Virus record (IMG/VR): IMGVR_UViG_3300043571_000305
Location: 1 to 37,216 of that record
Origin: a virus
Length of the DNA stretch: 37,216 nucleotides
Strand: one strand, 5' to 3'
The notes under the pieces are model-generated. The model had not been told where the DNA came from, did no database searches, and saw only the letters and a program-made list of their open reading frames with translations. This document shows positions 1 through 37,216 of this stretch, in pieces; the stretch's first letter is position 1; every line of letters starts with the position of its first letter. The translations under genes were made by a program, and so were the position numbers.

Positions 1-37
1 ACGCGGCCATGTTTGAGAGAAGCGAAAGGCGCGGCTC
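1..37. repeat. left copy of terminal direct repeat
   Basis: These 37 bases recur at 37158-37194 with a single mismatch (position 12 T against A at 37169). The reading frame of the RHH gene entering from the right end continues through this copy without interruption. The simplest reading is a circular molecule whose assembly overlaps itself; a true short terminal redundancy is less likely. Confidence 0.85.
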
Positions 38-80
38 TGCCCCCCCCCCCCCCGCAAAAAGGCATAATAGCTTGATATAA
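1..80 (+). CDS. 3' part of the RHH protein gene that starts at 37019 (junction-spanning)
   Basis: If the ends are joined through the direct repeat, the frame from 37019 continues here to a TAA at 78-80, giving a protein of about 72 aa. The tail passes through a run of 13 C (41-53) read as prolines, so its exact length depends on correct reading of that homopolymer. The stop lies 2 nt before the GTG of the integrase gene, so the two genes look translationally coupled and transcribed together. Confidence 0.6.
   Translation, partial: AAMFERSERRGSAPPPPAKRHNSLI
41..53. repeat. C13 homopolymer
   Basis: Thirteen consecutive C beside the terminal repeat. The other end of the window shows a G-rich run (37195 onward) at the equivalent place, so the sequence just past the repeat disagrees between the two ends. 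This is a typical place for sequencing or assembly error, and it falls inside the last codons of the RHH gene. Confidence 0.8.
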
Positions 81-82
81 AG

Positions 83-1153
83 GTGGATACAGAGACAGTC
101 AAAGTCGGCAATTTTGCAGCCCACCTTTGGCTGGCCTCTGACGGACGCTGGAAATGGCACACCCACAAGGCCGGGCGGCGCGTCCTTTGCACCGCCAAAA
201 ACCTCGACCGCGCCCGCGACAAAGCCCGCGCCCAGCTTAAAGCCATCCGGGTGGGCAAGGCCGACTTGGCCGAGATCACTCCCGCCCTGCTCTCCGAGTT
301 CCAGCAGTGGCGAGCCACGCGGCTGGAATCGCCCAAGGTGTCCGAGGCCGTGACTCGCTACATGGCGCACCTCAACGATCGCAAGGTGCAAGAGACGCGC
401 ATTGTGGCCTCCGACCTTGCTAAGTTTGCCAAGGCCCACCCTTGCCGCATGAGCGAGGTCACTCCCGACCAGATCCGCGACTACCTCGACGGCCTGCCTG
501 TTGGCCCCCGCCGCTACAACAATGTCCGCACCGCGCTTGTCAGCTTCTTTTCGTGGGCGCGCAAGTCGGCGCTCATCCCTGACGGCATGACCGCGCCAGA
601 GCGCACACACACCAAGACCTTGGACACAAAGCCTGTGGCGATCTACACGCCGAAGGAGTTCCGCGCCCTGCTTGCCGCCGCCCCAAGCGAATGGCGACTC
701 GCCCTGGCAATCGGTGGCCTTGCTGGCCTACGCACCGAGGAGATCCAAGGACTGCGATGGGAGGACATCAAGCTCGGCAGAAAGCACATCGAGGTGCGGC
801 CCGAAATCTGTAAGACAAAACGCCGTCGCCTCGTTCCAATCCTGCCCGCTCTCGCCTCATGGATACGCAAGAGCGAACCGCAGCCCGGCGGCATGGTGGC
901 CCCGCAAGACCGCATCGACAACCTTGCCAAGCGGCTTCGTAGAAAAGCAGCCCTGTGGGTGAAGAACGGCTTGAGACATTCTTTTGGAAGTTACCGCTGC
1001 GCGGCGGTTAAAAGCGCGTCCCAAGTGGCTTTGGAAATGGGCAACTCCGAGGCCGTAGTCCGCAAGAACTACCTTGAAATGCAGGAAAGAAAGGCCGCAA
1101 CCGACTGGTTCAAAACTGGTTACTTTCCTGTCTCAAATTCTGTAAGTCGTTGA
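83..1153 (+). CDS. int: phage integrase, tyrosine recombinase
   Basis: 356 aa. Site-specific recombinase expected to join attP at 1163-1182 to a host tRNA gene. The N-terminal half has a SAM-like core-binding domain (about 85-165). The catalytic domain follows: Arg217 in GLAGLRTEEI, a beta-hairpin Lys near 244-246 (CKTKRRR), Arg298 in NGLRHSF and nucleophile Tyr330 in RKNYL. Two usual histidines are replaced by Asn (N295 in the HxxR box, N321 in MGNS), a variant I associate with integrases of Planctomycetes/Verrucomicrobia relatives. The start is GTG, with an AAAGG directly upstream overlapping the start region. The preceding RHH gene ends at 80, suggesting an RHH-int operon. Downstream lies the attP core, only 10 nt past the stop. 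Confidence 0.93.
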   Translation: MDTETVKVGNFAAHLWLASDGRWKWHTHKAGRRVLCTAKNLDRARDKARAQLKAIRVGKADLAEITPALLSEFQQWRATRLESPKVSEAVTRYMAHLNDRKVQETRIVASDLAKFAKAHPCRMSEVTPDQIRDYLDGLPVGPRRYNNVRTALVSFFSWARKSALIPDGMTAPERTHTKTLDTKPVAIYTPKEFRALLAAAPSEWRLALAIGGLAGLRTEEIQGLRWEDIKLGRKHIEVRPEICKTKRRRLVPILPALASWIRKSEPQPGGMVAPQDRIDNLAKRLRRKAALWVKNGLRHSFGSYRCAAVKSASQVALEMGNSEAVVRKNYLEMQERKAATDWFKTGYFPVSNSVSR

Positions 1154-1162
1154 TTTGTAAGA

Positions 1163-1182
1163 TGCCGGCGGAGGGGGTCGAA
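1163..1182 (-). other. attP: attP core: 3' end of a tRNA (T-loop to discriminator base)
   Basis: Read on the minus strand this is TTCGACC-CCCTC-CGCCGGC-A: a 7-nt T-psi-C loop, the 3' strand of the T-stem, the 7-nt 3' strand of an acceptor stem and a discriminator A. The 5' part of a tRNA is absent, so it is a fragment. Temperate phages commonly carry such fragments to rebuild the tRNA after integration, next to int, as here. The host tRNA should begin GCCGGCG and contain GAGGG before the loop; a leucine-type tRNA is possible but unproven. Confidence 0.75.
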
Positions 1183-1201
1183 TCTACACTACTTGGTTTT
1201 T

Positions 1202-1220
1202 ATGGTGCCAAATGGTGCCA
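1202..1220. repeat. tandem ATGGTGCCA, candidate integrase arm sites
   Basis: ATGGTGCCA occurs at 1202-1210 and 1212-1220, a 10-bp (one helical turn) spacing, about 20 bp from the attP core. Short direct repeats in phase beside an att core are the usual form of integrase arm-type or accessory-protein sites. A second matching pair, TGGTTACTTTC, lies on either side of the core at 1117-1127 and 1271-1281. Confidence 0.4.
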
Positions 1221-1411
1221 TCCGACACAGGAAATTGAGAAGATCGGGCGATAACATAGAGTCGGAATAGTGGTTACTTTCTGGTTTCATTTGGCAAAAT
1301 ATTTTCACCCACACGCCACGTTGACCGCAACAGAGTAAAAAAGCCGTAGTGTGGGGGCTTGTGGGGGATTCGCTTCATGGAGTAACCCGGATGTAACCAG
1401 TTTTATATGAC

Positions 1412-1436
1412 TTGACACCCCGTTCGCCCATGCATG
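1412..1436 (+). promoter_or_regulatory. TTGACA-N16-ATG module (phosphoesterase start)
   Basis: TTGACA at 1412-1417 is 16 nt from the ATG at 1434. The start codon is in the 3' part of a palindromic stretch: GTTCGC and GCGAAC flank CATGCATG. It is the only plus-strand copy of the element, and it precedes the only plus-strand gene that follows a long gap. Confidence 0.5.
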
Positions 1437-2252
1437 GCGCGAACAAAGCCCACACGGCCCCGCCTTCTCGTAGTCGTTTCCGATCTGCATTGCGGCAGCA
1501 GCGTTGGGCTAATGCCCCCCGACTCGGAAATCATCGGCGGCAACAAACTCTCGTTCGGAAACAACCACCACCAGGCGTGGCTCTGGGACTGCTGGCAGGA
1601 CGCCCAAAAACAAGTCGCCAAGCTCGCCGGGAACGATCCGCTTTGCTTGCTGGTCAACGGCGATGCCACCGAAGGCATCCACCACCGCAGCCCCGAAGTC
1701 GTTGCCTCGTTGATCGAGCATCATTGCCAAATGGCCGCAGTCGCCTTGAAGCCGTGGGCCGATCGCGCCGTGAAAACCTACGTCACACGCGGCACCGAAT
1801 GCCATACGCACGATGTGGAATCCTATCTCGCCCGTCTGCTCGGCGCGGAAGACGGCAAGGCGCGCGACAAGTGGCTGCTCAACATCGCAGGGTGCCAAGT
1901 GGACGCCGCGCACCACATCGGCACCACGGCCCGCACTTACCTTGAAGCCTCCCTGCTTTCCATTGTGTTGGGCAACGCTCGGCTCAACAGCGTCCGCGCC
2001 GGGCATCCCGTGTCCCAAGTCTATCTCCGCGCCCACCGCCACTGCGGCGGCGTCTATTCGGACGGCTCTGGCCTCATGGCTGTTACGGGCGCTTGGCAGT
2101 TCCTCACCCGCCACGGCCACAAAGTTGTCGGTGATGCTATCCCTCGGCCATCCGTGCTGGTCTTGGATTGGCGCGACAAGCCAGACGGTTCCCTGCCCAC
2201 GCCGCACCATATCTTTTTCAATCCGCCTGCGCCCGAAGTTGCCGAGGTATGA
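1434..2252 (+). CDS. calcineurin-like metallophosphoesterase
   Basis: 272 aa. The metal-binding blocks are in family order: SDLHCG near the N-terminus, NGDATEG, RGTECH (in place of the GNHE/D block), then AHRHCGG. These give a two-metal phosphoesterase, probably acting on nucleic acid or nucleotides; the substrate cannot be told. It overlaps the next gene by ATGA, so the two are translated together. It lies on the far side of attP from int, so in a prophage it would sit at one end, a common place for genes expressed from the lysogen. The start at 1434 is supported by the TTGACA element and by SDLH beginning within 20 residues. Confidence 0.85.
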   Translation: MARTKPTRPRLLVVVSDLHCGSSVGLMPPDSEIIGGNKLSFGNNHHQAWLWDCWQDAQKQVAKLAGNDPLCLLVNGDATEGIHHRSPEVVASLIEHHCQMAAVALKPWADRAVKTYVTRGTECHTHDVESYLARLLGAEDGKARDKWLLNIAGCQVDAAHHIGTTARTYLEASLLSIVLGNARLNSVRAGHPVSQVYLRAHRHCGGVYSDGSGLMAVTGAWQFLTRHGHKVVGDAIPRPSVLVLDWRDKPDGSLPTPHHIFFNPPAPEVAEV

Positions 2253-2506
2253 GCAAAACCAAGGTCACTGCCGAGCAACTTGAGGCAAGCGCGTGGGCAG
2301 CGGCCCTCGCCACGCCAGCCATCGAAGACACGGTGCCCCCGGGCTGGCTTACCTCCCGCGAGCTTGGCGCCAAACTCGGCAAGGCGGGCAGCACCATCGG
2401 CACCCTACTAGCCCGTGCCGTGCGCGAAGGGCGGGCGGAGCGGCAAGAGTTTCGTATTCGCACAGGCTCAGTCACGCGGCCGGTGCCGCACTATCGCTTG
2501 AAATAG
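2249..2506 (+). CDS. small winged-helix-like protein
   Basis: 85 aa, starting at the ATG that overlaps the phosphoesterase stop (ATGA). The middle (about 35-60), WLTSRELGAKLGKAGST, followed by a basic stretch, has the pattern of a helix-turn-helix with a following wing (RAERQEFRIR). It could be a small DNA-binding regulator. A family cannot be named. It forms a three-gene unit with the phosphoesterase and the acetyltransferase. Confidence 0.6.
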   Translation: MSKTKVTAEQLEASAWAAALATPAIEDTVPPGWLTSRELGAKLGKAGSTIGTLLARAVREGRAERQEFRIRTGSVTRPVPHYRLK

Positions 2507-2508
2507 CC

Positions 2509-2931
2509 ATGCGCTACACCATCCGCCGCGAACTGACTCCCGTGGCCGTGCTCCCGCTGGATCAAGAGTGCTTCCCCTCCGACCACCGCCCGGTGCTGGA
2601 AAACTCCTTGTGGTGGGTCGTGTGGCGCGGCACCGAGCCGGTGGGCTACGCGGGTCTGCGCGTCTGCGAGGGCGCGCAAAACAAAGGGCTTGGCTTTCTT
2701 TCGCGGGCTGGCGTGGTTGCCAAGCATCGCGGCAAAGGCTTGCAAAAGCGGCTTGTGCGGGCGCGTGAGGCGGAGGCGCGGGCGTTGGGGCTTACCGAGC
2801 TTGTGACCTATGTGGCACACTGGAATTGCCCGTCGATCAATAGCCTCGTTGCTTGCGGCTATCGGTTCTATCGACCCGCGACAAAGTGGGGCGGGGCGTC
2901 TTCGGTTTATTTGCGAAAGTCGCTGCAATAA
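2509..2931 (+). CDS. GNAT-family N-acetyltransferase
   Basis: 140 aa, the normal size for a single GNAT domain. The acetyl-CoA loop is visible as GVVAKHRGKGLQKRL (the V-x-x-x-x-R-G-x-G-x-x-x-x-L pattern), followed by the usual N-(x)n-S-I-N element NCPSINSLVACGYRFY. It should transfer an acetyl group to an unknown amine. The ATG is 2 nt past the stop of the previous gene. The last gene of the plus-strand unit, it ends in a terminator. As a prophage cargo gene it may modify a host or phage component; in some phages GNATs modify host proteins or tRNA, but nothing here picks between these. Confidence 0.85.
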   Translation: MRYTIRRELTPVAVLPLDQECFPSDHRPVLENSLWWVVWRGTEPVGYAGLRVCEGAQNKGLGFLSRAGVVAKHRGKGLQKRLVRAREAEARALGLTELVTYVAHWNCPSINSLVACGYRFYRPATKWGGASSVYLRKSLQ

Positions 2932-2955
2932 CCTGTCGAAAAATGACAGGTTTCT
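2930..2955 (+). terminator. intrinsic terminator of the plus-strand unit
   Basis: AACCTGTC (2930-2937) and GACAGGTT (2945-2952) form an 8-bp stem with a 7-nt loop, followed by T-rich TTTCTAT. It begins within the acetyltransferase stop codon and separates this unit from the converging lysis genes. Confidence 0.65.
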
Positions 2956-2993
2956 ATACACGTTGGCCGCAACGTGTCGATGGTTTCGACGTA

Positions 2994-3134
2994 TTAAGCC
3001 AGCAGCATAGCCAAACGTCTCACCAAACGCCGCAGGCTGAACCGCCGCGCACGGCGATTCGGACTGATGCGCTCGACGTAGCCAATGCCGCCGCCCACGG
3101 GCGGGTAAACAAAGCCAAGGTCATTGGTTCGCAT
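2994..3134 (-). CDS. small cationic protein next to the endolysin
   Basis: 46 aa. The start is well supported: a full AGGAGG Shine-Dalgarno lies 6 nt before the ATG at 3134, the best in this region. The N-terminal half is glycine-rich (FVYPPVGGGIGY); the C-terminal half is strongly basic and amphipathic (NRRARRFSLRRLVRRLAMLL), with eight arginines among about 20 residues. It follows the M15 endolysin gene by 21 nt and is the last gene of the lysis cassette. The composition resembles membrane-active cationic peptides, so a lysis role is possible. I do not recognise a family, and a nucleic-acid-binding role is the alternative. Confidence 0.6.
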   Translation of the reverse strand: MRTNDLGFVYPPVGGGIGYVERISPNRRARRFSLRRLVRRLAMLLA

Positions 3135-3155
3135 GGTGTTCCTCCTTTCATGTTG

Positions 3156-3761
3156 TTACCCCTGCCAGTCTGCGTTCTTTCCGCGAACGTCCACGTGGCA
3201 AAAGGTCTTGTAGCGGCCAATGCCGCCTTTGAATACGCCCTCCTTCCGCATTTGCGTGAGGATTTTGTGCAAGGTGGCGGGCGAGCCGGAAAGATCAAGC
3301 GCCCCGCCTCGCACGTGGATGCTCGCAGAAGCGCCAGAGATCGCGCGATTATAAGCGGGCGAACGGTATGCCGAGTTAATTCGCAGCGGCTTGCCCAACC
3401 TGTGCCGCGCTTCGTCAGCAACCTTCGTCACGGCCAACAAAGACGGCCACAGGCTGCGTGGCGGGTCGCTGTTGAGTTGCAGCTTGGCATCCCGCGCGCC
3501 CCGGTAAAAAACTTCGTCGGCATCAAAGTAGCGCACGCCATGATCATCGAGCAGTTTTTGGAAGTCGGCTTTGGCTCCGGTGAATGTCTTTCCTTTTTTC
3601 TGCCTCTTTGTGGATGCGCTGGTGCGCGGCGGAAAGGACTTCGGCAAGGTCGGCGACAGACAACTTTCGCACAAGGGCGAGGGCGACTTCTCGCCGATCT
3701 GTTGCAGGCCATTGAGAAATTCCACGAATGAGTGCTTGAACCATGTTTTTAGTGCTTTCAT
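3156..3761 (-). CDS. peptidase M15 endolysin (start uncertain)
   Basis: Up to 201 aa. The C-terminal ~145 residues are an M15 (D-Ala-D-Ala / L-Ala-D-Glu) peptidase domain: YRSPAYNRAISG, then zinc ligands His149 and Asp156 (SIHVRGGALDLSG) and His189 (CHVDVRG). It should cut peptidoglycan peptides during lysis. Residues 1 to about 55 read like an out-of-frame shadow (many Pro, Ser, Cys), while a more protein-like frame covers the same bases at 3544-3744. The true N-terminus is therefore uncertain: an internal start, or a one-base error in the A6 run near 3590, would change it. There is no signal peptide, so a holin would be needed for release. Confidence 0.8.
   Translation of the reverse strand: MKALKTWFKHSFVEFLNGLQQIGEKSPSPLCESCLSPTLPKSFPPRTSASTKRQKKGKTFTGAKADFQKLLDDHGVRYFDADEVFYRGARDAKLQLNSDPPRSLWPSLLAVTKVADEARHRLGKPLRINSAYRSPAYNRAISGASASIHVRGGALDLSGSPATLHKILTQMRKEGVFKGGIGRYKTFCHVDVRGKNADWQG
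3544..3744 (-). CDS. overlapping frame, possibly the real N-terminus of the M15 protein
   Basis: 66 aa. It looks like protein up to about residue 50: a helical segment (REVALALVRKLSVADLAEVL) then HQRIHKEAEKR, after which the sequence loses character. Dropping one A from the A6 run near 3590 would join this segment to the M15 domain in one frame. It may be a small upstream gene ending inside endolysin sequence, or the true N-terminus of the endolysin separated by a frameshift (sequencing or real). The +1 direction does not fit a standard -1 slippery site. Confidence 0.4.
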   Translation of the reverse strand: MVQALIRGISQWPATDRREVALALVRKLSVADLAEVLSAAHQRIHKEAEKRKDIHRSQSRLPKTAR

Positions 3762-3768
3762 CTGCTTG

Positions 3769-3954
3769 TTAAAATTCCACCCGCCCCCGCACTCCGATGA
3801 ACGACAGTCCCCGGCGTCCGATGCGGACGACAGGCTGAATCGAAGTGAGCAAGCGTGTAAGGACGGGGCGCGTGTCAGATGCCTTGGGCTTGGTGAAGAT
3901 TGCGCGCAATGCTTCGCCGTTGATCGTCACGGGATAACGCGGCTCGCGCTTCAT
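3769..3954 (-). CDS. small hypothetical protein of the lysis cassette
   Basis: 61 aa. The start overlaps the stop of the lipoprotein gene (ATGA), a strong sign of coupled translation. The protein is basic, with a C-terminal beta-like stretch (VRIGRRGLSFIGVRGRVEF) and no membrane segment. I do not recognise it. By position between a lipoprotein and an endolysin it could be a lysis accessory, but the sequence itself does not show this. Confidence 0.55.
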   Translation of the reverse strand: MKREPRYPVTINGEALRAIFTKPKASDTRPVLTRLLTSIQPVVRIGRRGLSFIGVRGRVEF

Positions 3955-4169
3955 TCCGGAAGCACAATCTTGTCGGCGTCGATAGCAGCTTGCGTCTCAG
4001 CCGCGCCCCACGGCTTCCAGAACGTCACGAACCAGACTTGCTTGTCGAAGTCAGCCCCGCCCGTGAACTGCCAGCCGCTTTTGCCGAGCGGCAGGCCAGT
4101 GCCGCTCAGTTGAGGCATTGACGCGCAGCCCGCGCAATAAAGCGCCACGAGAGCGGCGATAAGGCGCAT
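3951..4169 (-). CDS. small lipoprotein, spanin-like by position
   Basis: 72 aa with a short lipoprotein signal: basic start (MRL), hydrophobic IAALVALYCAG, then Cys15 in a lipobox-like LYCAGC. The mature part is about 57 aa. Phage outer-membrane spanins (Rz1 type) are similar small lipoproteins next to holin and endolysin, and this one lies directly after the holin-like gene with a 3-nt gap. Rz1 proteins are usually proline-rich, which this is not, and no clear inner-membrane partner is seen. The call is therefore a lipoprotein with a probable envelope or lysis role. Confidence 0.6.
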   Translation of the reverse strand: MRLIAALVALYCAGCASMPQLSGTGLPLGKSGWQFTGGADFDKQVWFVTFWKPWGAAETQAAIDADKIVLPE

Positions 4170-4172
4170 GGC

Positions 4173-4346
4173 CTACTTGTCCCTTCTGAATACTTCCCAG
4201 ACGCCAACGGCGGCAATGACCACGGCGGCGATGGCGGACCATTGGTCCGGGTCCAGCTTCCACCCTGCGGCAGCGGCGAGGGCGGCGAGGCCAGCCCAGG
4301 TGGATTTCTCTTTGAGTTTGCCGAGGGCGGTATTGACGAGGCTCAT
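4173..4346 (-). CDS. holin-like small membrane protein
   Basis: 57 aa. Two hydrophobic segments, TWAGLAALAAAAGW (16-29) and a second at about 38-52 (AIAAVVIAAVGVWEVF), are joined by a short polar turn (KLDPDQ). The C-terminus is charged (RRDK). Size, two-helix layout and position at the head of the lysis cassette fit a holin that permeabilises the inner membrane. A TTGACA element lies 14 nt before the ATG with a CCCC-GCTTT-GGGG hairpin between. The lipoprotein gene follows after 3 nt. Confidence 0.65.
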   Translation of the reverse strand: MSLVNTALGKLKEKSTWAGLAALAAAAGWKLDPDQWSAIAAVVIAAVGVWEVFRRDK

Positions 4347-4366
4347 GCCCCAAAGCGGGGTGTCAA
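4344..4366 (-). promoter_or_regulatory. TTGACA-N14-ATG module (holin start)
   Basis: TTGACA (complement of 4361-4366) is 14 nt before the ATG. The spacer is almost wholly a hairpin, CCCC-GCTTT-GGGG, ending 1 nt before the start codon. Confidence 0.5.
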
Positions 4367-4415
4367 AGCCTGCCTTGTTCGCTATTCGCGAAAGAAAAAC
4401 GCGCTACGATTTCTT

Positions 4416-4646
4416 TTAGGACTGCAACCCCGCCACAGCCTCCGCACTCGCCTCCGCAAAGGTCGCCTGCGGCTGGCCGAAAGACTCCGCTGGTGCGGGT
4501 GTCGGGGATGCGGTCAGTTGCCGCTCAATGGAGGTCGCCACGGGCAATATCTGTGCTGCGGCGTTTAATCCTCCCTGCTTGCAGGCCAGATCAAGACACT
4601 GCATGACCAGCCGCGCCTGTTCCTCTGTCAGCGTCACAGTCTTCAT
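4416..4646 (-). CDS. small hypothetical phage protein
   Basis: 76 aa. The start overlaps the stop of the upstream gene (ATGA). The N-terminal part is regular (TVTLTEEQARLVMQCLDLACKQGG), a beta strand then helices. The C-terminal third is rich in Ala, Pro and Gln. Short proteins of this style (EEQARLVMQCLD...) are common between fibre and lysis genes of phages, but I cannot give a function. Confidence 0.6.
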   Translation of the reverse strand: MKTVTLTEEQARLVMQCLDLACKQGGLNAAAQILPVATSIERQLTASPTPAPAESFGQPQATFAEASAEAVAGLQS

Positions 4647-4984
4647 TGCAGGCTTACAGTCCCGTCTTCGTTGGCAACCATCGGGCGCAGGCCCGCGATT
4701 TCCTCTGGCTCCAGAAAGTCCGCTGCGGTCTTGCCCGCCAGCCCCGCCACTTCGTTAATGTGGCGCACGGATTCGGTGGCCGATCCGAGCAGGAGGTGGG
4801 CGTTGGTTCCCATCGCCGCAAGGATTTCTTCGGGCGTGGCGTCATTATTTTGCCAGAAGTCGCTCCACATTCCCTTGTGCGCTTGCACACGCTGGTCGAG
4901 CTGGCTGTTGATTTTGCCGAGCAGATCAAGCGCGATGCGCTGCGCGGCTGGCGGTTGGGTTGTTGGTAGTGTAATTAGGCTCAT
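4643..4984 (-). CDS. hypothetical protein downstream of the tail fibre
   Basis: 113 aa, mostly helical (IALDLLGKINSQLDQRV; TPEEILAAMGTNAHLLLGSA; SVRHINEVAGLAGK), ending in a short loop-rich region. It starts 5 nt after the fibre stop and overlaps the next gene by ATGA, so it belongs to the fibre-lysis operon. Position suggests a fibre-assembly chaperone or virion accessory; there is no diagnostic motif. Confidence 0.6.
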   Translation of the reverse strand: MSLITLPTTQPPAAQRIALDLLGKINSQLDQRVQAHKGMWSDFWQNNDATPEEILAAMGTNAHLLLGSATESVRHINEVAGLAGKTAADFLEPEEIAGLRPMVANEDGTVSLQ

Positions 4985-4989
4985 AGTTT

Positions 4990-7941
4990 TTAGTCAGCTT
5001 GTCCTGCGAGGTAGAAGACGCAGATTTCGATGGCTCCTGCGGTGAAGTTTGAGGTTTTGGCTGTCAGCGTGACTTCGCCGCCCGCCGTAAAACACTCGAT
5101 GGTTCCAGCCGTCCAGTCGCGGTTGTCGCTGGTCGTTCCAATCGCGGTTCCCGTGATGTCTCCCCAGCGATCGGCGTCTGTGCCGTCTCCAATTGTATAG
5201 CCTGTCGCGCCTGTCAGGGCCGTGCCGACTCGCGTGGTCACGCCGACAACCACTGCGCCGTCTGGGATGAATGTGCCTGTGGTAGTGGCCGATGCGCCAG
5301 AGAGAGCGGAGAGCGTTTGCTTCACGCTCTTGATGGTCATGCGCTGAAAGTTCGTAGAACTTGTGAACGTCCCATACATTCTAATTTCCTGCGCTGAAGT
5401 ATCGTTGCGGCTGGCCCAGACATTTGCGTTATCACGATACCAGCGCACATCAGCAGCGGCCCCCGATGGGCTTGTGCTTATGGAATAAAAGCTCGTGCTT
5501 CTCAGGGCGCATCCAACGGCTGTATTTGCTGAAACGGCGAGCAACTCTGTGCTTGCTGCCCACAAAGAAAAAAAGCCACTTTCGGAGCTAATGTAATTGG
5601 AAGCCCCCCCAAACCTTCTGCCGACAGCATCTCCCGATGGATTGATGGTAAACCTATTGGTGCCCCCCGTCTGAAGTTGCACCAAAAGCGAGTTGGCATT
5701 GCTTGCCGTATTAATGATATTCAGCTTGATAGCCGAAGGCGTTCCCGAGGTGTTCCAAGTGCCCGCAAGATCAATAAGGCTCTGCGCGTTGCTGCCTGTG
5801 AGCGAATAGCCCGTGACCGCATAAGCTGCGGTGTTGGCGGCGGGTGCGCCTGTGAGGGAGGTAAAAGCTGCGGTGTTTGGGGTGGTCGTTCCGAGGGCTG
5901 CGGGGCTGGCTGGGTCAAATGTTGACGTAGCCGTTAAGGTCGTTCCGCTAATCGACAGCCCCGATCCCGCTTCCAGATAGCGCAGTTTGCTCTCGCTATC
6001 GTCCCAGAAAACGATGCGGTCAGCATTTGGGTCATCGGCAACCAGATCAGACCCCGACACGCTCAAGACATCGGCTGTGGATGCGCCGACTGCGGTGACG
6101 CCGCTTCCGCCCGTAGCCGACAACTCCCCCGCAGACAGACTCAAGCCCGATCCGACTGTGATCTCCTCGACGGCGCCTGTGCTGGCGCTCGTCCTTCCGA
6201 GGATGCGGGCGGTGGCTTGGGTTAGGCCAGAGGCGGTGATGGAGCCAGAGGCGGCGAAGTCCGTGGCGTCTTCGGCGGCGGCGGTGCCGAGCGCAGGCAA
6301 GTTGTCGAGGGCGGTGTAGTCGGTCGTGCCAGCCAATTCCCCCCACACCGTGCCATTGTATCCGTAAAACTTATCATCGTCCTCGTCGTAGTAGATTTGC
6401 CCCGCGACAGGTGTAACGGGTTCCCCTGTGGGCGTGATGGCTACGCCGCCTTCAAATTTGATTTTGAACCGAGTGACCCAACTGCTGTTGTAAGTTCCAA
6501 ACAAAAAGTCTGGGCCTGCGGGCGTGTTGGGGATGCCAAGACCAAAGGCTCCGTAATAGGTCGGGCTTTCTGCGGTGTCCCAAAATTCAACGCCTGCTGA
6601 TCCACCTGCCAAAAATAGCGGCGGCTTGCCTGTACCATCGGGGGCAAAAAGCTCGTTGGGGTGATTGCTTTGATTTACCTCTGGCCCGCCCGCGATGATG
6701 CCAGACGTTGATGCGATGTTGTTGAAAGTTACATCGTCGGTGGTGCCAAGGTCTTGGTTGATATTGGCGAACGGATCGCTACCGCCACCAATCGCGGCAA
6801 CTCCGCCCGAAAGCTGAAGCGAGTCGCCATCGTCGGGAACTTGTGCGCCATCGCCGCTGTCTAATGTGGCTTGGTTTGACGGATTGGCGGCGTTCCATGC
6901 GGCAAGCACGGTATCCACATCGTCCACGCCATCAAAAGTAAGCGTTATGTTGTTGCCCGCCGTGCCTGCGGTGTTGGCTATGATTGTGACTTCTTCGGAA
7001 AAGGTTTCGTTGTCCCCGATGCCCGTGTAGCTGGCGGCAATGGCGGGTGTGCCTGCGAGGTGGCTGGAGGCGTGCGCCGTGGGCGTCCTCGCGTCACTCA
7101 ACCGCGCATCATTACCCTCGCAAAAGCTCCCTGCCGCCGTGCCGAAAGAACCCGCCTCGATGACGCCATTTGTGCCTGTTTTGAGCGGGAGGTTGGCGGT
7201 GGTGCCGATGGCTCCCGCGTTGGTTAGGTTGCCGTGGGTGTGATTACCAGCCGAAACATCGTCCGCACCTGTTCCGACATTTTTGCCAGCGGCAGTGCCG
7301 CGCAAGGTCGGGTTGATGCGCTGCCCGACAACCGCCTCCCATTGGTCGCCTGTCAGACGATCCCACGACGAGGGTGCGGGCGATGTTTGGCCTACTTCAA
7401 CGCTCCACGAAGTGACTTGCCACGGTGTTGTCGTGTTTTGCGCCGAGGAATAAATGTCGTCGGAGTTGTAGGACACCATCCAAGCTGCTCCGTCCCAATA
7501 AATGAAACTGTCCTTGTCTTTGTAGTAGATGCCCTTGCCGCCAAAAACCCCGCCGTAGACGTAGACGCCGTTTGTGTTGGCGTTGCCCGCATCCAAGATT
7601 TCCAGACCTTGAAAGAATAAGTCTGCCGCTTCGTGAGTGTGGTTAAGGGCGGCAACCGTGACTACTCCCGTTTGCCCATTGACCGAAGTGACTGCGCCCG
7701 ACTCATTGGCCCACGCAGGTATGCCGTTGGCAACTTTGAGAACTTGGCCGTTCGTGCCGATGGGCAGGCGGGCATTGGTGCTGTTTGCTGCCCGGTAAAG
7801 CGTGTCGCCCGTTGTCGTCAGCGGCAGGCCCGCGACATCGCCGGGGTCGCCCTTGGGGCCGACTGGCCCTTGCGGCCCCTGTTCGATGACCTTGATGACT
7901 TCGGTAGCCGCGCCTGTGCGTATGGTAATCGTTTCGCCCAT
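4990..7941 (-). CDS. large tail fibre protein with collagen-like motif
   Basis: 983 aa. It begins with a short attachment segment, a collagen-like stretch (GPQGPVGPKGDPGD, about 22-35), then repeated fibre elements of the kind TLYRAANSTNARLPIGTNGQVL and NDARLSDARTPTAHASSH, with many Thr, Ser, Gly and Ala. The pattern is of a long trimeric fibre with beta-structured repeats. Asp/Gly-rich loops (DDDDKFYGYNGTVWGE) are typical of distal binding regions. The last ~150 residues are the likely tip that contacts the host. The gene starts 4 nt after the preceding stop. Confidence 0.8.
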   Translation of the reverse strand: MGETITIRTGAATEVIKVIEQGPQGPVGPKGDPGDVAGLPLTTTGDTLYRAANSTNARLPIGTNGQVLKVANGIPAWANESGAVTSVNGQTGVVTVAALNHTHEAADLFFQGLEILDAGNANTNGVYVYGGVFGGKGIYYKDKDSFIYWDGAAWMVSYNSDDIYSSAQNTTTPWQVTSWSVEVGQTSPAPSSWDRLTGDQWEAVVGQRINPTLRGTAAGKNVGTGADDVSAGNHTHGNLTNAGAIGTTANLPLKTGTNGVIEAGSFGTAAGSFCEGNDARLSDARTPTAHASSHLAGTPAIAASYTGIGDNETFSEEVTIIANTAGTAGNNITLTFDGVDDVDTVLAAWNAANPSNQATLDSGDGAQVPDDGDSLQLSGGVAAIGGGSDPFANINQDLGTTDDVTFNNIASTSGIIAGGPEVNQSNHPNELFAPDGTGKPPLFLAGGSAGVEFWDTAESPTYYGAFGLGIPNTPAGPDFLFGTYNSSWVTRFKIKFEGGVAITPTGEPVTPVAGQIYYDEDDDKFYGYNGTVWGELAGTTDYTALDNLPALGTAAAEDATDFAASGSITASGLTQATARILGRTSASTGAVEEITVGSGLSLSAGELSATGGSGVTAVGASTADVLSVSGSDLVADDPNADRIVFWDDSESKLRYLEAGSGLSISGTTLTATSTFDPASPAALGTTTPNTAAFTSLTGAPAANTAAYAVTGYSLTGSNAQSLIDLAGTWNTSGTPSAIKLNIINTASNANSLLVQLQTGGTNRFTINPSGDAVGRRFGGASNYISSESGFFSLWAASTELLAVSANTAVGCALRSTSFYSISTSPSGAAADVRWYRDNANVWASRNDTSAQEIRMYGTFTSSTNFQRMTIKSVKQTLSALSGASATTTGTFIPDGAVVVGVTTRVGTALTGATGYTIGDGTDADRWGDITGTAIGTTSDNRDWTAGTIECFTAGGEVTLTAKTSNFTAGAIEICVFYLAGQAD

Positions 7942-7945
7942 GTGA

Positions 7946-8308
7946 TTAGCGGGTGATTTCGCGGCTAACTACTGCGCGGCCTTCCATAAGGCGGCGGACG
8001 GCCCCGGATGGGTTCACGACTTCCAAGTCGTAAAGGTAGGTTGCCGCCGTGATCGTGGCAGAGGAGATGGCCGAATAGGAAAGACCGATCACACCATTGC
8101 TTGCAGCCGTCAGCGTATTGGTCGCGGTGGAGAGTGAAACGGTGGGCGATGCGGCCTCTGCCGTGGTGCGGAGCATCATCCGAGCGGACCAGCCGCTAAG
8201 ATCCACCGGGTCGCCGTCTGCGGACCATTCAATCGTCGTGTCCCACGTTTGGCCTTGGGGAAGGCAGAGATCAACTTGCGCGGGGCATTTGCCGTAAAGT
8301 TCGCTCAT
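7946..8308 (-). CDS. beta-sandwich tail accessory protein
   Basis: 120 aa with alternating strands: LCLPQGQTWDTTIEW, PVDLSGWSARMMLRT and YLYDLEVVNPSGAVRRLMEG. This layout (intrinsic drag term, linear combination of strands, then a GxxxRxLxGxxxV ending) is seen in small baseplate or fibre-adaptor proteins of siphophages. It precedes the main fibre gene, so an adaptor role is reasonable. It overlaps the upstream small membrane gene. Confidence 0.6.
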   Translation of the reverse strand: MSELYGKCPAQVDLCLPQGQTWDTTIEWSADGDPVDLSGWSARMMLRTTAEAASPTVSLSTATNTLTAASNGVIGLSYSAISSATITAATYLYDLEVVNPSGAVRRLMEGRAVVSREITR

Positions 8309-8490
8309 TTGTTTCGATCCTTCCAGACTTTGCGTGCGGACATCGCCGCGACAAACAGGCCGAGCGCCAAAGCGGACAGGCGCATACCCGTTTCAAGGTG
8401 CGGCAAAAGCGAGACGATGACCGAGCCGAGCGAGGTGGTCACGCCGACGAAGGGACGAGAGAGAAAATCGATGGGGTCGTGAAAACTCAT
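8305..8490 (-). CDS. small membrane protein in the fibre cluster
   Basis: 61 aa. Two hydrophobic segments, FVGVTTSLGSVIVSLLPHL (about 14-32) and LSALALGLFVAAMSA (about 38-52), are followed by a basic tail (RKVWKDRNK). The layout is holin-like, so the phage may have two holin candidates (the other at 4173-4346). Both ends overlap neighbouring genes by 4 nt, so it is certainly translated in this operon. An alternative is a superinfection-exclusion or envelope protein. Confidence 0.55.
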   Translation of the reverse strand: MSFHDPIDFLSRPFVGVTTSLGSVIVSLLPHLETGMRLSALALGLFVAAMSARKVWKDRNK

Positions 8491-9059
8491 TGCACCGATT
8501 GCAAAATGCCGTTTGAGAAAACGAGCGTGTTGGTGTTGTTGGTGCCCGTTACCGAAATGGTTCCGCTGAACGGGTGATTCGTGTTGGTCGAGCCGGACAG
8601 CGCCCGCATCAGCCTTACGTTGCTGTCATTTGTGAGTGCCGCGAGAGGAATTCCCAAGTTCGTGCGCGTAGTTGAAGCGTAGGTCGGGGCATCAAACTGA
8701 ATGGTTCCTGCGTTATAGATTCCAGTTCCTTCAAAATTCCAATCTGAGCTGCTGTTTGCAAAAATGGCTTCTTCAAGATTGAAGGCCGTGTTAAACCCGG
8801 TGATCGCTGTTGAAGAGATGGCTATGTCACTACCAATTTGAGCTGCCGCAAATGTCACACTATTTGCCGCACCCAGCCCCAAATTTGTTCTGATGGTCGC
8901 AACTACGTTGGTCGAAAAGCTGAAGGCATTAGTCCACACCACATTGGTCGCGGCAACGATTTGCCCATTGGTCGTGTTGTAGGCGAGCGCCTTCATCGTC
9001 TGCCCGTAGCTGGTGGCCGCGCAGAGGGTGGCGAGGAGGATGATGAGGAAGGTTTTCAT
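8487..9059 (-). CDS. fibre-like protein with Sec signal peptide
   Basis: 190 aa. The first 20 residues form a clear signal peptide: MKTF, the hydrophobic core LIILLATLCAA, then TSYGQ with a cleavage site. The mature part is fibre-like, Asn/Thr/Ser-rich, with two copies of a TRTNLGL/I motif (TIRTNLGLGAANSV and TTRTNLGIPLAALTN). Cytoplasmically assembled tail fibres have no signal peptide, so export to the periplasm or surface is unexpected here. It overlaps the downstream gene and starts just after the stop of the next upstream gene. Confidence 0.65.
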   Translation of the reverse strand: MKTFLIILLATLCAATSYGQTMKALAYNTTNGQIVAATNVVWTNAFSFSTNVVATIRTNLGLGAANSVTFAAAQIGSDIAISSTAITGFNTAFNLEEAIFANSSSDWNFEGTGIYNAGTIQFDAPTYASTTRTNLGIPLAALTNDSNVRLMRALSGSTNTNHPFSGTISVTGTNNTNTLVFSNGILQSVQ

Positions 9060-9060
9060 A

Positions 9061-10134
9061 TTATTGCTTGGTCGCGGTCATAATGCCGCTGTCATCAATC
9101 GACACCGCCCACACCGAGGCGTCTGGCGATTTGAGCGTGAAGCTCGTGCCCGCCACGCTCGACGGGGTTCCGGTGGCGTTAATCAAATCGTCGCCGAGGG
9201 TCGCGGTGCCTTGGAAAGTGTTGCGTAAGGTTCCGTTGCTGACCTGCACTTCCATCGTGACTTCGCTCGTGCCTGCTGCGGCGAGGGCCGCGATTTCCAC
9301 CGTGTCGAGGTTGAGTCGCCCGGCGAGTCCTGGCGCACCCGCCAAAGTCGAGGCCGTGATGGCAACGGTCGGCAGGGCGGCCCCCGCGTAAGTCCCGCCA
9401 TAGGTTAGCAGGTAATCGCTCGCGGTTCCGACAGCGGCGATTTCTTGCGTTCCTGATCCGGCTGCGGATGCCAGCGCGGCAGAGATTTCGATTGGGGTCG
9501 TGCCCGCTGCGAGTGGCGCGGTCGTATAAGTCGGAACCACCGCCGTCCCGCCGCCCGAGGCAACCGAGGCCGTAATGGCCGTGCCGCCCGCCGTGCTGGC
9601 GATCTTAAACCCGTCGCGGGTGCGGTCGCGCACGAAGTAAACCGATCCGTTGGAAAAACCAGATGGCGTGGAAAATCCGGTGAGCGTAACGGACTGGCCG
9701 TCAAGAATGGCATGGTAGGGCGCGGTGAAAATCGACGCCGCGACCGAGGACACCGTGACGTTGCGCGTCGGAAGCTGCAGCGAGTAATACCCCGTGGCAG
9801 GAGCAGGCGAAATTTGGACGCGCTGCACTTCGGTGATGCCCGAACCGCCCGTGATGGACACCGAGGCGGTGATCGTCACGGAGGTCGAGATAGCCGAGAA
9901 GCTCGTCACGGTTGCCGCGACCGAGCCGGAGCCCAGCGCGAAAGTCGCGGTCAGGGTAGAGTAATTGAGGTAACGATACGGCGTGGAGAAGTCGCCCGTG
10001 GGCTCTAAGAAATACAATTGGATGTCCTCAACGTCTTCCTCAAACACAGCGAGCCCGCTGGCCGGGAGCGTGCTAGTCGGCTCGGCGACAAAGGCGCGGC
10101 TAGAAGTGTCGAGATAAAGTTTGCGGGCCTGCAT
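9061..10134 (-). CDS. tail structural protein, fibre or receptor-binding candidate
   Basis: 357 aa, strongly beta and small-residue rich (Ala, Ser, Thr, Gly, Val), with no transmembrane segment. It contains repeated ISTSVTITASVSITGGS-like strands and a compact region VRDRTRDGFKIASTAGGTAI. The composition matches phage tail fibre and baseplate proteins. It starts at an ATG 16 nt after a TTGACA element. It sits between Cys-rich tail-tip proteins and the secreted fibre-like protein. Confidence 0.6.
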   Translation of the reverse strand: MQARKLYLDTSSRAFVAEPTSTLPASGLAVFEEDVEDIQLYFLEPTGDFSTPYRYLNYSTLTATFALGSGSVAATVTSFSAISTSVTITASVSITGGSGITEVQRVQISPAPATGYYSLQLPTRNVTVSSVAASIFTAPYHAILDGQSVTLTGFSTPSGFSNGSVYFVRDRTRDGFKIASTAGGTAITASVASGGGTAVVPTYTTAPLAAGTTPIEISAALASAAGSGTQEIAAVGTASDYLLTYGGTYAGAALPTVAITASTLAGAPGLAGRLNLDTVEIAALAAAGTSEVTMEVQVSNGTLRNTFQGTATLGDDLINATGTPSSVAGTSFTLKSPDASVWAVSIDDSGIMTATKQ

Positions 10135-10156
10135 CCTGCGGGACGGCAGGTGTCAA
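10132..10156 (-). promoter_or_regulatory. TTGACA-N16-ATG module (tail protein start)
   Basis: TTGACA (complement of 10151-10156) is 16 nt before the ATG at 10134. The spacer is one hairpin, CCTGC-CGTCCC-GCAGG, ending directly at the start codon. Confidence 0.55.
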
Positions 10157-10167
10157 AGCGGCGGCTG

Positions 10168-10386
10168 TTACGCTTGGTCGGCGCGGTCGCAGCACCCCGA
10201 CAGGCGCGGGCGGTTGGCTGGGTGGGTGCGGTCGGCGCGGGCGAAAAGCGCGCGGGCGAAGTCGGCATTGTTTTCACCGGAATGAATGCACCTGTGGCAG
10301 ACGCCGATGGACGGTCGCCCGCCGTAAAGTCCGAGGCCGCAGGCGTTCGTGTCGCGGTTAAGCGGTTTTGCGTGAGGGCAGGTCAT
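10168..10386 (-). CDS. small Cys-rich (zinc-binding-like) protein
   Basis: 72 aa with cysteines at 3, 16, 30, 33, 65 and 66. MTCPHAK and GVCHRCIHSG resemble halves of a zinc knuckle. It overlaps the upstream gene by ATGA. Small CxxC proteins occur near tail-tip genes of several phages, but I cannot assign a role. Metal binding is likely from the CHRC motif. Confidence 0.55.
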   Translation of the reverse strand: MTCPHAKPLNRDTNACGLGLYGGRPSIGVCHRCIHSGENNADFARALFARADRTHPANRPRLSGCCDRADQA

Positions 10387-11081
10387 GAGATGACGATGTT
10401 TTCAAGCGCAAGGCCCAAAATGTTCAAATTTTCAGTTTCTGGTCCGAAATTTGGGTAAGCCCCCGTCGGAGTGCTTTGGTTAGAATCCTTTTCAGACACT
10501 ATCAAATCAAGAGCCACGCTTATTTGCCACTTGCAGCTTTGCGGATCAAAAATTAGCCAAGCACCCACATCTTCAAATAACGGCGTGCCTTGAGGGCTCT
10601 CGGCAATCCAAGAGCAAACACTTCTGTCTTGAGCTTCTAAAAATGAAGTGCCCCCATAGACAAGCGTTAACTCATAAGGAACAGGAGCGTCTGGAGGATT
10701 GCCTTCTCCCGTATTGTAGTTCACATAATCAAAAGAAAGTGTGTAGCTCGTCGCCAAAACCGCCGCGACATTTGTCGTAAACCCCGGCAGCGCCAGCCCC
10801 AAGCAGTCCCGCTCCGAGCGGATGCCGTTGCGATAAACGGCCCAGACGTCGCTTTCCAGAATAACGCCGTTGGTGGTGTCGCCGAAGGTCGTGCCGTTGC
10901 CGGTGAGAGTTTCGCCGTAGAACTCGATTTGCGCCGGGGCGATGCCACATGAGGCCGGGAATACGCAGCAGGTCGCATCCGAACAGCAAGAACAGCTAAC
11001 ACGCCGCTCCCCGTCTTCGTTTAGCTTGGTGATAACGCGCCGCTGGCCGGACTCGTCAACAGTGGTTTTGACCGTAGCCAT
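10383..11081 (-). CDS. Cys-rich tail-tip protein
   Basis: 232 aa. A Cys cluster (SCSCCSDATCCVFPASC, about 29-45) is followed by a beta-rich domain containing further single cysteines (ERDCLGLALPGF, DRSVCSWIAE, PQSCKWQISV). This number of cysteines is unusual for a virion protein folded in the cytoplasm, unless metal-bound. Position between tape measure and fibre genes points to a tail-tip or baseplate component. No family recognised. Confidence 0.6.
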   Translation of the reverse strand: MATVKTTVDESGQRRVITKLNEDGERRVSCSCCSDATCCVFPASCGIAPAQIEFYGETLTGNGTTFGDTTNGVILESDVWAVYRNGIRSERDCLGLALPGFTTNVAAVLATSYTLSFDYVNYNTGEGNPPDAPVPYELTLVYGGTSFLEAQDRSVCSWIAESPQGTPLFEDVGAWLIFDPQSCKWQISVALDLIVSEKDSNQSTPTGAYPNFGPETENLNILGLALENIVIS

Positions 11082-11087
11082 TTGCCA

Positions 11088-11372
11088 TTACTCACAGTCT
11101 TCGGTCGCGATCCACTGAATCGTGCCGTCGATGGCCCCCAACACGTGCGTGCCGCTGGCGGGCGGCTTTGGCAAAATGCGGGTAATGCGCGTCCCGTCCT
11201 TGGTGTATTCAACTTCGTAAAGTTTGGGATCGCCCTCACCTTCAAGCAGCGTGGTCATCTTCCAGTTTTCGTCGAGGTCTTTGCCCTTGATCGTTACCGG
11301 GTAATCCTTACTTCCCTTGGCTGGTTTGTTTTTTGCCAGCCGCTCGAAATTGTGCAGTTCTGGAAGTGCCAT
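11088..11372 (-). CDS. hypothetical tail-tip protein
   Basis: 94 aa, beta-rich with basic N-terminus (FERLAKNKPAKGSKDYPVTIKGKDLDENW). It resembles the small accessory protein that ends at KREPRYPVTINGEALRAIF (3769-3954): both contain a YPVTI(K/N)G(K/E) segment, which suggests a shared fold or origin. The gene starts in a TAATG overlap with the previous stop. Confidence 0.55.
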   Translation of the reverse strand: MALPELHNFERLAKNKPAKGSKDYPVTIKGKDLDENWKMTTLLEGEGDPKLYEVEYTKDGTRITRILPKPPASGTHVLGAIDGTIQWIATEDCE

Positions 11373-12079
11373 TAGCTTAGTCGATATTCAGCGGTCACAA
11401 TTTGAACGGTCGGCGTGATATACGAAAAGGACTCAAGCGGCTTTAGCGGCATCGTGTCGATATACCAACGATTGCCCACATTGATAACCGGAGTGGCGAG
11501 AATGCTGGCCGGATTGTAAAACGGATGCAGGGCCACTAAATCGCGCCATGTAAAATTCGGAGCGCTAACAGACTGAGCCTTGCCCACCCTAACAAACTCA
11601 ACCAACCGAATGCGTTCGGTAAATGAACTTAACTGCGCCCGCCCAAGCCTAAATATCGGCTGGCCTTCAACGAATTGCACTCCCGGCGTTTGCGTGTATT
11701 CCGGTCCTGCTGGCTCATAAAAAAAGATCGTTTTGTCGGGCTCGTTTGCCTCGCGTAAAAAATACCCCTTGAAACCAGACCGCTGCAACCCGCCCACATA
11801 GCTGGCGTTGACCGTCGTTAGTCCGTTGGCGCGTGTCACCGTGCGGCTTTCCATGTAAAGGCGGTTGGTCACAAGCTCGCTGCGATTTACGACATTGGGC
11901 CAGATCGGCGGTGGCGCGTCTTGGTAAAAGCTGCGCGAGATGATGTCGTGCTTGCTGGACGGGCCGACATAGGTTGCTTGCACGTTGACGAGGCCGTTGA
12001 CCTGCTCCTGCGCGTCCTGCGCGGTGAGCACAAGGCCGCGCCGGTTCCATTCGTTGTTTCCTATGATGGTGGTGGGCAT
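11372..12079 (-). CDS. distal tail or baseplate protein
   Basis: 235 aa, without membrane segments, with mixed beta and loop structure: TYVGPSSKHDIISRSFYQD, VNASYVGGLQRSGFKGYFL and YFLREANEPDKTIFFYEPAGPEYTQTPGV (shown in parts). It is directly downstream of the tape measure gene, the usual slot for distal tail proteins. I cannot match it to Dit by sequence. It starts 9 nt after the tape measure stop. Confidence 0.6.
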   Translation of the reverse strand: MPTTIIGNNEWNRRGLVLTAQDAQEQVNGLVNVQATYVGPSSKHDIISRSFYQDAPPPIWPNVVNRSELVTNRLYMESRTVTRANGLTTVNASYVGGLQRSGFKGYFLREANEPDKTIFFYEPAGPEYTQTPGVQFVEGQPIFRLGRAQLSSFTERIRLVEFVRVGKAQSVSAPNFTWRDLVALHPFYNPASILATPVINVGNRWYIDTMPLKPLESFSYITPTVQIVTAEYRLS

Positions 12080-12088
12080 GGTCGTGGA

Positions 12089-14101
12089 TTAGCCGGGCAC
12101 GAGGGCGTGTTGCGGGAGTTTTTCGTCAATCGACGGCATATGCTTTTGCAGAAGAGAATGAATTTGACTGATTAAGCCTTGCTCGCCGCCGCCGCCGCCG
12201 CGCGGAGCGTTTTTTTGACGCATTTCTTCTTCTTCGCGGGCGCGTTCTTCCGGGGTTTTGGCCTGTTCTTTCACGTTCAAATTGTATTTTTGGGCCAGGC
12301 GCTTCTCTTCCTCGGCTGCGCGGCGGTCGATGCGTCCGCGTAGGCGTTCCGCCGCTCCAAACATCCCCTGCTCTTCAAAACGCGCGGCTCGGTCGCTGGC
12401 TTGGCGGTTTGATTGTTCCATACGAGCCAAGTCGGCGCGGATGTTGGCTGCGGTTTTGTCGACGCTAAACTTTTCCGGAATGCGCTCAATAGCCAGTCCG
12501 GTGCTGCTTAATTGGTTTTTTGCGGGGTCGAAATTGACGGATTGCTCGCCGCGGGCGCGCAGCGCAGCTCCAAAACTGGTTGCAGGGTCAAAAGATGTGC
12601 CGCCGGAGCGACCGCCGCCGCGAGGAGCGTTTTTGGCGCGCGCTTCGGCTTCTTGGCGGGCGATGCGCTCGTTTGTGCTTTCGGTTGCGGCGGAAACCTT
12701 GGGATTGACGGTGCTGGAAGCCGTCCCGGCGTCGGCCACGTTTTGCGCCAATTTAGCCGACAGCGCCTCGGCCTCGGCCAAGCGGTCGCGCATCTCAATT
12801 AATGGGCTGGCAGCGTTTGCGGCGTAGGAGTCGGCAAATTGTTTTGGCATTTCTGCCATGATGCCGCCCCATTCAGATTTGAGGCTATCTGCCTCATAAT
12901 ACATAATGTTGCTGATGTCTTCGACCGCTTGCTCGGCTTCTTTTTGAGCGGAGCGAACCGCCTCGGCAGCTGCCCCCATAAACGGAATTTTTTCAAGGAC
13001 CGTGGAAATAGATTCAAAAATGCTAGAAGCCAATTTGGCTCCGAGCATATTGAATGACCCATTGATAAACGCCATTGTCGTTGAATTCGGGTCAAAAATA
13101 GAGCGCAGCGCACCGCCGATTGTTTGCATTGCGGCCGTTGCCCCAGCCACAATTTCATTGATTGCATTAAAGGCGGTATTGCGGGCGGTCATAAACATGA
13201 GCGAAAGCCCCTCGCCAAAGTCGCCGGAGGTGATGGCCTTGATGGCAATGTCGATCTGACTCAACGCCTCGCCCAGCTTGAAGGTCTCCGCGACCCAGCG
13301 CACGGTAGCCTCGGCGTATTCGGAAAGTTTGGCGCCAAAGCCTGCGGCGTCGATGTTGGCCAAGCGGTCGGTCAAGTCAGCCAGGGCGGGGCCGAGGCGC
13401 TCGAGGAGACCGACCATGAACTCTTTGCCCTTCTCGCCGATGGCCGCGAAGTTGTCGCCGATGCGGTCAAGGTGACCGTTGGTCTTGTCGATGACGCTCG
13501 GCAGGCTGCCGAGTTGACCGCGGGCCACATCGAGTTCGCTTCCCATGGCGCGCAAAAGTGGAAGCAATTCGCCGCCGCTGCGTCCAAGAAGCTGCATGGC
13601 GATGGCGCTGCGGTCGGAGTCGTTGCCTACGCCTTGCAGGGCACTGGCCACGGCTTGCAACTGCTCGGTCGGGGTAAGGTCTTTGAGGCGCTCAAGGTTG
13701 AGCCCAAGTTTGCCAAAGGCTTCTGCCTGCTCTTTGCCACCCTCGCCTGCTTCGACGATGGCCCGCTGGAGGCGGTTGATCGTCGGGCCGACGGACTCGG
13801 CTCCGGCGCCAGCGTTCTCAAAGGCACGCTGAAGGATGGCCAGGTTGCCCGCGGTCTCGCCGGTTCGGGCGGAGAGGTCGTTCAGCTGGCCTCCCATGGC
13901 GACCGCGGCATTGAAAGCCTGGACGGCCGCGCGGACGCCGATAAAGGCCGCGCCGATTCCGACGACGGCCGCGGCAATCTTTCCGAAGTGGCGGGTGATG
14001 CCCGCGCTCGCGCTAGCCGCGATGTTTTGCAGATTTTTAGCTCCGCTATCAAAACCTGCGGTATTGAGCGAGGCGTTGAATCTAATTGCTTCTCCGGCCA
14101 T
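12089..14101 (-). CDS. tail tape measure protein
   Basis: 670 aa. The N-terminal region has a hydrophobic stretch (IAAAVVGIGAAFIGVRAA, about 30-48), then ETAGNLAILQRAFENAG and LTPTEQLQAVASALQGV and LLGRSGGELLPLLRAMG, a run typical of tape measures. Long helical, Ala/Glu/Arg-rich C-terminal part. It sets tail length: at about 0.15 nm per residue this predicts a tail near 100 nm. A TTG further upstream (14116) is possible, but the ATG at 14101, 16 nt from TTGACA, is preferred. Confidence 0.88.
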   Translation of the reverse strand: MAGEAIRFNASLNTAGFDSGAKNLQNIAASASAGITRHFGKIAAAVVGIGAAFIGVRAAVQAFNAAVAMGGQLNDLSARTGETAGNLAILQRAFENAGAGAESVGPTINRLQRAIVEAGEGGKEQAEAFGKLGLNLERLKDLTPTEQLQAVASALQGVGNDSDRSAIAMQLLGRSGGELLPLLRAMGSELDVARGQLGSLPSVIDKTNGHLDRIGDNFAAIGEKGKEFMVGLLERLGPALADLTDRLANIDAAGFGAKLSEYAEATVRWVAETFKLGEALSQIDIAIKAITSGDFGEGLSLMFMTARNTAFNAINEIVAGATAAMQTIGGALRSIFDPNSTTMAFINGSFNMLGAKLASSIFESISTVLEKIPFMGAAAEAVRSAQKEAEQAVEDISNIMYYEADSLKSEWGGIMAEMPKQFADSYAANAASPLIEMRDRLAEAEALSAKLAQNVADAGTASSTVNPKVSAATESTNERIARQEAEARAKNAPRGGGRSGGTSFDPATSFGAALRARGEQSVNFDPAKNQLSSTGLAIERIPEKFSVDKTAANIRADLARMEQSNRQASDRAARFEEQGMFGAAERLRGRIDRRAAEEEKRLAQKYNLNVKEQAKTPEERAREEEEMRQKNAPRGGGGGEQGLISQIHSLLQKHMPSIDEKLPQHALVPG

Positions 14102-14123
14102 TTGCCTTGCGCCCAAGTGTCAA
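14099..14123 (-). promoter_or_regulatory. TTGACA-N16-ATG module (tape measure start)
   Basis: TTGACA (complement of 14118-14123) is 16 nt before the ATG at 14101 and contains the TGA stop of the upstream gene. A short hairpin CTTG-GGCG-CAAG lies in the spacer. Confidence 0.5.
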
Positions 14124-14872
14124 GACGCCATGCCCGGATAGCGGTCGAGCGTCTTTTTGATCTTGCCTTGCGCGGCGAGCTTCACCGCGCGGCTGAAGAA
14201 ATTAGCGCGGGCGTTGAGCGCCTTGCGGAAGGCCGTGCCGGCCTGAGCCCAGCGGTTCAGGTATCCGAGGTTGTTGACGAAGCCGACCTCGTATTTGTCG
14301 CCGCTGCCTTTGCTGGTAAGCTCGAGCAATTCCCGCATCTCGCCTTTGCGATGGTGGGCAGCATTGCGGAGATAGGCCGGAGCCTTCACCGAGATGCCCA
14401 GACCTTCGCCGATCTTGACGAACATGGAAGCGGCGAGCCCGCGAGCCTTGAGTTTGTTTTGCAAAGACTTGGCGCGTTGCTCTTGAATTTGCCTCCACAG
14501 CCAAGACGGATACGCCTTGGGCTCGTTGCTGCGGCTGAAGTAGTAGACCAGCTTGCCGTTCTTGCCCTTGGATCTGCGCTGGGCCGCGCGGGTCTGCGCG
14601 CGCGCCACGTCGGCAGCCGAATAGGTTTTGCCGCTGCGGCTTTCGGGGCCGGCGTAGTTGAAGGTGTATTGCGATCCTGGGCGTTTTTCGTGGGACGCTT
14701 GGATGCTTTTGACGGTGGCCTTCTTGGTCGTGCGGACGGCGCTGGCCAGCATCGCCCCGAGCTCGGCCTTCATGACCGTCTCGAAGTCTTTGCCGCTGAT
14801 GCGGCGCAGTTCGAGCATAGCAGAGTGAAACCGGCGGGCGGCTTTTTCGTCGGCGGTGACTTTGACCTGCAC
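14120..14872 (-). CDS. tail morphogenesis protein, basic
   Basis: 250 aa, strongly basic, largely helical, no membrane segment. It starts with GTG at 14872, 1 nt past the stop of the frameshifted tail chaperone. The N-terminus MQVKVTADEKAARRFHSAM resembles HK97 gp10-type or minor tail proteins, but is not decisive. By position between GT and the tape measure it may be a tail-assembly or tail-terminator-like protein. Confidence 0.6.
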   Translation of the reverse strand: MQVKVTADEKAARRFHSAMLELRRISGKDFETVMKAELGAMLASAVRTTKKATVKSIQASHEKRPGSQYTFNYAGPESRSGKTYSAADVARAQTRAAQRRSKGKNGKLVYYFSRSNEPKAYPSWLWRQIQEQRAKSLQNKLKARGLAASMFVKIGEGLGISVKAPAYLRNAAHHRKGEMRELLELTSKGSGDKYEVGFVNNLGYLNRWAQAGTAFRKALNARANFFSRAVKLAAQGKIKKTLDRYPGMAS

Positions 14873-14873
14873 G

Positions 14874-15493
14874 CTATACGCCGCCTGTCAGCGCGTCGGC
14901 GAGCAGGGCGTCGATGCTGGCAGCCCCGGTTTCTCCGCTATCGGCCCAGCGTGGCGTGCGGCCGGAGGCGATGTCGTCCCACAGCAAAAGCTGGTTTAGC
15001 GCCGCCAGCGGCAAATGCCAGATGGCCTGGTCGATGGAGATCCCGTATTTGGCGACCCGCGCGGCCAGGCAAAGCTGCCAGGCCGGTCGGGCCTTCAGAC
15101 TTTTGGGCCGTCGGCAGCAGGCTCCACGCTGGTGCTTTGCGTGATGGTGGCGGCCACGCGCTCCATCTGCCCGGTGATCCAGGGCGTGAAGGCAAACATG
15201 TCGGCCGGTGCCTGCTTGTCCATCCACTCGTAAACGTCGGCGCGCAAGTCGTCCAGGGTGGCGATCCTGCGGCGGATGTCGGTGATCGGCATGGAGTGCA
15301 GGTAGATGAACGAATACACCGCAAAAGCGTAGTCGCCGTCGGGCTCGCCCGTGACAAAGCTGTTTTTCAGCCGCGTCAGCAGACTCCAGGTCGCGGCCGT
15401 GACAGGCCGCAGGGTGATGCCAGCAATTTGTTCCTCGCCGCCAAGGGCCGAAGCCTCGAGCAGCACATCTCTTTTTTCGGGGTCAATATCCAT
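14874..15493 (-). CDS. tail assembly chaperone GT (-1 frameshift product)
   Basis: Translation begins at 15493 and, after the slippery C CCA AAA at 15101-15107, shifts -1 and continues to the stop at 14874. The product is 131 aa of G plus 75 aa of T, 206 aa. The T part (IWHLPLAALNQLLLWDDI) has the expected helical interaction region. GT proteins guide tape-measure and tube subunits during tail assembly and are not in the virion. The gene lies between tail tube and tape measure genes, as in lambda. There is no independent start codon for the T part, which supports frameshifting. Confidence 0.85.
15080..15107 (-). promoter_or_regulatory. programmed -1 frameshift signal
   Basis: The heptamer CCCAAAA (15101-15107, minus) is in frame as C CCA AAA. 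Six nt later (GTCTGA, containing the zero-frame stop) a hairpin AGGCC-CGACC-GGCCT (15080-15094) begins. Slippery heptamer, spacing and hairpin follow the standard -1 frameshift arrangement. Confidence 0.85.
15095..15493 (-). CDS. tail assembly chaperone G (unshifted product)
   Basis: 132 aa, ending ...DGPKV at a TGA 3 nt after the slippery heptamer. It is acidic to neutral, with helical segments (LLTRLKNSFV; TDIRRRIATLDDLRADVYEWM). Made in excess over GT in lambda-like phages. The start ATG at 15493 is 16 nt from TTGACA and lies at the apex of an 8-bp hairpin (GGTCAATA/TATTGACC). The preceding gene ends in a terminator, so this gene may begin its own transcript. Confidence 0.85.
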   Translation of the reverse strand: MDIDPEKRDVLLEASALGGEEQIAGITLRPVTAATWSLLTRLKNSFVTGEPDGDYAFAVYSFIYLHSMPITDIRRRIATLDDLRADVYEWMDKQAPADMFAFTPWITGQMERVAATITQSTSVEPAADGPKV

Positions 15494-15515
15494 ATTGACC
15501 GCATGGCGCTGTCAA
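15491..15515 (-). promoter_or_regulatory. TTGACA-N16-ATG module (tail chaperone start)
   Basis: TTGACA (complement of 15510-15515) is 16 nt before the ATG at 15493 and touches the T-tract of the upstream terminator. The ATG is at the tip of the hairpin GGTCAATA-TGGA-TATTGACC. Confidence 0.55.
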
Positions 15516-15547
15516 AAGAAACAGGGCGGAGCCGGAGCCCCGCCCTG
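15510..15547 (-). terminator. intrinsic terminator inside the tail operon
   Basis: On the minus strand CAGGGCGG and CCGCCCTG form an 8-bp GC stem (15522-15529 with 15540-15547), followed directly by TTTCTTTT. It should stop transcripts reading through 15573-15974, yet tail genes continue downstream, which implies antitermination or a new promoter there. Confidence 0.65.
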
Positions 15548-15572
15548 CACACGCACACACATGCCAAGAAAA

Positions 15573-15974
15573 TCACATGACGAGTTGCGCCACCTGGCGT
15601 TTGGTGTCGGCGCTCAGTTTTTCGTCGGCCAGCATGACGCCGCCTTGCGGGAGGTTGACCATGACGAGGCGGCGGGTCTTTTTAAAAATCACATCGAGGA
15701 GGATCTCGCGGTTGTAGAGCGCGGCGCGGGCGCCGGGGAGGTCGGGCAACTGGTCGCGCAGGGCTTCGCAGGCGTCTTGGCTTTCCAGAATGGCCTCGAC
15801 GATCTTGCCGGTGGGGACGCCGGCCGCGCCGTCGCAGTCGAACCAGTAGTGGACAACCTCGCGGCCTTTTTGCACCACGCGGCTGATGGGATCTTGCTGA
15901 CGAAGTTGGACGCCGACCGTGCAGAGGCACGAGGCGACTTTGGTGTCGGTGGTAGCGTAGTAGGCTGCTTGCAT
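15573..15974 (-). CDS. hypothetical protein upstream of the tail chaperones
   Basis: 133 aa, mixed structure with a central basic segment. It begins AAYYATTDTKVASCLCTVGVQ and contains GREVVHYWFDCDG and VEAILESQDACEALRDQLPD. Not recognised. It lies between the tail tube gene and the chaperones, where a phage-specific tail gene would fit, and is followed by a terminator. The upstream 34-nt gap holds a small GCGCC-TAAC-GGCGC hairpin. Confidence 0.55.
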   Translation of the reverse strand: MQAAYYATTDTKVASCLCTVGVQLRQQDPISRVVQKGREVVHYWFDCDGAAGVPTGKIVEAILESQDACEALRDQLPDLPGARAALYNREILLDVIFKKTRRLVMVNLPQGGVMLADEKLSADTKRQVAQLVM

Positions 15975-16008
15975 AATCTGGATCTCTGGGTGCGCCTAAC
16001 GGCGCGGC

Positions 16009-16356
16009 TTAGAAGCCGTGGTTGCTGGCGCCGATGGTGACTTGCTGGAAGTCGTTGGGCGCTTTGCTGACGGCCACGGAATCAACGTAGAAAGTTCCAG
16101 AAACGCCGCCCAAGCTCGCCGTGGCGTTGGCCAAGGTGATAGACGCGCCGATGGTCGGGGCCGTGCTCTTGAGGAACCCGCTCATCGAGGCGACGGACTT
16201 TTTGCCGTGGTAGGCCACCGCCACATGGTCGCCGTCTTCGTCAACGACGATGTTTTTTTCCGAATCGGAGGTTTGAGAAAAAGAGGTGAACACTGCGACG
16301 GTCTCTGCCGAGCCGCCGAAAGTGATGGAAGTAAGTCCGATAACAGTTGCCGCCAT
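16009..16356 (-). CDS. major tail tube protein (probable)
   Basis: 115 aa, strongly beta-structured and rich in Ser, Ala, Thr, Val, ending ...VTIGASNHGF. Features such as KNIVVDEDGDHVAVAYHGKKS and GVSGTFYVDSVAVSKA suit a small tube-forming beta-barrel. Its place upstream of the G/GT chaperones and tape measure is the lambda V (tail tube) position. It is short for a tail tube protein, so a tube subunit of reduced size is inferred. Confidence 0.6.
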   Translation of the reverse strand: MAATVIGLTSITFGGSAETVAVFTSFSQTSDSEKNIVVDEDGDHVAVAYHGKKSVASMSGFLKSTAPTIGASITLANATASLGGVSGTFYVDSVAVSKAPNDFQQVTIGASNHGF

Positions 16357-16378
16357 AATACGTATGGCGGTTTGTCAA
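16354..16378 (-). promoter_or_regulatory. TTGACA-N16-ATG module (tail tube start)
   Basis: TTGACA (complement of 16373-16378) is 16 nt before the ATG. An 8-bp hairpin, CCGCCATA-CGTAT-TATGGCGG, has the start codon in its 3' arm. Confidence 0.55.
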
Positions 16379-16379
16379 C

Positions 16380-16598
16380 TTAGCGGACGCGGTAGATGCC
16401 CGTGCGCCGCCCGCTCTTCTGCTCGTAGCCCTCGTAAACCGCGCTTTTGATGGACGCGGCCACGGCCTCGTCAGCCAAACATTCGGGCCAGCCGGGCAGG
16501 CGGATCGCGCCGTCAATCGGCTCAGGTTGTCGGGTAGGCTTCGTTGACCCAGAGACGGAAGTTGATGGATCGGCGGAAGCTGCGGGTTTCGTTTTCAT
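16380..16598 (-). CDS. small hypothetical tail-region protein
   Basis: 72 aa. The N-terminal third is low-complexity (Ser, Thr, Pro). The C-terminal half (IRLPGWPECLADEAVAASIK, then YEGYEQKSGRRTGIYRVR) is well structured and looks real. It overlaps the end of the upstream gene by 77 nt; the ATG at 16598 is the first plausible start, but a shorter protein is possible. Confidence 0.45.
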   Translation of the reverse strand: MKTKPAASADPSTSVSGSTKPTRQPEPIDGAIRLPGWPECLADEAVAASIKSAVYEGYEQKSGRRTGIYRVR

Positions 16599-17010
16599 AG
16601 GATACAGGGTCAAATTCAAGGCCCCAAACTTTCACAATGTCGGTGGCGTTGACGTTGGCGAGGAAGTTGGGACCGTCCACGGTGGCCCAGAGGTCGCGCC
16701 AAAGCCCCTTAAAGCCGGCGGCGCCTTCGTCGTCGTCTTCGCTATCGGGCAGGCGGCGCTCGGCGCGTTCGTCATCAGGCGTCTGGTCGGCGGCTGTGGT
16801 GAGCGTAATGCTGACGCGGGCGTTCCACGTCATCATGCCAAGCACGAGCTCGTCGAGTTTCTCGGCGCGGATGGCGATCATGGGCAAGCTGTCTTCGTCG
16901 GACTCGTCGGCGGAGGTGATGCGGCACCCGGCAAGGTTGGCGTCGGCGCTGAGAACCGTATCCACGGCGCGCTCTAGGGATTCTTCAAGGCTGTAAGCGG
17001 GGGCGCTCAT
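16522..17010 (-). CDS. tail completion / minor tail protein (lambda Z/U position)
   Basis: 162 aa. N-terminal helices (SLEESLERAVDTVLSAD), a middle strand region (LVLGMMTWNARVSITLTTAADQ), an acidic loop (PDSEDDDEG) and a C-terminal strand pair (RSFRRSINFRLWVNEAYP). This is the outline of tail-terminator/completion proteins. It overlaps the upstream connector gene by ATGA. Confidence 0.6.
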   Translation of the reverse strand: MSAPAYSLEESLERAVDTVLSADANLAGCRITSADESDEDSLPMIAIRAEKLDELVLGMMTWNARVSITLTTAADQTPDDERAERRLPDSEDDDEGAAGFKGLWRDLWATVDGPNFLANVNATDIVKVWGLEFDPVSYENETRSFRRSINFRLWVNEAYPTT

Positions 17011-17312
17011 TTGCTGTCGGGGCTTTGCAGGGTCAGGTCGATGGTGGCGGTGTCGGTGTCGATGCCGGTGATGCGGTAGCGGCGGTCTTGGAATTTGACG
17101 ATGCCGCCGAGGCGGAAGGTTGGTGCGCCGACCTTGAGCACGGTAGCGGTCAGTCCCCTCGCCGCCTCAAAGCCGCCTTCGCCGAGTTGGTTGCCATAGG
17201 TTTCCTCTCCCACCACGGCCAGATAGGTGCGCTCGCGGTATTCGATCTGGTCGCGGATCGTGCCGACTGCTTCGGTGCTGGCTGCGGTGTAAGCCTGGGC
17301 GAACTGTGACAT
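17007..17312 (-). CDS. head-tail joining protein (FII-like by position)
   Basis: 101 aa. The second half is beta-rich (TFRLGGIVKFQDRRYRITGID then TATIDLTLQSP), similar in outline to small head-tail joining proteins that have a G-x-(I/V)-x-(F/Y)-x-(D/G)-x-x-Y-x-(I/V) strand. It lies between the capsid/glycosyltransferase block and the tail completion gene, the expected place for a connector. Confidence 0.6.
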   Translation of the reverse strand: MSQFAQAYTAASTEAVGTIRDQIEYRERTYLAVVGEETYGNQLGEGGFEAARGLTATVLKVGAPTFRLGGIVKFQDRRYRITGIDTDTATIDLTLQSPDSK

Positions 17313-17315
17313 TTG

Positions 17316-18242
17316 TTAGAGCGCCTTGTCAGCGGCGGCGAAGATGGATCGCCAAACCTCGCAGGGATTGAGCCGCTCGCGGCAAAAGCGTTGGCCCGAC
17401 GAGGCAATGCCCTGCCATTCGGGAAACTTCAGATCTTCGACCCATGTGCAAAGCTCGTCGCCTGTGATGCCTTCGGGCATGGCAAGGCGTTGCTCGCGGT
17501 TCTTAAAATGCTCGCATTCGGGGTCAAGCGGCTGCACCTCGACCACCAATGCTCCGCACGAAGCGGCTTCGTAGACGCGAATGCTGTGACCCCTGCCGTT
17601 GGCGGGTGGGCAAAATACCCCTGCATACTTGCTGTATGCATCGGCCACCAGATGCGCGGTGCTGGCGTGGCGCGGGATGTTCAAGATGTCGATAAGGCCG
17701 CGCGATTGAAGTGCGCCCAAAAGCCGCCTGCGCTCGCTGTAGATCCCCGGCCAGTAGTCGTTGACGTGGCCGACGAAACAAAACCGCTGGATACGTTCGG
17801 CCAGCGGGGGGCCAGGGCGGAAGGTGTCGGTGGCAACCCAGAAGGGCAGCGTCTCGGCTTTGCGCCCAAAGCGGTGCATTTCCTCGGTGTCGCTGCTCTG
17901 TCCGCAAATGTAGAAATCTGCGTAGTCGGCGGCTTCTTCAAATTGACGATAGCCCGGGAAGGCATTGCCCCATGTGTATTCGGCCACGAGACTGATGATG
18001 GGCTTGCCAAGGGCGCGCAAATTGTCGCCGTGCTGCGCGATGAATCCGCGAAGCTGAAACGGGGAATACAGCGCGATGCAATCGGCGGCGGATTCACGCA
18101 GCGCATTGATGACGGCTTGCGGTTCTTGCGGGAACTCGATGACGTTGATCGCCATTCCGGCCTGCGAGAGTTGCCGGAATGCGTGCTGGCCGACAGACGC
18201 TGGCTCTTCGCCAATATACAAAATATCAGCGGTCTTTATCAT
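17316..18242 (-). CDS. glycosyltransferase, GT-B-like
   Basis: 308 aa. The C-terminal third carries the nucleotide-sugar donor region: GRGHSIRVYEAASCGALVVEV, where E of YEAASCG is the conserved Glu of GT4-like or Glyco_trans_1_2 proteins, followed by a distal segment. The N-terminal part (DILYIGEEPASVGQHAF...) is a Rossmann-like acceptor domain. It should transfer a sugar from a nucleotide donor to an unknown acceptor. Its ATG at 18242 overlaps the end of the GT2-type gene upstream, so both form one unit. A phage function could be glycosylation of a virion protein. Confidence 0.75.
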   Translation of the reverse strand: MIKTADILYIGEEPASVGQHAFRQLSQAGMAINVIEFPQEPQAVINALRESAADCIALYSPFQLRGFIAQHGDNLRALGKPIISLVAEYTWGNAFPGYRQFEEAADYADFYICGQSSDTEEMHRFGRKAETLPFWVATDTFRPGPPLAERIQRFCFVGHVNDYWPGIYSERRRLLGALQSRGLIDILNIPRHASTAHLVADAYSKYAGVFCPPANGRGHSIRVYEAASCGALVVEVQPLDPECEHFKNREQRLAMPEGITGDELCTWVEDLKFPEWQGIASSGQRFCRERLNPCEVWRSIFAAADKAL

Positions 18243-20028
18243 GCGCGGCAAACATGGCCTCGGTATCAGTGACAAAGCCCGGATTGGCTTGGAGGTAGTC
18301 GGGATTGCGCTGGCAAAAAAGGTCAAAGCCCTGCCTGTAGTTTTCGACGCTGTTGCTGCGCTCCGTGGTTTCGTGCGACGCCCCTCCCGCCGTTGGATGC
18401 AGGTGGCGGATAACGATGTCGCTTGGAACGATCCACTTGTTTTTCGTTGCGCGCCACGTCAATTCGGTGTCGGCGAACATGGAGCGGTAGCCGTCAAAAT
18501 AAATGCCGCCGCCGTAGCCCAGCCTTTCCGCCGCTTTGCGCGTGAGGCAAGGCGTGCAGATCAAGTCGTCGTCTCGCACCCCGTCGCCGATTTTTACGAC
18601 CGCCGGGCGCTTTGCGTTCCCGCCCAGCGCCTCGACGATGCGCTCGTCCCAATGCAGCGGCGGCGGCGCAAGGTCATCCTGCACATAGATAAGGATCTCG
18701 CCCGCCGAGGCGCGCGCGGCGGCGTTGGTCGCGGCAACGCAGTTTGTTTGCGCGAGGTTGCCCGCTGGCGAGGTTGCGTGGCGAAAGCGGCCAAGGATGC
18801 CCATGTCCGGGCTGTCGGCCTCCATGCCGAAAATGTGCTCGATGCGCTCGGGATTTTTGGCGTTGTCCAAAAACATTTTCCGCACCACGGCGGCTTGCTC
18901 CGGGCGCCCGCGCGTCGGGTGGATGATGCTGATGGTGGGTTCTTTTTGCGCTTTCAGCCGGGCTTTCTCGATGGCGTCGGCCTTGTCCAAGTCGCCAACC
19001 ATGCGAAGGAATTGCGTCCATAAGGTTTCCCCTGCCCAGCCGTAGAGGCCGTCGCGGTGCGTCCAGACCTTTTCCGCAGGGCGCGGCAGGGCCATCATGG
19101 AGCGCAAATAGGCTTCGGCTTTCTCTAGGTCGCCGAGATCGAGGTGCATGGCGCCAAGGAGGGCTAAGGCTTCGCGGCGGTTCGGTTGCGTGCGGTAAGC
19201 CGAATGTAGGGCCGTGAGCATGGCCTTGTATTCCGCGCTGTCCGTTTCAAGGATTTCGGGGCGGGCGAGTTCGCAGATGTTGAGGCAGAGTTCGTAGCGT
19301 TCGGTGGGTTTGAGGTCGGGATGAGCCAGGGCTTGCTTGGCAAGGGCCATCGCTTCGGTCTTGCGCCCGTGGCCCATGTATTCGCCGTGCAGATGGTAAA
19401 TCTCGGAGACGGTGCGCTCGGCTTCGGGGATCGACTCCAGAATGGTCAGGTTGCGGTTGTTGCCCTGCTTGGGTTCATCGTCGGGCAGATGCACCACGGT
19501 CGGCTCGTCGCACTTGGCAATGCGGGCGTCGGCGCCGAGTTGGAAATTTTCGTGGATGCGGTTCACCCACTTGCCTTTGTCGCGGCGGACGAGGCGCTCG
19601 CGGAGATTGTGGGCGATGCCGCGCCCGGCGACATTGTGGAACAGGGCGAAGGCGTCGAAGTTCTCGCCGTGCTTTTCAAGGAGTTCGTGCAGGGCGGGTG
19701 CGAAGTTTGGCCCTGGCGTATCGTCCGCGTCCACCCACAGCGCCCAAGGTTTGCTGGCAAGGTCGAAGGATTGCTGCCGTGCGGCCCCGAAATCATCGAC
19801 GTGCGGCCATTCGTTGCCGGGGGCGTTGGCATAGACATCATATTTGGCCCCGTGCTTCTGGCAGACTTCGGCAATCTTGATGCTCTTGGCTTCGGCCCCG
19901 GTGGCGTGAACCACCACCATCTCGCCGACGGCGGGGGCAAATTGAGTCAAGCAACGGTCAAGCCGTTTGGGTTCGTTGCCGACTATTACGCAAAGCGCGA
20001 TTTGCTCGCGCGGGCTTTGTTTCTCCAT
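18226..20028 (-). CDS. two-domain GT2 glycosyltransferase with TPR-like linker
   Basis: 600 aa. The N-terminal GT2 domain (1 to ~190) starts IALCVIVGNEPKRLDRCLTQF and has a DxD-type motif in WALWVDADDTPGP. The middle (~200-310) has helical repeats (EALALLGAMHLDLGDLEKAE). The C-terminal part (~345-560) begins TISIIHPTRGRPEQAAV and contains ILIYVQDDLAPPP, a second GT2-like domain with its own acidic motif. The two-domain design would allow addition of two sugars or binding of a polymer. It begins after a terminator at the end of the capsid gene. Confidence 0.8.
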   Translation of the reverse strand: MEKQSPREQIALCVIVGNEPKRLDRCLTQFAPAVGEMVVVHATGAEAKSIKIAEVCQKHGAKYDVYANAPGNEWPHVDDFGAARQQSFDLASKPWALWVDADDTPGPNFAPALHELLEKHGENFDAFALFHNVAGRGIAHNLRERLVRRDKGKWVNRIHENFQLGADARIAKCDEPTVVHLPDDEPKQGNNRNLTILESIPEAERTVSEIYHLHGEYMGHGRKTEAMALAKQALAHPDLKPTERYELCLNICELARPEILETDSAEYKAMLTALHSAYRTQPNRREALALLGAMHLDLGDLEKAEAYLRSMMALPRPAEKVWTHRDGLYGWAGETLWTQFLRMVGDLDKADAIEKARLKAQKEPTISIIHPTRGRPEQAAVVRKMFLDNAKNPERIEHIFGMEADSPDMGILGRFRHATSPAGNLAQTNCVAATNAAARASAGEILIYVQDDLAPPPLHWDERIVEALGGNAKRPAVVKIGDGVRDDDLICTPCLTRKAAERLGYGGGIYFDGYRSMFADTELTWRATKNKWIVPSDIVIRHLHPTAGGASHETTERSNSVENYRQGFDLFCQRNPDYLQANPGFVTDTEAMFAAHDKDR

Positions 20029-20051
20029 CTCGGCGGGTGCGCCGCTGTCAA
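20026..20051 (-). promoter_or_regulatory. TTGACA-N17-ATG module (GT2 start)
   Basis: TTGACA (complement of 20046-20051) is 17 nt before the ATG at 20028; the spacer is a hairpin CGGCG-CACC-CGCCG. It comes just after the capsid terminator. Confidence 0.5.
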
Positions 20052-20057
20052 CCGGAC

Positions 20058-20086
20058 AAACGAAAACCCCCGGCGTTGGCCGGGGG
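20058..20086 (-). terminator. intrinsic terminator after the major capsid gene
   Basis: CCCCCGGC (20067-20074) and GCCGGGGG (20079-20086) form an 8-bp GC stem with a GTTG/CAAC loop. On the minus strand TTTTCGTTT follows. It should end most transcripts of the capsid gene, raising its share over downstream genes. Confidence 0.8.
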
Positions 20087-20115
20087 CTCCGTGTTGCGTA
20101 TGAGATGGAGACGAA

Positions 20116-21012
20116 CTACGCTCCGAGAGCGAGCTTAGCAGCCGCCGTGATTCCGCGAGCGTAGCCGTAGACGCACTCCATAGAGACGAACGAGCGTCCC
20201 GTGGCTGTCGAATAGTGGCGACGATAGGACATCGAGATGCCCGTCTGCGGATCAGTGACGGTTTCAGCGGCGATGTATTCGCTGGGCTCTTGAGGAGCCA
20301 AGGCGCGAATCGCCACGGCCATCGCGTTCGGGTGAACGGCGATACCGGACAAGCTGATGCTGTTGGTCGGGAGCACGAGGCTCTCGTAGACGTTCATGCC
20401 GAGGATGCGAGGAACACGGCCATCGGCAATCGTGTCACGAGCACCAAAGGCACTGGCATCCAACAGGCCGCTCTGCGAAAGAAGGGAATCATAGAGCGTC
20501 GTGTTGAGGATGAGGTTGCGGTCGGTCTGCGGCACTTTCGCGTCGGACAGCGCCTTGCGGAGCGAGCGAGCGTTGGTGATGGTGAAGGCCGAAAGGTTGG
20601 TCAGGGTCGCGGCAAACTGCGCGGCGCTGGAAGCGGTCGTGACGAAGGCACTATAAACGTCTTCAAGCACGGCCTGCGCCAGAGCTTTGCCCTGCTGGCG
20701 AGCGAACTTGGTGATCTCGGCAACCGAGGACTTGCTGAACTCGGTATCGGAGAGGCTGACGGTGACAATCTTGTGTTTGTCCACGTTGACGGTCACGTTG
20801 TTGAGTGTGCCGCCGAGGGACTCGTAGGAATTGTCGAAGGTCGTGGCCGACAAGTTGGCGACGAGAGGAACTTCAACCGAGGCGCCGCGACGGACGACTT
20901 CAGCCGAATACGATGTGGTCAGAATGGAGAGGCTCTCCAAATCTGCTGTCAGAGCTTCCAGCGCGGTTTGCGCGAGGAGGCGGTCATTCAGGTTTGATGC
21001 AATGGTTGCCAT
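20116..21012 (-). CDS. major capsid protein
   Basis: 298 aa, the usual size for an HK97-fold coat. The N-terminus (ATIASNLNDRLLAQTALEAL) is helical, then EVPLVANLSATTFDNSY and NVDKHKIVTVSLSDTEFS form the E-loop/P-domain pattern seen in capsid proteins, and the C-terminal part holds RSLRKALSDAKVPQTDRNLI (A domain). It starts 4 nt after the protease gene stop and ends with a strong terminator, as expected for the most abundant virion protein. Confidence 0.8.
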   Translation of the reverse strand: MATIASNLNDRLLAQTALEALTADLESLSILTTSYSAEVVRRGASVEVPLVANLSATTFDNSYESLGGTLNNVTVNVDKHKIVTVSLSDTEFSKSSVAEITKFARQQGKALAQAVLEDVYSAFVTTASSAAQFAATLTNLSAFTITNARSLRKALSDAKVPQTDRNLILNTTLYDSLLSQSGLLDASAFGARDTIADGRVPRILGMNVYESLVLPTNSISLSGIAVHPNAMAVAIRALAPQEPSEYIAAETVTDPQTGISMSYRRHYSTATGRSFVSMECVYGYARGITAAAKLALGA

Positions 21013-21016
21013 AAAA

Positions 21017-21511
21017 TTAGTAAGCGGACGCGATGATTTCGCGTTTGTTTTTGCGGAAATACTCCACGGCGTCAGAGCCGCTGAGTGAGTTGAAGATTTG
21101 CGCCGGGGTCAGTTCGGGCTCGGCCTGCATGACAGCCACGGGCTCAAGGCCAACAGAAGCCACGATTGCCGCAGCCTGCTCGCCAGCACTTTTGGACGTT
21201 GCCAGCAAATTGCTGATCTCTTCGTCCTTGCTGGCGACTTCGGAAGTGAGGCGCTCGACTTCGGCTTTGAGGGTTTCGAGTTCTTTGGCCGTCACTTCGT
21301 CGGCTTGCGCGCGGACGGTGTCGGCTTCGACTTTGGCGGAAAGCTCGGCCTGGAGGGCGTCAACCTTCGCTTGAAGTTCGGCGTTCATGTTATCCTCTGA
21401 GGAAGTGTCAACCGCCGCGTCGGTGACGGGCGCTTCGACAACCGGCTCCGCGACAACTTCGGCGGGGGCGGCCTCTTCGGCTTTGATGGTTTTCGCGGAT
21501 TTGCGGGACAT
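21017..21511 (-). CDS. nested scaffold protein(s) from internal starts
   Basis: From M205 the product is 164 aa: an acidic/Ala-rich linker (EEAAPAEVVAEPVVEAP), then coiled coil (ELQAKVDALQAELSAKVEA, TAKELETLKAEVERLTSEV). From M246 (21388) it is 123 aa. In lambda, Nu3 scaffold arises from a start within the protease gene C, and the same layout appears here. The support is the position of TTGACA before both ATGs; protein evidence is lacking. Confidence 0.55.
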   Translation of the reverse strand: MSRKSAKTIKAEEAAPAEVVAEPVVEAPVTDAAVDTSSEDNMNAELQAKVDALQAELSAKVEADTVRAQADEVTAKELETLKAEVERLTSEVASKDEEISNLLATSKSAGEQAAAIVASVGLEPVAVMQAEPELTPAQIFNSLSGSDAVEYFRKNKREIIASAY

Positions 21512-22123
21512 AGAGTTGGAAAAGTTGTCAAAGCGCGCGCGGGCGCTTTCGGGTGTTATGGAGGCGGCGGCTTCAATGCCTTCCTCGATGTCGTCGGCAA
21601 ACCCGAAGTCCACGGCCTGCACCGCGTCCATCCATGTCTCCTCGTCCATGAGGTTTTCAATTTCGGCGCGCTCGCGGCCCGACTTGCGGACATAAGCGTT
21701 GACCAAGGTGGCCTTGAGCTTGTCAAGCACATCGGCCTCTTTGCGAAGATCGTCGGCATCTCCCATCGCCATCGACCACGGGTTATGCACCATCATCATG
21801 GCGTTATCGGCCATCAGCACATCGTCGCCGGCCATCGCAATGACCGAGGCCATGCTTGCCGCAAGTCCATCAACGTGAACGGTTAAGCCACCTTTGTGCC
21901 TACGTAATGCGTTGTAGATCGCGGCTCCTTCGATGACGCTTCCTCCGACGCTGTTGATACGGAGATGAATGTGCTGTCCTTTGAGTTTGCGAAGATCCGC
22001 GACAAAATCCTTTGCCGCAACGCCTCCGAAGCCGATCTCGTCATAAATAGAGACTTCGACTCCGCTGTCCTCGGCTTCGCTGTTGCGGGGCGTTGAAATT
22101 GCATACCAGGCGGGCGTGGTCAT
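21017..22123 (-). CDS. ClpP-type head maturation protease with C-terminal scaffold
   Basis: 368 aa. Residues 1-190 are a ClpP/SppA-type serine protease: INSVGGSVIEGAAIYNAL, nucleophile Ser90 in GLAASMASV, His113 in MVHNPW. Residues ~210-368 are a highly charged coiled coil, interpretable as a scaffold. The start is ATG 22123, overlapping the portal stop (ATGA). Two internal ATGs (M205 at 21511, M246 at 21388) each follow a TTGACA at 14 or 17 nt, so scaffold proteins of 164 and 123 aa may also be made. Confidence 0.85.
   Translation of the reverse strand: MTTPAWYAISTPRNSEAEDSGVEVSIYDEIGFGGVAAKDFVADLRKLKGQHIHLRINSVGGSVIEGAAIYNALRRHKGGLTVHVDGLAASMASVIAMAGDDVLMADNAMMMVHNPWSMAMGDADDLRKEADVLDKLKATLVNAYVRKSGRERAEIENLMDEETWMDAVQAVDFGFADDIEEGIEAAASITPESARARFDNFSNSMSRKSAKTIKAEEAAPAEVVAEPVVEAPVTDAAVDTSSEDNMNAELQAKVDALQAELSAKVEADTVRAQADEVTAKELETLKAEVERLTSEVASKDEEISNLLATSKSAGEQAAAIVASVGLEPVAVMQAEPELTPAQIFNSLSGSDAVEYFRKNKREIIASAY
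21386..21411 (-). promoter_or_regulatory. TTGACA-N17-ATG module (internal scaffold start M246)
   Basis: TTGACA (complement of 21406-21411) is 17 nt before the ATG at 21388. The spacer contains the small inverted repeat TCCTC-A-GAGGA; GAGGA may also serve as a Shine-Dalgarno. Confidence 0.5.
21509..21531 (-). promoter_or_regulatory. TTGACA-N14-ATG module (internal scaffold start M205)
   Basis: TTGACA (complement of 21526-21531) is 14 nt before the ATG at 21511, inside the protease reading frame. No hairpin seen in the spacer. Confidence 0.4.
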
Positions 22124-23613
22124 TGCGCTTGCGGCGGTGTCAATGCGGCGCCGTTGTTTGTCGGCGGGGCGGGGTTGGGATTGAACGTGGCGATGGAGTC
22201 TGGGCTGATGCCAAACTCGGCGGACAAATCGGCCAGATACTTGGCCTCGACGGCGCGCTGGCGGAGTTGGTCTTTCCACTCGAGGCCACGCTCGCTGTAG
22301 TCTTCGCTGTAGGTGCGGAGGCCGGCCCGGACGTCGTTCAAGTTGGCGGCGGCTTCGCGTCCGTAGTCGACGGAGGCGGCTGCGGGGCGTTGCCATTCGA
22401 CGCGCCACCAGTTTTCGTTCTGCGGGATTAGGCCGCGCTGCATACCGAGCGTGATGACGTGCGCCCAGACGCGGGAGCACAGGCGGTCGATGAGCAGGGC
22501 TTGGCGCTGCTCAAAGGTGCGTTGCGCGCGAACCAACACGGCGCGCAGGGCGGCACCGCCAGCATCGGCGGGACGCGCGGCAAACTCCCACGGGACGCCA
22601 ATGTTGAGGCAGACCTCTCTCAAGAGAAGGTCGCAGAAGTCGCGGAAGTTTTGCGTGGGGCGGTTCGATGTCCAAGAGATCAGGTCTTCGCCCATGCCGA
22701 GGCGCGGAATGGCGCCGCCGGCGTTGCCGAGGGATTCGACGGTGACTTCGCTGTTGTCCTGGGTGTTGACGCTGGCGGTGGATTCGCCGAAGAAGTCGGC
22801 CCCCTGCGGGTTGCTCGACTTGATGGCGAGGGCGATATAGGAGGAAATTTTGAGCGCCATCTTCTCAAACGAGATGGCGTCCGACACATCGCGGAGGTGG
22901 TTGATGGACGGGGCGAGCGGCGTGACGTAGCGGAGCTCGTCGCCCTGGCTGGCCTCGCCGACGTGGATAAGTTGCTGCGCCGGGATGTCCTCAAAACGCT
23001 GCGCGGGGTCAACGCCATCGCCGACCAGGTGGCGGTAGAAGATCGGGCGTAGCTGCGGATTGACCACCACGCCGTCGATGATGTTCTGCGCGCCTTCGCG
23101 GGCGGTCGGGTTACTCGGCTCGTAAATAGACGAGCGGGCGTCGCCGATGCGGTGGGCAAGGATGAGTTGCAACGCGGGATACCCGGTCGATTGCGCGGTA
23201 GCGCGGAAGAACACTTCGCCGTCGCGGTCGATGGCGACGGAGGCGATGCGCTGCATCTCGCGCCAAGTGTATCGGCCTTGGATGTCGGCCACCCGGCTCC
23301 ACTGTTCAAAGAAAGTTTCGGCGGCGTTGTCCCATGCTTCATCGCCAGATCGGGCCTGCGGGCGGATGCCTGTGCCTGTGGCGTATCGGGCTTTCTCGCA
23401 AATCAGCCCACGGACAAAGGGCATATTGTTGTAGACCCAGCGGGACAACTTCATCAGCCGCTCGCGGTCGGCGCCGGATACGTCGATGTGGCTGTCGGTC
23501 GCTGTGGCGTTGTAGGGGAATCGGCGCTGAATCGAAGGCCGCGCGGCATCGTAGCTCTGGGCCTTCGGGCTGAAGGCTTTTGTTACCAGTTTCCAGCGGT
23601 CGGCCAGTTTCAT
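22120..23613 (-). CDS. portal protein, lambda gpB family
   Basis: 497 aa, typical length. Features of the lambda-type portal: NNMPFVRGLICEKARYATGTGI near the N-terminus, WREMQRIASVAIDRDGEVFF, FEDIPAQQLIHVGEASQGDE in the clip and the GVPWEFAARPADAGGAALRAV segment. Forms the dodecameric ring through which DNA enters. The gene order around it (terminase, small joining protein, portal, protease/scaffold, capsid) is that of lambda A-W-B-C-Nu3-E. It starts TAATG after the previous gene. Confidence 0.92.
   Translation of the reverse strand: MKLADRWKLVTKAFSPKAQSYDAARPSIQRRFPYNATATDSHIDVSGADRERLMKLSRWVYNNMPFVRGLICEKARYATGTGIRPQARSGDEAWDNAAETFFEQWSRVADIQGRYTWREMQRIASVAIDRDGEVFFRATAQSTGYPALQLILAHRIGDARSSIYEPSNPTAREGAQNIIDGVVVNPQLRPIFYRHLVGDGVDPAQRFEDIPAQQLIHVGEASQGDELRYVTPLAPSINHLRDVSDAISFEKMALKISSYIALAIKSSNPQGADFFGESTASVNTQDNSEVTVESLGNAGGAIPRLGMGEDLISWTSNRPTQNFRDFCDLLLREVCLNIGVPWEFAARPADAGGAALRAVLVRAQRTFEQRQALLIDRLCSRVWAHVITLGMQRGLIPQNENWWRVEWQRPAAASVDYGREAAANLNDVRAGLRTYSEDYSERGLEWKDQLRQRAVEAKYLADLSAEFGISPDSIATFNPNPAPPTNNGAALTPPQAQ
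22121..22143 (-). promoter_or_regulatory. TTGACA-N14-ATG module (protease start)
   Basis: TTGACA (complement of 22138-22143) is 14 nt before the ATG at 22123, within the last codons of the portal gene. Only a weak CGC-AA-GCG pairing lies in the spacer. Confidence 0.45.
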
Positions 23614-23933
23614 TAGTAGAGCGGATAGTTAAAGGCCGCGATGGCGGTCTTGTTCGTCTTGCGTGTCAACCAGAGTTCCAAGTTGGCGGCGGACAATTCT
23701 TTGATTTCCTTCCAACAGTAGAAGGCCAGATCCGCAACGGTGCCTGCGGTCTGGTCGGGCGGGAGCGAATAGGAGTAGCTCTTGCCCCCCATGCTGGCGC
23801 TGACGAGAACGCGCCCGCCCTCTTTAGCGACGGTGAAGTTGTTGGAGGCGATGGCCTCAAGCGCCGCGACCGTCTTTGTCGCGTCTTTGTTGTTTGCTAC
23901 CCAAACTGAAAAAACAAAGGAGCGCGGAGACAT
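23613..23933 (-). CDS. head-tail joining protein, gpW position
   Basis: 106 aa with a helix (ATKTVAALEAIASNNF), a beta hairpin (GGRVLVSASMGGKSYSYSLPPDQ) and a helix (AGTVADLAFYCWKEIKELS). The fold outline and its place between terminase and portal match lambda gpW, though gpW is shorter (68 aa). It probably closes the head connector after packaging. Start ATG at 23933, 16 nt after TTGACA. Confidence 0.6.
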   Translation of the reverse strand: MSPRSFVFSVWVANNKDATKTVAALEAIASNNFTVAKEGGRVLVSASMGGKSYSYSLPPDQTAGTVADLAFYCWKEIKELSAANLELWLTRKTNKTAIAAFNYPLY

Positions 23934-23955
23934 TGCTCACGCGCGGCGGTGTCAA
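23931..23955 (-). promoter_or_regulatory. TTGACA-N16-ATG module (joining protein start)
   Basis: TTGACA (complement of 23950-23955) is 16 nt before the ATG and contains the upstream TGA stop. The ATG sits in the loop of a hairpin formed by GCGCG(t)GAG and CTC-CGCGC. Confidence 0.5.
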
Positions 23956-24154
23956 TCGGCGCGCTTGGCCTTTTGCTTGGCGCGATACTTGGCCCACCGG
24001 GCTTCGACTGCGGCTGTGGCCTGCGCCTTTGTTCTCGCCTTGCGCGGTCCCGAAGCCTTGCCGCCCTTGCCGCCCACGGCCCGCGTATCCACAAAACTCG
24101 GCGGCAAAGGCTTGTTACAGTTCGGGCATTTCACGTCCGCGATACTACGGCGCA
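23952..24154 (-). CDS. small basic protein with CxxC knuckle
   Basis: 67 aa. CPNCNKPLPPSF near the N-terminus is half a zinc ribbon; the rest is a very basic, Ala/Lys/Arg-rich tail (RKARTKAQATAAVEARW) with a Gly-rich hinge (GGKGGKASG). It probably binds nucleic acid. It is packed between the terminase and the joining protein gene, overlapping its upstream neighbour. The start is uncertain; a TTG further upstream is possible. Confidence 0.5.
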
Positions 24155-24330
24155 TCGTTGCCGATCTCAATGGGAAGCTCTAGTTGAGGATCGGCGGATT
24201 TTATCCGGGCAAGCTGAACCGTGTGCGCGTGGCGAAGGATGATTGAGGTCAAACTAAGTGCCGTTTCGATGTCGTAGTCGGTTGCCGCATTAAAATTAGC
24301 GGCAATCTCTAGGATGTTGAATTTGCTCAT
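24145..24330 (-). CDS. small hypothetical protein after the terminase
   Basis: 61 aa, helical (FNILEIAANFNAATDYDIET), ending LELPIEIGNDAP. It has no recognised motif. A 21-bp palindrome lies directly upstream, between the terminase stop and this ATG. It overlaps the next gene by 10 nt. Confidence 0.5.
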   Translation of the reverse strand: MSKFNILEIAANFNAATDYDIETALSLTSIILRHAHTVQLARIKSADPQLELPIEIGNDAP

Positions 24331-24341
24331 ACGCCACCAAA

Positions 24342-24362
24342 CTACGCAAGCAGCTTGCGTAG
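24342..24362. repeat. 21-bp near-perfect palindrome
   Basis: CTACGCAAGC-A-GCTTGCGTAG: 10-bp arms around one base, 12 bp upstream of the small gene at 24330. No T-tract follows on either strand, so it is more likely a protein-binding site (operator) or RNA processing hairpin than a terminator. Confidence 0.55.
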
Positions 24363-24380
24363 GCAAGGAAAAAGTGGGTT

Positions 24381-26153
24381 TTACTCTGTAGAATCGTCCA
24401 GCTTCGGCTTGATGATGTTGCCGTATTCGGCCAGCGCCAGAATCATCAGTTCGCAGTCGAGCATGTGGTTCGGCCTGCGTCCGATCTGCCGCCAGATGTA
24501 GTTCTCGCGCCCCGTGAGCGGGGAGCGTTTGACCACTTTGCGGTGGGCATCGAGGTGCGCTTTGTATTCCTCGGAGGCATCAGCGGCCACCGTCCACGCG
24601 GGGCCTTTGCCGCCGCGCAGCCATTCAAGCACATCCTGCGCGGCGGGCGACGAGAACAGCATGAGGAAATAGCCGCGACGATACGGCTTGAGCACCGAGA
24701 TGGCCTTGCGAAGCGTCTTTCCGAATTTCACGCCGTAGCCGTCCGCGCGGTCTTCGCCCTTGGCCGGGATGTAGCGATTGCGGAGGCAGACATCGAGCAC
24801 CTCGTCGGTGCGGAAGCCTGAGTCAACCACCACGAGCTTTGCCATCGTGCCGCCGATGTTGCGTTGCTGATCGAGGCCAAGTTCTTGCACCTTAAATTCC
24901 AAGTCTGCCCAGGTGGTGAGTCGGCCTTCGTCCACAAGTTTGCTGCTGCCGTCTTTGGCGAAGGCGCGACAGGCGAAGTAGAAACAGTCCTGCTGAACGT
25001 CCACGGCCATGATGCGGGCAGTGCCTTCTTCGGGTTCGGTGCGGAGGCTGTATTCGCCCACGGTGAGCGGGCGGGATTCGTCGGTCATGGCATCTTCCCA
25101 CGGCTCGGCGAGGATGCTGTTGACGAAATCTTGCAGGCCCATGAGCGAAGACTTGTCTTGCAGGAATTTCACGGCCAGCGCGCCGAAGCTGCGGCGCACG
25201 GAGTAGAGCGCGGACAAGTGGTAGCTGCGATGCCCGGGGAGAGCGCCGAGGTTTTCCGCGCGCCATTCGCCTTCGCGGAGCATTTTGGTTTTGCTGGCGT
25301 CGGTGATGTGGCCCGCGCAATGGGGGCACTCGAGGCGGGCGGTCTCGCGGACGCGCTTCAGATCCCATTGGCTGTCGCTGATCTTGGCGTCGTCGTCCCA
25401 TTTCATCATGGGCCAGTTGAGCAGGGTCATTGCCTGGCAATGTGGGCATGGCACCCAGAAGCGGCGCTGGTCGCCCTCGAGCCAGGCTTTCCAGATCGAG
25501 CCTTCCTGCGTGGTCGGCGTGCTGGTTTGCACGATCAGGGCCATGGGGAACGACGCGGTGCGTTGCACGGCGAGCTGGACGGCGGCGGCCTCTTGCTTGG
25601 TCTTGGTTTTGTATTTGTCGACTTCGTCGAGGCAGAGGAGCGAAATGGAACGGCCGGCCAAGTTGCCGGGGCTGTTAGACCCGACGAACCAGAGGTGCAT
25701 TCGGCGGAAGGCTTGGTCGAGGTTTTTGAATTTGTCTTTGTTGCCGGGCATCTCGGCGCGGAGCACTTCGTTGTCGTCGATCATCACTTGCCAGCGCGAC
25801 TCAGAAAACGATTGGGCATTGGTCTGCGTGTCCAGCACCCAAAGGGCCGGAGCCGGAGCGCGGCAGAGGCGGTAAGCCATACCGACTTGGATGGCGGTTG
25901 ATTTCGCCACCTGGGCGCCGCAAAGCAGGGCCATGGAACGAACGCCGCTGGCGGGGTGGAACGCATCAAGCCATTCGCGCATGTAGGGGTAAGAGCGAAC
26001 GCGAAACGGCCCGGGGGATGACGTGAAGCGAGACGAAAAAGAAATATTGGCCTCGGCCCACTCGGTGACCGACTGCCGCGGATGCGGCACCCATTGGGCC
26101 TGCCACATGGCGCGGGCGCGGGCGCTTGAATCAGGAATCCAGGCGCAGGGCAT
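24381..26153 (-). CDS. terminase large subunit, lambda GpA family
   Basis: 590 aa. N-terminal signature SVTEWAEANISFSSRF; ATPase with a deviant Walker A at 78-86 (LLCGAQVAKST) and Walker B with D176 E177 (ISLLCLDEVDKY); C-terminal nuclease with Asp in MAVDVQQDCFYF and later VVDSGFRTDEV. It motors DNA into the procapsid and cuts it. GpA-type enzymes usually make cohesive (cos) ends, so a cos site should lie near. The start is placed at 26153 (overlapping the small subunit gene); 26108 is also possible. Confidence 0.92.
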   Translation of the reverse strand: MPCAWIPDSSARARAMWQAQWVPHPRQSVTEWAEANISFSSRFTSSPGPFRVRSYPYMREWLDAFHPASGVRSMALLCGAQVAKSTAIQVGMAYRLCRAPAPALWVLDTQTNAQSFSESRWQVMIDDNEVLRAEMPGNKDKFKNLDQAFRRMHLWFVGSNSPGNLAGRSISLLCLDEVDKYKTKTKQEAAAVQLAVQRTASFPMALIVQTSTPTTQEGSIWKAWLEGDQRRFWVPCPHCQAMTLLNWPMMKWDDDAKISDSQWDLKRVRETARLECPHCAGHITDASKTKMLREGEWRAENLGALPGHRSYHLSALYSVRRSFGALAVKFLQDKSSLMGLQDFVNSILAEPWEDAMTDESRPLTVGEYSLRTEPEEGTARIMAVDVQQDCFYFACRAFAKDGSSKLVDEGRLTTWADLEFKVQELGLDQQRNIGGTMAKLVVVDSGFRTDEVLDVCLRNRYIPAKGEDRADGYGVKFGKTLRKAISVLKPYRRGYFLMLFSSPAAQDVLEWLRGGKGPAWTVAADASEEYKAHLDAHRKVVKRSPLTGRENYIWRQIGRRPNHMLDCELMILALAEYGNIIKPKLDDSTE

Positions 26154-26715
26154 TGCCGGTGTTGCTGAGAGTGCTGAAGACTTGTTCGAGGTAGTCGGCC
26201 ACGGTGTCGCGGGCTAACTCGGGGTCAGATGGGTTTGCCGCCTGGGCGATGGCGGCCGGCATGGCCTCGAGGAGGGAGCGCAGTTTGCCCGTCTCCTCGG
26301 CGATCACGGCCTGCACCTGGTCTCGGTGCATGAGGGTCTGGGCCTCTTGCTCACTTTTGACCATGTCGCGCTTTCGCGTCTCGTGCGCCTCTTCGGCATC
26401 GCGGACGGTGCGGCTCGCGGCGGCTCGCTCTTGGATACTGCCGGCAGCCTCAAAGTCGCGCACCGCGATCCGGCGCATATGGTCGGTCACGGCCAGATCG
26501 TCGGGCAGATCGACGGGTTCGGGCGCCGGCTCAGTCGGGCGAGGCGCCGACGGCTGCGATGTCTTGGTTCGCCTGGCGTTTTGGTTAGCGCGCCGCCACT
26601 CCGCCGCGGCCTCGAAAGAGTCGAGCGGCATCCCACGCTTCACCGCTTTCGCCACGGCCGGCTGGCTGATGCCAAGCGCTTTGGCCATCTGGCCTTGCGA
26701 TAACCTTTGGGACAT
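26131..26715 (-). CDS. terminase small subunit
   Basis: 194 aa. The N-terminal helix-turn-helix is plain: LSQGQMAKALGISQPAVAKA followed by KRGMP (about 5-32), the layout of Nu1-type DNA-recognition domains. A Pro-rich linker (about 50-70) and a long helical C-terminal domain (RTVRDAEEAHETRKRDM, LRSLLEAMPAAIAQ) that would bind the large subunit follow. It directly precedes the large terminase gene. The ATG at 26715 is 13 nt after TTGACA; a GTG at 26718 is equally close. Confidence 0.8.
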   Translation of the reverse strand: MSQRLSQGQMAKALGISQPAVAKAVKRGMPLDSFEAAAEWRRANQNARRTKTSQPSAPRPTEPAPEPVDLPDDLAVTDHMRRIAVRDFEAAGSIQERAAASRTVRDAEEAHETRKRDMVKSEQEAQTLMHRDQVQAVIAEETGKLRSLLEAMPAAIAQAANPSDPELARDTVADYLEQVFSTLSNTGNALRLDS

Positions 26716-26734
26716 CACCCATAACCGCTGTCAA
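26713..26734 (-). promoter_or_regulatory. TTGACA-N13-ATG module (terminase small subunit start)
   Basis: TTGACA (complement of 26729-26734) is 13 nt before the ATG at 26715. GGG and CCC pair around the start codon (GGGTGATGTCCC), placing the ATG in the loop. Spacing is the shortest of the set. Confidence 0.4.
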
Positions 26735-26819
26735 AGGGTTATAGCTCGCAGAAAAACATCGGTCTGTATCGGGCACTTGCGTCAGAGGCTGAAAGGAGAC
26801 TTCCGACCCCGGGGCGGGG

Positions 26820-27044
26820 TCAGACTTGCGGCTCGTGGCCGTAGGATCGGAGCAACTGCCTCGAAAGGGCGTTGCTCTTCTCCAGTTCAGCCTTGAGCTT
26901 CTTCAGCGCCTCGGTCTGGGCCTTGGACTCTTGCAGCACTTTGTAGATGCGACTCGAGATGGCAGCCACAAAGAATGGCAGCAAGGCGGCCATGACCAGC
27001 GCCGCCAAGGCTATGAGCCCTATTAGTGCGCCCGCGGCTTCCAT
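26820..27044 (-). CDS. membrane-anchored coiled-coil protein ending RQLLRSYGHEP
   Basis: 74 aa. A long N-terminal hydrophobic helix (about 5-30; LIGLIALAALVMAALLPFFV), then a charged coiled coil (SKAQTEALKKLKAELEKSNA) and a C-terminal tag RQLLRSYGHEPQV. The same tag ends the unrelated plus-strand protein at 28173-28433. Topology is a short cytoplasmic/periplasmic stalk on a membrane anchor. The function is unknown; superinfection exclusion is one possibility. Confidence 0.6.
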   Translation of the reverse strand: MEAAGALIGLIALAALVMAALLPFFVAAISSRIYKVLQESKAQTEALKKLKAELEKSNALSRQLLRSYGHEPQV

Positions 27045-27082
27045 GGGATCAAGTTAGGTCGGCGGTGATCGGTTGGCAAGTC

Positions 27083-27571
27083 TTAGCCCTCAAGCTCCTG
27101 CACCACGCTGACCAAGCTCTTCACTTGAGGTTCAGCCAAGAAACGAGCGCGCGGGAACGCTGCGTCCATCGGGTCGATGTTGAAGCGCACCGTGATGGTG
27201 TAGGCCGGCACATCAGCCACCCGCTCGGTCTCAGGCTTGGATGGCGTGGGTGGCGCAAAGTTCTGAAGCACCAACTGCTTGGCCGCACTTGGATCGGCGA
27301 ACAGGCTCTTAACCTCCTTGTGCTTCTTGGCGATCTTCATGCAATACCTGGCTTGCATCGGGTCCACGCCATGATCAGCCAGCCCATCCACCCACCCGTC
27401 AAACGCCTGGCCAAGCTCCATCTCTGCCTGGACCAATAGCGTCCCCTCCTCGTGCATGGCCTCGATGGCCGTCTTCATCTCTTTGATCGCGCCGGCCTTG
27501 GCCTCGCGGATGCGTTCGGCCAATGCGCGCAACTGCTCGACGCTGACCCCTGTTGTTAGTTCGTTTCCCAT
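27083..27571 (-). CDS. hypothetical helical protein
   Basis: 162 aa. Two-thirds helical (SVEQLRALAERIREAKAGA, IEAMHEEGTLLVQAEMEL, QARYCMKIAKKHKEVKSLF) with a beta-rich C-terminal end (AYTITVRFNIDPMDAAF). The helical half resembles DUF3102-like phage proteins in outline, but I cannot claim the family. It overlaps the end of the HTH gene upstream (27556), so both are expressed together. Confidence 0.5.
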   Translation of the reverse strand: MGNELTTGVSVEQLRALAERIREAKAGAIKEMKTAIEAMHEEGTLLVQAEMELGQAFDGWVDGLADHGVDPMQARYCMKIAKKHKEVKSLFADPSAAKQLVLQNFAPPTPSKPETERVADVPAYTITVRFNIDPMDAAFPRARFLAEPQVKSLVSVVQELEG

Positions 27572-28107
27572 AATGTCTGAGTCTCTTTCTGTTGGTTGGT
27601 TAGGTTGATCTTGGTTCGTGTGCCCCCGACGATCAGTTGTCTCAGGGCGTAAGTCTTTCGGGCCGCGATGCTCTTCTGGCTTCGGGCAATGGTGCCCGGG
27701 TTGGCCGCTTTGCGGATCTCGATGACCCGCTTGCTCACGGCCGCCCGCGTCACATTGAACTGCTTGGCGATTGTGGTCTGCGTCCTGTCCTCGTCCCTAT
27801 CCTCCATCTCAAAGGCCGCCATCCAGCAGGCAACAAAGTATTGAAGATCAGGGCAAGCCGACGCCTCCCTTGCCTGTTGCAGGAATTGCACAATGGCCTC
27901 CCGTTGGGCGTGCCGGGTGGAATCGTTGTCCGTCTCCTTCGATGCAGCCAGAAACGCCTGGGCGGCCATCTTGCCGACCAAGGCCGGCACTTGTTCTCCG
28001 CTGGCCCGTGCCAACTCAGCCAGCCGCTCCAAAAAGATGTCCTCGGGCGCGTCGTGGTGTTCGGGCCAATAGCTCGCCTCTTTACGGTCTGCGGGGTCGC
28101 CTCCCAT
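27556..28107 (-). CDS. HTH DNA-binding protein, possible late regulator
   Basis: 183 aa if it starts at the ATG at 28107 (17 nt after TTGACA); an in-frame ATG at 28134 would add 9 residues and make the TTGACA part of the coding sequence. A helix-turn-helix lies in TQTTIAKQFNVTRAAVSKRV, about two-thirds along, followed by a basic tail. Sigma-like or MarR-type annotation is not justified. It is well placed, at the boundary between early and late regions, to control late genes. Confidence 0.6.
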   Translation of the reverse strand: MGGDPADRKEASYWPEHHDAPEDIFLERLAELARASGEQVPALVGKMAAQAFLAASKETDNDSTRHAQREAIVQFLQQAREASACPDLQYFVACWMAAFEMEDRDEDRTQTTIAKQFNVTRAAVSKRVIEIRKAANPGTIARSQKSIAARKTYALRQLIVGGTRTKINLTNQQKETQTLWETN

Positions 28108-28130
28108 GCTTTGCGCGCGTTTAGTGTCAA
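28105..28130 (-). promoter_or_regulatory. TTGACA-N17-ATG module (HTH gene start)
   Basis: TTGACA (complement of 28125-28130) is 17 nt before the ATG at 28107. This favours 28107 over the in-frame ATG at 28134 (ATG ATT GAC ACT), whose codons include the element. Spacer has only a GCGCGC self-complementary core. Confidence 0.4.
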
Positions 28131-28172
28131 TCATGGTTTGCTTAGTGGTTGCTGAGATGTCATGGTCAAATC

Positions 28173-28433
28173 GTGAAAGAGTATTGCGTCGAGATGTTCA
28201 AGCCTCGCCTGTTTAGCGGCACTATTGACCCCGCCGTGCTCGAGGCCACGATCAACATCAAGGCCAACGAAGGGTGGCGCTTTATCCGCAGCATCAATGA
28301 GCGCAAGCGCAGTTTCGTGCTGTTTAGCCGCGAGGTGCATTTCTTGGTTTATGAAAGAGACGCCATTGATCCAGCCGAAGTCGTGCTTTTGCGGCAACTC
28401 CTGACGGCCTACGGGCACGAGCCGGCGGCTTAG
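28173..28433 (+). CDS. DUF4177-like small protein with C-terminal RQLLTAYGHEP
   Basis: 86 aa, GTG start at 28173 (an ATG further on is possible). VKEYCVEMFK, then ANEGWRFIRSI resembles the DUF4177 family (short proteins with Y-x-V and LN-x-x-G-W-x-(V/L)). The C-terminus LRQLLTAYGHEPAA shares 9 of 11 residues with the tail of the protein at 26820-27044 (RQLLRSYGHEP). It is the only plus-strand gene within the minus-strand body and converges with 28436-28630. Confidence 0.6.
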   Translation: MKEYCVEMFKPRLFSGTIDPAVLEATINIKANEGWRFIRSINERKRSFVLFSREVHFLVYERDAIDPAEVVLLRQLLTAYGHEPAA

Positions 28434-28435
28434 GG

Positions 28436-28630
28436 TCACGCCGCCCTCCCCTCAGCCAGCCGCAGCACCACCCCATCAGGCCAAGTCTCAACCGACTTGG
28501 CCTCAAAAAGAACAGCCGCTGTAGCCGCCTCTTGGCCCACGGCCTGCACCAGCCATTCGGCCGGATGGCCGTTGTTCAATACAGGTAGGCCGTTTCGTAG
28601 TTCGGCCAGCTTGATTCGTCTCTTTTTCAT
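28436..28630 (-). CDS. small hypothetical protein
   Basis: 64 aa. Basic N-terminus (KKRRIKLAELR), then GHPAEWLVQAVGQEAATAAV. No motif recognised. It is preceded by a 43-nt hairpin that overlaps a possible 31-aa leader reading frame whose TGA overlaps this ATG. Confidence 0.5.
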   Translation of the reverse strand: MKKRRIKLAELRNGLPVLNNGHPAEWLVQAVGQEAATAAVLFEAKSVETWPDGVVLRLAEGRAA

Positions 28631-28722
28631 GGTTTTGATAGTGGATTGTTGGCGGCCCAACAGTCTTGAGACGGACAGGACTTTCTGTCTGTCCTCAAGA
28701 CTGATTGGAGTGCTTCATACAT
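28627..28722 (-). CDS. possible 31-aa leader peptide
   Basis: The ATG at 28722 follows an AAGGA at suitable distance and the frame ends in an ATGA overlap with the start of 28630. The long hairpin at 28661-28703 lies inside it. If translated, ribosome progress would decide whether the hairpin forms, as in attenuation. The evidence is only frame, SD-like site and overlap. Confidence 0.25.
   Translation of the reverse strand: MYEALQSVLRTDRKSCPSQDCWAANNPLSKP
28661..28703. other. 43-nt stem-loop between replication and regulatory genes
   Basis: CAGTCTTGA pairs with TCAAGACTG (9 bp), then a 3-nt bulge and GGACAG with CTGTCC (6 bp) around a 10-nt loop. Next to it (28721-28745) is an AT-rich stretch. 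There is no T-run on either side for a terminator. A replication origin structure, attenuator or regulatory RNA are all compatible. Confidence 0.6.
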
Positions 28723-28762
28723 CACTATTTTCCTTATATGATGATGAATGAAGCTGGAGGGC

Positions 28763-29959
28763 CTAAAACGGGTCATTGTTAATCCGAAAAACGGCCTCCT
28801 TTGTTGCGTTGTTTACCTTCTCAATGCCCATCCTCCGCAGCCTGTCGAGGTGCCGATTGATCGACTGCTTCCAGGCGCCATCGCTGAACTTGTCCTTTGT
28901 GATTTCCCGCGCCCTGACGATCAATTCGCTGCTCGGCACGGCCCGCCCGGCTTTCTGTAAAACCTCCAAAATCGCATCAGCACGGGGGCCGAATGTATCA
29001 ACCACCTTCCCTGGCTGCCGCAACTTCGCCGGGTCCAGATCGCTCCGCGGATTCATCACCGGCGCCTCCCATTGCAGCACCAGCGGCGGGATCGGGGCAA
29101 ACTCCCGCAGGATGGCCTCCAGCGTGTAGCAATCCTCCTCCTCGTGGTTGGTAAAGGTCATAATGGCGTCAGGATCGCGCGCCATGACCCCACTGCCCGA
29201 GATCCGGTCCATCGACTCCTTGCCGCTTTGGTTGCCCTTGGAAAAGTGCGCCGCGAAGGCAATAGCCGCCCCGAGCTCGTCGGCAAACCGCTCGATCTCC
29301 AGCATCAAGGCCGCCATATCCCCCGCCGAGTTCTCGTCCTTGTCCCCGTAGGTCTTGTAGATCGGGTCGAGGATGATGAGGGCAAACTTTGGCGCCCCCT
29401 CCTCCTTCAACCGCATCCGCGCCGTCGAAAGCATCGTCACCAAGTCGTAGCACTTGCCCCGCAGATTCCATGTGTGGATGGCCGCGCTGACCTCGGGCCT
29501 GAGCCCCGTCCCCTTGCACAGCCCCCGCTTCTCCGCGATCCACCGCACCCGGCGGCCCGCGGTGTGCCGGCGAAGTTCCAAATTCACATACAAGACCGCC
29601 CCCTGCTTGCACTGGAAATGCCCAAGCCACTTCCCGCCCGAGGCCACGGCCAAGGCCAGATCCACTAGGCACCACGTCTTGCCCATCTTCGAGCCGCCCC
29701 CCACCACCAGCTTGGAGCCCAGCCGCAGCACCGCGCCCTCCTCCGAGCCATCCGGCCCGCAGATCAGCACCTGTGGCGCCTCCTCCTCGAAGGCCAGAAG
29801 CTCATTGCCGTTGACCCAAGGCGGCAGTGAGTCAGATTCCGGCGCGTCATCCGCCACCTCGAGCTTGTGGACATTGGCCGGCTCGGCGGCCGCATCCATG
29901 TGTTCGGTTTCCTTGAAGGCTTGAAAGCCTGCCGGTTGTGCTTTGTGAACATTACGCAT
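28763..29959 (-). CDS. RepA/DnaB-like replicative ATPase
   Basis: 398 aa. RecA-fold ATPase: Walker A GGGSKMGKT (87-95), Walker B FALIILDPIY with Asp198, then FAAHFSKGNQ (sensor) and RISGSGVMARDPD, as in AAA_25/RepA-type helicases. The C-terminal ~65 residues form a winged helix (VPSSELIVRAREITKDKFSD then a basic recognition part). Likely the phage replicative helicase or loader, acting with the primase immediately upstream (8-nt overlap). Last gene of the early operon; followed by the 43-nt stem-loop. Confidence 0.8.
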   Translation of the reverse strand: MRNVHKAQPAGFQAFKETEHMDAAAEPANVHKLEVADDAPESDSLPPWVNGNELLAFEEEAPQVLICGPDGSEEGAVLRLGSKLVVGGGSKMGKTWCLVDLALAVASGGKWLGHFQCKQGAVLYVNLELRRHTAGRRVRWIAEKRGLCKGTGLRPEVSAAIHTWNLRGKCYDLVTMLSTARMRLKEEGAPKFALIILDPIYKTYGDKDENSAGDMAALMLEIERFADELGAAIAFAAHFSKGNQSGKESMDRISGSGVMARDPDAIMTFTNHEEEDCYTLEAILREFAPIPPLVLQWEAPVMNPRSDLDPAKLRQPGKVVDTFGPRADAILEVLQKAGRAVPSSELIVRAREITKDKFSDGAWKQSINRHLDRLRRMGIEKVNNATKEAVFRINNDPF

Positions 29960-30848
29960 CGAAAAACTCCACTCGTTGAATTGTCCCGTTCTCCCGTTGC
30001 CCGTTCGGCATCCGCACGAACTGCGACTTCAGCCAAGTCTTCGGGTCGCCACCCAGGCGAACGGCCTCCTCCATAAATTTACGGTCACTGGCCTCATCGG
30101 TCGCCCGATACCAGCCATGCAGCGACTTGCTGCCGCTGAAGACCACCATCCGCAGATCGCGGAACTCGCTTAACCAGATATGCCGCGCCGCCTGCTCGTC
30201 AGGCGTGGCCCCGTCATCAAACTCCACGACGATGTTCTGGCGCGGCCCCGTGTTGTCCAAGGTGTGCGCGGAAAGCTCGCCGTCCGACTTGCGCTTGCCC
30301 TCGAGAGCCGACATCGCGTTCGGCACGACGAACTCCCACATCCGCAACTGCCCGGCAAAAGCCGACATCGCCGCCGTCTCGAACTTCGCCACCCCGAGCC
30401 CCACGCAGGCAAGCACCTCGCTGCCGCCCAGCAATGAGCCAAGGAACCACTCAGGCGCGGTCTTCTCCATCTCCGCAGCATCCAGCGCCGACGCCTCCCG
30501 CAACTTCTCCAGCGACCACTCCCGCCGCTTAGACAGCCGGCGGCATTCGGCCTGCAATGTCTTATTCGGCACAGGCCACGGCCTCACCCGGGTGGTCCCT
30601 GTGCTCGGCGTCACCTCATAGGCGTATTGAATGGCCGACAAGATCTCGCGGTCAGGCGTGAACCGCCCACCGTTGTCCTCGCGCACCGCATCCACCATCC
30701 GCCGGATGATGTGATAAGCGCGGGCATGGCCGATCCCGTCATCGCGCAGCATACAGGCCCAGGCATAAATCTGCCCGTGCAAGCTGGACGCCTGCCGCTT
30801 GCGCTTGTTCGGGTTGCGGCACCAGGCGAGGAATTTGCTGTCGGTCAT
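29952..30848 (-). CDS. primase, archaeo-eukaryotic (AEP) type
   Basis: 298 aa. The C-terminal half has the AEP motifs: NIVVEFDDGA (acidic motif, 209-212), FSGSKSLHGWY (the S-x-H motif, 238-246) and QRVEFFD at the end. The N-terminal ~130 residues are helical and basic (KRKRQ), possibly for DNA contact. With the adjacent helicase it forms a minimal replisome. AEP primases can also fill gaps; priming is the simplest role. Overlaps the methyltransferase stop (ATGA). Confidence 0.7.
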   Translation of the reverse strand: MTDSKFLAWCRNPNKRKRQASSLHGQIYAWACMLRDDGIGHARAYHIIRRMVDAVREDNGGRFTPDREILSAIQYAYEVTPSTGTTRVRPWPVPNKTLQAECRRLSKRREWSLEKLREASALDAAEMEKTAPEWFLGSLLGGSEVLACVGLGVAKFETAAMSAFAGQLRMWEFVVPNAMSALEGKRKSDGELSAHTLDNTGPRQNIVVEFDDGATPDEQAARHIWLSEFRDLRMVVFSGSKSLHGWYRATDEASDRKFMEEAVRLGGDPKTWLKSQFVRMPNGQRENGTIQRVEFFDA

Positions 30849-32362
30849 GCGGCCTCCCCTAAAAACTCCGAGATCTGGTTGCTCTGGCTCATCGCTGCCA
30901 GCACAAGCGCCCGGGCGAGATGTCGCGGCACCGCGTTGCCGATTTGCTTGATGGCTTGCGTCTTCGTGCCGCTGAATTGGTAGTCGCGCGGAAACCCTTG
31001 GGCGGCGGCAAGCTCGTGCGCCTGGAGCATCCGAAAGCGGATGTCGAGCAGGTATCGGTTGCCGTCAACGACGACCTCGGGCCGCGCCAACCCGAAACGG
31101 TCCCGGGTGGTTGCCGTGCCAAGCGGCTCATTGACGCTTTGCGCCCGTCCGTTGCCGTAGTATTCGACCAGAAATGGCTCGATGAGCGCAATGGCTCCGG
31201 CAGTGCTGACAGTCGGGGCGGGCTCGCTCACGGGCCGCAGAGCGCCGCAGGACTGCTGCGGGAGCAGACAGGGCTCCACAAGACCGTGATGCACGCCGCC
31301 AGCGGTCACGGTGCCTAGCGGATCGCTAATGCTGCGGGCCGACGCGCGGCATTGCGCCTCGGACGTGCCGCGCATTTCGATCAAATACGGATGCGCCAGT
31401 GCAATCGTTCCGCCCTTGCCGGCAACAGTCGGAAGCGGCTGTTCCAAGCTGCGCGCCTTACGTTTGCCGTGATGAGCGACGTGGATTAGATACGGCTCAG
31501 TCAGCCCGAAGGCTCCGCCTTTGGCCGTGGTGATCGTCGGCAATGGTCGGTCGGCGTCTCGCACTGATCCGCCGTGTTCCATTGTCTGAATGAACGGTCG
31601 CAGGCCAAAGCGTTCTAGCCCGTCCATGATGCGCGCCATCGTCTTAGGCTTTAACGGGCGCTTGCGCTCGTAGATAGATTCCCCCGGAATGTCCCAGTCA
31701 ATAATCTGCTTGGCTGCCACCCAAGGCTTACGCCCGCCTAACAAATCACCCTCGCCCGCCGCCGCGTGCGTCGGATCGGGCCAGACAATCTTGCGCCTGC
31801 CGCGCACCGCTTGAACAAACAACCGGCGGCGTGTGGTGGGGTCGCCGTAGTTGGCCGCGCACAGGATCTTCCATTCGACGCGGTAGCCCAGACTTTCCAG
31901 CGCGCCAACCCACGCGGCGAACGTTGCGCCTTTTTTGGACTTCATTGGACGACCCTCCACGGTTAATCCTCCCCAGCCCAAAAACTCGGGCACATTCTCC
32001 ACAAGGATTGTCGGTGGCATAAGCGCATCGGCCCAGCGAATCACACACCACGCAGTCGCGCGGCTTTGCTCATTGATCGGCTTGCCACCTCGAGCAACCG
32101 AGTGATGTGTGCATTCCGGCGAAGCCCACAGCAAATCAAGCTCACCGGGGGCAAACAGGTCGCGCGGGTTCAGCGCATCGAGTGACGCGCAAAAGTGCCG
32201 CGCCTCGGGATGGTTGCGCGTGTGCGTCTCCACGGCGACGGGCCAATGGTTGATGGCCGTGAGCATCGGGCGATAGCCCAATGCCTCCACGGCCTCGCAC
32301 GCTCCAGTGGATGTGCCGCCCGCGCCACAGAACAGGTCAGCAATCTTAATTGCTTTAGACAA
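30845..32362 (-). CDS. C5-cytosine DNA methyltransferase with repeat-type target domain
   Basis: 505 aa from a TTG at 32362. AdoMet motif I DLFCGAGGTSTG; catalytic Cys84 in SPECTHHS (not the usual PPCQ); ENVPEF; TTRRRLF; C-terminal QGFPRDYQF and QIGNAVPRHLA. Between 269 and 434 are five imperfect repeats with the core PLPT(I/V)xxxGG..AL.EPYLI, replacing a normal target-recognition domain. No restriction enzyme is adjacent, so it probably protects phage DNA from host restriction. The N-terminal reading frame before 32362 is shadow of the neighbour. Confidence 0.85.
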   Translation of the reverse strand: MSKAIKIADLFCGAGGTSTGACEAVEALGYRPMLTAINHWPVAVETHTRNHPEARHFCASLDALNPRDLFAPGELDLLWASPECTHHSVARGGKPINEQSRATAWCVIRWADALMPPTILVENVPEFLGWGGLTVEGRPMKSKKGATFAAWVGALESLGYRVEWKILCAANYGDPTTRRRLFVQAVRGRRKIVWPDPTHAAAGEGDLLGGRKPWVAAKQIIDWDIPGESIYERKRPLKPKTMARIMDGLERFGLRPFIQTMEHGGSVRDADRPLPTITTAKGGAFGLTEPYLIHVAHHGKRKARSLEQPLPTVAGKGGTIALAHPYLIEMRGTSEAQCRASARSISDPLGTVTAGGVHHGLVEPCLLPQQSCGALRPVSEPAPTVSTAGAIALIEPFLVEYYGNGRAQSVNEPLGTATTRDRFGLARPEVVVDGNRYLLDIRFRMLQAHELAAAQGFPRDYQFSGTKTQAIKQIGNAVPRHLARALVLAAMSQSNQISEFLGEAA

Positions 32363-32567
32363 TCGGCACCTCCGGCAGTTCCATCCAATGCGTGATGACG
32401 CTGTCGATTTCCTCGGACGTGTGCGCGTTAAACCATCGGGCAAAAAACGCGCTCGATGTCTTCACGCCCGATTCAAAACACGCGATAAAATGGCACTCGC
32501 CATCGGTCGCCAGCACGCAACGCGGGTTGCCCGGGAGTTCCTTGTCGGCGAATGTCCACTCACTCAT
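32355..32567 (-). CDS. DUF551-type small protein
   Basis: 70 aa, beginning MSEWTFADKELPGNPRCVLA with the end THWMELPEVPIV. The W-(x)n-ELPG...VL start and HWM-x-LPE-x-P end are the DUF551 pattern, common in phages, function unknown. ATG at 32567; it overlaps both neighbours. Confidence 0.7.
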   Translation of the reverse strand: MSEWTFADKELPGNPRCVLATDGECHFIACFESGVKTSSAFFARWFNAHTSEEIDSVITHWMELPEVPIV

Positions 32568-32745
32568 GGCCGCCCTCCTTCCACATCCGAACCGCGCGAA
32601 GCGCAGCACAATGCGCCTCATGCCGCTCCTGGCTCGTGTCGTCGGCCGGCGCGTAGGCCATCCGCTTGACGAGCTCCCGCGCCTCGTTGCGTTCTTTGGC
32701 GAGACGCAGGATGGCGCTGTCGATGGTGGGTTGGGAGGCGATCAT
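32560..32745 (-). CDS. small coiled-coil protein
   Basis: 61 aa, one long helix (SAILRLAKERNEARELVKRM), a loop (APADDTS) and a short helix with Cys and His. Start overlaps the upstream stop (ATGA). Function unknown; similar short accessory proteins are frequent in early phage operons. Confidence 0.6.
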   Translation of the reverse strand: MIASQPTIDSAILRLAKERNEARELVKRMAYAPADDTSQERHEAHCAALRAVRMWKEGGHE

Positions 32746-33134
32746 GCGGCCTCCTTTGCGGGGGCGCCTAAAGTGGGAACGTAGCCCTTGGCTTGATTTA
32801 GATACCTTCCGCCAAAAGTCGGTCCATCAACATCGTTTGTACCTGTATCAAGCTGAATGCGCCCCCATCCGGGTATTTCGTAAGCGATAACTCGAGAGTA
32901 GTCATCGTGCCTGGGGTCGCCCTCTGGAAACTCGCGTTCTGGCAGATCAAGTTCAGTAAAAAATCCGCCCATTTCGTTGATGACCATCGGGACCACATAG
33001 TCACAGTTGTCGGTGTCGTCTCTTTGCAAACCCCAGAACGCCACTTCTTCAACACTGGTCGTTTGCCAGCAATGGTTGTAGAAAACAACAAGCGTGCCCG
33101 GAACGGCTGGGACAATCTGTTTGACCGTCCTCAC
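32742..33134 (-). CDS. hypothetical early protein
   Basis: 130 aa, beta-rich and acidic, with VPGTLVVFYNHCWQTTS and VEEVAFWGLQRDDTDN. Starts with GTG at 33134 overlapping the exonuclease stop. No motif recognised. Placement between exonuclease and the DUF551 gene suggests a role in DNA metabolism or host takeover only by context. Confidence 0.6.
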   Translation of the reverse strand: MRTVKQIVPAVPGTLVVFYNHCWQTTSVEEVAFWGLQRDDTDNCDYVVPMVINEMGGFFTELDLPEREFPEGDPRHDDYSRVIAYEIPGWGRIQLDTGTNDVDGPTFGGRYLNQAKGYVPTLGAPAKEAA

Positions 33135-33973
33135 GCCGCCCTCCTCTCCCTGTATTGCTCCGGCCGTGGGTCATACCCCTTGCGGAAGCGCCACACCGCG
33201 CACATCTGCGTGAAAGCATGGTAAGCCTCCACCAACCGCGCCTTGTCGTGCTTCACCACCTCGAGGCGCCCGGGTTCGGTCGAGCTGATGAAGAGGTTCG
33301 CCGCCAGCACGCGGTCGAGATACTCGGCCCCGTAGTGCGTCGCCGCGTAGGCCGCCAACTGCAACGTGTGCTCGTCGTAGGCTTCGACCTTCTCGTCGGG
33401 CTTTGTTTTCTTCGTCTTGAAGTCGAGGATGCCCATGTTCGGCGCATCCACCGGCCCCCAGGTGAAAAGACTGTCCACCCGACCGGCAAAGCCGTGGATT
33501 GGATTGACCAGGACAATCTCCGAATGCGTCACACGGATGCCCTTCTCCCGCATCCAAGTGATGACGGGCTTGACGTAGGGAATCAGATCGGCCGGCGCCT
33601 CCTCCGCGCTGCCGCGCATCAGATTTTCGATCGCCGTGTGGATGCGGCTGCCCAGATCGGCGGCCTCACCCACCTGGCTCATGGCGTGCTCGATTGCCCG
33701 ATCGGCGAACCGATCCAGCGGCTCCTCGCCCTGCGGTGGTGGCACACTCAGCGCCGCCTTGGCAGCTTCCCTCATTTTCCATTTCGTCAGTTGCGGTTTG
33801 TCCAGGATGCCGATGATCGTCGTGACCGACGGCAGCAGCCCCATCTTGCGCGCATCACGAATCGTCGTGGCGCGTGTTCCATCTCCGTCCTTGTTCGGCA
33901 CCGTGTGGCACGGTTTGCCGTCCAATGAATACCAATGACTCGACCCGAGGGTCGGCTTCGTTAGGATAGCCAT
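33131..33973 (-). CDS. PD-(D/E)XK nuclease (RecB/Cas4-like exonuclease)
   Basis: 280 aa. Motifs in order: LGSRIHTAIE (His112, Glu116), Glu152, GFAGRVDSLF (Asp167), ILDFKTKK (Asp184, Lys186) and LQLAAYA (Gln206). This is the PDDEXK_1 pattern of RecB/Cas4/AddB-type nucleases. In a phage early operon with an SSB-like gene it probably processes dsDNA ends for recombination. It is preceded by an 80-nt gap holding a long inverted repeat. Confidence 0.82.
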   Translation of the reverse strand: MAILTKPTLGSSHWYSLDGKPCHTVPNKDGDGTRATTIRDARKMGLLPSVTTIIGILDKPQLTKWKMREAAKAALSVPPPQGEEPLDRFADRAIEHAMSQVGEAADLGSRIHTAIENLMRGSAEEAPADLIPYVKPVITWMREKGIRVTHSEIVLVNPIHGFAGRVDSLFTWGPVDAPNMGILDFKTKKTKPDEKVEAYDEHTLQLAAYAATHYGAEYLDRVLAANLFISSTEPGRLEVVKHDKARLVEAYHAFTQMCAVWRFRKGYDPRPEQYRERRAA

Positions 33974-33991
33974 CGCAATCGCAAGGGTTGC

Positions 33992-34047
33992 GGGGCGGAG
34001 GGGCTGCGGCTTCCCGTCGAAAGTTGGCCGCGTTGCCTCCCCGCCCC
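33992..34047. repeat. imperfect inverted repeat between SSB-like and exonuclease genes
   Basis: GGGGCGGAGGGGC (33992-34004) pairs with GCCTCCCCGCCCC (34035-34047) at 11 of 13 positions, with a further GCGGC/GCCGC inside. A TATTTTTT follows on the plus strand only, against the direction of the genes. It may attenuate or process the transcript. Confidence 0.45.
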
Positions 34048-34053
34048 TATTTT

Positions 34054-34584
34054 TTAGAACGGGTCGTTTCCGTCCTTAACCGCACCCAACACCTCGAACT
34101 CGGAATCATCCGACTTCGCCGCCGATCCGCCGACACTGGCAAATGCGTTGACGGCCGGCACGTTGGCCTCGTAGCCCTCCAACACCGGGGCGATGCCCGT
34201 AATGTTGTTGTAGGTCTTTCCGTTGCGGGATTCCTCGGCCGTCACCGTGATCTGCGCCCCTTTGCCCTTGAGCTCCTCGGTGTCCATGCCCGGCTTCGGG
34301 TTCTCGCCCGTCCAGGCTTTGAGGAACTTGGTCAGGTTGGCCTTCGGCCCGCCCGTGATCTTCATCTCGCGCGTGGCGATCTTGTGCAAATCGCCCTTCT
34401 TCGTCTTCACGCCGAAAACAAAGCGCGTCACGTCTACCTTCTCCATCTCCTCGCTCTGGTATTTCGGGCGGTCGACGCCGTAGCTGTCGATCACGTCCAC
34501 GCACACGGCGAGGTATGTTCCTGCCGGTGGTGGTTCTCCCAGCGCGCCGAGGCCGCTGCCCGTTGATTGTGGTATCTTAGCCAT
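34054..34584 (-). CDS. SSB-like single-stranded DNA-binding protein
   Basis: 176 aa. A central beta-rich domain (PPAGTYLAVCVDVIDSYG; TRFVFGVKTKKGDLHKIATR; KGKGAQITVTAEESRNGKTY) is consistent with an OB-type fold. The C-terminus is flexible and acidic, ending DGNDPF, the same form as the DDDIPF protein-docking tail of SSB. It should coat ssDNA for replication or recombination. An AAAGGAG lies 13 nt before the ATG. It stands between a resolvase and an exonuclease. Confidence 0.6.
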   Translation of the reverse strand: MAKIPQSTGSGLGALGEPPPAGTYLAVCVDVIDSYGVDRPKYQSEEMEKVDVTRFVFGVKTKKGDLHKIATREMKITGGPKANLTKFLKAWTGENPKPGMDTEELKGKGAQITVTAEESRNGKTYNNITGIAPVLEGYEANVPAVNAFASVGGSAAKSDDSEFEVLGAVKDGNDPF

Positions 34585-34617
34585 GTGTGTTCTTGTTCTC
34601 CTTTGGTGCTTAGTTGT

Positions 34618-35205
34618 TCAGCGATCCGGCGCACCAGGCGTCGCGCTGTTTGTTTTGGATAGGCCACTCGCCCGTCCGAAAAGTTGATCCCAGCCATACA
34701 CGGCCACCGCGAGAGCGGCCCACTCGTGCGACTTCACGCCGTAAGTCGGCCCAGGCGCTTTCTTCGTTCCCTGCGGGCCGAGTCGGTCGAGTAGCGCCTG
34801 CCGCACGTTCGCATCCTTGGCGCGGGGCGAGTTGCAGAGGTGCAGCTTCACATCCTTGCGAAAGACTCGCGTGACGTTGCCGCCGCTGACGCTGGCAGTC
34901 TGGACAAAGCGACCGATCCACACGCACGTCTCAAACACTGATGCACCAACGGCCATGCCGTAGCTGGCGATCATCTCGCAAAACACATGGCGGCGAGCCC
35001 ACAGGCCGTGGCTCAAAAAATGCTCGTTCTCATAGATGCCGTGGCTAATGACTTCGCGCCCGTCAAAAATGGCGAACGCCGACTTGTCCGTGCCGGGATC
35101 GACGCCGACCACCACCGAGTCCACGCTCTCCGAGCAGTCGCCGCAGTCGGTCATGTCGCCGAAAATCGACTGGCCGCATTTGCAATAGTGGATCTCGCGG
35201 CTCAT
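34618..35205 (-). CDS. RuvC-like Holliday-junction resolvase with N-terminal zinc ribbon
   Basis: 195 aa from ATG 35205. A zinc ribbon (C8, C10, C21, C24) is followed by an RNase H-fold nuclease: VVGVDPGTDKSAFA with Asp36, Glu92 in VFETCVW, and DANVRQALLDRLG and SHEWAALAVAVY at the end, where the usual acidic pair appears as HE. It resolves recombination/replication branches before packaging. Overlaps the upstream gene. Confidence 0.72.
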   Translation of the reverse strand: MSREIHYCKCGQSIFGDMTDCGDCSESVDSVVVGVDPGTDKSAFAIFDGREVISHGIYENEHFLSHGLWARRHVFCEMIASYGMAVGASVFETCVWIGRFVQTASVSGGNVTRVFRKDVKLHLCNSPRAKDANVRQALLDRLGPQGTKKAPGPTYGVKSHEWAALAVAVYGWDQLFGRASGLSKTNSATPGAPDR

Positions 35206-35555
35206 ATGTTCGCCCACTCTCCATCCGCCGCTGCTTTGTCGCGGCACTTCTCCGCGCAAGCCGCATCGCGTGCGCGTTCGTCGGCCACCATTTCGCGCAG
35301 CCGCTCAAGCTCGCGGATCAAAATACCGCGTTCAACTTCGTTAATTGCGGCCTGTGCGCGTAGCTCCTCGTTCTCGCACTCCAGCCGCACAATCGACGCG
35401 GCCATGCTGTCCTCCATTGTCCAAGCGGGCCCGAATCCGACCGCGCCGACCGCCAGGGGATGCGCGGGGCTGGCATTAACGACAGCCCCCAAGCTGCCAC
35501 CAGCCCCGCTTGTTCCACCCCCGTGAAACGCCGTATGTCCGTTGGACAAATTCAT
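35202..35555 (-). CDS. coiled-coil protein, early operon
   Basis: 117 aa. Gly/Ala-rich N-terminal half (HGGGTSGAGGSLGAV) then a coiled coil (VRLECENEELRAQAAINEV, ERLREMVADERA) and a short basic tail. ATG 35555 overlaps the previous stop. Function unknown. Confidence 0.55.
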   Translation of the reverse strand: MNLSNGHTAFHGGGTSGAGGSLGAVVNASPAHPLAVGAVGFGPAWTMEDSMAASIVRLECENEELRAQAAINEVERGILIRELERLREMVADERARDAACAEKCRDKAAADGEWANI

Positions 35556-35815
35556 AGCTCTAGCGCCTCCGCTTCGGCGCGCCGCAGCGCCGCCAGTTGA
35601 ATCTCTGCGTCGGCCTCGTCGTAAAAAGCCTGTAGCCGCTGGCGCAAATCAAGGTTCTCGCGGGTTGCCTGCTGTGCCGCGCGGTAAAGGTCGGACACCT
35701 CGCCTTCAAGGCGCTCAACATTGTAGCGCGCAAGCTGCAACTCCTCGCGCAGCGATGCAATCTCGGCATCCTTGGCGCGAATGAAGTCCTCTTGCTCCAT
35801 GAACACGCCGCTCAT
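35552..35815 (-). CDS. coiled-coil protein, early operon
   Basis: 87 aa from ATG 35815: continuous heptad-like helix (IRAKDAEIASLREELQLARY, VERLEGEVSDLYRAAQ). It follows the same pattern as the next gene, and the two could assemble together. ATGA overlap upstream. Confidence 0.55.
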   Translation of the reverse strand: MSGVFMEQEDFIRAKDAEIASLREELQLARYNVERLEGEVSDLYRAAQQATRENLDLRQRLQAFYDEADAEIQLAALRRAEAEALEL

Positions 35816-36099
35816 TTCTCCATCCTCCTCGCATCGAGAAGCCGCGCCGTGGGCAGCAAATCCATTGCCCACATCTTCGCCCAAGGCCGCGCAAACACGG
35901 CAGCGGCCAGCACCACGCAGTTCGCGTGCAGATATTCGCCGCCCGCCAAACTCATCGGCGGCGGCGCGTCATCGGCGCGGTCAAAGCGCGTGCTGAACGC
36001 CCGACTGCTCTTGCGGCCAGCGGCGCGGGCATTTCCCTTAGGCGCGCCCTTTCGGCCCCAGCCCTTTGGCAAAACTCGTCCGAGAAAGCCTTTTTTCAT
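35812..36099 (-). CDS. small basic hypothetical protein
   Basis: 95 aa, very basic at the N-terminus (KGWGRKGAPKGNARAAGRKS), then a neutral helical end (YLHANCVVLAAAVFARPW). Possibly nucleic-acid binding; the last part may interact with membrane or partner. The start overlaps the 36-aa membrane protein gene. Confidence 0.5.
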   Translation of the reverse strand: MKKGFLGRVLPKGWGRKGAPKGNARAAGRKSSRAFSTRFDRADDAPPPMSLAGGEYLHANCVVLAAAVFARPWAKMWAMDLLPTARLLDARRMEK

Positions 36100-36206
36100 C
36101 GCAGGTTCTTGGCGATAAATTCCACGAACAGCACCAGCCCAACCGCCAACGCCGTGAGAACCAGCATGGCCTTGATGGCCGTCTCTGGGGGTTCCGGGCG
36201 GTTCAT
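36096..36206 (-). CDS. 36-aa single-span membrane peptide
   Basis: Very short: MNRPEPPETAIKAM then a hydrophobic helix (LVLTALAVGLVLFVEFI) and AKNLR. ATGA overlaps on both sides and its tight packing in the operon make translation likely. No family known to me. Confidence 0.5.
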   Translation of the reverse strand: MNRPEPPETAIKAMLVLTALAVGLVLFVEFIAKNLR

Positions 36207-36373
36207 CGCGCTATTTTCTTGCGGAGTTGCGCCAGCGCCCTCTTCACCCTGTCAGCCAGGGTGGGCGCGTGGCCGTTGCAGATCGCGTCCATGACGCGGC
36301 CAAGGGCCAGCGGCTCGATGCACGGGCAGGCTCCGAGGTTGTCGGAGACGATGAGGCGGCGGTCGATGCTCAC
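36203..36373 (-). CDS. 56-aa small protein with CxC
   Basis: GTG start at 36373 overlapping the upstream TGA. NLGACPCIEPLALGRVMDAI has Cys-x-Cys, then a basic helix (DRVKRALAQLRKKIAR). Probably a real small early gene; function unknown. Confidence 0.5.
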   Translation of the reverse strand: MSIDRRLIVSDNLGACPCIEPLALGRVMDAICNGHAPTLADRVKRALAQLRKKIAR

Positions 36374-36573
36374 GCGCGCACCGCCTTTCGTGCTGCCTTG
36401 CGGCGGTTCTTGGCGGCCTTAGGGCGGCGCGGTTGCAGTTCGTTGATTAGTTCGGCCACCGTAGGCCGACGCGGTTTGGCGTTTGCTTGTCCGAGTTCGT
36501 AGCCACCGATCCACGCAAAGCCGACAAGGGCCGCGAGAGCGGTGGTTCCGAGTATGATGGTCATGTAGTCCAT
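36370..36573 (-). CDS. single-span membrane protein with basic tail
   Basis: 67 aa. TM helix (TIILGTTALAALVGFAWIGG), a short linker, then a very basic tail (PRRPKAAKNRRKAARKAVRA). It may attach a phage process to the membrane. Starts within the coding end of the HTH gene. Confidence 0.5.
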   Translation of the reverse strand: MDYMTIILGTTALAALVGFAWIGGYELGQANAKPRRPTVAELINELQPRRPKAAKNRRKAARKAVRA

Positions 36574-36737
36574 TGTGTGTTTTCCTTTCTGCTGTCGATA
36601 AGCGCACGAATGTCCGCTATGTCATAGCGGGTTCCATGCGCCGAAAGTTTCACGGCGGGAAGATGCAGCTTCACCTTGTTGCGCGAGATACGAAGCATCT
36701 GGGCGGCTTCCTTCGTGGTGACGAGTTGCGGGATCAT
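36561..36737 (-). CDS. excisionase-like HTH protein (MerR/HTH_17 type)
   Basis: 58 aa: VTTKEAAQMLRISRNKVKLH at 6-25, then AVKLSAHGTRYDIADIRALI. This is the single winged helix-turn-helix of AlpA/Xis-like proteins (TTKEAA-x-x-L-x-(I/V)-S-x-x-x). It is the second gene after the RHH protein in the early operon, overlapping it, and would set excision direction or act as a regulator. Confidence 0.7.
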   Translation of the reverse strand: MIPQLVTTKEAAQMLRISRNKVKLHLPAVKLSAHGTRYDIADIRALIDSRKENTQWTT

Positions 36738-36910
36738 TGTTGCCCCCTCGCGTCCAAAGATTCTTCAAGCAGTGCGCGAATGTGGCCCGCGAGACTGCGA
36801 TGATTTTCACGAGCGTCTTCACGAAGGCGCTTGACCACCTCGCGATTCATTCCGCCGACCGTGATCGAAATATGCTTGGCCACCTTTTTGGCCCCATTTG
36901 TCGCTCTCAT
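36734..36910 (-). CDS. ribbon-helix-helix repressor-like protein A
   Basis: 58 aa from the ATG at 36910: basic N-terminus, strand KHISITVGG, helix NREVVKRLREDARENH and helix SLAGHIRALLEES, the Arc/CopG pattern. It is the first gene of the whole minus-strand early operon and lies directly at the inverted/direct repeats 36892-36936, which overlap its start, so autoregulation is likely. It faces the second RHH gene (37019) across about 108 nt. Confidence 0.72.
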   Translation of the reverse strand: MRATNGAKKVAKHISITVGGMNREVVKRLREDARENHRSLAGHIRALLEESLDARGQQ

Positions 36911-36936
36911 TGGCGACGTTTGTCGCAAGAATGGGG
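36892..36936. promoter_or_regulatory. candidate operator of the divergent RHH region
   Basis: TTTGTCGC occurs twice (36897-36904, 36919-36926) with an inverted GCGAC (36913-36917), and CCCCATT (36892-36898) pairs with AATGGGG (36930-36936). Half-sites of this length in repeated and inverted form are what RHH dimers bind. A TTGACC lies between here and the poly-T region but no good -10 box is evident. Confidence 0.55.
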
Positions 36937-37018
36937 CGGTAGGTCAACACCCTATTTCAATTTTTTTTGCTTTTTTTTTGATGCTGGCGGAAGGTGCCAT
37001 TGCTCATGCGCTACGAAT
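36911..37018. other. divergent regulatory region
   Basis: The 108 nt between the two RHH genes hold part of the operator, a T-rich block with runs of T8 and T9 (36960-36980), and the leader of the plus-strand RHH gene. A fully convincing promoter for either side was not found by eye. Confidence 0.5.
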
Positions 37019-37216
37019 ATGACCACAAAACCCAAAAGAAAGGTCGATAAGGCCCGGCTTAATTTCAGAATACACCCTACCCTTTACGACCGATTGGCAG
37101 ACTTTGCAGACGAGAACGGCATGAAGGCCGTGTCTGAAGCGGCTTGGTTTCTTCTCAACGCGGCCATGATTGAGAGAAGCGAAAGGCGCGGCTCGGGGGG
37201 GGCGCCGCGCGCGGGC
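37019..37216 (+). CDS. ribbon-helix-helix protein B (5' part; continues at 1-80)
   Basis: Starts with ATG at 37019; basic N-terminus (TTKPKRKVDKA), strand RLNFRIHP, helix LYDRLADFADENG and helix VSEAAWFLLNAAM. In the window it runs off the end through G-rich sequence; through the repeated junction it ends at 80, about 72 aa. It precedes integrase by 2 nt and may control its expression. Together with RHH A it could form the lysogeny switch. Confidence 0.65.
   Translation, partial: MTTKPKRKVDKARLNFRIHPTLYDRLADFADENGMKAVSEAAWFLLNAAMIERSERRGSGGAPRAG
37158..37194. repeat. right copy of terminal direct repeat
   Basis: Same 37 bases as 1-37 with one mismatch (37169). The 22 nt after it are GC-only and do not match the sequence after the left copy, so they are probably assembly noise. 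Confidence 0.85.

Follow-up and report, generated by a model that had tools for sequence, protein, structure and literature searches.

Glycosylation of phage virions has been reported in few isolates and is usually viewed as an accessory trait. The enzymes SunS and ThuS modify polypeptides, as the titles of their PDB entries indicate. In Listeria, flagellin receives GlcNAc from GmaR, an enzyme of the GT-TPR type, the TPR part of which is proposed to bind the flagellin (PMC9638930). According to Freeman et al. 2023, as cited in PMC11256854, mycobacteriophages Che8 and Rita encode glycosyltransferases (GT) and carry sugars on the major capsid protein (MCP), while Maravista, which is related to Che8, has its GT genes close to the genome 3′ end (PMC11256854). 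Thus, the precedent invoked in a preliminary description of the DNA analyzed here, namely, glycosylated phages with GT genes in the structural cluster, was not borne out by Maravista.

The window, i.e., the whole stretch of DNA that was analyzed (37,216 b), was taken from record IMGVR_UViG_3300043571_000305 of an uncultured virus. Its late genes were all co-oriented on the minus strand and followed a lambda-like order, namely, TerL, a small ORF, a lambda-type portal, a ClpP-like protease and an MCP of the Phage_capsid_4 type, and 3′ of the MCP there were a hairpin, GT2 and GT-B genes, a weakly matched FII-like connector, a second connector and a tube candidate. The features of the slot between the MCP and the connector, and of its borders, were the following:

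20116-21012, minus strand: major capsid protein (Phage_capsid_4), the most likely acceptor as the upstream neighbor of GT2; PF25209, E = 5.5e-8; PHROG 283, major head protein, E = 8.6e-25
20067-20086, minus strand: terminator-like hairpin between MCP and GT2, CCCCCGGC-CAAC-GCCGGGGG then TTTT; fold obtained for the window and for 21 relatives
20046-20051, minus strand: TTGACA, 23 nt upstream of the GT2 start and retained in relatives; many other genes are preceded by this element at a distance of 19-24 nt
18226-20028, minus strand: GT2-TPR-GT-A glycosyltransferase, 600 aa; PF00535 above cut-off, AF2 pLDDT 89.5, fold of SunS/ThuS, profile match to GmaR at 3.6e-14
19459-20028, minus strand: N-terminal GT2 domain, residues 1-190, with an invariant DxDD; the most constant part by alignment, identity and dN/dS
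18949-19458, minus strand: TPR/helical middle, residues 191-360; TPR models below cut-off, all-helical in the AF2 model
18229-18948, minus strand: C-terminal GT-A domain with QDD, residues 361-600; exchanged between relatives and shortened in some, by an identity step and discordant domain matrices
17316-18242, minus strand: GT-B (GT4-like) glycosyltransferase, 308 aa, optional; AF2 pLDDT 92.5, GT-B fold matches, PF13524 in 9/12 homologues
17007-17312, minus strand: head-tail connector, lambda FII-like (weak), which closes the slot on its downstream side; match to PF05354 below cut-off (E = 0.08), assigned by position and conservation

The preliminary description had placed two glycosyltransferase genes between the capsid and connector genes, behind a capsid terminator, and this was confirmed by gene order, profiles, folds and the conserved hairpin. 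The two-domain build of GT2 and its overlap with a GT-B-like enzyme were likewise confirmed by two GT-A catalytic-type motifs, by the GT-B fold and by a gene overlap of 17 nt; the GT-B stop codon lies 3 nt before the connector ATG. The hairpin consists of an 8-bp GC stem followed by TTTT, and such a hairpin was present between MCP and GT2 in all 21 relatives examined, with the stem preserved by paired changes (e.g., in L012, L098 and L076), so that the terminator proposed after the capsid gene and upstream of GT2 was borne out. In the late unit, GT2 is thus preceded by an attenuator or terminator that is conserved. The terminator scan of the window did not list the hairpin at 20067-20086, though the fold and the TTTT are present, probably due to the stem being extended into the T run.

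The TTGACA element occurs on the minus strand of the window at 20046-20051, 16373-16378, 15510-15515, 10151-10156 and 23950-23955, among others, with a strand bias of 14:1, and Shine-Dalgarno motifs are rare. In the window and 26 loci, the sequences of which are related and hence not independent, 131 of the 139 TTGACA elements within 60 nt upstream of 461 starts were spaced 19-24 nt from the start codon, with a peak at 22. The element was also found within the 3′ end of upstream genes and may therefore serve as a signal for translation. Among other observations on the window, a possible nested scaffold start was noted within the protease gene (21017-21387, minus strand; ATG near 21388, with TTGACA and AGAGGA upstream), which resembles lambda C/Nu3, and the overlapping ORFs 15095-15493 and 14874-15227 (minus strand; 14874-15493 together), upstream of the tape-measure candidate, are located where a G/GT-type frameshift pair would lie in lambda. 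A tyrosine-recombinase-like (integrase-like) ORF, read by eye, is located at window positions 71-1153 on the plus strand, opposite to the late genes; because of it, the phage is probably temperate. No tRNA was found in the window. Genome contigs scanned for GT homologues yielded only matches of 25-36% identity, in Clostridia, Armatimonadetes and similar assemblies, by which the host was not identified. A recent moron acquisition of GT2 and GT-B was not supported, as the GC and GC3 of both genes match those of the late neighbors and GT2 is near-universal in the group.

The GT2 protein matched PF00535 (Glycos_transf_2) with E = 1.4e-8 (35.3 bits vs. a cut-off of 23.3 bits), and PHROG glycosyltransferases were matched by both of its halves. 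The profile above cut-off, the GT-A fold according to the fold matches and the DxD-type motif assign it to the Pfam GT2 family. The two catalytic-type motifs, WVDADD (residues 98-103) and VQDD, are separated by TPR-like helices, and D100, D102 and D103 were invariant across 30 aligned GT2 sequences. Median dN/dS was 0.15 for the GT domain and 0.18 for the TPR part, which indicates purifying selection; the values for the C-terminal domain (0.40) and GT-B (0.55) come from divergent pairs and are not to be taken as positive selection. In the profile search, the closest solved structures were GmaR (3.6e-14), SunS (1.8e-11) and ThuS (4.2e-8), and the top Foldseek matches of the GT2 model were SunS and ThuS (7msn, 7msp, 7msk; 14-16% identity at the structure level). 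A GT2 domain joined to a TPR/helical part, with these enzymes nearest by both profile and fold, gives the protein the architecture of the GmaR/SunS-like class. Its TPR/helical middle is the probable protein-binding part, and the fold likeness to SunS and ThuS at such identity could be compatible with a changed acceptor.

The window GT-B protein matched PF13524 below cut-off (E = 0.008), and 9 of the 12 GT-B homologues matched this profile (best 8.7e-8); together with the GT-B fold, this supports a GT-B/GT4-like assignment, with the window copy itself below cut-off. Since the model (pLDDT 92.5) matched, in the fold search, GT4-type GT-B enzymes of many functions, the fold names no acceptor. A weak fold match was 9iqz, a glycosyltransferase of phage HY126, and the isolate search found no GT-B homologues among phage isolates.

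The association of GT2 with the capsid gene was assessed by a scan of IMG/VR seeded with an MCP alignment alone, which gave 79 contigs; four of these end at the MCP, leaving 75 informative. A GT2 homologue was found downstream of the MCP, on the same strand, in 73 of the 75, down to ~42% MCP identity, and over this range the GT2 identity to the window drops from 97% to ~36%. When the scan was seeded with GT2 only, the MCP lay upstream in all 41 loci. The gap from MCP to GT2 was ~80-130 nt in nearly all contigs and longer in three, namely, L013, where a DNA methylase lies between, L086 and L087. The exceptions without GT2 were L085 (MCP 48%, a connector candidate directly after the MCP) and the very distant L109; therefore, the capsid fold does not depend on GT2. 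The tail genes were less conserved than the MCP-GT2 link, several being unrecognizable in the same relatives. Because L008, L017 and the window share an identical MCP, yet their GT2 proteins are 72-75% identical, no simple co-variation of MCP and GT2 was seen. Linkage of a GT gene to virion genes across relatives (73/75) is a supporting, non-defining character of virion glycosylation systems, and position next to the MCP alone does not identify the acceptor.

The isolate search with GT2 returned only three podovirus records from Manatee Spring. In the unrelated podovirus MW202524 (L117), an SU10-type MCP gene is followed by a 165-aa gene and by a gene for a 761-aa GT2-TPR-GT-B protein, then by two more GT-annotated genes, later by methyltransferases and then by further structural genes. 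The podovirus resembles the window in that a GT2-TPR enzyme is encoded behind the MCP, although at a distance of one short gene, and in that further GT genes, here together with methyltransferase genes, precede the next structural genes. The podovirus differs in the SU10-type MCP, which has no detectable sequence similarity to the window MCP, in the fusion of GT-B to GT2-TPR in one chain and in a GT2 only 24% identical; TTGACA at the 19-24 nt spacing was not found in it. Because MW202524 fuses parts that are separate in the window, joint action of GT2 and GT-B in one pathway is suggested.

These data also bear on an unlikely alternative, according to which the acceptor is another late protein (tail tube, tail fiber or connector) and the place behind the MCP is merely convenient for late expression. 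The co-orientation of the late genes and the direct run of GT-B into the connector gene would suit it, as would the persistence of GT2 among relatives with widely varying tail and fiber genes; however, GT2 adjoins the MCP and not the tail genes over ~42-100% MCP identity, and the podovirus repeats the placement with a different capsid type.

The contents of the slot were variable. Of the two genes, the presence of which in close relatives the preliminary description had proposed to check, GT2 was conserved (73/75), whereas a GT-B homologue (33-93% identical) was found in only 11 of 51 complete MCP-connector slots. Three layouts recurred, namely, GT2 with GT-B, as in the window, GT2 alone, and a shortened GT2 with GT-B; the shortened GT2 (~462-469 aa) is cut in the second domain and lacks the QDD and the C-terminal part in the aligned sequences. 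Extras seen in single relatives were a further GT2 enzyme (L076), Methyltransf_24 (L086) and RMNT_CmcI/Methyltransf_24 (L104), and the GT2 protein of L086 holds an additional GT-A-like unit. The slot also takes non-sugar cargo, since in L013 an N6/N4 DNA methylase (6740-7981) is inserted between the MCP hairpin and GT2. Many relatives differed from the window mainly in the C-terminal GT domain, where the identity was 46-49%, as compared with 78-97% for the N-terminal GT domain and 84-88% for the TPR part. The N- and C-terminal domains were 90% and 60% identical between L008 and L017, 65% and 89% between L017 and L080, and 27% and 61% between L088 and L077, respectively. The domain identity matrices disagree; hence, whole C-terminal GT domains are exchanged on a GT2-TPR core that is itself conserved. 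In the compared sequences, the first GT domain and the TPR part hardly vary, and GT-B, a third GT or a methyltransferase is present in some relatives and absent from others.

Two further explanations concern acceptors outside the virion proteins. Modification of the host envelope (LPS/O-antigen), which would block superinfection or change the serotype as Gtr systems do in lysogens, would fit the integrase-like ORF (71-1153, plus strand) of a probably temperate phage, and GT-A and GT-B folds also serve surface polymers and glycans (fold matches to TarP/TarS and PglA). We consider it very improbable: neither GT2 nor GT-B has a membrane segment, and LPS conversion was therefore not supported; in place of the GtrA flippase and the membrane-anchored GtrB/GtrC of a Gtr O-antigen module, the neighbors are capsid and connector genes, and the genes stand in the late order behind the MCP terminator and not in a separate lysogenic-conversion unit. 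GT genes beside LPS genes, a pattern looked for as contrary to action on virion proteins, were shown by no relative.

The slightest probability of all is assigned to an anti-restriction role, in which 5hmC or 5hmU bases of the phage DNA would be glycosylated. A C5-cytosine methylase is encoded in the window (30845-32443) and the N6/N4 methylase of L013 adjoins GT2, but a C5-methylase was present in only 2 of 20 GT2-carrying relatives, TET/JBP was not found in 21 records (a search without a positive control), and GT2 is closest to polypeptide glycosyltransferases. No hmC/hmU or TET/JBP pathway was found in the window or relatives, the TET/JBP part of this search being uncontrolled as stated. 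With a C5-methylase in so few relatives, a DNA-modification partnership was not supported. GT genes beside DNA-modification genes, also looked for, formed no pattern, with the one methylase in L013 and sporadic C5-methylases.

Because of the MCP linkage, the likeness to polypeptide GTs, the lack of membrane segments and the sporadic C5-methylase, virion-protein glycosylation is the best reading, and LPS or DNA modification is unlikely. The slot is thus probably a module for glycosylation of virion proteins, with the MCP as the most likely acceptor. The earlier proposal that the enzymes act on virion proteins is supported in part, with good support for its direction through the MCP link (73/75) and the nearest solved relatives being polypeptide GTs. 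In such a module, GT2 would be a soluble cytosolic enzyme built like GmaR, and its TPR part would bind a virion protein, the MCP being the most likely one. Using a nucleotide-sugar of the host, the N-terminal GT2 domain would attach the first sugar, which would then be extended or capped by the exchangeable C-terminal GT-A and, where present, by GT-B, and related phages would then display differing outer glycans on a common core. The identity of the acceptor, the order of transfer, the sugars and the benefit (shielding, adsorption or stability) are the parts of this reading that we infer.

More tentatively, and with some doubt, the module can be regarded as belonging almost to the core of the capsid genes in many uncultured phages that form a large group. 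One sugar would be placed on the capsid by a constant enzyme, and the outer glycan would be varied by a C-terminal domain that can be swapped, together with an optional GT-B, an extra GT or a sugar O-methyltransferase, giving serotype-like diversity of the particle surface. The proposed variation of outer glycans by slot genes can be likened to bacterial O-antigen loci. The GT2-TPR enzyme accompanies the capsid gene throughout the group, and its placement recurs with a capsid type of no detectable sequence similarity. Should the capsid be modified by these enzymes, glycans on its surface would be a long-kept, diversifying trait that may affect how the particle adsorbs and how stable it is, and a GT2-TPR gene immediately behind that of the MCP would serve as a simple genomic marker predicting glycosylated virions.

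Compared with the described systems, the window GT2 is similar to GmaR (PDB 22ao/22ap; PMC9638930) in having an N-terminal GT2 domain followed by TPR and in being soluble, and flagellin, the GmaR acceptor, is a self-assembling structural protein, as the proposed virion-protein acceptor would be; however, an antirepressor domain follows in GmaR, whereas a second GT-A domain follows in the phage enzyme, the gene of which adjoins the capsid gene. The peptide S-glycosyltransferases SunS and ThuS are the best fold match and share a GT2 domain with a helical part, but their acceptor is a cysteine of a bacteriocin peptide and the identity is 14-16%. Che8 and Rita share phage-encoded GTs with the proposed system, and the sugars reported on their MCP are what is proposed here; Maravista differs in that its GT genes lie near the genome 3′ end, outside an MCP-connector slot. 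Thus, glycosylation of phage virions is already known from mycobacteriophage capsids, according to PMC11256854, and what is new here is the near-invariant linkage to the capsid gene and the layout of a constant core with swappable outer parts.
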